This document shows positions 1 to 64,000 of a DNA stretch of 64,000 nt, piece after piece. The notes beneath the pieces were generated by a model. It searched no databases. It saw only the letters and a list, made by a program, of their open reading frames with translations, and had not been told where the DNA came from. Positions within the stretch are counted from its first letter, which is position 1. Every line of letters starts with the position of its first letter. Source of the DNA: Branchiostoma floridae (taxonomy: Eukaryota > Chordata > Leptocardii > Amphioxiformes > Branchiostomatidae); contig NC_049980.1 in NCBI RefSeq assembly GCF_000003815.2, positions 11,617,926 to 11,681,925 of the forward strand. The letters are read 5' to 3'. Position numbers and translations under genes: made by a program.

Positions 1-245
1 AAAACAACACGAGGCAGATTATGTAATGGTCTAGGTCCCCGACAACCACTGACCATGACATAAAACAGAAATGACAACAAATGGTGAACCAGGGAAAACC
101 CTGTTTATAAAGAACAAAATTAACAGTAACTGACTGAATACAATCCTGGCCATCGACACAGTCACAAAAACAAAATCAGCCACACACCAAGCTTGTACAC
201 CACAGAAACCCTGAGGGCAAAAGGAGCCTCCATTTACAAAATGTC
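1..245. repeat. Duplicated segment, copy 1 (pair with 2423-2665)
   Basis: About 245 bases are near-identical to 2423-2665; both contain the run CCCCGACAACCACTGACCAT. A minus-strand reading stays open in both copies and is similar between them, but it has no recognisable domain or splice context. I treat it as a local duplication or dispersed repeat rather than a gene. The unit is followed in each case by the exon-like module described at 3113-3271. Confidence 0.6.
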
Positions 246-265
246 CTAACGCCCTACTGGCTAAA

Positions 266-432
266 TCACTCAGATCACAGGGCGCACACACGAGCACCGA
301 TCTTTCTGGACGTCACAGTGGAGATGGTGTCGGACAATCTCTCACCAGGATAAGTCCCACCATGAACGTTGTAGCTGCAGTTGATCAGGAATTCATGGCA
401 TCAATGCGGTCCCGGAAGCTGCTGAGAGATGT
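266..432 (+). pseudogene. Decayed copy of the 3113-3271 exon-like module
   Basis: This matches the module at 3113-3271 over most of its length, sharing CACCGAT, TCTGGACGTCAC, TCGGACAA and AGGATAAGTCCCACCA. Read in the same frame as the intact copy it loses one base in the TCTCAtCCAGG stretch, which shifts the frame into a stop. The GTAAGC donor of the intact copy is replaced by GGAAGC. It is therefore a broken duplicate. Confidence 0.5.
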
Positions 433-2422
433 CTCCTTCCCAACTTATTGTGACTGCAAGAAAGTGGATTACAATCAATGATGATGAGCTAGACTTCCAT
501 CGTTTTGTTACTAGCTTTCTAATCAAAATATTTTTGAAGGAAGGAAGCCTTATGCCCTGCAATGAGTAGAGATTGTGACAAATTATGCAGAGGAAGTTAA
601 TAGACTACTGTAATGTACGTATCGCTAAAGTGTAACGCGAATGGTCAAATTATTGCTTACTGATCTTAACCAGGTCAAAGTTGGTAGAGACGGTTCAACA
701 ACAGTGACAGTGGCCTGAATTTTTGAAAAATTTGTAGGCAGGGTCAGGTTGGAACGAGTTGTAGACAATGCACCCACCTATCAACAGTCTCATGGTCTGC
801 TTCCTCCCTCCCACACAGGTGCAGAAGAAGAGCTGGGCCGGAAGGTGAGCAAGCATCATCTGACTCACAGCCTAACTGTTCAACCAGTCCTAATCTTGAA
901 AAGAAAAAGAAAACTCTATCAAGCATTGTTCACCTCAACATTGTTCATCAACCATTGAAACTAAGCTCACATTCGCCAAGTTACAAGGACATCAGTCATT
1001 AATAAAGGTTGCTATGCTACAAACTGCATTCAGACAATATTGTACAACACAAACAACTTATCATATAGGAAAGACTGTCCACCTCCTTGGTGATGCACTC
1101 GGTGTTGTCACGAAGCACGATATTGTCAGTGACGGTGATGCTTTACACCTCCATTACCAGCACCTCTCCTCCCTTATGGCGTCTGGACATTTCTAACATA
1201 GGTAAAAGAAACAAACATGCATCATTTGTCTCAACACCGCTGCACAAGGCTTAATGCCTGTCGAAAGGCAAACGGGAATTTGGTCAATACCTTGTCTATG
1301 TTGGGAAACACTTGTGCCTCCTTGGCTTGGTGATGCACCGGATGCTGTCACGAATCACTTTCAGTAGCGGTGACGCTTTACACCTCCATTCCCAGCCAGC
1401 ACCTTTCCTCGCTTACCAACTAGACAGTTCTAACAAATCGGTAGTAGAAACAGACGTATGTATAAGCTGCCATAACTCAGCCGCGACAAACACAAAAGGC
1501 TCAATGCCTGAATGGCTAGTACCTAGAAACTTCACACCCAAAATACTAGTACACACTACTGTCTATGACCAAATTGTTTTACCTGAGCCGAGCCATATTA
1601 CACATGCATGAATTGATATACATACTTCACTCCATTCAGAGCCACATAGGCAAATAAGAAAAAACAAAGACTACTGAACTTTTTACTGAAATTTTTAAGG
1701 TACAAAAAATCAAATTGATTTACGGTGTAAACTTAAACTTGACAACATAAATGAAAAAAAAAAGTTATTAATTGACAAAGACTATTGTCCTATAGCTAAA
1801 AGCTGTGTGTTGTCACACAATACAGTACGATATACCTTGTCATAGAAGACTGTGAAGCCCGTTCGCTCACGTTCGGCACCTTCCTTCGCCAGTCCTCGCC
1901 TCCCTTTCCGCATCCAGACAATTCTTCTACATTGCGATGATCCTCGGGAGAAAAGACGAGACAAAATTAAACCTAACCCAGAAATATGGGAAGACTATAC
2001 ATAACAATATACATAAAAGAAATCCCAGCTACGTGTATTGGCATGACAGGAAGTTCACTTGTTTTGTCATTGTAATTTCAGTTCTAGTTTTAACATAGAA
2101 ATAGCGAGAGAAATCATTATACCTCTTGTTTGTTGGCAGGGTGTTGAGTGTGCTTTGGTTAAATCCTAAGTAATGCTGCTTTTGGCATAATGCTGCCTTT
2201 GTTTTGCTTGAATTTTCGAGAGCAATTGCTACTTCTGCACTCATTGCTTCAGTCTGCTTCTGTGATATACAAGCCCAATGCATAGCTGATTCAGTTTCTG
2301 TGACTATGTCGACGCCGAGATGGCAAGTTTTATCTAAACGACTAAACTATTAATATTAAATAGGCTCTTCAGCCACCTGTCCTCCTTTCTGGCCTGTGCC
2401 GTTCTCTTGGTTCGGGACCCAA
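433..2422. other. No gene seen; imperfect tandem duplication inside
   Basis: I see no supported coding exon here. Positions 1080-1200 and 1310-1440 are diverged copies of each other: both contain CTTGGTGATGCAC, GCTTTACACCTCCATT and a CAGCACCT block about 230 bases apart. The rest is AT-rich non-coding sequence. Confidence 0.5.
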
Positions 2423-2665
2423 GAAAACAACACGAGGCAGATTATGTTATGGTCTAGGTCCCCGACAACCACTGACCATGACATAAAACAGAAATGACAA
2501 CAGATGGTGAACCAGGGAAAACCCTGTTTATAAAGAACAGAATTTGAAAAAATTGACCGAATACCATTCCGGCCTTCGACATAATCACAGAAACCAAACC
2601 AGCCACACACCAGGCCTGTACACCACAGAAACGGACTGAAGCCCTGAATGCAAAAGGAGCCCCCA
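2423..2665. repeat. Duplicated segment, copy 2 (pair with 1-245)
   Basis: Second copy of the segment at the left window edge, about 2.42 kb away and in the same orientation. Together with the modules that follow it (2869-2936 and 3113-3271) it suggests a larger tandem duplication unit. Confidence 0.6.
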
Positions 2666-2868
2666 TTTACAAAATGTCCTAATGTAAACCCCTCCCGACA
2701 ACATCGCTCGGAATGTCAACAGAACACACTCAAGCACCTTACCTACAACCAAGAATTCAATTAACGAAACGTCACAACTAATTTACTTCCTATCATGCCG
2801 ATCTCTGCTATATATTTCCATTTTACACCCCATAAGACATAAGAGTACTTAACTTAGTTTCAGGTTCC

Positions 2869-2936
2869 TTGGCTGGGCGTAAACCCGAGCACCGATTTTT
2901 CTGGACGTCACCTTGATGGCACCAATAGGGTCCTGG
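2869..2936 (+). pseudogene. Internally deleted copy of the 3113-3271 module
   Basis: The preceding intron-like flank (GTTTCAG acceptor) matches the flank of 3113-3271. The exon-like part then jumps from CTGGACGTCACC directly to TTGATGGCACCAAT, missing about 90 bases of the intact copy. In the intact copy's frame there is a TAA near the start, and the donor is GGAAGC instead of GTAAGC. Confidence 0.45.
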
Positions 2937-3112
2937 AAGCAACAAAGCGAAATTTCAATTAGTTAAAGACAGGCTTCTTGCTTTTTTTGTAAGGCCGCGC
3001 AAATTATTTCCTTCTTATCATGCCACCGACAAGTCATTCCCAGCCCATCGATCTCTGCGAGATGTTTCCGTTTTACACCCAATAAAACAAACAAGAACTT
3101 ATCTTAGTTTCA

Positions 3113-3271
3113 GGTCCTCTGGCAGGGTGTATACAGAAGCACCGATCATTCTGGACGTCACCGTACAGCTAGCCGTGGAGATGGCATCGGACAACCTCTC
3201 ATCCAGGATAAGTCCCACCAGGAACATTGCAGCTGCACTTGATCCGGACTTGATGGCACCAATGAGATCCT
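3113..3271 (+). CDS. Orphan exon-like module, unknown protein
   Basis: An open stretch lies between a good acceptor (TTAGTTTCAG) and a consensus donor (GTAAGC) on the plus strand. It would encode about 52 residues containing APIILDVTVQLAVEMASDN. I recognise no family. The minus strand is also open but lacks a matching donor, so plus is favoured. Two decayed copies lie upstream (266-432 and 2869-2936), so this may be the surviving copy of a tandemly duplicated exon. Whether it belongs to the EGF/transmembrane exons at 4.7-5.3 kb is unknown. Confidence 0.35.
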
Positions 3272-3279
3272 GTAAGCAA

Positions 3280-4600
3280 GAAAGTGAAATAACAATTAGT
3301 TTAAGACAGACTAACGTCAAGAAATGATTAAGGCAATAGATAAGGCACAGGTATGCCTTGCATGTAAGTGAAGCTTGGTCTGCGTTTTTGTATCATCCGA
3401 CGGTCACAAAAGAATTCAACGTTTACGTATACGCTATCAATTTTTGAAATAACATTGGACTGATAATAAGTTATACAAAACGTATAAACACACATAAAAA
3501 CACTCTGTAAAGTACGACCAAACTAACCTGTTATCTAAGGAAGGACGCTGAAAGGACAAAGGACTCCGTCACCGAGCGGCCGTGATGTTGTTCTGTACTG
3601 GTAAGCTGCGAGGTATTTAAGCCCGTCAACTCAGACACCTGGCAGACATATGACGCGACGCTGTCCACGATTCTTCTAGTCTAAAAATACCACATGGTGT
3701 CATTGGTCAAAAGAATGCACTTCTTCGATTGGCTATTTGAAATAATGAAATTACTTGCAGCACATGACCAGGACCAATGATGCCTGAGGGATGACTGATT
3801 GCTTGACCAATCACTGACCAGTAATTATTTTCACCTGTGTTGGACACACATTTGTTCATCTCCCCCAGACCATTTTCGATTCTTTTACAACATGAGGCCT
3901 TAACGTTACCTGCTTCTTCTCACGAACTCTCACCATAACCAGAAATATCTACACACGGCAAGGGCTGCCGAAGGGAGATGCCAACCGTTACCGCTTCGCG
4001 ACAACACCCCGGGATCCGGAGATGTAGAGAAATATCCGGGGTCATCTACGAGACGACCGTGGCGTTTTATACGGTGAGAATAACGACAGGCTCTGCTTAG
4101 CATACGATCGATCGCGATGATGTCACGGTAGTGGTAGGCAAAAAGCAGGTGTTTGGCAAAATATTGGTTTACATATTAACCAGTAATTTGATCTGCTGAT
4201 TTAAATATCAATTTTTAATCCAATCTTCTGACGTCCTGGTAGGCACCAGCCGTCAAATACTCCGGATATAAACAACAACAGCGATCGCTCTTAATTCATT
4301 GCAGTTTATGAGATTTGTGTAGTTCTTATTGTGTGGCCCACATTACCCACTTACCGTTGGGTATCCGTTGAGCATTTTGCGTTTGTTACAGCGAGGCGAG
4401 GCAGCTAATTCGAGCCCGTCTCTTTTCATCTCCAATCGATCGGTATCGGAGGCAAGGGCTGCGAAGGGGGAGGCCAAGGCTCACCGTAGCGCGGGTGCTA
4501 CACGACACATTCCGGAAGACGTCGGCAGAATCTCCGGGTTCATCTTTGAGGAGATCCGAGGTGTTCAAACAGCAGGTGGGCGCCTTGGTCTTCCCCAGAC
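3280..4600. other. No clear gene; diverged 110-base duplication
   Basis: No supported exon. Positions about 3957-4065 and 4446-4560 are diverged copies of one another: both start with GGCAAGGGCTG and later share ATCTCCGGG/ATATCCGGGG followed by TCATCT and a GAG-rich block. The second copy lies in a 100-codon open frame (4329-4631) of low plausibility. Confidence 0.4.
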
Positions 4601-4667
4601 ATTTGAAAAGGCAATGAAGCTGTACATGTAGTGGTAGCACGCATCATGAAAAAGAATGTCATTGTCA

Positions 4668-5307
4668 AGCACGGCGGAGCTGGACATGTACACGTGTGTC
4701 TGTGGGCCAGGGTACACCGGGCACAACTGCTCTGTTGGAATAGGAGGAAACAACGGTTTGGGTGTGGGTAAGTACCCCTTTTTACTAGACGGCGATCGCG
4801 CTGTGCTGTGCTCTGACTACGACCTAAAACGGATCGATATAACCTTCTATTTCATACTGGGTACATCATACAACAAAACACACAAAGAGTACTACAATTC
4901 AATATGCTATCTGTCAGAGAGAAAGTGTGCGGTTAGAGTGCCGTCGTAGTAGAGAGGATATTTGAGAAAAAGTGTAATTCATTATTATCTTTTGTTTAAA
5001 GTGATTTTTTTTTATATCAGGATAGCAGCTTTTTTGTGTTAAGATAAGAAAATGTATCAACAATTGCTGCAGTACACTAAACCTTACACGCTTGGTATAC
5101 AGATGACATATTGGCACATAAATGCCAAAGATACATAATTGTAGATACAACTACAGTAATATGTAATGGTAAGTCGTACAGTGTAAAAGAATGCCATACA
5201 AATTTTGACCCTTTAACCCTATAGGTGCCATTGTAGGTATTGTTCTCGGGATCCTGTGCTTCCTGTTACTGCTGGCAACACTTGTCTACTGCTTGAAAAG
5301 GAGATGA
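4668..5307 (+). CDS. 3' end of a possible EGF/transmembrane protein (partial)
   Basis: Two exons join in phase. The first (about 4668-4767) encodes the C-terminal half of an EGF-like repeat, TCVCGPGYTGHNC, then a Gly/Asn linker, and ends at a GTAAGT donor in phase 1. The second (5225-5307, after CCCTATAG) supplies the next codon and a single hydrophobic segment, GAIVGIVLGILCFLLLLATL, then VYCLKRR and TGA. The combination reads as a type I membrane protein with a very short basic cytoplasmic tail. Stops close upstream mean the 4668 boundary is uncertain and the first EGF cysteines are not visible nearby. A possible 3'UTR exon starts after TTTTCCAG near 5513. It could be a partial or decayed gene. 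Confidence 0.45.
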
Positions 5308-6203
5308 GTACACATACCTTATTAATAAGCCTTTTATCATTACACAATTACTTTTCATTTAAACAGGTCAGCATGATAAATGTTGCTTCATAATTTTTAG
5401 GTACAACATTGTGCATTTGATATATGCAGTTGTCCTGTACCAAACACTTGAAACCTCAAAGATTTGTAGTAACTTGAGGTGGTAGACTTCACAGCTCACT
5501 TGTGTTTTCCAGATGGATGCCTAGAACTCAAATCCAGACAGAGATGGCATCCGAAGCAGCTGGCGAAGAACACGCTCAATAGCAGTCGGTGCAAATAGCC
5601 CCAGCCCCAGAATCAGTCGGGGAAACGTCAAATCACCATGGCGGTGAACTGGTAATGGCTTGCTCTACCAAACTGAGGGTTATGCAAATTACATGAACAT
5701 GTCTGTCACGGATTACCGTTGACTGTTCTTTTACATACCATATGGTACCATAGTGATATGTACATTCTAACCTTAAACCAACCATATGGGTACGTCATCA
5801 ATATGTACCATACCAACATTTTTCTTCAGAGAAAAAAATTCTACGAATTTGTTTGTATCTATATCTTTAATACTTTTTACCGATATTTGCCCATTGCTGT
5901 AGACGTTATCTTGAAATGTTTTGTGTGGCGCTGTGGGGTCCAAACGTAGCATATCGTCTTTCCCAAAGCCGTTAGTAACAATCACGGATCTTAAGGGAAT
6001 CATTTAGCCACGAAAACATAACAATGTAAAAATAAATGTAAAACATGTATAAAGATTGTTACATTCTGTATAGAGTAGCAGTAAAGTCAATGTTCTCTAA
6101 TATCTAAGGTCTCGATGCTGTGTACTTTTCATTGGTTTAGCTAAACATACACACTGGCTTTGATTTCATTTTCTTGCCCTACAGATTGTGTCTTTTCTGG
6201 CTC
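5308..6203. other. Non-coding, no gene seen
   Basis: AT-rich sequence between the EGF/transmembrane fragment and the sulfotransferase 3' end. A TTTTCCAG acceptor-like site near 5505-5512 could start a 3'UTR exon of the upstream gene. Nothing else is supported. Confidence 0.4.
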
Positions 6204-8616
6204 TTAAGTTTTCCTCCCTTTTTCTTTCGTCTTTATGCGTTTCGATGTCTTCTTTTCCTTCTTCTTTTCTTTCAATAGCAAATTATCAAACAGTTGTTTG
6301 GGACCGGCCTTTAAGAATCCCCTTTTTCGTTTTGATGCTTTCTTTTTTGTTTTCAGTTCCAAACTAATTGAACCAGTCTTACTACCGAGATTTGTAATAT
6401 TTGCAGCAGGAACAGAAATCTCGTTGGATTTTCGGAACTCTGCATTTTGTCGTAACCCAAGCTTTGCGTCCCAAATACCTCGCGATCGTTCGATCGCCAC
6501 ACAGAGCGCCCCGTCCGATTCAAACCTGTCGTGCCACCTACTTTTTTCCACTCCAAAATGAGTGAAATTTCGCCCGCGATGCCCCCTACATCCTTCAAAA
6601 TACACCCACGAATTCAAACGTCTAAAATACTGTACTTCGTTCATAAAACCTGGACCGATGCGTTTGGACGTTTCATTGAACATTTTTTGAGAGTAGTCAT
6701 AGAGGGCAAAGTCAATGCTGCTCCAGTTTCTGAACGCCATCTCTTGTTTGTGACGTAGAGTTACATTTGTGTAGCGGTTCGTCTCAAAGTTACTGACAGG
6801 CTGGTATAAGATATCCTGCGTGTCCCAACACATGAGTCTCTTGAGCATAACCAACGATTCGTCGAATCGCTCAACGAGTAACACGACTCTTATTGTTTTT
6901 GCCAACTCCTTAAAGTGAGCCTTGGTATGCTGATCACCCCATTGCCAACTCGTGTTGAATCCTAAGTCGAACGCCTGGCGGTTTTTGATGGGATGATATG
7001 TCTTGAAGGTGGCTGAATCGTTGATGGAGTACAGGTAAGGATCCTTAAAAAACGCATTGACGGGGTCCTTACTGCTGATGTTGTAGTGTTTATGGAGTCT
7101 CCACTGGTGGAAGGAAGACTTCATGTGGCTCACTGGGTGCTGGAGTATGGTGAAATAAACTGTGTCCTCTGGCATCTTCCTACATGGGTAACGGCGGGGA
7201 CAGTACTCAATAAGATCAAGATCTTTACTTTGAAAACATCAAAGTATATATGAAAAGTAACCAAGTGGCCGTGTACAAAAGAAATTTACTGTAACGGGAA
7301 CACTAAAAAATACGTTGAGATCCATTTTCATCCAAAAGTATGTTCATATAAGAAGAGCAGACTAGGGATATAAGAATTGCACACCCCATTTGCCAAGAAC
7401 GTACTTCGTGCAATTATCCAACTGGACCGCAGTATTTTTGGATTTGGGGATTCCGTGAAATTAATAATATTAATACCGTGTGCGGTAATCCGTTGTGCTT
7501 AACTGGCTTCTATTGTATAACAATGGAAGATATTGAGTTTGGTGGTATGTCCAGCAATTTTACCAACAGTTGCATGTTTTTATTAAGTTAAAACTTAACC
7601 TTTTTATTTCTTCGCTGTATCTCAGATGGTGGGCGATGACATTGTAGTTTCCGTCTTTCACCGGAAGTCCGTCGAAGTCATCAGTGAACGTTAACCAACG
7701 GAAGGAGCCACCTGTTAAAAGCACACGAGAGTCATGGAGACCGGCGCCAACAATACTGAATATTGCTGAATCGATCTCGAAGTGTGCAAGAGTGGGATTC
7801 TTTTTCGTAAACAAAGATACCAAAGACCATGCACTTATGCATTGCGTTAAATACTGACATGTTTTTAAAACCCTGTAAGTATAGTGCAGTAAAACAAAAG
7901 ATAATTCAGACATAGGATACTCTAAGCAACATGAAAATGGAAAACGATAGCTAACCTGATCTTGGTAACATAACGGTGAGATTGTGTCGGTACGCATAGC
8001 GAAGCAAGATTCTCTGCACTGTGTTGGAGGCCGTTTCTTGTTGGACCTGAGAAGGAAATGTGAAAATCTTAAATCCTTCCACCACAATTCAAAATATGCA
8101 GGAAATTGAATTAGACAAGATGTTTTATATCTACAAGACATGTTGCTTCTGCCTCACATCTGACATTATTTCTCATAAGCATTTCGCTTGACAGTAGCAG
8201 CACAAACAGTTGACGATAAAAATACATAATAGTAGTAGCTGGAATAGTAGTCAATAGATTGAATAGACTTTTACCTTGATGAAAACAAAATTTTTCTTAG
8301 GAGTGCATGATGTTTCTGCAGTTACCGCCTGGACCGCAGGGAGCGCTTGTAAGTGTTGTCTGTCTTGTCGAACTAATATAGGCGGAGCCATGACATCTCT
8401 GACAGGCATAGGTTGCAGCCTGTCGTTGAGCAGAACGAACTCCGAGATCTCGTCAGGCGTGTAGGAGACGTACAGCATGAAAACAACGCACAGGCAAAGG
8501 GTGATGGCTGTCGCTAGCTTTAGCGTGTCGACCCTGTTATCTGTTGTCATGATGCGCTTTCTTGTGGTCACTGTAATGGGAAGATATACACGGGTATAAC
8601 GCCTGCGTTTCAGCAT
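6204..8616 (-). CDS. GAL3ST: Galactose-3-O-sulfotransferase family protein, possible pseudoenzyme
   Basis: Four exons join in phase: 8275-8616, 7956-8046, 7600-7711 and 6204-7179, giving 506 codons plus stop. Family members are Golgi type II proteins that transfer sulfate from PAPS to C3 of galactose. Residues about 34-52 form the signal anchor. The core follows with KNFVFIK at the end of exon 1, a TVQRILLRYAYRHNL block, YNVIAHHLRY in exon 3 and EDTVYFTILQHPVSHMKSSF at the start of exon 4. In the 5'-phosphosulfate loop the expected HKT(A/G)SST is QETASNT (residues 117-123). In the 3'-phosphate motif the usual LR(E/D)P is LQHP (194-197). Both changes would hurt PAPS binding. The last ~65 residues are a lysine/arginine-rich tail not typical of the family. 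Start could be M1 (8616) or M23 (8550); both precede the anchor. Confidence 0.85.
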
Positions 8617-9720
8617 GAAGTGAATTCATAACCGCTCAGTTCAGATGCAATATTAGAGGGTAAAATATTAGATTTCCAAGCTATCTGAACTGAATACGTT
8701 TTCGAATTTACTCAACCGAAAATGTTAGCATTTCGTTCAAATCGTGGTCCATTCAGTGTCGAACCATTGGTTCCTTGACGTCAAAGGATAACAAATGAAA
8801 ACGTTGCTTACTTATAAAACTACGAAAGACTGTAATGATCAGTATTGCTGTCTCGTTCGTCGTTTGTATATGCTCCTTAGTACAGCTATTCACATTCAAC
8901 ACGGTGACCTCCATATTGCTTCTAGCTTACCCAGTGTCTAACTCTTAACATCAGTGCCGGCCGTGTGCCTTAGGCATGAAAAGCCCAAACGCTATTCATT
9001 GTTGTTGCTAGATCACTAATCCAACATGGTGCCCTCCACGACCTCTATGACTATAGTTTACATGTAGAGACTCAGTGACATTCACTTCAGTAGTAAGAAT
9101 ATAGGCGTAAACAGTTCTCCATAAGTAACTCCTAGACTTGTAATTAGAATGAAAATCTACATTTGTATGATAACTCATACGGAATAGGGCATTTACCTAC
9201 CTTTTGTAGGTCAGTTGTCTGTCACTCGTTCTGTGTCTGACGTTTCATGATGCATGCAGTGTAGAATAAATCAGACAGCAGGCAATCTAGCCCTTCTGAG
9301 ACTGGTGTCATCACTATCATAAATCCGCACTGCCCCTATAGCTGCGCCTAACCTTTAACACTGTATGTGCCTAACCTTCAACAGACGAACAGTGACTAAA
9401 CAGGTTTTTCCGCCCTCCCCTGAATCCATTTTGGTAACATTTGACATCGTAACGCCAGGATTCTATGTTTCACAAAACTGCTACACAAAAATATTCGAAT
9501 TTATCATACAGTTTAAAGCTAAATGTGCATTTCCAGTGCCAAAGAGTCTACAAAGATTGTACAACTGCGTCTCCTAGCGGCAAAGTCATTTACTACATTT
9601 CGGGGGAATTCAGTTCTGTATTAGGCTAATGTCATCATGGTCGTCGGTTTGACGACGTCTACTCGCAAGGATTATATCTAATAGTGAGCCTGAAAATCCC
9701 ATTATCTTATGATACCCCAT
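8617..9720. other. Intergenic, no gene seen
   Basis: Sequence upstream of the sulfotransferase gene, presumably including its promoter on the minus strand. I could not identify a TATA box or a transcription start with confidence. Confidence 0.4.
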
Positions 9721-9722
9721 TG

Positions 9723-10203
9723 TGGGGCCGCGTAGCACAGTGGTATTGTGTTCGCCTCGTGACCGAGAGGTCGCCGGATCGAATCCGCTTGCTGTGCTGC
9801 CGATCTTGTGCCCTTGGGAAAGGCACTTTACACGACTTTCCTCACTTAACTCAAGTGAAAATGAGTCGTCCCTCGGATAGGACGTTAAATGGAGGTCCCG
9901 TGTCTGGGGAGAGCACACCCCGGGCACGTTAAAGAACCCGCCACATGTGCGATGGTGCGGTGTGAGTGGTTCAAAACCTACAGTACCTTGGCCGCACCTG
10001 GGGCAATCACTGTCATATTGAGGTCACCTGAGTGGCGCCGAATGGCAGCTCGCTCCAGACCCTTGCGACAGTCGTATTGAGGTCACCGAATGGCAGCTCG
10101 CAGACCCTTGCGATTTAGCCCCGCCTATTGTAAGCTCCTCGCAATTCAGCCCCTGGCTGCAAAGAGTGAATAGTCGGCCCGCCCAATAAATAACAATAAC
10201 AAC
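9723..10203 (+). mobile_element. tRNA-derived SINE
   Basis: The head resembles a tRNA with an A-box-like GTAGCACAGTGG (9732-9743) and a B-box GGATCGAATCC (9776-9786). It is followed by a conserved-looking body with GGGAAAGGCACTTTACACGA, GACGTTAAATGGAGGTCCCG and GGGCACGTTAAAGAACCCG. The 3' end is an A-rich AATAAATAACAATAACAAC tail. This is the architecture of a Pol III-transcribed SINE with a central domain, a type widespread in deuterostomes. The 3' part carries an internal duplication: the block ATTGAGGTCACC...AATGGCAGCTCGC occurs at about 10017 and again at about 10075. No clean target-site duplication was seen. Confidence 0.75.
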
Positions 10204-10592
10204 ATGGTGGGTTGGCCTTTTTATACAAGCTCTAGGCCTGATCCTTGGGGTGTATTTTGCTCCTCCCTGAGGCCAAAGATGTTAAAAAGTGTTCGCACTT
10301 TTTGTGTGTTTTTTTTAATTCTTTATTGTTCTTCTTCTTCTTTTCTACTTCTCAGCCCCCTTGACGGGGATTAATTGTTTGTACTTGATGTTTTGCAATT
10401 TTCACTCTCAAATGTGTATTTGTATTTGTCTTTGTCAACAGGAGGCAACAGACAAGAGAAAGAAACTGGAATTGAAAAAGAGACCCGGCAAGAGCCCTGC
10501 TGGTCAACGACGTTTATAAACATTAAATGTAAATTACTTGCTAAGTCATGTGCCCATGTAATAAACAGGAAACCCGTGCAGCAAGAACAGAT

Positions 10593-10744
10593 TTATCCTG
10601 TCTTATTCTCAGAACTTCTGTCTTATTCTCAGAACCTATGTGTTCTTTTAACACTGTCTTATTCTCAGAACTTCTGTCTTATTCTCAGAACCTCTGTGTT
10701 CTTTTAACAGACTCATCCTGTCTTATTCTAAGAACTTCTGTGTT
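10593..10744. repeat. Nested tandem repeat, 20-base unit
   Basis: The 20-mer CTGTCTTATTCTCAGAACTT and close variants repeat five times. Pairs are separated by CTATGTGTTCTTTTAACA-type spacers, so a higher-order repeat of roughly 60 bases is also visible. It lies about 270 bases upstream of the first neurotrophin-like gene. Confidence 0.8.
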
Positions 10745-11013
10745 GACGCCGGTAGGGCCTTCTTTGTGCAGCATATGATGTTTGAGAGAGTTTGACAACT
10801 ATAGTTCGGCTGTGTGTCAGCTGGGAAAAGTTCCTTCCTGTTTTGTCAGGAAGGCAGCGCCATCAAAACATTTGCCCGTTGATTGACGGCTCGCCTGTCG
10901 TTGGCTAGGGTGCTTTGACTCTACATAAACGATTGTGTCCTGTCAGTGCGCCATCTGATCAACAGGGTCACCGTCAGTTCTATCTCTTCAGTTCACGCGA
11001 CACTCTGCTCAAG

Positions 11014-12940
11014 ATGGCTGCTTCTGTGATTCTTCTAGCCTGCTGTCTGTCTCTGCATAGCGTCTTCGGCGTTGGTAAGCCATCGTTTTTTATCTTATTT
11101 CTTGAGAGTAAAAGAGAAAGTTTTAATCCGCCCTTGTCTCGAAATGATCTATGTAAATAGTGTGTGGTAAATACCGTGTCGTCGTGCTGGTTTTCGCAAC
11201 TTCAAGATAATAAGAATTAATGTACTTGCGTTTTCTTGTATGAAAATTGAACAGCTGTATCATCAAATGGTTTAGGTCTCTGTGTAATTCCCTCCGTTAC
11301 CTGCTGGTGTTTTTTGTGAGATAGACATTACTGCAAAGAAATCGAAAGTGGGGTTGCCCGGTTGGGTTTTTTCACTACGAAGTAACAAGACGGGAAGTTT
11401 AGATGAAAAATAGTTTACCTATGAACGATTCTAAAAGACTATCTGTTGTGGAAACAAGTTGGGTGAGTTTGACTTTAAGTTGCACGCGCTGTTGGAAGTT
11501 GTTCAAATGCACATAGCTGACAGACAAACAGCAGGTTTTGTGTCTTCGTCGAAACTTTTATGGCTAAATCTTGCAGAGACAGGCTCCGTTTATGGGGCAA
11601 ATTCACATGCAATCATCAATCAATCATAGGACACTAATTTGGAAACTAAATTCAAATGCAGTTACAATTGTGATGTAATAGTACGTTACAAGTAACAGCT
11701 TGGCCGCTAAAATAAGGGAACATGTAATTGTTACCATTCTTAATTTTTTTCCTTCTTAATGTGACTATGTAGTTCCGTGACAGCATTATACTTGGATGTC
11801 TTGTAAGTATAACTCTACTGTAAGACATGAAATATCACATGTCACTCATGATTATGAGACCATGGCAACTTTTTATTGATATAATTCCGTCGAAAATTTT
11901 TATTACAAAGCCATTGAAGGAGCTGGTCTCTACTCGGAGGGTGACTGTTTCTTTTTTTTTTTGGTCTTTTTGTTGAAGGGCACGCAGGGATCTCTCCCGC
12001 ACGAGACCGTGATCGCGGACTCTCACACATTCGTCGCCCAGGGTTTGCCTGGCCTCGCGGCCTCCCAAAATCCAACCCCTTGTGGAGGAGATTCTGGGAC
12101 CGATTCCGTCCCAAAGCGACCACGGTCCCGCCAACTACCACGGCCCAACCGACTACCGCCGCGACCGAGACCACAACGCCACCCCCTGTACCGGTCCACG
12201 ACAGCACGGTGGTTGGACTCTGCGACACGAAAGAGTTCAGTAACTCCCTCTCATGCAAGCTAGAACGTGACTATCCCGACATTCAGGAAAGTCTTCTCAC
12301 TAGGTTCGGTGAAGATGTGTTCTTGGAGCCTGATCGGCAGCCAGCGGGAGCGGACGGTGCTGGGACCAGGTCGTGTGGCAAGAGGAGACTGACGACCTTA
12401 CATGATACGAAAGGTGACGAACTTGAAGTGGGACTTCCTGACGTTGAGTGTGAAACAATGAAGCCTTCAGTAGTGAAACCAGGCTCAGAACTCGTCCCCG
12501 GATCCCGTCCTGACCCAGAAACCGCATTCAACCCATGCGGATACTCCGCAAACATGGTGTCCCCGATCCACGCCGTCACAGTTAGCGGGGAGACGGTGGA
12601 ACTTTGGGCGGGAACACAGAGAGGGGCCCTCCAGCAGCAGAAGTTCCGGGAGGTCAAGTGCACCAGTTCGACCCCTAACCACCAGGGCTGTGAGGGTAAG
12701 TGTGTGGAGGAGAGCACGTGGCACAGGGCCGTCGTGATCAAGTCGGGCGACCCGCCCAAGGTTGGCTGGGACATGATCGTTGTCAAGGCTAGCTGCAGCT
12801 GTCACGTGATCACACCCAGGAGTCTCTTCACGAAGTTTTCCTCGCTGGGCGAATCAGAGGTGCGTGTCGAGACAGAGTTGGATCGTGATGAAACGAAGAA
12901 GACAGAGTTGGAAGGCGAAGAAACAGAGGAGATATCTTAA
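11014..12940 (+). CDS. Neurotrophin-like cystine-knot growth factor 1
   Basis: Two coding exons: 11014-11074 (signal peptide MAASVILLACCLSLHSVFGV, donor GTAAGC, phase 1) and 11979-12940 (acceptor after a long T tract, phase matched), total 340 residues. An acceptor nine bases further in would also fit. After the signal come a basic stretch, a Thr/Pro-rich linker (~67-93) and a pro-region with two cysteines and LTRFGEDVF. A cystine-knot domain follows with Cys 207, 248, 258, 262, 293 and 295. The nine-residue C248-C258 spacing, the VELWAG strand and the GWDMIVVKASCSC end match the NGF/BDNF fold (VWVG, C-x9-C, W-x-x-I, CxC). The C258-C262 loop is very short. A basic GKRR site at ~126-129 could allow cleavage. 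The tail after the knot is acidic. It is likely a secreted dimeric ligand. The receptor is unknown; Spätzle-type ligands are the alternative reading. Confidence 0.8.
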
Positions 12941-12942
12941 AC

Positions 12943-12948
12943 AATAAA
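12943..12948 (+). terminator. Candidate polyadenylation signal
   Basis: AATAAA lies three bases after the stop codon of neurotrophin-like gene 1. Another AATAAA-containing stretch lies near 13265. Use of either site is inference. Confidence 0.3.
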
Positions 12949-12959
12949 GCTACATGAGA

Positions 12960-15120
12960 AGGCATTGCTATGGTAAGTTTGAAGAGGTAGAGGGCAGGGT
13001 TGCAAACCAGGCATTATGTACCATGATGAAAGAACTTTGGTACTTTTTGTATGTATTGCAGCTGAAACGGTACGCATTGTAGAGTAAATGTCACGTATTC
13101 TGAGGAAAAGGGCACGCCATAAAAAAAACACGCATTAAAAGCAAGCATTCATCAGAATGGGAGAAGAATGTGTGTAGTTCTCATATATTTACAATCTTGT
13201 ATAAAGCCATATGCAATAGATTTACAGTTTGATATGATTAAAAAGCGTTGTTATCCGAGAGTAAAATAAAAGAAATCTAACTAGATTCTGCTTTGCAGTG
13301 TATGTTTATTGACAAAACATTATATCATTATATGACATGAAAAATATTACAGCCTGTCTTTTCTGTTGTCAGTTACATTCCTAAGCTTAAGTTCGTAATT
13401 CCTTGAAAAACATAGATGTCTGGTACCATGAAATCATGTTGCGCCGTAGCAGTTAGGAAACTACAGTTAATACTTAGCTATCTGTCAGCTGGTAAAGACT
13501 TCTTCCCCACGCGCAACTTTAGATCTGAACAATATACAACATAATGTCATATCATATATATATTGAAATACATCAGCTTTAGATCATAATTAGCTCAATG
13601 CATAGCTCCCTTTGCAATGGCAAGCAACGGGCTTGAACCATAGTGATGAAGTTAAGATGATGTCTACCTGAGGCAAACATTGTGCGGAGAGGTCGGGGAA
13701 AACACGGCAAGCTGGATTATGTAACTTGTCACGCGAAGTTAGTCTAAACTTGGGGTGACGGCCAGAAGCAACAAGCGGCGCGGTAAAAACAGAGACATTA
13801 ATCATACCGTGACATTTCAATGTAATGTGGAAGTTGTTTTGAAGTGCCCTTAGCATTCTGTCACTTAACCTTACCGCGGCTGTTAGCAGGATGCAGTAAG
13901 ACACGTGTGAAGAGGTATAAACAACCTTGGATACACCGACCAGAGGTCAGGAAAGGCCAGAAACTGCTTACATAAGCGCTTTTACTGAGCAGCCACAGGA
14001 AGTCGTACTACTGACTCAACAAGGCTGTAACATCAACATGTCGTCATCTCCAAGCAAATATAATGTTTGGCGAGTTTGAATCGTTAGGTTTACCTAGCTG
14101 ACCCGTTTCTGTATCAAACTGTCCTCCTCTTTTTCTGTGTCAAACTGCCTCGTCTTTCTCCTTCCTATTGAAACCTCCAGCTAGAAGAAAACGTCCCCTA
14201 CAACATGAAGATTAGATATCTCTAACTTACAAGTAATTTTTAGAAACGTTTTTCGGACTTGTATGTGACTTGGAAAGATAAAAACAGACCATAAAAGAAC
14301 ATGTTTTGCTCTGAAATTAAGACCACTAATATCATATTCCTTTCAAAGCCATTGGTGTTTACAAAGTACATAGCTTTTGAGCAGCAAAGACAATTTTCTT
14401 CCTTTACTTACGTTACAATTAGAAGCTGCGAGAGCGGAGCAGCCAAAAATTGACAGATCGCGCAACGAGCAAGTTCTCTTACGCTTTGTATGCTTTGCTG
14501 TCTTCTACATCTTTCATCATATTCTAATTATCAAAAAACAATGGTTACAAAATTATCTTGTAGTCGCTGTATGGTTGAGTTGTGAGAATTTGGAAGAAAA
14601 GGATTCTTGAACTTAGTATGTTTTCCAATTCGATACTGGATGTCACTTGGTACTAAATTCACATCAACAAGGACTAGAAGTGGGGGAAACTTATTGGTGA
14701 ACTTCACCGTGAAGACCACATTTGGTGAAGAACTTCCAACTGAGGTCAGTGAAAATATTTACACTACCAAAACCACAACACACCCCACCTCCGACGTTGG
14801 CGTGCGACCTCCAAATCGCCAGTTTGTCCCCAGAACCTGTGGCGTGATCATATATTTTGCCCCTGTCTGACAGGAGATGAAAACCGCTTTCTCTAGCCCA
14901 CAAATCGTGCCAAAACCACGCAGAACCAAACAAGAATGTTGTCAGTAGTCCAAACAGCTGCCACTGAACTACTGACGGTTAGCAGGGGGTGGCAGCGTGA
15001 GGACAGTGCGACGTGTCGCAGCTGTTCGCGACTTCTGCCAAGCTCAGCACGAAGTGCTAACTGGGAGGGAGAGAACTGAGTGAGTTTGTTGTCAACTCGA
15101 GGCATTGTTCCTATTCCGAG
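12960..15120. other. Intergenic between the two neurotrophin-like genes
   Basis: No coding exon is supported. The open frame at 13590-13904 (minus) has no recognisable features. The 2.2 kb contain the likely 3'UTR of gene 1 and the promoter and 5'UTR of gene 2. Confidence 0.4.
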
Positions 15121-15124
15121 AGTC

Positions 15125-15888
15125 ATGAAGATCTACAGAGAGGTTATTGCTGTAGTCTTTGTGTCAGTACTTTGCTTCTGTCAAGGTATGTTATCATATC
15201 ATGTATTCAGATGGAAGTTTGGGAATGGCCATATTACGTGATGTACAAAATATAGGTCAACTCGTGGCATGTCCTCTGTCTATATGTCCCTTTAACCTAT
15301 GTTCTTAGTGTAGTGTCAAGATGAACCTTTTGTATGAAATGAACATAACCTGTTGCGGGTATACTAACCTGTGGGAAACTTTAAGGGCGAGAAATACCTT
15401 ATCGCTTATACGACGGCTTTAGATGAGTAAAGGTCGACAGTACACCTTTGATCATATATCTTCTTCTAGTTCACATTGATGTACGTTTTTACATTGGATT
15501 TATGCTAGGCGATGTGCACATATGTATTTTCTATATATGCGTTCCCCAGTTATTCGGTGGTTTTGACACACTGACTGACTACGAAGTGTTTGTTCCAGGA
15601 CAAGGGAGAAGCAGACTTTCCTTCCCACGCATGCGCAGCCGCATGCTTCTGCCCGAACCAGGACTGCAGTTATGCCGCCCGTCGCCATGCGCGCTGCAGT
15701 GTGAGTATGGACGGGAGACTGACGCCAGGGGCTGTCCCGTTTGTCGCTGTCAGGAAGGTACGCATTTTATCCTAGAATACAGTCTGGTTAGCTGGACAAA
15801 AGCAAACAAGGCTGGATTGCGGGGTAGCTAATTTTGATACCTCCAAAATAAGGTCATTACCAGATAATGTGTGTGCATGCGTGCGAGC

Positions 15889-15921
<33 letters not shown>

Positions 15922-17776
15922 TGTGTGTGTGTGTGTGTGTGTGTGTGTAGTCTTACTACCCTTAGAAATACACTTGACAAGTGACAATTTCTTTCATTTT
16001 GTGCATTGTTTACAATTACAGCTCCGGATTCCATAGACAGCAGTGAGGTACCCACCACAAACAACCCGGCAAACCTGGAGCGGACGGACCCTGTACCTCT
16101 AACAACAGGTGATCACAAAAACAAATATTTCATAGATGTTCAACCCATGCCAGTTATCAGAAAACGTCCAGTTACAAAAGACTGCCAGGTCAATGCATAA
16201 CGTCTGACTTCAATGTTATCACAAACAACGTGCGTGCTCTTGATACTGTGACGTCAGACTGTAAAAAGAATGTTCTGACTTGATTCTTCGTGATTTTCAC
16301 CCACAGTACCTAGTGACTTTGACGAGTTCTGCAGTCAAGAGCACAACAGTAATCTTTCGTCCTGCCTCCTGCAAAATGAGCGACCAGACGATTTTACCTA
16401 CTACATCACCAGGTAACGCACAGTCCTTTTAGTGAGACACTGATTTAGAAACTCTTCGTTTAGATGATTATTTAAAAGTTAACCGGAAATGTACTCTCTG
16501 CTTTATTCTATTTTCCACTGGTAGATCCGTTTGCTTCCTTAATCCGTTAAACATCGGTCAAACAATTCGGAAAATTTCAATTTTTTTGTTGTTTTATGTC
16601 GATTGGTCGATGAACTTCGTTTTAACTTAGGTTTGGACTGGATGCGTTTGGTGTTGACCCAGAGGACTTCGCAAACTTGACCGTTCAACAGGGCAACAAG
16701 ACAAAGTAAGTGTTTGGCACTTTTATATCATGACAGCGTCATGGCAGTGATGCTTGTAGGGGGATAGTGTCATACAGCATTTCCGTATTGCTACAGTTAT
16801 ATATGCACTGTGAATTCGAAGAAACTACTTCTAAACTAGAGTTCAACGACCACATACCTCCGTCAAATGAATTTAACCATTACTGATGTATGATGTGTGT
16901 TTGTCATCATGTATGCAAATAAGGTCCTCACTTTTGCATACAGCCGCGTCATACACACTCACACACGCGCGCGCGCGCGCGCGCTATCAAAAACATAACT
17001 TCTTGGCAAAGGTAATGACATATCTCTGGGGATATAATACGGGCCAGCATGTACGTTAATAGGATGGTACAGCTGTTTCGCAACTCAGTGTCAATGGTCT
17101 TCTTGAACTATAATGCACAACGTACTATCATCTCTACAATGATTTTTTGCTCAGGCCCTCCTTCCACCCACTGAGTGGTGTAGAGTCCCTCAACCCGTGC
17201 GCAGCGAACGGTAAGTTCGTCAACCCCAGGACAGCTCTAAACAGGAAAAATGAGGAGGTACGTTTTTTTTTCATGACTAGGGGGCGTACTTTGCGGCAAA
17301 TGACCCAGTTAGGGAAACGCTATCTGTGTTTATTTTTTATCCTTACTTCACGAAAGCTTAACAGATTGTGAAATACTAGTACTCTCTTCTCGCGAAAGTC
17401 ACGACTGATATGCGTCTATCAAAGGAAGACAAATATATCAACGATACATCTGTCCAGAAAAAAAGGTTATTGATAAAAGTCAATGTAGAAATAGTTTCTG
17501 ACGACCCGTTCATTCTGTAAATGTCGTACTCAGGTTGAGCTGTGGGTGGGGTCGGACAGAAACGGGCGCACCAAGCTACAACTGATACACGAGGTGAGTT
17601 GCAGAAGCGCCACCCCAGTCCACCAAGGCTGCGGTACTGCATCGGCTGGCGGATTCTGCACGGAAGAAAAGACTCTCCAGCGGGCTTACGTCATCTCCCA
17701 GGACACGTTACAGCCACGCCCAGATTGGATCTATGTCAAGACAAGTTGTAGTTGCCACGTCGAAAGGTTGGGATAG
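15125..17776 (+). CDS. Antistasin/neurotrophin-like cystine-knot growth factor 2
   Basis: Seven exons join in phase: 15125-15185, 15599-15757, 16022-16108, 16307-16412, 16631-16705, 17155-17257 and 17534-17776, total 277 residues. The signal peptide is MKIYREVIAVVFVSVLCFCQ. Exon 2 encodes one antistasin-type module with Cys 46, 51, 55, 66, 69 and 71 (C-x4-C-x3-C-x10-C-x2-C-x-C). After a Thr/Asn-rich linker comes a pro-region resembling gene 1 (FC...LSSC, TRFGLDAFGVDP). The last two exons hold the cystine knot with Cys 178, 220, 230, 239, 269 and 271. VELWVGSD, CRSATPVHQGC and DWIYVKTSCSC match vertebrate NGF/BDNF closely, including the nine-residue C2-C3 gap. Gene 1 lies 2.2 kb upstream on the same strand, so the pair is a tandem duplication. 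Antistasin modules occur in protease inhibitors; joined to this knot the module might control processing or binding, which is inference. Confidence 0.85.
15874..15948. repeat. (GT)n/(GC)n microsatellite
   Basis: Alternating purine-pyrimidine run of TG dinucleotides interrupted by a GC run, in intron 2 of neurotrophin-like gene 2. Such sequence can adopt Z-DNA. The minus-strand open frames over it are artefacts of the repeat. Confidence 0.95.
16956..16984. repeat. (AC)n(GC)n microsatellite
   Basis: Short alternating CA then CG run in intron 5 of the second neurotrophin-like gene. Confidence 0.9.
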
Positions 17777-17779
17777 TTG

Positions 17780-18396
17780 TTTTGTCAGGCTTAAGGTGAA
17801 AACAATTGTGAATACAGGTGTGAATACTTGGATCTGAATGAAATACAGGAAGGAGGAGGGGATAGATATGATACTAGTAGGCTGTCTGTGAAAATTTTAT
17901 TAGTCTGGAAAGAAATGTATCCTGACCATAGCCGAGACTTCCTACCACCATCACTGATATATGGACCCAGACGGCGTCTGTGCAACAATATTGACGGAGG
18001 AAGCAAAGAAATGTTTCGACAATGCTTTAATGTAGAAAATATCACATGAACCTAAGTGTTGCCTTTATAATAGTTGCATTGTAATATCTATACCTTAAAA
18101 TATACTGATATATGTATCACAGAATAAGAGTGCTGTAGAATAGTCACATGTATACCAACGTTACATCTTGACAACGACTTTAAAAGGTTATGGCTACCTG
18201 TAACGTTAGCAGCTGAGGCGTTTGATTTCGAGGACGATATACTAGTACCAACATAATGACTGTTCACTTACAAATCCAGTCACAATACGAAATACATGTA
18301 TACATCAGAAATTCATTTTTTTTTGTCAATTGTCGGTCAGAGATTATCCAAGCAAGAAACTTTAAATAGTCCATAATCTCCTTGGTTCAATGGCGT
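17780..18396. other. Convergent intergenic region, no gene seen
   Basis: Lies between the 3' end of the plus-strand neurotrophin-like gene 2 and the 3' end of the minus-strand UGT gene. It should hold both 3'UTRs. Confidence 0.4.
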
Positions 18397-21300
18397 CTAT
18401 AGTCCATCTAAGAACATAATGGGTATGGAAATCACCAAAATGGAAATGCCGACGCCTACCGCCATTCTCTGCCAACAATACTTCATTATAAAGATACGTG
18501 TAAACGGTAACCACAGAGCAGTGACGATAGCTACAAAAACAACTAAAACGTCAAGATGGAAGTACTGGTAAAACGGCACGTCGTTCATCGCAGTGCGCAG
18601 GTGCGGGAGTCCGCCATGTCTGATGACGTGTTCGATCCACCAAACAGCACGTTCCAGAGGGGGTTGTGGCTGATCATGGAACAGCTTTGCTAGTCGTTCT
18701 GCACTTTCTTTGTAACTGTTCAGAGGAAAGAATCAGTTAGTTTAGATGAAATTAAGATTAAAGTCACTTCCTTTGCATGGGGACATGCAACAAACCAATC
18801 GAGAAAAACTGACGCTGGAGGTAATATTTAGTATAATAAAAGAATTAAAGCTATCGAAAATATTCTTTATGTAAAGATCTCCCTAAACCACAACGCCCCC
18901 TATAGAAGTCTTTTGCCATTTGTTCCAATATCGGTGAACTGCAGTTCAATAAATGATAAGAGTCTTTGTAACAAATCGTGCAAATTTCAATGGACACATG
19001 AAAAGACCATAGCGAAGACACAAAGTGGTGAATAACTATCTCATTCCAGACCTGTTCAGTTCGAAGTCCATGTCGAATTCCCGAGCCGGAGAAGTTATGA
19101 CATCTGGCACACTGCTGTATGGTGGGCGTCTCTGGTTAGAGGAGCATGTACGGGATTCTCCCAGACACAAGTAGCTGTAAAACACGCAAAAATCACAATC
19201 TGGGTATGTGAAACAACTTTCTTTTAAATATTCATAGCGACTCGTTTTCTGTGATCTATTTCAACCCACATGTAAACAACAAGCCTTTCTCTGCCTTCTT
19301 TTCATCCTTTCAACATTTCAGTGCAGTCTTTAAGTGTGCTGTCAACCATCACTCCACACAACGAAGCTATCTTTCCTACTGTCATATACTCCTTTTCGCC
19401 TTGAAAACGGAGGTGTTGTTTCCGGTTTGTATGTTCGTTTGTGATGTTGGAATCTTGTTTGTTTGTTTGTTTATTTGTTAGTCTGATATGTGTCCTTGCT
19501 TAGCCACGATTTGAATTTATGCCCAGGTTGAGTTGACCTGGGTTACAAACCTCAATTGGAGTTTTCATGAGAATGTGCTTTCTCCAATATCCGTCCACTA
19601 TGGATATATGTATGATATGTACATAACAATAATGAGTTAATTATTTACCTTGAATTTCCGATGACTTCTTGGATAGCCGATACGACATCTTCAGGTGTTA
19701 AAGCACGGATGTCTAGGGTCACTGCCGTTCCCTTTGATACCATGACGTCAGCGTAAGCCTGGTGTTCAACCGTCAGCGGTAAGATGACCATGGGCACGCC
19801 GTGGTACACAGCCTCGTGCAGGCCATTCAGGCCACCGTGGTTCATAAACAGGCGCGTCTTGGGGTGTCCTGTACATGGACACACATAGATTACTAGCGAG
19901 GTAAGAGGCCAATCCTAATGTTTTATTTCAGGTCAATGGAAGTTGTACTATTCTATATCTGTGCTCACAAAGTGCCAGAATCGCGACTAGGGTATGATTT
20001 GAGATGGACTCACTCATCAGTCGAACAATAGATTTTAAGGTTAGGCACCCAGGTGATAAGCTTAAGATACACCATGGAGGGTTTTTTTTCAACCTCCTTG
20101 GATACACCAAACAGTACTTTCTCAAGCAATAGGAAACAGTCAGATGTTTCAGGTAGTATCCACTACCTTTCGTCAGTGACACTTATATCATTCGAACCAT
20201 TTATATTACTTCGCTAGACCATAATGAAAATTTTTCAAGCAGCACGATATCGCACCTAGAAGGTCGTTCTGAGGCATCCACTTCATCACCTTGGTGTTCT
20301 TTCCTAAACCGCGGGGCGGCTCTTTCTCGTCGTATCGCCACACCACTCGCTGCGGAAGCTGGGCGAAGGCTGAGGCGAACACTTCTGCCAGTTCAGCCGG
20401 CACGCCTTTCACAAAGGTCCCAAGGCCAAAGATGATGACACCGTGGTCTGATCCCTGCATGAAGTCCTCCAAATCCTAAAGTGAGTGAATGTCTCAAAAG
20501 TTATAATTTATATTACATATATTAGCACGTTCAGTCTTGAGAACTTCAGTCTCAGAACACAGGGTTGGTGTTAACGTTGTTACATCACTAACGTTTAAAT
20601 ACTAACGTTTGTTCTTTGTTCGAGTAGCACTTAAACTACAATAAATGAACATAAAAAGATCTATCTATATAACCTTGACATTTTTTTAAACTATAGTAGG
20701 TCAAGATCACCAGATACCAAAACCAGAAGCCCCGCTGTGGTACCCTAAAAAGTCGCTAGGGGTCCCATAATCTAAATTCTTCTCTTTTTTTTTCATTTTA
20801 CCAACGTGCACCTAACGTTACCAACGTACCGAATATCATAAAGGTTTATCTACAACTTTTCAAACTATGCTAATCACAAACACACAAAGAAACACGAGGA
20901 CAGATAAACCAAAACATAATTTTCTTGGCGAAAGTGATTAATTGTACATGTATTTAGGGGAAAGAAAACACGTGAGGGCGCTCTATCACAGTAAGTGACT
21001 GAAATAAAGAAGGAAGGGAAAGAAAGAATGCAGATGAGACGGAAAATATGACAACAACACTTCACCTGTGGTAGTGGCTTTGCAGGTGTGGCCATGAAGC
21101 CTCCTATGTTGACCATATTAGGCATGTGCGGACGGACCGGGTCGAGCCCCGGATGTTCGGTGAGAAGCCACAGGTCAGTGTCCGCTAGGGCGGTCACGAA
21201 GGTGGCGTCTGCACCTGGGTCAGATGTTTGAGATATGTCTAATTTCTTGGCAGGAGAACGAAGTGTCCAGAAGACCTGCACTCTGCATTTCTTGTTATTT

Positions 21301-23542
21301 AATCACATAACACTTAGGTCGGGGTGTTAACCTCTTGCTAGTTACCTCATGTACAAATTTCGCATCATGAAATGAACCTAATATTTTTTAACCAAAATGT
21401 GTGTTTTTTAACCCAAAAATCTATCATATCAACATAATTTGTCCGGTGTTTTATTTCATTTAATTACTACTAGCACCTTGTGAAATTTCATTGCCATACG
21501 ACAATGCTATCGAATTTTACAAGCATGTACCCATTTTACCTTGTCTACCGCAGTGTCACATGCCGTAATTGACCAGAGGCAGATTGAAAGCAGGGGAAGT
21601 TCAAACTTATCATGTACAAATTTCGTATTATGTTTTCCAGCGTAAAAGCAAAGGAAATTTCAAAGTTAAGATTTTTTCCGATCCGTCTATTTTTTTTAAG
21701 TTTTCTATCTAATCACTTCTACGGTTATACAAACTGATGACACCTTCCCTTCCCTGACCGAATGGCGAAAAGCATGATCTTTACATAGATAGTCATAGAT
21801 TTTGGACATAAACTAACTATGTGGATGGAATACATAACATAGTCTTGAAAACTGTGAGAAACTTTTATCAGAGTGTTCAAGTCTTACCTATATACTTCTT
21901 AGCAAGGTGGTCAAAGTAGAAGGCGGTTATGGCACGCCCAAAGACCATAGTCGCCACGTAGCCGGCAAGATTCTGGACCCTGTCGCGGAAGGTTCGGACC
22001 CGCCCGAGCCCCGAGAACGGGACGGGGAAACAGCAGGTTGGAGCCGGGACGCCCGAGCCCAGCCAACTCGCAGGCATGGGTACGCTGAGCAGGGCCAAGG
22101 GCACGCCGACGGCAGTGGAGGCCACTGCGGCACACGGGGTCAGGCGTTCTCCCAGTATGATGTCGGCTTGTCGGAGTTTGTCCAACACGTCTCCCTACAA
22201 CGGGATTTCATAATTGACAAAAGAAAACGATAAGTTTTTAATGAGCCATCCTATTTAGTTCACTGCAGATCCCATACTCGCCCGATAACTACAATGTACT
22301 AGTAACTAGGATAGCACCAAGCCCAGGCAAGAGGCAGCTATAATTTTTGCTGTCGATCGTGTCACGCACATTTGGAGCCTAATTGATAAAGCATTGTCTT
22401 GTTCGGTGTCTTTTTCATGACTTTAGGCTAGGGGCAACTATTATTTTGAGACGTCTAATGATAACTTCACTAGACTCCTCGCATTTCTATTTCCTATATG
22501 CAATCAAGAAGCGGTATGTTCTCAGACTGGATAGGATGATTCAGGGAACATGGGTTACTCTGACGTGCTGCGAGAATTGCCTCCAGGGTATTGTCCATTC
22601 TTAGTGGACATGTACCTGATTCAGGTCACGTACACACATACATCTTGTACATGATTCTTCATGCACCACCTAAAATTGAAGTAAGAGCTAATAAGTAGTT
22701 TCCGGCCTTAAGAGCCAGCTAATATCGGACCCTGTCGCCAATGTACAGTGATTTTCTGGGCCTGAAAGGTCGACTTCTAAGTCCGCAAACTACATATTAG
22801 CCGAAGTCATCATAGACCGCACTATCGCCGACGACTTAGACATGAATGTAAACAAAACAATTACATCTTGTCTGATGCAGAGTGATGTGCACCAAGGACA
22901 TTAGATAAAGGAATCTCCTTGAAAGTACAGACACACAATAGGCCGATCCTATCTGTCTATCACAATTACGAGTTCAACCAATGAGACAGTTGCAATTAGC
23001 TCTTCAGCCAATGAAGTACTAGTAACGGCTTCGATGTCTGTCAGATAGTTGCATTTTTATGGTATTTATTTTGCATTTCTACCTTTTGATACAGGTGGGT
23101 TGGATTAGACGATCCGAATTTACATGCCACTGACACTTACCTGGGAAAGAAGCGACTGGCATCTCCAGGCTGCTTGACGATAAGATGCAACGTGAGACCA
23201 CGTCTGTTGGTACATATACCTTTGTTCTAATATCCTTGTCCAGGCTTTACCGATGTAATCCTCAACGTAGGTTCTTGTCCCCGCCTCGGGGAAGGTTAGA
23301 TAGTTGAAAGGGTCTCTGACTCCGCGGTGTATCCAGGACAGAATGTCTTCTGGTGCCACCACTGTTACGTTGTGCCCGCGGGATGCCAGCGCGTCTCCAA
23401 GCACTACAAACCGGGCCCAGTGACTCTGAGCCAGGTCGTACATCATGGCAACGTTCGCTGCTTGGCTCTCCTGCACGACGAGGGCAATAATAACGAAAAC
23501 GCAAGAGAAGACGCCTGGTTTGCGGACGTTGTTTTGTGCCAT
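18397..23542 (-). CDS. UGT: UDP-glucuronosyl/UDP-glycosyltransferase
   Basis: Canonical exons: 23141-23542, 21888-22194, 21066-21214, 20256-20475, 19649-19868 and 18397-18715, giving 538 residues, a normal UGT length. Phases agree at every join. UGTs are ER membrane enzymes that transfer a sugar from a UDP-sugar to lipophilic acceptors. A signal peptide (VFSCVFVIIALVVQESQA) precedes AQSHWARF, whose His41 aligns with the catalytic base. The donor half shows [27 protein letters not shown] and EAVYHGVPMVILPL. At the sugar-contact site the usual DQ is HQ (395-396), and the acidic partner of His41 appears to be Glu150 rather than Asp. The C terminus has PLERAVWWIEHVIRHGG, a membrane segment (~486-506) and a second hydrophobic stretch ending in DGL, without the usual dilysine tail. 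An upstream in-frame Met (23578) exists; 23542 gives the better signal peptide. A candidate extra exon lies at 19052-19174. Confidence 0.88.
19052..19174 (-). other. UGT: Candidate in-frame cassette exon of the UGT gene
   Basis: This 123-base stretch has a TTTTACAG acceptor and an AG|GTCTGG donor, starts and ends in phase 2, and is open. It would insert 41 residues beginning SYLCLGESRTC. Skipping it joins exon 5 directly to 18397-18715 and creates NSSYKESAERL, the normal family motif. The exon therefore splits a conserved helix and is probably alternative or a decaying duplicate. The family does not normally have this insert. Confidence 0.45.
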
Positions 23543-23599
23543 GATTGAGCGCTGTCTTGTGCGACAGATTCGACTCATTGTCTGACTTGTTTATTTGTG

Positions 23600-25796
23600 C
23601 CTTGAGGGTGACGTCAGAGCATTCTAGTCATCAACAGGATGGACGTGTTTTGCACCTTAATCACTGTGCTCGGGGTCGTTTGAGGACATTTCTGTTGTAG
23701 ATTTTCATAAGTAGAATGTGTCTCGAAATAACAGTAGTGCATGTTGGATACTCTTTTTATTTGCTGGCAGCTCTGAATGACGTGAACTAGAATCCTAGCG
23801 AGGTCAATGCCCACGAAGTCAGTTCATTCCTATGTAGGGTAACTAATTAACACTTACTAGTGGCACGCGAGGCGCAGGTAGGAATATTTCACACCTATTG
23901 TCTTTCGATTACGTGGCTGCTAGATAACAGCAATAATTACAAAGGAAGTCTTTGTAGGGCTTCCTTTTATTAATTTGCAGCATGTTCACTCCTCTTCTGT
24001 TCATGGACGAGTTTCAAATACCTAGCTGTTGGTAAACCACATCGTCGCGTTCAGATCTGTCATGTTACACCAATAGTTAATGTTCGACTGGCAGTGTGCA
24101 TTCACTTCTATGGCTTTCAGTGAATACACAGAAATAGCACCCATAGATATCGTAGCACGCACAAGACTTAAACTTAGCAACTTTTTAAGGCGGTGACAAG
24201 AAGCAAAATCGCAATATGCATAGCAATATTTCAGTTACAAAAGTACGCCTGTATAGTGATGAAAAGTGAAATTATCTCAAAGAAGTAAAAAAGAAAACGG
24301 TGCGAAGTATGTGTACTCATACATGTACAACCTAAGAGCCTGGGCGCATAATAATACGAGACGGAAATGATCTACAGGGCAATCATTCCAAAAACTTTCA
24401 AGGCGTAAAAAAATCTCTACAGTTTGTTAACCTTTTGATCATCAAATTAAACTTTTCAAACTGATAATAGAACAGCTGTAGTGAAAAAGTAAAACTCGGT
24501 GCAACGTGACGAACAATACTGGCTGCTTTGTTAATGAGTTCAGGGAATTTACATTTAAGTTAAGTTAAGGATGCGAAAAGCTCGCAACTCGACAGCTGTT
24601 GCCGGTGACCTGGCAGCAGCTACTAGTATTTGATTGATCCTCGCTAGAAACTACTGAATGTCATATAGTCTACACAGGCTCGGTTTGTGTCGGTCCGAAG
24701 GGAGACTCATTTCCGACGACGGCACTGTTTTTGATTGTTTGTGTGTTCAAGATTATTTCGCTGGCAATACCTTTTTTTTGTATGCACAACGATAAAATCA
24801 TGAAAAATAAAGTAAAAAACTTAACAGTGAATAAATTTGCCATAGTCCATAGTCCAAAATCATTTATTTGAGACATAGATGTATCAATGTAAGCTAAAAC
24901 ACACATTTTCCAAACCTTTCCATTGGGCCAATTGCTACGTCCACAAAGGTTCAAATATAAACACACCAGACAGAAAGGAAGAAATGTGAACATTTTATAA
25001 CGACTTGCAAAAATCTTCTCATTTGTTGAACTACTGGTATCAATGACCAGTCGAGAGTTGTCTCTATATGTATCAGCTTTCAGATAATGTACACCGAGAG
25101 CTTCTCACTACTATTGCAATGCAGCGGAATATACAACAGCTAGTGCCAGACTGTTGAGAATGAAACTTTGGCACTTCCCTATGACCATATATCTAACAAA
25201 TATTCGTTTTCAAAAGCTTAAGCTTTGTGGCGTTGAAATGCAGGATGATTACTTTCTTTCTTTCCTACGTTTTCTTGAGTGTTCGCACACGTGAATAGAG
25301 TATAAAATACAGCAAGGATTGCCATCATAGTTTTTTTTATGATTGAATAAATCAGATATTTTGCTAAGAATCAAAAGTGTTACGTTGAGAGCAATAAGCT
25401 AATTATGTACATTTGTGTATAATGAGTTGATTTTGCCGTTAAACCCACTATGGACCCGTTGTTACGTTCTGTCAGCTCAGCAATTTGTTAAAAGCTTTAG
25501 ACTATAGTAATAAGTACTTATTGATGACACTATTCAAAACCAGTACCTCCTATCTTCAGAACAGGGGTCTACCAAAAGTTGTAAACTCTTGAATGTGCAC
25601 TATAAGCATTATGACATCATATTTACCATGAATAATTACAGAGCATTATATAATGTTATAAAATCATCTGTAAATTACACATTGTCCTTGTTAAAAAGTA
25701 AAGGTTCTGCTACAGAGAGTGCCCAGATGTTTTCGCTAATATACAGTCTTCATGATCATCCACTTTGCCCCAGCCTCTTCCTGTGCATCATCACTA
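23600..25796. other. Intergenic, no gene seen
   Basis: Lies between the UGT 5' end and the 3' end of scramblase A. The 107-codon minus-strand open frame at 24670-24993 has no domain, splice context or homology I recognise, so I do not call it. The region should include the UGT promoter and the scramblase A 3'UTR. Confidence 0.4.
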
Positions 25797-28700
25797 TTAA
25801 TTATTTTCCTTGTCCTGGTCCTCAAAGTACATGAAGTCCTGGAAACAAATAACCGTTAACAACAAGTCATGTCTCAGTCAAACATCATGTAAAATGTTGT
25901 TTTGTTTTTATTTATTGTGTAAGATCATCTCTCGTAATCCACCAGGTGCCATAATACCGCCACATCATAAAAATGGCTTCTCAAGATTGTCCGGAACACC
26001 TAAATACCTTAAGTGTATAGATCTGAAGATTTCTGATGCTACATTGGTACATCCCATTCAATAACTTTGGATTCATCTATTCTTCTCGTGTTACGCTATT
26101 ATGGTACTTTGTGGAATCATGAGAGTTGATGTTACGTAAGAACGTCCGATTCCTCTAATGGTTTTCAATAATACCTGGCGACACTATAGATGGCTCGTCA
26201 AAGTCCAACTTTCCGTTGTTAGATATACAAAGCATTGTAAGATGGAACCAGACTTGTTTCACAAATCATATCATAGCCATACGATCGATTATAAAAATTC
26301 ATTTTCACTTTGGAAATTGTGGAAAGTTTCAGCTCTCTTTTTTATAGATGCCAACGCTACTTGTGTATGTCAGCTGAGGTAAAATAGTCAGTATGTGCAT
26401 ATAATCGGCAATATTGAATTAGGATTAACAGGGAGTTAGATCAGTCTAGCCATAATGATCTATTGAAACTTACCACCAGAAGACATGCACCGAGCATAGT
26501 CGCCTTCAGTTTGACATCCAGGTCCTGGGGAACTGAAGTAAATACAATGGAGGGATACATGTCATCCACCATGGACGAACATTTCAATGATACATGCACG
26601 TGACAAATAAAGGCCATAATTCGGAAATAAAGGCTCACATTCTAACGTAAGTTCAACTTTTAGGCGTAACCAATATCCGTTATATTTAAAGCGAGGTGTT
26701 TAGAGATATCAATTCAACGGACGGTGGTTTCAAATTGCAGTACATATATTTTCAAACTATTAATACTCGAGTGTAAAACTATAATCCGTCGACTTAATAT
26801 CCCTAGGTACGCTGTTTATAAAAACAACAAAAACAGATTACTAGCTGATAAAGGCGAACTAGAGATACTTCAGGCCACAGCTGTCCACGTGACTAGGAAA
26901 TATGTGACGTATGTATAGTTTCTATTGGTCAATATACCAGCACTTGTCAAGCAACGATGAAAGCTGGGCTGTCTCATTTCTGATTGGCTGACCAGGTAAT
27001 TAGTTCTTGTGAAATGTAATGATCTAAGTAGCGCACGTGAGGGACACGTGACTTACACGTGACGGAGAAGTTGGTGGCATCAGTGAACATCTCCTTGGCG
27101 AAGCCAGCGAACTGACGGGTGACTTTCCCCACCTCGGTGTGCCCGTCACTGCCGTAGGCCTGTAAATTCAAAGTACGATGTTTTGACGATGATCTTGACA
27201 TCGAGAGGGCCCGTTATTTGGGTGCTGCCATGCAATCCCATTTTCATATGCTGTACCCTCCCTCCTTATGCCTTTTAAGTATGTGTAAGATCACTGAGAA
27301 GTTATGTTTTGATATAGGACCTATAGGAGCAACGTCACATAAAAGTCATAAGCACAAACGTCACATCCAGAGAGGATCATGAGGATCAAAATTTCCGTAG
27401 TCTCAAATACTTAAAGTGCATTCAGTTTGATCGAATTATTAGACGGTATGACAAAATTGACGTCTCAAGCCTTAGGTGGAGTGTGCTTATCGGAAACGAC
27501 AAACATACCAACACCATATATGGACAGTGCACGCGGTTTGATCGACATGATTACCGTAAAATCGACGTCACAAGTACAGCAGGCCCCGCTCCAGGCGCAG
27601 CACGGCCCCCACATGTCGAACACCATCTCCCTGCGCTCGTTCATGATGTGGTAGTGTGGCTTCCAGAACGATCCCCTGCAGGTCACACAGGTACATTCTT
27701 ATCGTTGTGTCTTGTTCAGTTTGGTTTCAAATTGCTAGAGAGCGCTCTTGATTCATAAAAAAATGCGTATACACTTTTGCCTTTATCATGACAGGTATCA
27801 TTCGTGAAAACTGAGGCAACTTTTTTTTAACGTCACCACTCACTGTGTACTAATCATCTAGAAGATTGAGTGAANNNNNNNNNNNNNNNNNNNNNNNNNN
27901 NNNNNNNNNNNNNNNNNNNNNNNNNNNNNNNNNNNNNNNNNNNNNNNNNNNNNNNNNNNNNNNNNNNNNNNNNNNNNNNNNNNNNNNNNNNNNNNNNNNN
28001 NNNNNNNNNNNNNNNNNNNNNNNNNNNNNNNNNNNNNNNNNNNNNNNNNNNNNNNNNNNNNNNNNNNNNNNNNNNNNNNNNNNNNNNNNNNNNNNNNNNN
28101 NNNNNNNNNNNNNNNNNNNNNNNNNNNNNNNNNNNNNNNNNNNNNNNNNNNNNNNNNNNNNNNNNNNNNNNNNNNNNNNNNNNNNNNNNNNNNNNNNNNN
28201 NNNNNNNNNNNNNNNNNNNNNNNNNNNNNNNNNNNNNNNNNNNNNNNNNNNNNNNNNNNNNNNNNNNNNNNNNNNNNNNNNNNNNNNNNNNNNNNNNNNN
28301 NNNNNNNNNNNNNNNNNNNNNNNNNNNNNNNNNNNNNNNNNNNNNNNNNNNNNNNNNNNNNNNNNNNNNNNNNNNNNNNNNNNNNNNNNNNNNNNNNNNN
28401 NNNNNNNNNNNNNNNNNNNNNNNNNNNNNNNNNNNNNNNNNNNNNNNNNNNNNNNNNNNNNNNNNNNNNNNNNNNNNNNNNNNNNNNNNNNNNNNNNNNN
28501 NNNNNNNNNNNNNNNNNNNNNNNNNNNNNNNNNNNNNNNNNNNNNNNNNNNNNNNNNNNNNNNNNNNNNNNNNNNNNNNNNNNNNNNNNNNNNNNNNNNN
28601 NNNNNNNNNNNNNNNNNNNNNNNNNNNNNNNNNNNNNNNNNNNNNNNNNNNNNNNNNNNNNNNNNNNNNNNNNNNNNNNNNNNNNNNNNNNNNNNNNNNN

Positions 28701-30110
28701 NNNNNNNNNNNNNNNNNNNNNNNNNNNNNNNNNNNNNNNNNNNNNNNNNNNNNNNNNNNNNNNNNNNNNNNNNNNNNNNNNNNNNNNNNNNNNAAGGAAG
28801 ATGAAGAAGAGCACACCAACAAAAACTATATGTTTTCTTATCGGGAAACAACGTAGTTTGAAATTGTGTATTTTGGTGCTTTCGTGCTTCATATCATTTT
28901 CATGTCTGTGTCGTTTGTTCATTCAATAAGTTTAGGAAAGATACCGTAAGAATCTGAATTAACAAGCTACAATATCTGCATCTCTCACTACCACTTCCAA
29001 CTCATTTTTCTGCGTACCCTCGAGAAGTTCCACCTGTTGCTGTACCAGGAGCTGGTCCAGCTGAGTCAGATACTCCAGGCCGGGCGGACATCCAGGGATA
29101 GCTCCCGGCACCGCCATCCACTGCATGGGCTGATTTGTCACTGCCTGAAATACAGGAACAACGATACGACTTCAACCACAGAAAGACACTTTGAAGACTC
29201 GTGGTTGTATACGTATGTAGAGCTAGCCAGGGAATTTCGAAGTTTCCGACTTTGGGGGAAAAACATATACCACTTACGGATCCCAAAATTAGCCCACGTT
29301 TTTGCCCGTAGACAGCACACATGTACAGTTGCACGTACTGCGGGTTGTGACCTTCGCTTTAAAAGGGTCTAGTCACATTCGCCGCAGTCTGAGGTCATTC
29401 TCAGGGATAATCGTTATAACCGTCCGGATAACCATCGCGATAACCATCCGGATAGCAGTTCGCTCCGACGTTGATTACAGTCGCGACCGCTTCTCTCTCT
29501 GACATTTATCATACGCTATATATACAGCCGCTTCTCTGCTAGTCCGTCTCAGGACGGATAGCAGAAGCGACCACAGTCCGAGCGAAATACTACCCGGATG
29601 GTACCCAGGCAAGGATAATCGTACATATACATGTCATGTGTCGTACAAAATTCAGATGTCTCGTTACGTGAAATGGCTGTCTTAGGTCTTTGTCTGAGGT
29701 TGGTTCGAATTCTGTCACGATCTATGGCTACATCGTACGACGACCTAAGATTGACGAATGTGACGTTGTTCTAGTCTCTACCAGACTGACTACAACGGCT
29801 ATTATACTAGGGAGAATAATTTGCCAGGGGAGTACTAGTTTTGCTACCAGAGGTATTGGCCGGCCTCGCAGCCCTCCGGTGGGGGAACATTAACCTATTA
29901 GTATGATGGACTGACTCCCCTGGCTAATTTCCCGATTTTTTTGCCCTTTTCCCCCGTAACCATAGGAAGGCCCGATGGAGTCTAAACAAGTTCCACCAAG
30001 CAAGTTCCCATGCATGTGTCGCATAAGAACATATTTGGTCCGATAACAGATCATTTGCTATCATGGCAAACACAACATCAACACACACTTACAGCCGGAC
30101 TTACCGCCAT
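25797..30110 (-). CDS. PLSCR: Phospholipid scramblase A (interrupted by assembly gap)
   Basis: Visible exons: 30105-30110 (ATGGCG), 29018-29144, 27555-27675, 27057-27159, 26474-26532 and 25797-25838. Phases match genes B and C exactly. Three middle exons of the family (equivalents of B 41929-42006, 40424-40500 and 39537-39670) are not visible and most likely lie in the N run 27875-28793. With those lengths the protein would be about 248 residues. Scramblases move phospholipids between leaflets in a Ca2+-dependent way. Diagnostic parts seen: [20 protein letters not shown], the Cys-rich [22 protein letters not shown] joined to FPQDLDVKLKA (the family's Ca2+-binding segment), and the terminal GACLLV-DFMYFE membrane helix with tail DQDKENN. 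It is the most diverged of the three tandem genes. Confidence 0.85.
27875..28793. other. Assembly gap (919 N)
   Basis: A run of undetermined bases inside scramblase A. Long open frames across it are meaningless. It probably conceals three coding exons; see the scramblase A entry. Confidence 0.99.
29529..29569. repeat. Short hairpin-forming inverted repeat
   Basis: CGCTTCTCTGCTAGTCCGTC is followed after a short loop by GGACGGATAGCAGAAGCG, an imperfect inverted repeat. It lies in intron 1 of scramblase A, next to several copies of ATAACCATCCGGATA-like sequence (29409-29458). Confidence 0.6.
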
Positions 30111-30524
30111 GGTTTACCAAACCAGACTTCTGCGTTTCCAGTGAAAAAGAGTTGAACTGCCGTGTACCACTGCTCAGCGATCACTGCAGAAATGCATGAC
30201 TCACATGTAGGTCAGAGAGAATGGACAAAATGACTGCACCGTATAGTTGACAAAAGGCGCAGGTAATCCTAGAAACTGTCAATCAGGCTTTCGTGATCAT
30301 GGGTTACAGGGGAGGGGTTATCGATGGTTAGCAAAAACGCCAGTCACAGGTGTAAAGCGGGGAAAGGAAGCATTCATATGACGAGCACTCAAACAATCAA
30401 AGTAAAATATACATGCGTTGAAAAGCCTGTTTTAGCTTTTGCAATATTTCAATATAGTAATTTTCAAACATGATTGAGACATCTTTAAATGAAATAGAAG
30501 GGCACACAGTATAAGAGAATTAAT

Positions 30525-30660
30525 ATATGAATGAATGAATGAGCTTTATTGCACAACATTTGTACATGGTACAATTGTAAGGCAACAGTAACAAGTCAAT
30601 CAATACAATGATACTCGTCTAAGTTCTATAACTACATACATATATAGTATAGAAATGTGA
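30525..30660 (-). mobile_element. Probable non-LTR retrotransposon 3' end
   Basis: On the minus strand the sequence reads GTGCAATAAAGCTC then (ATTC)n, a polyadenylation-like motif followed by a short simple-repeat tail as left by CR1/L2-type elements. The 5' limit is unclear. The same layout occurs on the plus strand near 47041-47160. Confidence 0.4.
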
Positions 30661-30911
30661 ACATAAATGGCGTATTGACATAGTGTAATATGCAGGTTTA
30701 ACAAGTTGGTCTGTTACTGTACAATAGATTCTCTCTTTTTTAGAGCATTACAAATGTATTGGCCTAAATACGAAGATATGTAGTCTGGAAATGACATAAG
30801 TAGATTGAAGTACATGTGATATATCTATTCGGTCCCTCAAAAAAAAAAAAGATAAGCAGAAATTTCCAAGAGGGCGAGGCTAATCCAGTACCAATATCTC
30901 TTTACCTGTAC

Positions 30912-30973
30912 TTAGCCTGGGTGCCATCCGGTTACTACCGGGCCCGGTGGTAACCGAATGGCACCCAGGCTAA
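30912..30973. repeat. 62-base near-perfect palindrome
   Basis: TTAGCCTGGGTGCCATCCGG and its reverse complement flank a GGGCCC centre, with arms of 28 bases and two mismatches. GTACTTAG occurs at both ends and may be a target-site duplication. It is probably a minimal foldback element or a transposon remnant. Confidence 0.75.
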
Positions 30974-30979
30974 CATGTA

Positions 30980-33900
30980 CTTAGCTCAGATAGGAAAAAT
31001 GCACTACAAAAGTCTTTATCTAATTCATGCCTTATATAGGCATCGTTTGCCATTGATCGGAATGAAGGCGGTGTTCGAGTGATTATGATCCTTTCTGAAT
31101 CATCATAGACGGACAAACTATAAATAATGGGGTTGAATATTGACTTCCTTGAGTCTTGACAGCTTTACTTTAGGCGTTTGAGTCTATACACCCTGCATGT
31201 GGTGTGCTAACGGTGTGCACGGTGATAGTAAATAAACAAAGCTAAATAAATATAGAAGGCTTTCAAAACAGCACAGTTCGTCAATATGTCACAGCGATAA
31301 TATCCTCAGTACTGGACAAACAAAAGGTAAAGCCAACTTTTTGTCCACACTTGACAAAAACGGTAATGGGGACCAAAAGAGACTGTCTGATTGGAAATGT
31401 TCAAATTGCCAACCAAGGACACCACAGACCGATTCGGTTACGGCACGTAGCTGTTTGTGAATGAAATGAAGGAGGCTTAACTGTGAAGAGAGACAACATA
31501 GCTAGTCTTGCATAAAATTAAGATAACTAAGTTAATGAAATGGAGGTATATATCGATCTCGTGATTTTCTTGTCAAATACGCTTTGTATGGTATCCGAAA
31601 GCACTTTTATAAAGAATGATCAAGAGTTACTTAGAATGTAATCCGACACAACGTGACATACTTGTGAAGAGCGCACTCTAGGTCTTGATTAAATCTTTTC
31701 TGGGGAGGGGGGCTGTTATCTATAGGTGAGTTTTGAAGCTCTTAGAGTCGTCTACAATGTAGTGTGGTGGAAAACAGCGCCGCCAGTGCTATCACGTACA
31801 AGCTACGTTCCAAAGTCCATATCAGTCAATTAACCACACCACCGACACGTCGGTACGGCCACGGTGACATTTTCAAAAACTACGTCGATTTTGGCTTCAC
31901 ATACAAGACATGTATGAAAAAAATGAAAGCCTTCACAAGAAAAAGTTCACTTTTTCATCTATTTTGCCTTCTTCTTCGTTCATGAAATTCATTGTGAAGA
32001 GATGTGCGTCATGGTGCACATTCCCTGGTCGCCAGGACACGACATTGTGCAAGTTGACATTACCGGCTAGATCAAACTAATATCGATAACGTTACACCTT
32101 TGCCAGGACAGGCCGTGGTAGTTAGTTACCTTACATTACGCCTGAAGTAACGTTTGAAGCGTTAATCTAGCTAGACTATAGCTACAGATAACGGTTTTAA
32201 AAATGTCATTTAGCGATTTAGCGATAACAGAAATTACACATATCTGCGACACAATATCCGTGAGATGTTTATGACATGTTAACAGTTTTCATGCACGTTG
32301 AATCTGAATTGTGAAAAATGCCTCCAAGAGATTCCATACTAAGCCTTTGAGGACAAATGAAGTTTTGAGGATAAAGAAATCTACATTGAGCCTGATTATC
32401 TGGTTGCCAGACTACAGCGTGCCTACCTGAGTCTTCAGCTAAATGAGCTATGCACGTACCGGTCAATTGAGTCCTACTGAAACAGTTGCCTACCACTCCT
32501 TTTTACTGACAATCACGCAACAATCAGGAATCTACTAGTGTTAGGGCGTGGTCCTCAGTCCTCATGCCTCCTATGTTTACAAGTTACTTTTTACAGAAAT
32601 CTTCGTGGCTCGAAATGCTACGACCATATAACGGGCCGGATGGAGCTTCAGGACGTATTTTAGTGCACAAAAAAACAGCAAACTGAGGTCAGTGTCTACA
32701 TCTACACTAACATACCCATCATACACGTACAACCAACGAAAGCTGAGTTACGTACCGTGTCAGTATGTGCGTCCGTGTGTAGCTCACGGAAAGGGCAACA
32801 CCTGATGCGACCGAGCGAGCGAACGGAAATTCAAACCTTTGTAGCAATCCGCGATCTAGCCGTCAATCCTTGGCAACGACTTAAACATTTTATACAAGCA
32901 AGAAAGGTACCTACATGTTGTAGATAACGAAAGAATGGGTCGGTATTCAACTTTATAGAGCCAAGCGGTAGCCTTCAAGTCCCGAGAGCGTCGCGCGATC
33001 GGGCGCGCTGAAAGCTTGGTGACGGACTACTTTCTATCGTGCGGAAGGAGTAGGAAAGGGGATCCAACTTCTCCTATGACGCGCTGACCTACATGTACTT
33101 GAAGTATTGAACCGCACTTTTCTTCTGGGGTCACTGTAAGGTCAACCGACTTTGTTTCATCCAACAGATCAATCACGTTTAGAAAAAAGGCATATAAAAT
33201 TGTTTAAAGTTACAGATAACGTCACCTCAAAGACCCCCTCCATTATTTTCTCCAGTTCAAATCCTAATCGAACTCGTTCAGTGAGTGATTGTTTTTCACA
33301 TGACATCTCGGGTAGCCACGCCCTTAGATATTGAAATGTATAAGGCAACAAGTGTTTTCTTTTGGGGTGTGGTTTTCGGGTGCTTACTGAGTGGGAAGAA
33401 AATCCGTGAAGAAAAAGGATTGAGATCATCCATTGCACAATTCAAAAGAACGTTTCGTTGTAGAAATTACAAAACAAGTAACTGTTACATGTATTTGTTA
33501 ATGTTAACGTTATAACGTTAATGGAGGGCGGTTCGTGTAACAAACTATCGTTACAGCAAAAGAATATCATGCCATACCCAAAATGCAAAATACTGTCAAT
33601 TCAGAAGTGGTTCCTTTCATAGAACGTACCTCTATACTGGACTATAGAAATCTGACACTGTTGTTGTGTGCGGTATCCATAATACTCTCCGGGTCAGCTG
33701 TCATAAGTGACAAGCCTTGTTTTGTTTAGCCATGACCGTGTGGCCTGAATGCCTTGTGAAAAAATAGTCTTTGTGTTACTCTGATTTTCTCCGATGTACA
33801 ATTATTTGTATTACTACATACAAAATCGTCGAATTTGAAACAATGTGAACCTCATTTTTCTGACCCCCGCTTTATTTTTTCCTAAAGTAAAAGCCTTTTC

Positions 33901-36354
33901 TTGGATTCTGTGGGTATGTACACTGCAGTTTCTTTATTTTCCACCAGAGGGCTCAGTGCTGTTTGTATTCAGTCTTATGGGCGTATGCCATCTGACAGGA
34001 CTTCTATTTTGACTAATCTCCAAGTAGATGTTGCGGTGGCATAGGATAGTATCATCAGCTGGGGAAGGAGTTTACCCGGCAGAGGAATTTTAGTCCACTG
34101 CTTGTAGATTAATTGACTTCTTGTGAGAGAGAACGATTCGCTGCAGAACAATATTGTGCAGTTCAAGAGTTTTGTCTGTTCCATGATCTACAGTTCAACA
34201 TCAAATGTTTGTACATATCTGTCCTGTACTTTTCCGAAAGGGGGCCTAGGGCCAGGCTGCGAGACATCAACAAGACGGTACAAACATAACAAAACTGTAT
34301 CTGGACATACCAGCAATAACAAGGGCGAAAATGCTTTTCAAAAAAGTGACTTTCGGCATCAGAAAAAATGGGACTTCTTGGCTGGCAGGAAAGTTCTATT
34401 AAAAATACATGTACATATGGAAAGCTGGCGGTAACGGTCGACAATGGAGTTACCAGGTAGGATAAAGGGAGTGCTGATGAAACAAACGCTTTGAACATGG
34501 AGAAAAAATTACATATGCAAAATACAATGTCGGTCGGCGAGTCAAAGGCACCGCAAAAGTGCGAAATATAACGTCTTTGATTTCACTTGACGCAGGGGGG
34601 GGGACAGAGTGGAAATTACAATGGACACCACGCTATACCATTGAAGGAGGTTGGCTATACGAAAACACTCAAAATACCTATACAGGACAGGCAAAAAGAA
34701 AGAAAAACCTTCATGGACAAAACTTGCTACAATCAAGACATTTCTTAAATATAATGCTAGAGCTGCAGCATCATGGAGTCAACTCGTGACCTCAGCCGCA
34801 TGTAATATGACGCTACAGTATAAGCAAGGATAAGAGGACGTACAAAGATGAATAATGACTCCAATACTGTTTGAAGTACAGTGACATATGTTTATTGACA
34901 CTTAAAAATCCAACCAAGTAGAATGTACACCCATCATACATGTTAAAAACGGTAACTACTACTTCAGCTATAATTACAATAAGATCGTCTTGAAAAGGTC
35001 ATGCATAAGATTACTTTCACCCAGCTGAACTACAAGTTGAACACACTATATTCTAAAGTAAGTGCTACAATTGAATACAAAAGTGTTATTACTAGTATTG
35101 GTTACATCATTATATGACCTATACCAATCTCACCACTACTAAAATGCAATACGAAAGCATCAACCAACAGCAGCAAAAAGTCTTTGTCAGCTCCATATTA
35201 AATGTTAGTCCAATGCCAGCTCAATAACCATGTTCAAAGTATTGCACTTTTCAATTGTTTCCTATGGGAGATACCCTGTGTGGCAGTGAAATATTTCTAA
35301 CACAAATAACTTTGTTCTTGGTCTAAACTATTGTTCATGCAAGCAAGGTAAGTTTATACAGCACAGTGCAAGCATAAACGATTACCCTGTGTGAAGGTAT
35401 GGCACTCCCGTTTGTAGAGATACATGTACTCTCTTCCATTTTAAATTACTTATTGAACTCACGGTATCAAAATTCATACAGGTCAACCGACTCTGAACAT
35501 GGTATCGAACTGGGCTGACTTCAGCTCCAAGGTAGTAGAGTTTAAAAATTCTTACAACACATACTACCCTCAGTATGAGGGGTGGGTGGTGTGATTTTTT
35601 CTGATACACATTTATTAGCATGCAAATCCTACATATACAGCAGACTAATACTAAGTTATTGCAAGGATGTTACATTGTATATATAATGTCCTTGGTTATT
35701 GCAATGCATCCATAATGTCCGAGATGAAAGAAAAGAACTGTAGCAACATCTCATTAAACCTTACAACATTTCAGCATCCAGTGTAGGTGAGTGAAAAAGT
35801 GTGGCCTGACTTCCATTTTTATTTTTTGTAGCAGCACCCAGAATTCAATCAGTCAATTTCACAGCTTAGGCCTTAATTTCTTTCAAAAACTTATTCTGCT
35901 TTTTCATCCAATTTTTCTTTGGTATTCAAAAACATGACCCTATTTGGACACCCTGAAATGAGTGTTTGGAATGACATCGTACAGTATATCTATCTATCCC
36001 CTGAGTGCTCTCTTTATCTGACAATTGTCTTTGAGTATCATAAAATTACATAAAAAGGGCTCAGAAATCCTTTCCAATTTAAAAGAAATTTCAATGTAAA
36101 ATTTGCCTTGAGCTGGTAATGGAACTTGATAAGTAGTGGGTGCCGGCATGAATGGTCCTGTGCAGAGAAAGAGGTATGCATGTGGGCGAGACATTGGTTT
36201 GGACATAGACTACAATTTCCATGAAAAAAGTACATGCATTAGTCACACACCTTGCCCAAGTATATGCCTTGTCTTCTACACAATCTCTCTACAGTTACAT
36301 ACAGTCAGATGTTGTCTACTCCTCTACACAAAGCCCTTTGTCATCTTCCACCAT
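30980..36354. other. Intergenic between scramblases A and B, no gene seen
   Basis: About 5.4 kb without an exon I can support; all open frames are short and lack family features. It holds the promoter side of scramblase A and, nearer 35-36.3 kb, the likely 3'UTR of scramblase B. Confidence 0.4.
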
Positions 36355-36393
36355 CTAGCCGCTGTCCCCATTGTACTCAAAGTACATAAAATC
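36355..36393 (-). other. PLSCR: Distal alternative last exon of scramblase B
   Basis: After a TTGATCACAG acceptor it encodes [12 protein letters not shown] and a stop. It is close to the single last exon of gene C ([12 protein letters not shown]), so it is probably the ancestral one. Confidence 0.7.
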
Positions 36394-39300
36394 CTGTGAT
36401 CAAGACAGAAAAGACAAAAAAATGATGAGTATTCAAATCAACGTCAACCATATGTCCAGTACAATTAATTGTTGCAAGTACAACATGATATACATATAGG
36501 GCATATGTAGGTATTGCAATCTGTCAACAGAGACTCTGATCAGGATGCTAGGAATGTGATAGACTGCCTTACATTTATAAATCCTAAATTGTTCCATTAA
36601 ACCATTAAACTAAGGTCCATATGAGTTGCATATTGGCTGGTGCTTATTCTTACTGACACTTATTCACCCAAGTCAACCCCTCCCTCAGAAAACAATCCAT
36701 GCTACTGTTTGATGTCAAAAGGTAGAAGGATGAACCTTTTCTGAGCGCTGTCAAGGTACACATGTAGATAATCACTGGTTGTCCGAATGCTCAAAGTACA
36801 TGAAATCCTGAGATATGGAGGAGAAGAAGCAAGTGAAGATAACAAGGGCATAATAAGGAACCAAACACCAGCAATTGGCATGAAAAAAAAAAAGATTGTC
36901 AAGTAAGGCCATGTCATGTCACAAAGAGAGTCAAAAGTTTGAAAAAGGGATATCTGCATAGACTTGTACAACTCCAAGCATGTCCGTCTATTACACAGTG
37001 AATGACAAAAATATATTCTTGGGGACTCCAAACAATGAATTATAAATTCCACAATAACAAGCTATCAGTGAGAGATACAGGAATTTTGTCCTGTGTTTTG
37101 TTAAATACCACAATACATGGCATATGAAAATTTGCTGGGAAAAGATATAAATTATCAGAATTGTGATTGTCAGCCAATGTACAATTAAGGGCTGTCTTTG
37201 TGCTACTCAGTATTTAATGGCCCATACTGTGGACTTTTATAGAAAAAATGTGTGACCTTACTCTCTCATGTCCCAAATAAACGTACAAAAATGTTGTCAA
37301 TTTCATGTCATAAAGTTAGCATTGAAGGACAAATACTTACAATGAGCATGGCAGCCCCAAACAGTGTGGCCTTCACTTTCACGTCCAAGTCCTGGGGGAC
37401 TGAAAAAAAAGACTTTTTTGTTGCTAGAAGAGATGATTTGATCGAATGTACCTCTCTTGTACTAATGTATTATCTAGTGGCTTGATGGTCTTGTAAAAAT
37501 GGTGCAGACAAACATTTTACAGTAGATTCACAGTCTTGAATATAATATACAGCAGTGTGATTCACTTTTTGTACATTTACATATGTAAGCAGCATAAAAG
37601 ACTTGACTAGGGCAATTTTTCCAAGGGAATACCAAATAGCCTTCATAAACATCCCAAACCTACATATCATTAAATCTAAACACATATCTATGACATAACA
37701 GAAGATGATTAGACAGGGCTCGAAATACTTTTTTCTGCATACCTGCACTGGTGCAAGTAACATTGAAAATTACCTGCACCAAATAAATTTTACCTGCACC
37801 ACTCTGAACTTAAGAATTATGAATCATACTAAAATTGTTCAGGAACCGTGCATTGCTATTTTTTCTTTCATACTTTATCAATGCAGCTAATAACAATCCA
37901 TACACACCTACATCATAGGACATTTAATATGATTTATGTATAAACTTCAGTACATACACCAGTGCAGGTTAGGTGCAGGTAGACACCAGAAATACCTGCA
38001 CAGCTCCAATTTTACCTGCACTAACCTGCATATGCAGGTGGTATTTCGAGCCCTGTTAGATGATTACTTGTACCTGCATCAGTCTGAAAGCATAGTTCAT
38101 ATAGACAATCCAGTGGACTGATGCAGATATGATGAATCCACCAATATAAATCCACCTATACTTACAGGTCATACTGAAGTTGCTGGCCTTGGTGAAACAC
38201 TCCTGGACAAAGCCTGCGTACTGACGAGTCACAGCTCCAACGTTGGTGACTCCATCTGTCCCAAAGATCTGTAGGCCATGATACACGTAAATTATTAGCA
38301 AAGCCATGATCCCAAAGTCAATTTCAATACTTTCCACGTCTCACCAGTTGTAAAACCTATTCTTTCTCTTACCCCTGTCTTTAATCTATGTGACATGTAC
38401 CTCTCCAAAACTTCAGATGTTTGATAAATATTTTTTGTTCCTTTCCATCTGCTATGTATAAAAACGACCAGTATTTCCAAGGCAAAAATATTCTTTGATA
38501 GCAAACTCATGCTAATTGCAAGGGAACACACGAATAACATAATGTACAGAGGTAAAAAATGTGTAGTCTGTCAATCTTAATGATGTATCTACATACATTA
38601 CTGTGGGGGGGGGGACTTCTTCTTTGGAACAGTGGCCAATCAATGTTCCTATATTTTTTAATGATAAGTGTGATTTGTGACATTAGTAGAAATGTTCCTT
38701 TTTTTTAGGTTTTGTAGATGGTGAAAGCTTTAGGGGATTGTGGGAATTGGTTCAAGAAGGACTGCTTCATTCAGCCTCATACTGAGGGTATTAACAGATC
38801 AAATGTAAAAAAAAAACAAATCTAGGTCAAAAACCTACATTGAAGTCCACATCGCAGGTGCAGCAGGGACCGGCCCACACACAGCAGGGTCCCCAGATCT
38901 TGAAGATCTCGTCACGCTGACCGTTCATCACACTGAAGTGGGGCTTCCACTTAGATCCCCTGCAAAGTAAAGCAATGCACAATTGAAAACAAGAAATCAA
39001 AGATCTTAAACCTCCATGACAATTTGAGAGTTTTTGTGAATTTTGCCGGCCCTGGCTAAACACAAGATGTCAGCTCACAAACCCAACATGCTAACCACAA
39101 GCCTAAAAGGTGACTGGTCAGTTGGTGGCGCTTGAAAGCTACTGTCACATAACAAAATTTCGCCATAAATTCTGAGCATGCATTCCAACCAGTCAGACTG
39201 GTCAGTAGGTGGCGCTTGAAAGCTACTGTCACATTACAAAATTTCTCCATAAGTTCTGAGTATGCATTTTCATGCCTTCTGCTGGACCTTAGACAGGACC

Positions 39301-42300
39301 AAACCTGCTTTCCTATACTGCAAGTTTCCAGTTACACCATTTTCCATCACCTTGGCCAACCTTGGATCCAGGCCAACAGGAACACACTTCCACAACCAAA
39401 CCAAAAACAATACCTCCATTTTCATGGGGGTTGAAAATGGCTATTGTACCGGTATTTGAAAACTGTCCCCTATTGCTGTACCTGTTAATTTAAGCACATG
39501 GCATATAATTATAAGGCATTAAAGCAGACTACACACAGCTGGCGCACAATTCCGATCTGCTGTCCAACAGGAGCCTCCACGGTCACCTCGAAGGCACAGC
39601 AGTCACAGCAGCCAGCACACCAACAGCAGCCTGCACAGCACTTAAAGTCACGGTGGATACGCATCACCTCCTGTGACAGGCAAAACATGATACATGTGGT
39701 ACCATTATAGGTTAAAAAAGGACATGACATTCTTGCTGATGTATATCAGAGGTTGGAGATGGTGAACTGGCACAATTGCAACTGGTAGAGATCCCTATCA
39801 GGAATGTTAGGATGGTCTCCCATTTATAAATCGTAAATTGCAAGTCAATACATTAATCCAAAAAGTTGAAAAGTTCTGTTTGTCTGTTAAGCAGCCCTAC
39901 TTAACTCTTTCACAGTTTCAGCTTTGCCCCCAGCTATTTCAGCATTGTCCCCGGACTCCCCCCTTCAACTATGCCGTAAATCAACTTTGCCCCCATCATT
40001 CCTCTTTTTTGCCCCCAGTGTGATTCTGCTTGCCCCCGCCATTCTCCTTTACCCTGAATGTCCGCCATCAACCCAAATTGACGGTAGTTAAAACAAAAGT
40101 CATGTAGAAAGCAACAATAACAGTTGCGCCACAGAACACACAGCATGAACATTCTGGACCGCCTTTCTGCCAAGTGGCATTTCACAAATCCTCCCTAGTC
40201 TGAATTGAAAAGGCACATGCCGTCAGCAGCGGTCTTAACATGAAAAAGGAGTTAGGTGGGGTGTTAAGGGGATATCATTAATCTACACACTGATCGGGAT
40301 CTCAATTTTCCCAGAATGCAAACTCTACCTTTGCAGAAAATAATGTTATTGTTCTATTAATAGTTCACTGCAGTTAAATATCACTCATATTCCATTGATG
40401 TTTCTACACAGCATTACATGTACCTGTTGGTTGTTGTCTGTGACATGGATGGTGAACTCCCGCTGGTTTCCACACATGATCCTCATGCAGAAGTCAGTCT
40501 CTGGATGCAAAAGAAAGGGAAAAATATATAAAAGTATATTCAGAAAACCTTAAGTTATAATTATTTCTTATTCCCTGGGGCATAATTTCACAATAAGAAG
40601 GGAAAGGAGGTTTTTGCCATGTTTGAGGTTGAAGTGATTTAAACAATTTGTCATGATTTCACTGTAACAGGACACTAGCGCACTGCGAAATTCATATAAT
40701 GGTACTAAATAAAAAGCTCTGCAAACATTTCAAGATTTACAGTTCATGTATCATGCGCACATTGCAAAATTACAAGTTTGCAAATTACACAACAGGAACC
40801 TCTCTTTTTTACAAGTAACATTAACAAAACAGATTTTAAACTAAACATGTCTTGCACAACCTGAAAATTACTATTCAAATGATTCAGCATTGCACAGAAA
40901 GCCCAAACAATGTTGTGACACATCTTGCATGAATTACACTTTTTTCCAGCAACAATAACAGAAATTATTTATGCAAGCTTTAGGCCACACCAATTTAATT
41001 TCTTGGTTCACGGATTTTTTCATAAAAAATATGGAGCGAGAGGGCGAAATAAGAATAAAAATAAAAATTGTAAAATGGTTGGGGTAAAGGTAACGGCTAA
41101 TCCAAAACATAAAGAAAAAAAGTTTTCAGCTTGAAAAAAGTACAAAAACAATATTTTTGTACAGTATAAGCACCTGTACCCACACTTTAAGGAGCATTTA
41201 ATATAAAGGCCAATTTGCTACACCAGAAAGTTGGTGAATGGTGAAAATTTGCTGAGTGGTAATTTTTATTTTCATTTTTTTTTCCCAAAAAATAGAAGCG
41301 AGCGAATACGTGAAACAAGAAATTAAATCGGTGTGGCTTTATTGACTGTTTCATACAAAAGGATAGCCTGGTATCAATCCCTACTGTATTTACAGAGAGG
41401 GCAAAAGAAACTTGGCAACTATAACAGGGATAGATATCAGGCTAAAAAACAACTTCATCACATTTACGTAACAGGTACAACTACTGTCAGTAACAAGTAC
41501 CAGTCTGCTTACGACCTCAAATAGCTCGAATATGCATTGTACATGAGGCAACAACCTTGTGTTGCACTCTGGATATATTGTTAAAATGCATCTATGAATA
41601 AAATTGGCTCATAGATTATAGCATAATACAACTATATCATTGTCAACTTGTATACTACCTACTAAGTGTTTTTCAGCCTCAAATTGCTTCGATCTTGAAA
41701 CCGGCTGACTAACTCAAGAAGACAAGGTAATATGGAAAACTCTATACAACCTCCTTGTTCAAGATAACTGGTAAATACGTTGCCCTAAGTACACTGCATA
41801 TTTGAGCCATTTGAGGTAGTTTGAGGTCATTTGAAGTGTTTGGGACCCACAGGTACCGCTACTAGCATTAAAGGACAGGTACACAGGAGACATATCAGAG
41901 CTACATTGTAAAAGCAGTATTAACTCACCCTCGTAGGCAAAGTAGACCTGCTGACCAAGGCTGTTCTTGATCTTGTATTTGTTGTTCATCTCAACACCAG
42001 TGAAGGCTGTTAAAGTTTGGATGCAACGATGAAATATACATTACTGAGACTAGTTTGTAAGATAAACACAATGGCATAGTCAAGTTACATGTAGTTAAAA
42101 TACTCTTGACAATGGGAAAATAGGTGCTCCTGTCATTCACAGTTTGTCATAGGCTACTTCAACAACACTATGGTACAGTACTTCCTTCTCAAAATAGGAA
42201 ATCTAAGATGATACAATGTAAATCGTGACATTTAAGAGACAAGTAACGTTATACGTTAAGCATTTGAAGGACCAGATCACAGAAGACACTGGGCTGAGTC

Positions 42301-43149
42301 TCAAGACAGCAGAAACTAGAGCACAGGACCATGCGACATGGAGGTATGAGACAAAAAATGAGACACGAGTGTCCATGTGGAAACAGTGTCTTCATCCCTA
42401 CCCTCGAACAGCTCCACTTGCTGATGAACCAGCAGCTGGTCAATCTGCGTCAAGTACTCCAGACCAGGGGGGCATCCTGGGATAGCCGCGGGTGTCGGCA
42501 TCCACTGCTGGACAACACCGGGTTGGGCGGTAACAGGCTGCTGCTATGGCACATAAAGGTAACAATGAAACTGGGCAGTGGTTAGTCTTCCAGCAGAGGT
42601 TAGGTGGGAAAATTGTGACCTAATTTGACCATTCAGTTTTCCGACAGTTGGTTCAGGGGCATAGCCACCAGTAACAGTCAGAATATATCATTTCTTGTAT
42701 GATAACATTCACTTGTAATTGTATTGTATGTTTGCATATGTATTATTCTAAAGTGCGCAATTCAGTGTCTTCTGCTGTGCAGATGTCACTGCAAGTGCAA
42801 TGTATTTTAGTGTTCTTGCATTGAACAAATAACCCAATTATTATTAAACTGTAATTTACTAATTATTTTCATGTGGGATAGTTGCTCGTTTATCACAATG
42901 CCCTTGTTATTGACAGGAACTTCCAGTCAAAGGTGCAAGATAAATGTCTTATTGACAGGAAGCAAAGGGACATTCTGTCCATAAATTCTTGACATCCTGT
43001 GAATGGAAGAATATATTCTACAGTAACATAAATTCTTGACATCCTGTGAATGGAAGAATATATTCTTATTGCCAGCAATAATGGCCTCGGCCATCAATAA
43101 AAGTATATATAAACATAATACATGTATTATATTTCCTCACCATTTGCAT
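36355..43149 (-). CDS. PLSCR: Phospholipid scramblase B
   Basis: Exons: 43141-43149 (tentative, ATGCAAATG), 42402-42540, 41929-42006, 40424-40500, 39537-39670, 38839-38959, 38166-38268, 37341-37399, then one of two last exons, 36772-36807 or 36355-36393. All phases agree. The protein is 251 or 252 residues. Order of motifs: [58 protein letters not shown], the Cys-rich [20 protein letters not shown] (matching the palmitoylated CCCPCC region of vertebrate scramblases), [35 protein letters not shown] (Ca2+ segment), and the terminal helix AAMLI-DFMYFE. The N terminus is short and lacks the long Pro-rich region of PLSCR1. The CT|GTGTGT donor of 39537-39670 is weak but the equivalent exon in gene C ends the same way. 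Confidence 0.9.
36772..36807 (-). other. PLSCR: Proximal alternative last exon of scramblase B
   Basis: After an ATATCTCAG acceptor it encodes [11 protein letters not shown] and a stop, in the same phase as the distal exon 379 bases downstream. It differs only in the exposed tail after the membrane helix. Confidence 0.7.
37714..38055. mobile_element. MITE with CAGGGCTCGAAATAC termini
   Basis: A 342-base element with terminal inverted repeats CAGGGCTCGAAATAC / GTATTTCGAGCCCTG, flanked on both sides by TTAGA (37709-37713 and 38056-38060), which looks like a target-site duplication. The interior is rich in TACCTGCAC repeats and has no coding capacity. It lies in the intron between scramblase B exons 38166-38268 and 37341-37399. 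Confidence 0.85.
39112..39270. repeat. Two-copy tandem repeat, ~84 bases
   Basis: GACTGGTCAGTTGGTGGCGC begins one unit and GACTGGTCAGTAGGTGGCGC the next. Both contain TTGAAAGCTACTGTCACAT and end in a TTCTGAG(C/T)ATGCATT block. It lies in an intron of scramblase B. Confidence 0.85.
40983..41337. mobile_element. MITE with GCCACACC(A/G)ATTTAATTTCTTG termini
   Basis: About 355 bases bounded by GGCCACACCAATTTAATTTC and the reverse complement of GCCACACCGATTTAATTTC. The arms continue as TTGGTTCACGGA / TTGTTTCACGTA. TTTA occurs just outside both ends. The interior is AT-rich and non-coding. It sits in an intron of scramblase B. Confidence 0.8.
41363..41444. repeat. Imperfect inverted repeat, ~80 bases
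   Basis: AGCCTGGTATCAATCCCTAC near the left edge pairs with ACAGGGATAGATATCAGGCT at the right edge. It directly follows the MITE at 40983-41337 and may be a further foldback element. Confidence 0.5.
42979..43069. repeat. Two-copy tandem repeat, ~49 bases
   Basis: CATAAATTCTTGACATCCTG, continuing through TGTGAATGGAAGAATATATTC, occurs twice in succession in intron 1 of scramblase B. Confidence 0.9.
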
Positions 43150-43257
43150 ATCTACGTCGGCCTTTTAGTTGTGATGAACTAGAGTAGTCTGCTAGTTGAC
43201 ACTGCAAAAGATAAGAGTCAGTTAAAGCATTTCTACCGACTCTCCTAGATGCTACCA

Positions 43258-43394
43258 TGTACTCTCCAAGTCCAATCAGAGGTTGGTGGAAAATATTGTG
43301 ACCTTTTTGGTGGAATGGTCGGTCGATAAAAAACGGATGGAAAGGAAAAGGTCACGATGTTTTCCACCAACCTCTGCTTGGAGAGTACTATCAT
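43258..43394. mobile_element. Palindromic MITE, AAGCAGAGGTTGG type
   Basis: Long inverted repeat: the left arm has TGTACTCTCCAAG...AGAGGTTGGTGGAAAA and the right arm is its reverse complement (TTTTCCACCAACCTCTGCTT, then GGAGAGTACTA). The arms are about 50 bases with a short centre. The AAGCAGAGGTT core also begins the palindrome at 51976-52142. Confidence 0.75.
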
Positions 43395-43399
43395 GCCTT

Positions 43400-46300
43400 T
43401 CAGGGGCTGAAGAAAATGTCACGCTGAGTAAACAACAAACCCCGACCCTCCCTCGAGAATTCTGAGAATCTCGTAAACAATCTTTCAATCTCCTAATACT
43501 TCCTCTACCACACGCAGCTCAATTATTTGGCTTGTTTACCTTAAACGCGCTACATAAATACATGTAATATGTCTTGGACTGCAGTAAAATACCACAACAC
43601 GTGTGCCTCATCTGGGTAGCCTCTTGATACGGTCGAATAAATATTTTTGACAGATAAATTTTCTACACCACTGACACGTCCACGACAGTTGTTACAAGCA
43701 GTTTGGGGAAGGATAGGTAAACGAAGTCACAGTGGAGCATTCATAGAATTGTCAGGAAATGACCAAAATAGCTTACACTGTCTCAAACTTCGACCTGTAG
43801 GGTGTAGTTCGGGCCTTGACTATGCGTGTGCTGTATAAAATCTGCAGCTGGAGACGCTACTTCATAGAATTTGCATAGATGATGAGTGAGTGGTTGGTCG
43901 CAACAGCAACAAGGGGGTGGGGTGGTATTTTCTCCTTTAATATACAGTTACCACTTTGAAGCTACCCTTATTTTCTATCTTTCGTGCTACTTCATGATCA
44001 AAAATTCGACAATATATTTTGGATTAAATCTGTATAAGCATTTTGAGAATGTAACATTTTAAGTGGTCAGTGCCAATATTATTCACCCATCCCCCTCTTA
44101 GCTATTTGGTATGGACCATACCATAAGCCGTCAGTTTGACATGTTTTCTCGTCGAGTGACTCATCAGTGGGTGACTTCTGCCTTTTAGTATTTTTTTTAA
44201 AGCGACCTGTAGGACGTTTCCTGAATGGAATAATTTGGCCATGGGCTGTCAAAGCCTTTCGAGCATTTTTGATTAACAACCACACCCTCCCCACGAACCA
44301 TCCCCCTTGTCCTGAACTAAACCAGGTCACCTCTCTTTTTCTAGGGGTGTTTTGCTGTCCAATCTACATCGGATTGGCCTGTTTCTGTCAGTCTATCTGA
44401 TGACCTGCCCTTTGAGATTTCCCTACCAGAGGTTTTCAGCTGGCCTTTGGTTCATGCATATGAGTTTACGCCGCCAGCGGAGCGATGAAATCTAAACCTC
44501 GGACCCCGTAAAAATTCCCCCCGACCTGTCCTATTTAAGTTTAACTGGGCGGGCCGGCTACACTCGCAGCACCGTGGAACTCCCGATGGTATGGTTTATT
44601 TAATACCAGGCTAGTCCTGAACTGACGCCCATAGAAAGTTTACAATCCCTGAGCAATATCTAAAAGTATGACAACAAAAGACGCAAAACGTAAAGAAAGT
44701 ACTTTATCTTAGCATATTATTTTGGGTAAGTCCCTATATTAATTCAGTGTTGGAAAGAAAGTTTAGCAATTTCTATTATTACAGTACTTTATCTTTGAAA
44801 TTCGCTGATCAAAGAAATGTCAGCAATGTGTCAAAACTGTGGTCGCTCAGCAGTTGCAGCGCGATCGCAACCTCTGGCGGAAAGCAAGGAAAGGGCAGAG
44901 GGGAAAGCTTCGAAGGGGGGTTGTTACCTCATGACATGTGCACTGTGCCTCCTGTGTAGGGTCATGATGCCAGGAAGGAAGCTGGACACTGAAGCAGGAT
45001 AGAATTTCACATGGCTAAGAAAGGCCAGAAATTTATAAGCTGTCTACGAATACAATCTCTCAAGTCGAGGTGTAGGTATTAACTACTTCTCCTACAAGTG
45101 GTTACTGACATGTTGATATTTTATAGCCTTTATTTGGCACTGGTTGCTACTGTGTATCTTGTGCATTATCAATCATACGGATTTTAAGATACACGCTACT
45201 ATGTTGTTCGTAGGTTAAGAATTCTTGACCATTTTTGGCAATGGAACAAATTAGCTGGAGGCAACGATTATCAAATGATTCAGATTCCCTCTCACCTGCC
45301 GTCTGATTGCCATGGCAACAAATGACGTACACTCTGCTTGGGCTTATTCAACATTAAAAATAGCAAACTCTCTGAGTATGAAAGGGGGGAAATGAGACAG
45401 TGAATAGACGAGACTAGACTACCCGTCGACAAATGTACCCAGTATATACTCTGTATTCTATATCATCCCCTATAAACTTTCTTGGATTAAAAGTACGCGT
45501 ATTTACTTGAGAGGATCACAGGAGGAACAAATAACACATTGAAGACATAGGTCATTGTATCTGGTTTACCATGCACCAATTCACTCAAGCCCTCAAGGAG
45601 TTTAAACGAAAAATCAAGGAGGTTTTATCTTTTATCTTGATAAAACCTCCTTGGAAAAATCTACCACAAACAACCGATCGTCAACCTAAAGGGCGCCATT
45701 TGTATTCAAATGACTACCACTACGTCCTACCGGGCGTGTTTATGGGTGTGGCCTTCATTGGGATGTGCCTGTACTAAATTTCATGGACGACAGGTCGACT
45801 TCACACATAAACATATTTTACATTCAATTCCTACAATCCCTTATAAAAAGGGGTAATGCTATGAAATACTTTCCACCATTAAAGGCCAACATGTTGGCCA
45901 ACCATGCATGGGCCTATATCTTGACATACCCATACCGTGGCACACTGTTGAGAGAGGACGTGAACACGGCAAGGTACCTGCCTCGGTTCATGACACACAG
46001 ACAGGGGAGGAATCATGGCAGATCAAGGGGAGGGGAGTGGAGGTAGTGGTAGGCAAATAATAGATAGCCTTGGCCACTAAATCTATACACATAACGCCAG
46101 CCCCGCCACCTTGGGGCTACTTCTAGTCTCCTCTCAGGCGAATTTTCACACGGTGCGATATGACTCGACAGCACACGTCCGAAATTTCGAAACCGTTTAT
46201 GATACAGTTCGTCCTAAAACAAAACATACAACCCACGTCATGAATATAGGGCATTGAACTCTAAAGTACTCGATATTTTGAACACGTACTTTCACAGGGT

Positions 46301-47040
46301 CAGTATTCAGGGTTGATCCTATTCCTACACTAGTTTAATTTCCTGCCTCCCCTCGTTTGTAGGCAGACTATGGTATATTCCATTCTACCGAAGGGATTAT
46401 CTGAGGATTTCAATACGACTCACGCACTGGTGGCTACCATGGCTTCCAGGATATAACACCTGTCGGTTTCTGTTTTCTGGTTCTCTAGTAAAGGGGATCA
46501 GAAATTTGGGTTTGACAAGGAAACAAGCGATGGTAGCGACATGTTTACACCCATCTGTTGAACAAATTAAATGTATTGAACTGGTTCAGTGAGACACATG
46601 CATGGCTAGCAATAGCGCTTGTTGTTGTGTAGCCCGCCTTCCCTGTAACATGATACAGGACAGGTCCAGGTTATACGACAAGAAACCTTACTAGCACGTA
46701 ACTAAACCTAACCCAGGTGAAGCTCAACTTACCTTTCAGTGAGTGTTTCACAGCCTAGTCACTGTTCTGCAACCAAACCCGAAACGTGTGATATGCTATC
46801 TGGTTTAGTTCGACTCCAGAGGTTCGACTCGGTCCAATCTGCTCTGCGTGCTTTACTACTGCCCCAGGGAAACACTAAATAGGGACGATCCGTTGTAGGT
46901 TCGCAAGTGGGTTGCATGGTGCCTCACAATTGGTCCGATTAAATCGCGCTCGCGGGTATTTTGTTATACTTTGTAGATGTAGTAAAGATATCACATTCTT
47001 ATATCACTAATTGTGCTTTATCATATTCACCTCTACTTAG
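43400..47040. other. Upstream of scramblase B; no gene seen, one short hairpin
   Basis: No exon supported. A strong short inverted repeat at about 45617-45656 reads CAAGGAGGTTTTATC ... GATAAAACCTCCTTGG. Open frames such as 44079-44330 and 45765-46046 show no family features. Confidence 0.4.
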
Positions 47041-47160
47041 CTTGTACAATAAAGGTCTTAATTCATTCATCCATTCAAAATTTCATAAATGGCGCAATCA
47101 TTCCTTCCTTTCGGCCTTCATATATTCTTTCATTCATATATTCATTCAATCATTCACTAA
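47030..47160 (+). mobile_element. Probable non-LTR retrotransposon 3' end
   Basis: TTGTACAATAAAGGTCTTAA followed by ATTC/ATCC-type tail repeats. This parallels the minus-strand fragment at 30525-30660. The 5' boundary is not clear but may extend to about 46930. Confidence 0.4.
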
Positions 47161-47930
47161 AAAGAAACGCCGTGCACTTCAAATTACAGCAAAACGCCTG
47201 TTCATTGGTAGATTACAGCGAATACACATCAACAGTGTCAAAAAAGGATACATTGTACTTGAAAATCAATCGCCTTGAAAGAAATGGCCATGCGAGATTA
47301 TTTAACTCAGCTAAATTACATGCCAAATTCGATCGCATTCCGACGCCACCGTAACTTTAGCGATACAGTTGCCACATACGCGTTCTTGTACAAAGCATCT
47401 CGGGGAAACATTAAAAAAATCAATACTCTCAGCAGTCAACACACTATAACTTGATTACAATGATGAAATACAAATGATTAATTGATACTAGCAACTGTCA
47501 AAATAGATGCCATCATCATCACTTTTGTAACGTTTCAACGAAAGCAAGCTGCTACTAAACATCGCAATACATGTACATGTATTTATATAGTGTGGGCACA
47601 CTTTGTGTAGCAAAGACAAAACGGAAACAAAAACTTGAACAACGTATTCCTCCTTAGTATAACAAAGGAACTTTAGTTAGAACTCAACCATCGTGCCATT
47701 CAATGCGAAATCAAACGTTCCAATGGGTCCATGTTTTCAACCTGATTAAAAGTACATTATGTTGTAGAACTATAGCAAAAGATTGTCTAACTATCAGTTC
47801 ATACCAGAAAGCTCATGTAGGGAGCCAACATTGTATTCTTCTTTCTCTATGACGCTAGGTCCCTGGAGATGTTTGTAATGTTCTTTCATGGTTGACACCA
47901 CTTCAGTTTCGTGCGCTGGTTGTTCACCGT

Positions 47931-50900
47931 TCAATTGCTGTCCCCATTGTATTCGAAGAACATGAAATCCTGAAATAGAAAACAAATAAAGTTGTCATCC
48001 TTCCACTTTTTTGGAGTATAAAAAAAGCATAAACAGAGTGATGAGTCAATCATTACTTTACTCTTTAATCATTACTGATATTCAGATAGATGCAGGGCAA
48101 GGAATTTTTTATTATCGGCCAACGCATATGCGTGTGATGCCTACTTCCCACCCATAGTAAACTTTCGTCAAACATGTATCATGTAAAAAGCATAATAAGT
48201 ACTTACAATGAGCATGGCTGCCCCAAACAATGTGGCCTTCATCTTCACATCCAAGTCCTGGGGGACTGCATAACAAAAAAAAAGTTTTGTCAATCATGAA
48301 GTTCGTCTAACCAAGTTTGTCATAATGACAATAATAATATCGATCGGGTGTCATTATATGTGTCGGAAAAAAACAGGAACTGTTAAAATGTCCATGAAAC
48401 AGCTATTGCAATTAGCTTTGCTCATTATTGCTTTTACTTCTATTCAAGTCACGCAATTGTCAGTTTCGCCAGCTGTAATCTTCACTGACAATCAATCTAT
48501 ATATACTCACAGGTCATACTGAAGTTGCTGGCCTTGGTGAAACACTCCTGGACAAAGCCTGCGTACTGACGGGTCACGGCCCCAACTTTGGTGGTTCCAT
48601 CCGTCCCCAAGATCTACAAAGGGTGATTTTTAAGTCATTAGCTTCAGTCAAGACCTCCAGTGGATCATCGATACTGATATTCTCTCTTTTTGTGATACAC
48701 ACTCTTTCGGCGGTAATTCAAACTACTTCAAATTATCATTTCTTTCACACCTGCTGTCATTTTCTATGATACAATATACAGCAGTTCCAATTACAGGTAC
48801 TGTAGTTTGTTTTAGGTACCAACTAACATGTGTGGCCCTGCCATCACTGAACAGAGATTCTGGGCATTATGAACTTCCTGGCACGTTTGACCCATTGCTG
48901 ACGTCACGTATTCGCAAGATCACGTTTTAAAAGGTCACGTGTCTGTATAAACTCTGGAGTTTACATTCTAAAGTGACTGGTCACTAGTATTGATCCTAAA
49001 GAAGGCGACAGCGGTCGTTGAAAATTTGATCTGTGTGTAACTTTGTGCTGGAATAAAGTTTGGCATTGGTGGAAACTTACATCAAAGTCCACATCACACA
49101 TGCAGCACGGGCCGGACCAGGCACAGCAGGGGCCCCAGATCTTGAAGATCTCGTCTCGCTGACCATTCATCACACTGTAGTGCGCCTTCCACCCTGATCC
49201 CCTAGAAAGAAAAGGTAGGTGTAATGCACATAGGTTTTCAAGATAAATAAGAACAGCAACACAGTTCAAATAGACCATATTATGTTAGATTTTATCTTAC
49301 CCTTAGTACCTCCCTCATGACCTCAATGAAGCTTCTCATGAATAAATAAAGGTTCATTTTTTTTTATTACCCGATGTCGCAATGGCCGGAAGAAAACCGT
49401 TAAGCACGCCAATGCCCTCTAGTATTAACAGTCAACTTTTAATTAGAACATTTTTGGCAACCAAAAGTTACGCACAAAAATGATGACAAATAAATCTATA
49501 TAAGAAGCAAGCCAGACTACGCACATCTGGCGCACGATGCCGATCTGCTGTCCAACAGGAGCCTCCACGTACACCTCGAAGGCACAGCAGTCACAGCAGC
49601 CAGCACACCAACAGCAGCCTGCACAGCACTTAAAATCACGGCGGACACGCATCACCTCCTGTGGCAGACAAATCATGCACAGATCATGTATGGGAGAAAA
49701 TTGCCTGTTGTTAGTCTTCATACGCGCCATTGTTCCAATAGATATTATATATTAGCTGTTGATGCATGAATCGACTGTATACTTGAAAACGTATTCCATG
49801 TTACTCCAGCACGACCAGAAGAAGTCTTTGGCTGTGTTCCCTCATCATAGGATATATTACCTGTTGGTTGTTGTCTGTGACATGGATGGTGAATGACCGT
49901 TGGTTTCCACACATGATCCGCATGCAGATGTCAGTCTCTGAAAAAATGTTTGGATTATGATTAGCGATGCGCGAGCCGGAAGCATAAGAATTTCAACATC
50001 CTGGTGTAATCCTGATGTATGTTCAAAACATCTATTAGATACATTTTTCACATGCCCAAGCCATATGTTGTGGCGCATGCATAGATAGTGATTACGCAGT
50101 TATCAGAAAAATGCTGCCATATCAATTGTATCATTGAAAACGCATGTAATGAACGGTTTAGTGAGAATTACCTTCATACGTATACAAGTACACGATGATG
50201 CAAAAATACTCACCCTCGTAGGCAAAGTAGACCTGCTGACCAAGGCTGTTCTTGATCTTGTATTTGTTGTTCATCTCAATGCCAGTGAAGGCTGCCAAGG
50301 TAAGAGACAATAATTATATCACCATCATGTTTTCCATATGTGGCATGGACCAAAACATATGCAAAAACATATGCAACAGGTAAATGGGGGTAGAATTCCT
50401 CACAGTTTAACTGAACATTTACATTTCTGTCACAAGTCGCTCCAAAAAAGGTAGTCGTCTCTCAGGATGCTAGGGTAGAAAATAGAACCACTACGATCTA
50501 ATATAACTATATTGAAGGTTCTTAGCAATACTCGAAATTCACTTCTTGTTTTGCTCTCAATTTGTTTGAGTTTATTTAGATCCACACTCATAAGAAACTA
50601 TTCTATTATATGAAATTTGTATTTCATAGTTTATATAAAAAATGTCAAAAAGTTAGAAATTCTGTCGATGTGTTTTGATCCCTACCCTCGAACAGCTCCA
50701 CTTGCTGATGGACCAGCAGCTGGTCAATCTGCGTCAGGTACTCCAGACCAGGGGGGCATCCTGGGATAGCTCCAGGAGCCGCCATCCACTGCTGGCCACC
50801 ACCGGGCTGTGCGGTAACAGGCTGCTGCTCGGGCAGATAACGATGATCATGATGAATTAGACAACCGTTAGCACTGAAAAGCACTGTGACACTGGGTACC

Positions 50901-51367
50901 ATCCTCCATTGTTTTTCTCGGGTGCATTCTTTTTGCTTGCTAACCACGGTTACTTAGCTAGCGAAAAAGAATGAGCCTGCGGTAAACTACTAGTACCCAA
51001 CCTAGAAAAATACCAATGACGTGTTGCCATTGAGGCACAACGGTAACGTTACATAGATTGCATACGTCACATTTCTGACAGTGCTAAGAGTACATTGTAA
51101 GATCTACATGAATAAGTATACAATAAAAAACTATTAAAACCGGAATTGGATGGTCTACAATTTGGACATCGAAAATTTGATATGGCATTGATATAAAGAA
51201 AGAACTACAATGTATGCGCTGCCTACTCTGCAAGTCCCTTAGTGTTCAAAACCTTAAAGTATATACAATTTTGTACGCAGCTGATTAGTCTATAGATGAA
51301 TCTATGAGATTTTATGTCGATCAAACATTTAGGAGCATATCCGTGACAAAGTCCTTACCGCCGCCAT
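47931..51367 (-). CDS. PLSCR: Phospholipid scramblase C
   Basis: Nine exons in perfect phase: 51359-51367 (ATGGCGGCG), 50686-50824, 50214-50291, 49861-49937, 49525-49658, 49081-49201, 48511-48613, 48207-48265 and 47931-47969, coding for 252 residues. Exon lengths equal those of gene B one for one, so the two are recent duplicates. The protein starts [13 protein letters not shown], then [58 protein letters not shown], the Cys cluster [53 protein letters not shown] (Ca2+ segment) and the membrane helix [14 protein letters not shown]. Expected at the plasma membrane or endomembranes with the short tail outside. Only one last exon was found. Confidence 0.95.
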
Positions 51368-51475
51368 AGCTGCCTCTGGTTTTCTAAACTGATCGATTCA
51401 AGGATTCTGTTGACACTGGAAAAGAGAACACAGGATCCGGAGTTAGTGGAGAGGAGTTCGGGTCTACATTCAATT

Positions 51476-51730
51476 GTTTATTGTTTATTGTTTATTGTTA
51501 AAATGACACCCATTAGTGAATACACTTGTGCATCCACTACTCTTCCTGGGGTCATACATTAAAACATATACATTACATTGGTACACATACACATAACATT
51601 ACATAGTATATACATATTTACATCAATTTCAATGTATATGAGGTCATTTTCCCAATGAACCATGAATTGATAAATGACAATGTCGTCACCTTGCCAGGAC
51701 ATAAACCAAGTGACGCGAACATCATTGGTA
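51476..51730 (-). mobile_element. Probable retrotransposon 3' fragment with ACAATAA tail
   Basis: On the minus strand the sequence ends in three ACAATAA repeats (plus strand TTTATTGTTTATTGTTTATTG, 51479-51499), the pattern of a non-LTR element tail. The body is AT-rich and not coding. The upstream limit is uncertain. Confidence 0.35.
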
Positions 51731-51975
51731 TGTTTATCATACAAACGATATGACGAAGTTCTAGTTCAAATGATCCCTTGTGTTCAGCTTTATATAGTTA
51801 GCTTCCAATTGTAGTCGTTCGCAGGTTGTGAAAACAAGTAGAGTGCAATGTTTTTTTACAAGTGTCCTCCTGTCAATCCGAACTTTTAAGTAGCCAATAT
51901 ATAGTTTTACAAGCCTGTCGCCATCAATCCCGTAGTTTTCTGCATGTGGACTGTACACACTACACACTACACGCC

Positions 51976-52142
51976 AAGCAGAGGTTAGGCTTCGACCTGT
52001 TTGGACGTATGTTTGGTCGTTTCCATCGGGCTTTCTAATTTGTCAGTTTTTGACACAAAAAGAAAACCTGATAAAATGGGTAGCACATCCGATAAGAAAC
52101 GCATAAAAGTCGTCCAAAACAGGCCGAAGCCTAACCTCTGCT
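51976..52142. mobile_element. Palindromic MITE, AAGCAGAGGTTAGG type
   Basis: The left arm AAGCAGAGGTTAGGCTTCGA, continuing CCTGTTTGGACG, pairs with the right arm CGTCCAAAACAGGCCGAAGC, continuing CTAACCTCTGCT. About 167 bases, non-coding centre. Terminal sequence is shared with the 43258-43394 palindrome. Confidence 0.75.
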
Positions 52143-52149
52143 CAGACAG

Positions 52150-55100
52150 TAAGTACATGAGACATGAGTTTGGTCAAGGAGCCTGTGTATCAAAAGTCAG
52201 AGTATACCGACTGGGTATTACTTAAAACTCTGGGGCCAGTGTTTTGTGCCTCTGTCGTCTGCTGAAGGCACATACTGTACTTCTATTAAACATTTGCACA
52301 GGGGACATGGGTCATAAGCTAGGCCCCTCCCTCCAGCTACACTGACTGTCGTACTAGGGCTTGATTATCAGGTCACCATGTTTTGAGCAATCAAACCGTC
52401 ACATTTGTAAGCAGGCAGCGTTTCCTCTTCTCTCATGTTTGTTCATTGCAATGACTTGGACTCACTGGGGGGCCTTGATTGCAACAGAAGATGCAATAAA
52501 CATTTCATTCATTTATTAAGATTCATACCAGCCCATACAGTCGAAACCTTACCACGGCCAACGCCCTGTCGGGTCCTAGAGCCAGAAGGTTGCATGTTTC
52601 AGAGATCCCAGAGAATTCTTCGCCTAAAGATTTACCTTTTAACATTAGACGGGGCTCAGTGACATTTAATTGATGATCCCTAAAATGATCGAGACCTAGA
52701 CAACATCGACCGTATTGTCGACATGTAAAAAAGCGCGGCTATTTTCCTGCGATGTATATCCCCGGCTGAGTACAGTTATATCAGTCACATCAGGTGATCT
52801 GTCTGGCATGTCGCGGACATACAAAGGAAGGAAACTGGACACCGGTTTGTTTTGCGGGGTAGTCACAGCGGCATCAACCAACCCTTTCCCCTTTGTTGAC
52901 TCGTACCTGGCACTGTTCAAACCACTAATCTTGAAAGGTGATAGAGGAACATTTGTCAACATGGATTGGCCGTCAGAGTCCGTCAGTCTTTGAGTTATAA
53001 TTACACTTGTAAGTCCGGATGAGGGTAGTAACGGCATATAGTCCAGCTCCATATATCTAAGGGGCTAACAAGTTATAAAATGAAGACAAAAAATTAATTG
53101 CAATGATTTTTGCTGGAAAAAAAATCTGAACCTCTCGCTGTACCATACTTTGCGTCTACTTGATTGAGACATGTGCATCCTCCCTCTATAACTACATTTT
53201 AAAATACGACACGGTCCCCAAACGTCTGTGTTATCAGAAGGAAAACTAATAATGGATTCACCATTCCTTTTACGATAACACTATTACACGATCATTAGGG
53301 GTTTATTCGAATCGATCGCTTCAAGGAACCGGACGAGAAAAACAGGAATGGCACACTAAATCATCAGATAACGAAAGGCTCATCAATCACAGGCATCCAG
53401 TCTGTTTCTCTTCACATCGAATAGATACTGTCATTTCTCATAAAGCAACACGTGCACGTAACATGGCCGTTAGAATGGAATGTCTTATGTCAATTTCGGC
53501 ACCTGCATTGCGACGCCTAGCCAGTAATATTATCGGCACCATGCATGCCGGTACAAATGTTTCGCCACCAAGAGGACGCCTAACACTAACACTAGCCTCA
53601 GCCCCAACCCTGATTCTAACTCAACCCTATTCCTACTTCCAACGCTTAACATAACTAAAACGATTCGTCTTGCATCTTGGGCCTGGTGCCGAAAGAATGC
53701 AGCGCTCTACAATTGGGAATGTTTTCCAGCGATTAGCTTTGAACTTGATGGATTAGTATTATGACGAAATATTATTTATATCCCACTAAACTTTACCTCC
53801 ATATGGTCTAATAGTTGACACTCTAGACATGATAAACAAAGAACATTTAATAAGGACATCCCCTACTATTACATTGATTGGGCCTTATATTACCTTGCAA
53901 AAATGGCGGGCTCGGTCACGTGATTACATGATGAAAACATGATTGTGATAGTAACGATGTAATTAACTTGCACGCGCAGCCAAACTCAAAGAGTCAATAT
54001 AGACACACAGCGAATGTCATCACCTTTTTCGCAATTCAAGATGAAAACATCACTTTCTTGACAATTCAAGAAAAGTACTCAGTAGCATGCTCTGGAATGT
54101 TTTACCGTTCAACTCGGCTAGTGTACTTCAAGAATCTACAAATGTATCTATGATTCAACATTGAGAGCACTTCGACAGCAATTGTTACATGTAGTACCTC
54201 CCATACTAGTCTCTCTTATATCCGACTTACCCAAATAAACTGGGGGTCCTTTCCCCTTATGTTTGCCAAGCTAAACAGCTTTCAGCAAGAGGCACTCAGT
54301 GGCACTGACAAGCCTAACCCTGTAACTTTATACGGCAGTGGAGAACAAGACCACAAGGTCTGGTGACCTTCAGCGCTGTGATACTCTAGCGACTGTCTGA
54401 ACAAATAAAATCACCTTCAAAGTTCAAAATAAGACAGTTTATGGTCTTTAAAATGGCTCACAGATAAACATAGGATTCCTTTTGGTCAGTGTCTGGTGCT
54501 AACAGGTGTTAGTAATGCTCTGGGCAGCTCCTTGCTAAAAAAAACGTAGGTAACGTTAACGTTACATCTAACGCTAGCACTTGGAATAGGGAAGTACATA
54601 TCTTGGTGAGTTTGTACGAGAACATGCGTGTGTTATGGGCGGTGTTTAGGTCATATACATTTCACTCGAGCTCCTTATTTCTGGATGACTGAAGCAACTA
54701 TATAAACAACTTCGAAAGTTTGAAGGCAAGATGGCCTGCAGTTCCAGACTTTGGTAAACAGAAAAATAAAGTTACTCCGGGAATGTTATTGGCTATTAAG
54801 TCTTCAACCTTAACAGTTTGGTTCGGATCACACCTTTATGCCGGTGTAGAACTACACATGACATAGTTAAGTGGTGATTTTGGGACCACTTCCTTCTGCT
54901 ACATATTTGCGCACCTGTCACTGAGTACTGTGCACAAGGCGGTGGCTGTCTTAGAATAGTGCACAAGGACCTTAATCCTTCTATCGTCTTACCTTACATC
55001 TTAGGCATTGCGAAATATATCCCGTGTATTAGCTGGAAGGTTCTAAGGTGTGTATGGAAGAAAAGCAAATCCTTACCTTGAAGTGTGTGGGTACTGTAGC

Positions 55101-58100
55101 AACCTTGCGAACGACCTACTGAACGGCTGTCACAAACTATGGCGGGAAGGTATCGGGTGTCAGTTTGGGAAGGTAGAATAACAAGCCCTATTGTGTATTG
55201 ACATTAAATAAAACATAAAGGAACCACAGGGGCAATCAGAAATCAAACGGCGATGAACCAATTCCATGACCCCAGGCCTCACCTAGTTGGCGGCAAGGTT
55301 GTTTCAAAGCAGGTCCGCAGAATATACAAATGTAATGATGCTAATTGTGTTGCAAAAAAAATCATGCCTGAGGGCTAACGCTAATTGCAAAGAAAAACAA
55401 TGGTATGTACAACGTGAGTAACGTTATACACACGGTAACGTTGCTTAACCGAGAAGTAGAAAAATATATAACATAGTTTATTAAATCAAATGAGAAAACT
55501 ATTCTAAATCTATTCGTATGTTTGATAAGCCATTTGAAGGTTTTCGCATGCAGAGGGAGATGGATTTTTAATATGTCTGGGCAGAAGATAATGTAGTGAA
55601 GACGACCCTTAAAATCATTCGCACCACCGCCCCCAAAAACGAAAGACAAATAAGACAGAAAAATTTAACAAGTAGGATACGGGGACAAATTGAAACTTGA
55701 GTTGTGGGGAGGGCATATGAAAACTGCTATAACCGCCCTTCGGCACAATATAACACAACTTAAAACGTTTTTTTCACTTCATGAAACCAGCTAGAATTTT
55801 CTACTGATAAAAAGCAAAAGATGGAATGAAAATTGAAAATTTTGTAAAATATTCGACACCTGGATACTAGGAAAAAGAGCAAATTTTTCACATCTTTCAA
55901 TCTTTTATTATTCACATTTCATATTGCACAACAGACAATATGCACAAGTAGACGTTTGAAAATGTGGACTTCATGTTACGTTCTACATCAAACACACACT
56001 GAACATGTACTTTACAAGAAGTGTTTTTGCTTTTACGTTTTTGCTAGATACGCCGCATTTTTTGTGTCTAATCCCAGCAATTGATGAATGTTCCTTTGCT
56101 ATGCTTAAGGAAATTATTTTATCTCCGAGCTTGTCACAACATTGTGAGATGTGCTTTTTTGTTATCTTGCTATACAACACTTCTATTATTTTCCAAAATG
56201 TTTGAACAACCTCTGCAGCTACATGTAGGGGTAAATTGGCTCAAGAGCCATACATGTAAATATTTGGTCCAGGCAACATCACATTTAGGACAGCATAAAC
56301 GTTCAGGCTGTTAGCTGAAGTAACTGTAGAGGGTATCTTATGTCTTGTAAAAATACAAGTTGCATCACTATGTACTCCTTTTCCTGTTGTTCTTCATTGT
56401 TTTCAGATTGGAGGGATTGGTGGGAGTAATGACGACTTTGACATACATTAAGAAAAATCAGTGGGCTTCATCTAAATGACAATTTGCATCTGTATCATAT
56501 CACACAAGGGCAATCTTGCATGGTTAAAACATGTTATTAAACACACAGCAATTTCTACATGTACATTTGCTACTGGTTTCCTTACCAAACAAAAAACATC
56601 AGATTCCATAATTTCTACTAAGGAAGATTGACACACAGCTGGCATTTATCAAAACTATGTTAGCATATAAAAAAAAAAGCTTTATCCTACATCTGGAATG
56701 CAAAGTTAGCACTTTGTGGTCTATAGCGTCAATCTATTCATACATTTCTAGAAGGGCAGAGACATAACAAAATGTTACATCTACGATGCCATAGGTTTCT
56801 TTTCTTTTTACAAAACTACCATTGTTCATATTTTTGCATGCAGAGGAAAGCTAAGATTAAAAAAAAAAAAAAATTTACATTGTACATCGCAAAATCTAGG
56901 TTATAATAGTAAAAGACCACTCTCTTCAGTAACAAAGGTTTTGTTCCTCAACACAACTGATTAGAGTATTAAGTTTCTGCTTAATATCGTAATTTATCAG
57001 CTACTGATTTCTCACATCAAAAATAATGATAATCACACAATTTTCTCACAATTAGTTATGACCGAATAAAGGACCTGAGTAAGTCAATGAAAAACATACA
57101 TTGATATAATACATCTGTAGTAGCATAAGGTAAAATATGGACAAAGGAATAAGAACAGTTAATACAGTCAAACCTGCTCAAGATGGCCACCCCGGACACC
57201 CCTGGTCATTTTGAATAGGTGGCCGACTTGAAGAGGGTCTGCTTACATGGCATACTAGACAGTTTCCAAGTCAGTATTTTAAGGTCAATTATTTATCATA
57301 CCAGGTACTACATGGACACAAAATGGTGTGATTTCAAGGAGCAAAACATACAGGTTCATTTCAAATATTACTCAAATAGTTGTCTACTCAACTCTTTTCG
57401 ATCTATAGTTTGTTGAAATGATGTCCAAAAGGTGATTTCAGTTTATGATTGACAGCTGCCACAAATAAACAAGAATGACATGCATAGTTCTACCTACAGG
57501 AATGTCATGCCCCATTTTATCTCATGAAGGTATGAAGGTATATAAAATAACTTGCATTTTGTTCCACATACAGGTGTCATGGTAGTGACACATAGTGGTT
57601 GTGACAAGTCTTGAACAGCATAATGTTCCATCAGTACAGATGGGAAAGGAAGTCAGCCCAAGTTGATCTTCGACATTTACAGACATACATGTCATCATAT
57701 CTCACTTTGATACATGTACAAAATGTAAATGTCAGTAAAAGTGGCGAGGTCTCTATGTTTATACATTGTATAACAAAGACAACAGCTTATTTCCTTTCCC
57801 TTCTCCAGGGTAGTCCTCCAAATAAACATAACAGTACTTAGGTAGTATCTAGCAGCAATGAAAACAAGTAAACCAGCAGCATTTCAAAAGAGATCTTACT
57901 GAAACCCTTGAGCAGTATGCTACATTCAATTAAGCCAACAAAAACTTCACACAAGTCATTTAAAATGCAAACTGTATTCACTACTATCAAAAATCTCAAA
58001 CTTCTAGTAATTATAATGTCTATTCTAAAAACATTAAAGGCCTAAAACTACCACAATGTTGGCACTTTAATTTACACAATCATACAAAAGCCATATTTTC

Positions 58101-59394
58101 TGAGACCTTAACTGTCAATGTCCCTGAGGGGCACATTACTGTTCTTACTTTTGTCAGAATCATCTTAATTTTGCTTCATTTCACTACATTAAAGAAAAAA
58201 TTACACAACAGACACCCTAGACATAAGCAGAGGGCAATAGGTATGTAACAACATATCTCCCTGCCACACCTGTGGTATGGACAGATACAAAAATGGAGGA
58301 GACTTGGACCTAGGTGGGCAGATGAACACTGGTCAGCTTGTAGGTGGGCGTGTTTAGTTCCATGCTGTACGACATGAGCCAAGTGGACATTTAGTCTTCA
58401 GTATATTTTCAACTGTCAACATTGTTGCTTTTCATTGCCACGGGCAGTAAGAGCTGTAAGTTGACCAGTGCTCATTTTGACCACCCTAATGGTACTATAA
58501 TAATTCTAATACTATTGCTATGACCACAATGTAACATCGTTACCATTACTTGCTGTGGTGACTATGGAATAGTTTAGCACAGTAGTGTCCAATCCTGGTA
58601 AAGCAACCCCAACAAAGCCAGAATACATCCTTTCACAGAAATGACTGTGGGTGGTGCTACTATCAATCTCTTTATTTTTATGATATGGGGACATCATTTT
58701 TCAGTAGAAGGGGAAAGGAGATTTTTGAAGTGTTTTCAATTTCCGTTTTAAACAATTCTGTAGCACAGTAATACATGTGCACAATGTACTACAGAAGAAG
58801 TGCATATGGCATCATGAATTCATGGTAGAGAATTCGAAGTCACAGCAAAAACCACAGGACCAAAACAACTGCAAACAGGTCAAAAGTTACAGTAACAAGA
58901 CATAGCTGAGGCCTGTGCCTAACATCAAGGATTTCAAACATATGCAGTTCAAGAGCAATCATTGACTTCCCCGTGGCCAAGAAGTATTACATTCAACAAC
59001 CTCTTTAGGGCAAGCATGCTTCACTGAAGCGGCCTCTTTTGTTGAACAGAATAAACTGCTGTTTTTGCCCTTTGGCTTCATACTCTTGACTTTCAACTGT
59101 AGCAGTGTTATACGTACACACATACATTTATATATCGCGTGATGCCATCCGCCCTACAGGGCATGAAACTTGTACAACCCAGGTGGTTAGAAATGAACTG
59201 ACTACATCCGTTACCCTTGATTTGATCATCACTCAGTACCCATTATCTCACACTGAAAAGTGGCTTAAACACTTGCCATCTGGAAAGGCTGAATAGAACA
59301 GTCATGAAAAACATAGAATGATCATCACGTAAAATTGAACAAATAGAAAGATGCGCTACCCTTGAGTAGCGAGCTGGAGTAGAGCAATATATGT
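52150..59394. other. Long non-coding stretch upstream of scramblase C
   Basis: No exon supported. At 52696-53052 both strands are open (118 codons minus, 92 codons plus), but neither has recognisable features. The part from about 55.9 kb onward may be a long 3'UTR of the ethanolaminephosphotransferase gene (inference). The segment at 57166-57240 (ACAGTCAAACCTGCTCAAGA) resembles a dispersed repeat end. Confidence 0.4.
53494..53694. mobile_element. Small element with TTTCGGCACC termini
   Basis: TTTCGGCACC at 53494 and GGTGCCGAAA at 53685 form short terminal inverted repeats around about 180 bases. The interior contains degenerate CTAACNCTA-type repeats. The short arms make this less certain than the other elements. 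Confidence 0.45.
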
Positions 59395-60106
59395 TACTGT
59401 AAATGCATTTAAGTTTGCGGAGATTTAATTTCGCCGTAGTGGGAAAATGGACTTTTCGCGGTGGTTTTAATATTGCACCATGCAATGTAGTCTCTTACTG
59501 CCATGGAAAAATGTTCGCGTGGTTTTAAATTCGCGGTGAAGCAGCCGCTGTGAAAACCGCGAACATTAAAGGTCTACTACAGTTATTTCCGCTTCAAACT
59601 GAAAACAAAAAATCCATTTTCCGGCCAAGCCTACCACGTTATGGAACACTATTCAAGGCATGTCAGGAGTCGATATTTTCCCCGTGCGAGCGCGTTTGAA
59701 AACCTGGGAATCTGCACGCCCGCGCTGGGTTTCAGCCATTTTGTTTCTTCACCGACGAAATCCGAGTAGTCCCGAGTCTGCCCGAGCCTACCCGGAGATT
59801 GGTCACGTGGTTCACCGTGACCTTTCGCACGCACCCGGAGCTCACCGGAGATTCCCGACCAATAACCGTTGATGATTGATTCTTGTTTGAATTCTCACCA
59901 GTGCCTAACTAGGGGGGTCAACAAGTTACAGCGCGCGTAGGACGAAATGTTTGTAGGCTACGTTGCAAACGTGAAATAATGACACAAAAGTGTCAAAAAG
60001 TAGTAGTAAATCTGAGATTTCTTAGTTCTAGAATATTTCAAATTTGAGCGCAAATAACTGCGTAGTAGACCTTTAAACCATGACAAAAGTTTCTGCATTT
60101 ACAGTA
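59395..60106. mobile_element. Outer MITE, TACTGTAAATGCA termini, split by an insertion
   Basis: The left end TACTGTAAATGCATTTAAG and the right end TGCATTTACAGTA are inverted repeats. The interior has several TTCGCGGT/ACCGCGAA motifs. The right arm is interrupted: GCGAACATTAA at 59559-59569 is separated from the terminal bases by the TTAA-flanked element 59570-60072. Without the insertion the element would be about 205 bases. Confidence 0.75.
59570..60072. mobile_element. Inner TTAA-flanked MITE
   Basis: A 503-base element with terminal inverted repeats AGGTCTACTACAGTTATTT and AGGTCTACTACGCAGTTATTT (right end read inward), flanked by TTAA at 59566-59569 and 60073-60076. A TTAA target is the hallmark of piggyBac-like and Kolobok-like transposases, so this is probably a non-autonomous relative. 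It carries no transposase gene. Confidence 0.8.
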
Positions 60107-60212
60107 TTAATGCTCTCCTGAGTCCAAAGATGTAAGGCTAAAAACCACAGTTGATTGCCCTGTATCCATCCATGGAGTGAGGCATTGCAGGGGTCATCAG
60201 ACTGGCCCAGAT

Positions 60213-60365
60213 NNNNNNNNNNNNNNNNNNNNNNNNNNNNNNNNNNNNNNNNNNNNNNNNNNNNNNNNNNNNNNNNNNNNNNNNNNNNNNNNNNNNNNNN
60301 NNNNNNNNNNNNNNNNNNNNNNNNNNNNNNNNNNNNNNNNNNNNNNNNNNNNNNNNNNNNNNNNN
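60213..60365. other. Assembly gap (153 N)
   Basis: Undetermined bases just downstream (minus strand) of the distal last exon of the phosphotransferase gene. Open frames across it are meaningless. Confidence 0.99.
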
Positions 60366-60696
60366 GGTAGAGATGATGGGAGTACATGTACTTGACGACA
60401 GAGGCTCTGATCAGGATGCAAAGAATGTGTGAGTAGTTTCCCACACATCAATGCTAAATTTCAACTCAATCCATTATCTAAAGTGACAGGGATTAGTAAC
60501 AGGGATTTAAGTTCAATTAATGTTGACTCCAATTTGGATCTCTTCCAGTAGATTTGCCATCTTTATCATGACATACATACAGATGACAGCTTGCTTGTTT
60601 AGAGGTTGCCCTTACCAGATTAGACACTATATTGATACATTGCCATGACATAACACCACAGACATACAGCAGGTATTTAGTAGTCTGCACTTTTGG

Positions 60697-60756
60697 TCAA
60701 TCTTGTTTCTTCAGGGTGAAGATGTTGATGTTAAAGTGGTCTGCCATCTGGATTAC
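60697..60756 (-). other. EPT1: Distal alternative last exon of the EPT1-like gene
   Basis: After a TGTTACAG acceptor it encodes VIQMADHFNINIFTLKKQD and TGA. The TGA occupies about the same place as the selenocysteine codon of vertebrate SELENOI, but the sequence after it does not resemble the vertebrate tail, so it is read here as a stop. Confidence 0.65.
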
Positions 60757-63700
60757 CTGTAACATAAAACAAAATTATTGTCAACATTTAAAGACATCAT
60801 GATATTCAGGTCTGTCCATCAGCCTTAAGCAAGAGTTGTGAGGGATTCCTATTATTGTTACAGCAAAACTGGTTGCTTAATAGCAATACATAAAGCTGTA
60901 AACGTAACATGGTATGCCATATCTGTTAACTGACAGGGACTCCGTACAGTAGCTAAAAGCTCTGTTTGGGGAAATCTACACAAATGATAACTCTTTGCTG
61001 CAACTTTTTTTCTTTATTCATGTGTTTCTTTAATGTTAAAAGGGTACAACTGTAGAATTAAGTTAACAGTTTAGACCCCTTTCCATTACACGGCTATTAC
61101 CGAGTGACCATTGAGCAACCAAAATTGCATTTGTGTGACTCTTGATTTTATATTTGGAATACTAGTACAATGCATGTTGTAGAGGTATGACTTAAAAGAA
61201 AACAAAACATACAAAATGTAATGAGACTTGCTCTTCATCTATGAAATTCATTGACTGGCCTGTCAAATGTTTGGTTGCTCAGCAGTCACAGCCTCTAATG
61301 GTAAGGGAGTATTGTCACACTCACATATACATGTGTAACATATACCGGTAACACTGTCAGCCTCAGACATAAACAATAGCCAATGAATGCTCACTACTAC
61401 TGAAATGCAGAATTACATGTAAGGAGGTTAGATGACATTAAAAGGGGATCAAGAACATTAATATGTGTAGGATAAAGATACAGAACAGTGCAGAAGAGCA
61501 GTGCAGTTAGTAAGAACACAAAACCGGACGAGTTTCCTAATGAAAGGTCACACCAAATACATTCATCCTAGATCATTCCAAGATGAATATCAAATAATAC
61601 ATACAAATCAGATGAAGATAATCAGTCCAGATAAGTAACTTGTACTGTTCAGTACAAACCTGGTGTGTTATGCCGTGAGGCATTTTACTGGGTGTGCAAT
61701 ACAAACCAAGGGGATAAGCAGGATTTAAAAAATAAAATCTGTATATCTTAAGTTTGCATGAATGGGGCAGCATTGAGGGGTGAAGTACTGTATCTTTTTC
61801 ATGGTGGATTTCAGAGTCTAGTACTAACACATTCTACTGCAATAATCATTTTGGTAAAAAAATCAAAATAATTTTTAAAAACTTATTTTGTTACTAAAAA
61901 CGTATCATTCCTACTAGTCTACAGGGATTAAATTTAGCACTGCAAAAAGATGGGCATTGTATGGGTGTTCAAATCAGCACAATCTTTGATTTGAGATCAT
62001 CTTGAAAGCATGGGTTCCCTGCATTAGATACCTGAAGTCTGAATAAATATTCTGTTAACTCTCATTTTTATCATCATTGAAAACCTGAGGTTACTTTGAT
62101 TGCTCAGGTACAAGTCTGGACCTGTACTACAGCCCTATCTGACATGCTATCTGGTGTGACCTTATGGTACATGTACAGACTTGTGGTTAGAAGTAATAAA
62201 AAGGAAGTAAATGTGTAACCAGCCTGTAATTGTGAACACATTGATCTGAAAATGATCGGCCATCTGCAGAACCTGCAATCAGGAAGGTAAAAGAAATCAG
62301 CAGGGATCGAAAATTTAAAATCACAGTTTCAAAGTCAAAGTCATATGTTTTTTCTTGTAAAATTTGCTTCGCCCTGTGAACTCCACTTCCACAATGTGAC
62401 AAGACACTTTCTCTCCATGAAATGATGCCATTTTACAAGGCTTGGTCACACGAAGGCTGGACTGTAATTAATACAAAATATGAAATGAAGAAAGGGCTTT
62501 ATAGATGAAATGAATTGTAGACAAGGAACAGGTGTGGGAAAAGTTAGCAGTAGACATTTCATCATTAGTATGCTGCATCATTTCGAGGTCTATTACCAAC
62601 AACAAATTCAGACAAAAAATTAAGAGATGTAATATTTACAGAGAGCACAATCATGCAGAAAGGGGGTTGGATTAAAGATGACAGTCCATGTTGACTACAA
62701 CATAAAATGTTACCTACGGCATGCATAAGGTGAAATGACTTCTGATATGACATCTACAGTTAACAAACTTTGCTGTTGGTTCCACATGTGTTATTCTCCC
62801 ATTGGGACAGTTCATGGTTACACATGCACAGTAAAATGCACTGTGGGTACTACATGTACAACAATGTGTGTCAAAGGTGAGGGGACATAACTTAAACAGT
62901 AAACAGTGCCTGTCTAAATCATGCTTAAAGCATGACATGTTTTGCTTATGTCTCTAGCCAAGGGCCTTTATCTTTCACATATTGCCCACAGTACATATTT
63001 CTGTCCATGTGCAGTTTACACTGTGAACCGGCTAATTCAGGTAAGTTAACTGGCTAATACTGCTGTGTTAGCTGCTCCCACTTTCACTCACAGATATATG
63101 TACTTGTACAAGACACTGTTATCTTTCTCCAACTCACCACACAGACACCAAAGTGGATGTGAAGCAGAGTGGCCATGACTGTGTAACCAATCAGCAGCAC
63201 CAGTTCCCACTGGCCGAGCGGCGCCGTGCACACCCCCGCCACGATCAACATCAGCGGCCACAGGAGGGCGTTCACCCCTTCACATCTGGTGTTGCTCATC
63301 TGGGCTATGATTAACCGGCACTGGGGGAGACAGGAGAAACAACATACATGTAAGTGTAGATGTAGATATTTTGTCATCAAATCACAACTAAACAGTTTCA
63401 AGCTATCAAGGGATTTAAATATTGAAACATTTGGGATGTTTATTTTTGCGGGGATGTCCCTGACACAAGTTCATCCTATGTCATTACATGTATTCGTATT
63501 AATACTCTGTGCTACAGGAACTTATAACAATGCAAAAACAATTAAATTTACAGTATCAATCGTAGACAAAGTTCTACCGTAGAGTACCATAGAATACTCT
63601 TCATACTCAGCTGGTCTAGTATTGCAACGAATTAATTTAAAACTAAAGGAATAAATCTAGCCAAAGGAATGACTCAGACCTCTACAACAGAAAGACCAAT

Positions 63701-64000
63701 TTGTGACCAATTTCTGACTTTACTTGTCCATAAGGTCCACATGGTAGTTATTTGGTTGCTTGAATTTGGAGGACGACAGCAGTAGGACAGTCGACAATTT
63801 GATGTGCTAATTCTTTTTTTTGCACCGGAACAGACTTTTGGCTCTGTTCTAAAAAAATCTGAAAACATGAGTGTTAGACTTACGGCTATATTTGCAAACA
63901 CTGTCCCTGACATGAAGTAGAAGAGACGGGGCTGTTGTTCTAAGATGTCTGTGGGTGACATCTTGAGCCAGGCCACACACAGAAGGCGGTACCACAATTG
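60697..64000 (-). CDS. EPT1: Ethanolaminephosphotransferase (EPT1/CEPT family), 3' part
   Basis: Visible exons: 63884-64000 (continues beyond the window edge), 63138-63320, then one of two last exons, 62162-62272 or 60697-60756. All joins are phase 0. The protein catalyses the last Kennedy-pathway step, transfer of phosphoethanolamine (or phosphocholine) from the CDP-alcohol to diacylglycerol, in ER/Golgi membranes. The window holds only the C-terminal membrane helices: FYFMSGTVFANIA-CRLIIAQ, MSNTRCE, LLWPLMLIVAGVC, LVLLIGYTVMATLLHIHFGV and QMADHF. This resembles vertebrate EPT1 (SELENOI) more than CEPT1/CHPT1, notably the CxLIxxQMSxTRC block and the HFxIxxF ending. The catalytic CDP-alcohol motif lies in exons outside the window. 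Confidence 0.85.
62162..62272 (-). other. EPT1: Proximal alternative last exon of the EPT1-like gene
   Basis: After a TGATTGCAG acceptor it encodes VLQMADHFQINVFTITGW, followed by an 18-residue tail ending HVP and TAA. The first 14 residues are paralogous to the distal exon, indicating exon duplication. Confidence 0.65.

Follow-up and report, generated by a model that had tools for sequence, protein, structure and literature searches.

Two adjoining lancelet genes and a paralogue on another chromosome are predicted to encode divergent relatives of nerve growth factors

Gene structures at the locus

The window, the whole stretch of 64,000 nucleotides of Branchiostoma floridae DNA that was analyzed, holds two adjacent genes on the forward strand, here called gene 1 and gene 2 (Table 1). 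The sequence-only reading described them as a tandem pair of neurotrophin-like genes. The pair is real: the first ATG is located at 11014, the last stop codon ends at 17776, and the two adjacent copies are diverged. Gene 1 consists of two exons with a predicted product of 340 amino acids, and gene 2 consists of seven exons, all joined in frame, with a predicted product of 277 amino acids. Both proteins begin with a signal-peptide-like sequence, as had been claimed; these starts were judged by eye. When splice sites were scored using rough weight matrices, the seven predicted donors of the two genes ranked 5th to 16th among the 501 GT dinucleotides between 10900 and 18000, and the seven predicted acceptors ranked 16, 17, 20, 21, 22, 59 and 134 among 451 AG dinucleotides.

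Table 1. Predicted features of gene 1 and gene 2 (positions in the window)
Feature	Position	Strand	Content	Support
Gene 1 exon 1	11014..11074	+	signal peptide (MAASVILLACCLSLHSVFGVG...), ends in phase 1	in-frame join to exon 2; donor rank 12/501 GT
Gene 1 exon 2	11979..12940	+	Thr/Pro-rich linker, pro-region, complete cystine knot and stop, all in one exon	open frame of 331 aa
Gene 1 pro-region motif	12218..12322	+	C-x10-C, NSLSC.LERDYPD ... TRFGEDVF	aligned to gene 2 and the C13 gene
Gene 1 cystine knot	12518..12817	+	six Cys, C3-C4 spacing 3	Pfam and PDB matches, alignments
Gene 2 exon 1	15125..15185	+	signal peptide (MKIYREVIAVVFVSVLCFCQG), ends in phase 1	by eye
Gene 2 exon 2	15599..15757	+	antistasin-type domain, phase 1-1	Pfam PF02822; acceptor rank 59/451
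Gene 2 exon 3	16022..16108	+	linker, phase 1-1	in-frame join
Gene 2 exon 4	16307..16412	+	pro-region, two Cys (C-x10-C), ends within TRFG	
Gene 2 exon 5	16631..16705	+	remaining pro-region (FGLDAFG...)	
Gene 2 exon 6	17155..17257	+	start of knot including C1, ends in phase 0	
Gene 2 exon 7	17534..17776	+	knot from C2 to C6, stop	Pfam NGF 1e-4 (exon alone); weak acceptor, rank 134/451

Gene 2 also encodes an antistasin-type domain (PF02822, E = 9.4e-8, 32.9 bits against a cut-off of 21.2), matched over the full 26 positions. This domain was not mentioned in the earlier reading. Gene 2 has one full domain in common with antistasin-type protease inhibitors, but carries it within a growth-factor precursor. 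At the column of the hirustasin P1 residue, which we take to be the inhibitory position, the domain has Ala (alignment E = 0.45). Trypsin-like inhibition is therefore not supported, and the residue speaks against a domain that inhibits a trypsin-like protease activating its own precursor.

Family assignment of the cystine knots

The knots of gene 1 and gene 2 resembled each other strongly (z = 34.9; 0/500 shuffles as good). In common with the vertebrate neurotrophins (NGF, BDNF, NT-3 and NT-4; PF00243), the two genes and a paralogue on contig C13 have six knot cysteines with C2-x9-C3 and C5-x-C6, the equivalents of Gln51 and Ile102, and the order signal peptide, pro-region, knot. Unlike the vertebrate proteins, the new genes, genes 1 and 2 included, have lost the RGID and HW residues of the C3-C4 loop. 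The claim that the cysteines follow neurotrophin spacing held for C2-C3 (nine residues) and C5-C6 (one residue), but not for the other intervals when compared with the canonical lancelet neurotrophin (BfNT): C1-C2 is 40 in gene 1 and 41 in gene 2 versus 46, C3-C4 is 3 and 8 versus 11, and C4-C5 is 30 and 29 versus 27. The motif CR-x3-PV-x2-GC, said to be common to gene 2 and NGF, was seen in both. As for the Trp noted before C5, that of gene 1 aligned with NGF Trp99, whereas that of gene 2 lay two residues after it.

The Pfam NGF model scored above the Spaetzle model in all three proteins (NGF/Spaetzle bits: gene 1, 21.9/19.9; gene 2, 26.1/17.1; C13, 31.0/21.4). The curated PF00243 cut-off of 27 was passed by the C13 protein and missed by gene 1 and gene 2. 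The lead of NGF in gene 1 was only 2 bits, and exon 2 of this gene matched NGF at 2e-4 and Spaetzle at 1.1e-3, both under the cut-off. The proposed affinity of the two tandem genes was thus borne out by the profiles, yet below the family threshold. No other knot family fitted clearly better: when Pfam was queried at E ≤ 10, a setting at which HMMER filters discard most matches above about 0.1, the knot families found were NGF and Spätzle, with NGF first. A whole-genome search using the Pfam NGF model at E ≤ 0.001 retrieved neither gene 1 nor gene 2. The Spaetzle genome search also gave a match on C11, which we discarded: its E was 5.97, and its frame of 65 aa overlaps another open frame that is longer and unrelated.

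When a profile built from the knots of gene 1, gene 2 and C13 was compared with PDB, all 18 matches at E ≤ 10 were neurotrophins (best, 8.6e-11) and none was Spätzle. Note that BfNT was excluded from this profile, that a profile including it was set aside as biased, and that a control query with Spätzle found Spätzle chains in the library searched. Using single sequences, gene 2 (whole protein) matched NGF at 5.5e-5, the C13 protein matched venom NGF at 8.2e-5, and gene 1 matched NGF only at 0.0077. The knots are thus homologous to that of NGF. The structure model of the C13 knot was predicted to be all-beta (pLDDT 74), and that of the gene 1 knot (12482-12844; pLDDT 46) was too poor to use.

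Relationships of the new genes

The C13 paralogue lies on another chromosome, outside the window, and its pro-region and knot occupy one intronless exon. A search of the genome with gene 1 returned gene 1 itself (100%) and the C13 gene (43% identity). The gene 1 pro-region likewise matched itself and C13 (E = 0.049), and did not retrieve gene 2, in which an intron interrupts the pro-region. These profile and genome searches, which among animal genomes covered that of B. floridae, revealed at least three divergent genes besides the canonical neurotrophin. The latter, on contig C19, consists of one large exon, scores 81 bits with Pfam NGF and, unlike the new genes, has Asp30 and the RGID loop; it has the fold family and the genome in common with them. 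The knot residues identical to BfNT numbered 20/99 in gene 1, 21/104 in gene 2 and 23/100 in C13 (20 to 23%). The gene 1 knot matched BfNT with z = 10.0, and the match of gene 2 to BfNT alone was weak (z = 4.0; 1/500 shuffles as good).

The pro-region said to be shared by gene 1 and gene 2, C-x10-C followed by TRFG-x-D-x-F, was confirmed (Smith-Waterman z = 10.3; 0/500 shuffles as good). Gene 1 and C13 gave z = 12.2 against shuffles, and the three pro-regions among themselves ranged from 9.9 to 12.2. In contrast, the BfNT pro-region showed no similarity to the three (z = 0.2, -1.0 and 2.1). In a tree of eight rows, gene 1, gene 2 and C13 grouped together with support of 100/99, and this grouping was retained when Spätzle (100/99) or BfNT (86/100) was removed. 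The three thus stand apart from the neurotrophins compared, among which there were no NT2-type sequences of sea urchin or acorn worm. Four of the five inner branches, and the branching order among the three genes, are open in this small tree, in which Spätzle and BfNT form long branches that, as the program warns, meet.

The sequence-only reading took the adjacent copies as a local expansion of a ligand family. This can describe their origin at most, because gene 1 matches C13, not its neighbor, in gene structure and loop length. A recent tandem duplication is weakened by what gene 1 and C13 have in common: the NSLSC.LERDYPD motif, three residues between C3 and C4, and an intronless exon that holds both pro-region and knot. 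On the other side, the Pro13 column and TRFG-x-D-x-F unite gene 1 with gene 2, and the knots of these two are slightly more alike (46/101 identical residues, against 43/102 for gene 1 and C13 and 44/102 for gene 2 and C13). These identities do not decide, and the closest pair may not be the tandem pair.

The premise that neurotrophins are usually single genes outside vertebrates was too simple: in the section of Wilson (2009) on these genes, two neurotrophins are given for sea urchin and two ESTs for acorn worm (PMC2772990). The three lancelet genes might be orthologues of these NT2-type neurotrophins (Sp-NT2, acorn worm NTa and NTb), an old second lineage retained in chordates. Such orthology agrees with their grouping apart from the canonical gene, with the multi-exon precursor of gene 2, and with Asn at site 18 (the Asp30 equivalent) in gene 2 and C13, the latter two being traits that this source names for Sp-NT2. 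We regard it as rather unlikely, since, by comparison with Wilson's description of Sp-NT2, the new genes lack its extra Cys and its Pro136, gene 1 has Thr at site 18, and gene 1 and C13 hold pro-region and knot in one exon. We give nearly even chances to the three having arisen from the canonical neurotrophin gene by duplication in lancelets alone, with fast evolution and no NT2 link. The z of 10.0 between the gene 1 knot and BfNT fits such duplicates, and the relatives compared come from this genome alone; however, knot identity to BfNT is low, the pro-regions are dissimilar, the signature residues differ, and gene 2 is multi-exon.

Some of the same residues recall Spätzle (Drosophila neurotrophins; PF16077). 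Where Spätzle typically has Pro13, genes 1 and 2, and only these, have Pro as well. All three genes match Pfam Spaetzle weakly, and in gene 2 and C13 the place of Asp30 is taken by Asn, which Wilson also describes for many Spz and for NT2-type proteins (PMC2772990). However, that these are deuterostome Spätzle-type ligands activating Toll-like receptors, and not neurotrophins, is improbable: NGF outscored Spaetzle throughout and none of the 18 profile matches was Spätzle. Further, on Wilson's site numbers, which we mapped to NGF ourselves, site 133 is Ile in place of Phe or Tyr in all three genes, site 136 is Lys in place of Pro, no extra Cys stands beside C5, and site 130 is Trp in gene 1 and C13 (Pro in gene 2). 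Scores and signature residues thus do not make Spätzle the first choice of family, and it is kept as a rival. We conclude that gene 1 and gene 2 probably encode pro-ligands that are secreted and belong to the neurotrophin (NGF) cystine-knot superfamily, and that, together with the C13 gene at least, they make up a divergent clade in the lancelet.

Release, added modules and significance

In canonical neurotrophins, a furin-type RxxR site stands directly before the knot. Such a site was present in BfNT (RSKR) and absent at this place in gene 1, gene 2 and the C13 exon. Because of the short C3-C4 loop, this absence and the Spätzle-like residues, the three predicted proteins are not canonical neurotrophins. 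They would be secreted and, by analogy with NGF and Spätzle, may pair as dimers via the knot. Cutting the knot free of the pro-region would fall to a protease that is not furin, since gene 2 and C13 have neither RxxR nor a dibasic site before the knot, and gene 1 has KRR only about 50 residues upstream. Receptor choice could not be read from the NGF-Trk contact residues: most equivalents are changed in the new genes, and most are changed in the canonical lancelet gene too, making the comparison uninformative.

Two of the three genes are apparently fused to unrelated modules. The C13 gene probably carries a C-type lectin module, encoded by an upstream exon (E = 9.4e-7) of compatible phase, and this module and the antistasin domain of gene 2 could anchor the pro-ligand or control whether it is activated. 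Both fusions might be gene-model errors that join modules of other genes. Such errors are called common in lancelet gene predictions in a passage of PMC4967905; the acceptor of the antistasin exon is the second weakest of the seven, and 3.8 kb separate the lectin exon from the knot exon of C13. Nevertheless, we think this unlikely, because in the gene 2 model the signal-peptide exon precedes and the pro-exons follow the antistasin exon, which has phase 1 at either end, and because a candidate signal-peptide exon, the one passing a rough filter, lies upstream of C13 with matching phases. In literature covering few subscription journals, we found no paper that contained both 'neurotrophin' and 'antistasin'.

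B. floridae is credited with one neurotrophin gene in a passage of PMC10253963, and a comparative study states, in the passage on this point, that no further neurotrophins were detected in bilaterians (PMC7535936). Our results suggest that B. floridae has more than the one usually credited. In the passages of PMC2772990 on these families, Wilson raised the possibility that the NT2-type genes disappeared before the cephalochordate lineage split off, and reported that no Spz genes had been found in deuterostomes. Speculatively, and with the odds against it, an ancient second neurotrophin/Spätzle-like ligand lineage, one presumed lost before cephalochordates, may have been kept in lancelets and exon-shuffled into pro-ligands bearing protease-inhibitor or lectin modules, which would be activated by extracellular proteases or surface sugars and could feed Toll-like and Trk-type receptors. 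Three extra NGF-type genes would change the neurotrophin count of the lancelet and make the hypothesis of NT2 loss testable. Further, extra ligands beside the single Trk that the title of one cited work ascribes to the lancelet would raise the question of their role, and joining a growth-factor precursor with a lectin or inhibitor module would represent an unusual control of activation.

Two adjacent gene models in the window

The genome searched comprises 513 Mb in 431 contigs, and the window lies on contig C2. The reading frame was kept across every exon join of gene 1 and gene 2. When splice sites were ranked using rough weight matrices, the seven donors of the two genes were all in the top 16 of 501 GT (10900-18000), and the seven acceptors ranked 16, 17, 20, 21, 22, 59 and 134 among 451 AG. 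The signal peptides (judged by eye), pro-region and knot described in the sequence-only reading were visible in the sequence, and its two motifs, CR-x3-PV-x2-GC and the pro-region motif TRFG-x-D-x-F common to both genes, were recovered. Alignment of gene 1 with gene 2 gave z values of 10.3 for the pro-region and 34.9 for the knot, which were equalled by none of 500 shuffles in either case. The surroundings of the pair and related loci are listed in the table.

Features and their coordinates (window positions unless a locus or contig is named)
Feature	Position	Strand	Remarks
Gene 1	11014-11074, 11979-12940	+	two exons, 340 aa
Gene 2	15125-15185, 15599-15757, 16022-16108, 16307-16412, 16631-16705, 17155-17257, 17534-17776	+	seven exons, 277 aa
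TGTCTTATTCTCAGAAC unit	about 10598-10745		short direct repeats just upstream of gene 1
Galactose-3-O-sulfotransferase-like frame	6204-7238	-	Pfam 5.9e-28
UDP-glucuronosyltransferase-type exons	18397-18732, 20874-21302, 23120-23590	-	Pfam 3.2e-22, 5.2e-5, 2e-4; downstream of gene 2, opposite strand
N runs	about 27870-28800; inside 60073-60447		ends approximate
C-type-lectin and knot exons	L009 4042-4449 and 8291-8901 (contig C13)		C-type lectin upstream of knot
BfNT frame	L001 1108-2280 (contig C19)	-	long Arg/Lys-rich tail C-terminal to knot
Antistasin-like exons	G000:C3 about 21200666-21205162		five within about 4.5 kb

Family assignment of the knots

Against the Pfam NGF and Spaetzle models (cut-off 27 bits for both; search at E ≤ 10), gene 1 scored 21.9 and 19.9 bits and gene 2 scored 26.1 and 17.1 bits, respectively, all below the cut-off; neither gene matched any other knot family at this threshold. 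In PDB searches, gene 2 alone matched NGF at 5.5e-5, and gene 1 alone matched nothing better than 0.0077. We then used a knot profile built from three new lancelet genes (gene 1, gene 2 and a paralogue on contig C13), leaving out BfNT, the canonical lancelet neurotrophin. All 18 of its 18 PDB matches (E ≤ 10; best, 8.6e-11) were neurotrophins, and a control Spätzle query retrieved its own PDB entries, so that Spätzle was present in the library searched. At the sequence level, these comparisons support homology of the three new knots to neurotrophins. Structure models reached a pLDDT of 46 for gene 1 and 74 for the C13 knot, which had six strands.

We also examined the sites that separate the two families after Wilson (PMC2772990; the translation to NGF numbering is our own). 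The Spätzle Pro13 column holds Pro in genes 1 and 2 and Tyr in C13, and the Asp30 position holds Asn in gene 2 and C13 and Thr in gene 1. Site 133 is Ile in all three, as in neurotrophins, site 130 is Trp in gene 1 and C13 and Pro in gene 2, and site 136 is Lys, not Pro, in all three. In contrast to neurotrophins, their C3-C4 loop is without the RGID and HW residues. Judged from these residues, the signature is a mosaic, closer to neurotrophins.

Relatives in the genome and added modules

A Pfam NGF search of the genome (E ≤ 0.001) detected two places, C19 (81 bits) and C13 (31.8 bits), and recovered neither gene 1 nor gene 2. The C19 match, a 390-aa frame with RSKR ahead of the knot, is evidently BfNT. 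When the proteins of genes 1 and 2 served as queries (E ≤ 10), they detected each other and C13; these searches revealed no further knots and did not recover C19. An additional divergent member could therefore be missed, since the protein searches overlooked C19 and the family search overlooked both window genes.

Exon 2 of gene 2 is a full antistasin domain (Pfam 9.4e-8); elsewhere in the genome, seven antistasin-like exons were listed (E ≤ 0.01), on C3, C1 and C8. On contig C13, a C-type-lectin exon (9.4e-7) with compatible phases lies 3.8 kb upstream of the knot exon, and one candidate signal-peptide exon upstream of the lectin exon passed a rough filter. Both fusions are putative, because false domain combinations are numerous in lancelet gene models according to PMC4967905. 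The antistasin fusion is better supported than the lectin fusion.

B. floridae is stated to have one neurotrophin in a passage of PMC10253963, and according to a passage of PMC7535936, a search for additional neurotrophins in bilaterians detected none. NT2-type genes, known from sea urchin and acorn worm, could have disappeared before cephalochordates (PMC2772990). Passages of PMC2586362, PMC3280201 and PMC4812194 deal with one NT of amphioxus, with the amphioxus Trk or with genome comparisons involving amphioxus; they do not mention the three new genes, and the terms looked for are absent from PMC6224433. Among the papers listed, with subscription journals and supplements outside the coverage, no title or abstract start reported them; they may already be named elsewhere.

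Relationships and proposed mode of action

In an 8-row tree, in which four of five inner branches were open, the three new genes grouped together, apart from BfNT, NGF, NT-3 and BDNF, with support of 100/99; this was 100/99 without Spätzle and 86/100 without BfNT. Their pro-regions aligned mutually (z 9.9 to 12.2), and the BfNT pro-region matched none of them (z 0.2, -1.0 and 2.1). Identical knot residues numbered 46/101 for genes 1 and 2, 43/102 for gene 1 and C13, and 44/102 for gene 2 and C13, and the closest pair is not decided by identity. Gene 1 and C13 have in common a pro-region and knot in one uninterrupted exon, a C3-C4 spacing of 3 (8 in gene 2) and the motif NSLSC.LERDYPD; in gene 2, three introns interrupt the stretch from pro-region to knot. 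TRFG-x-D-x-F and the Pro of the Pro13 column occur in genes 1 and 2 and are absent from C13. These features weakly suggest that the two window genes form an old tandem pair, from whose gene 1 side C13 branched off.

The three new genes would encode secreted precursors, whose active part would be a dimer of knots. In gene 2 and C13, the knot may be freed by a protease other than furin, and the added modules may tether or gate the precursor.
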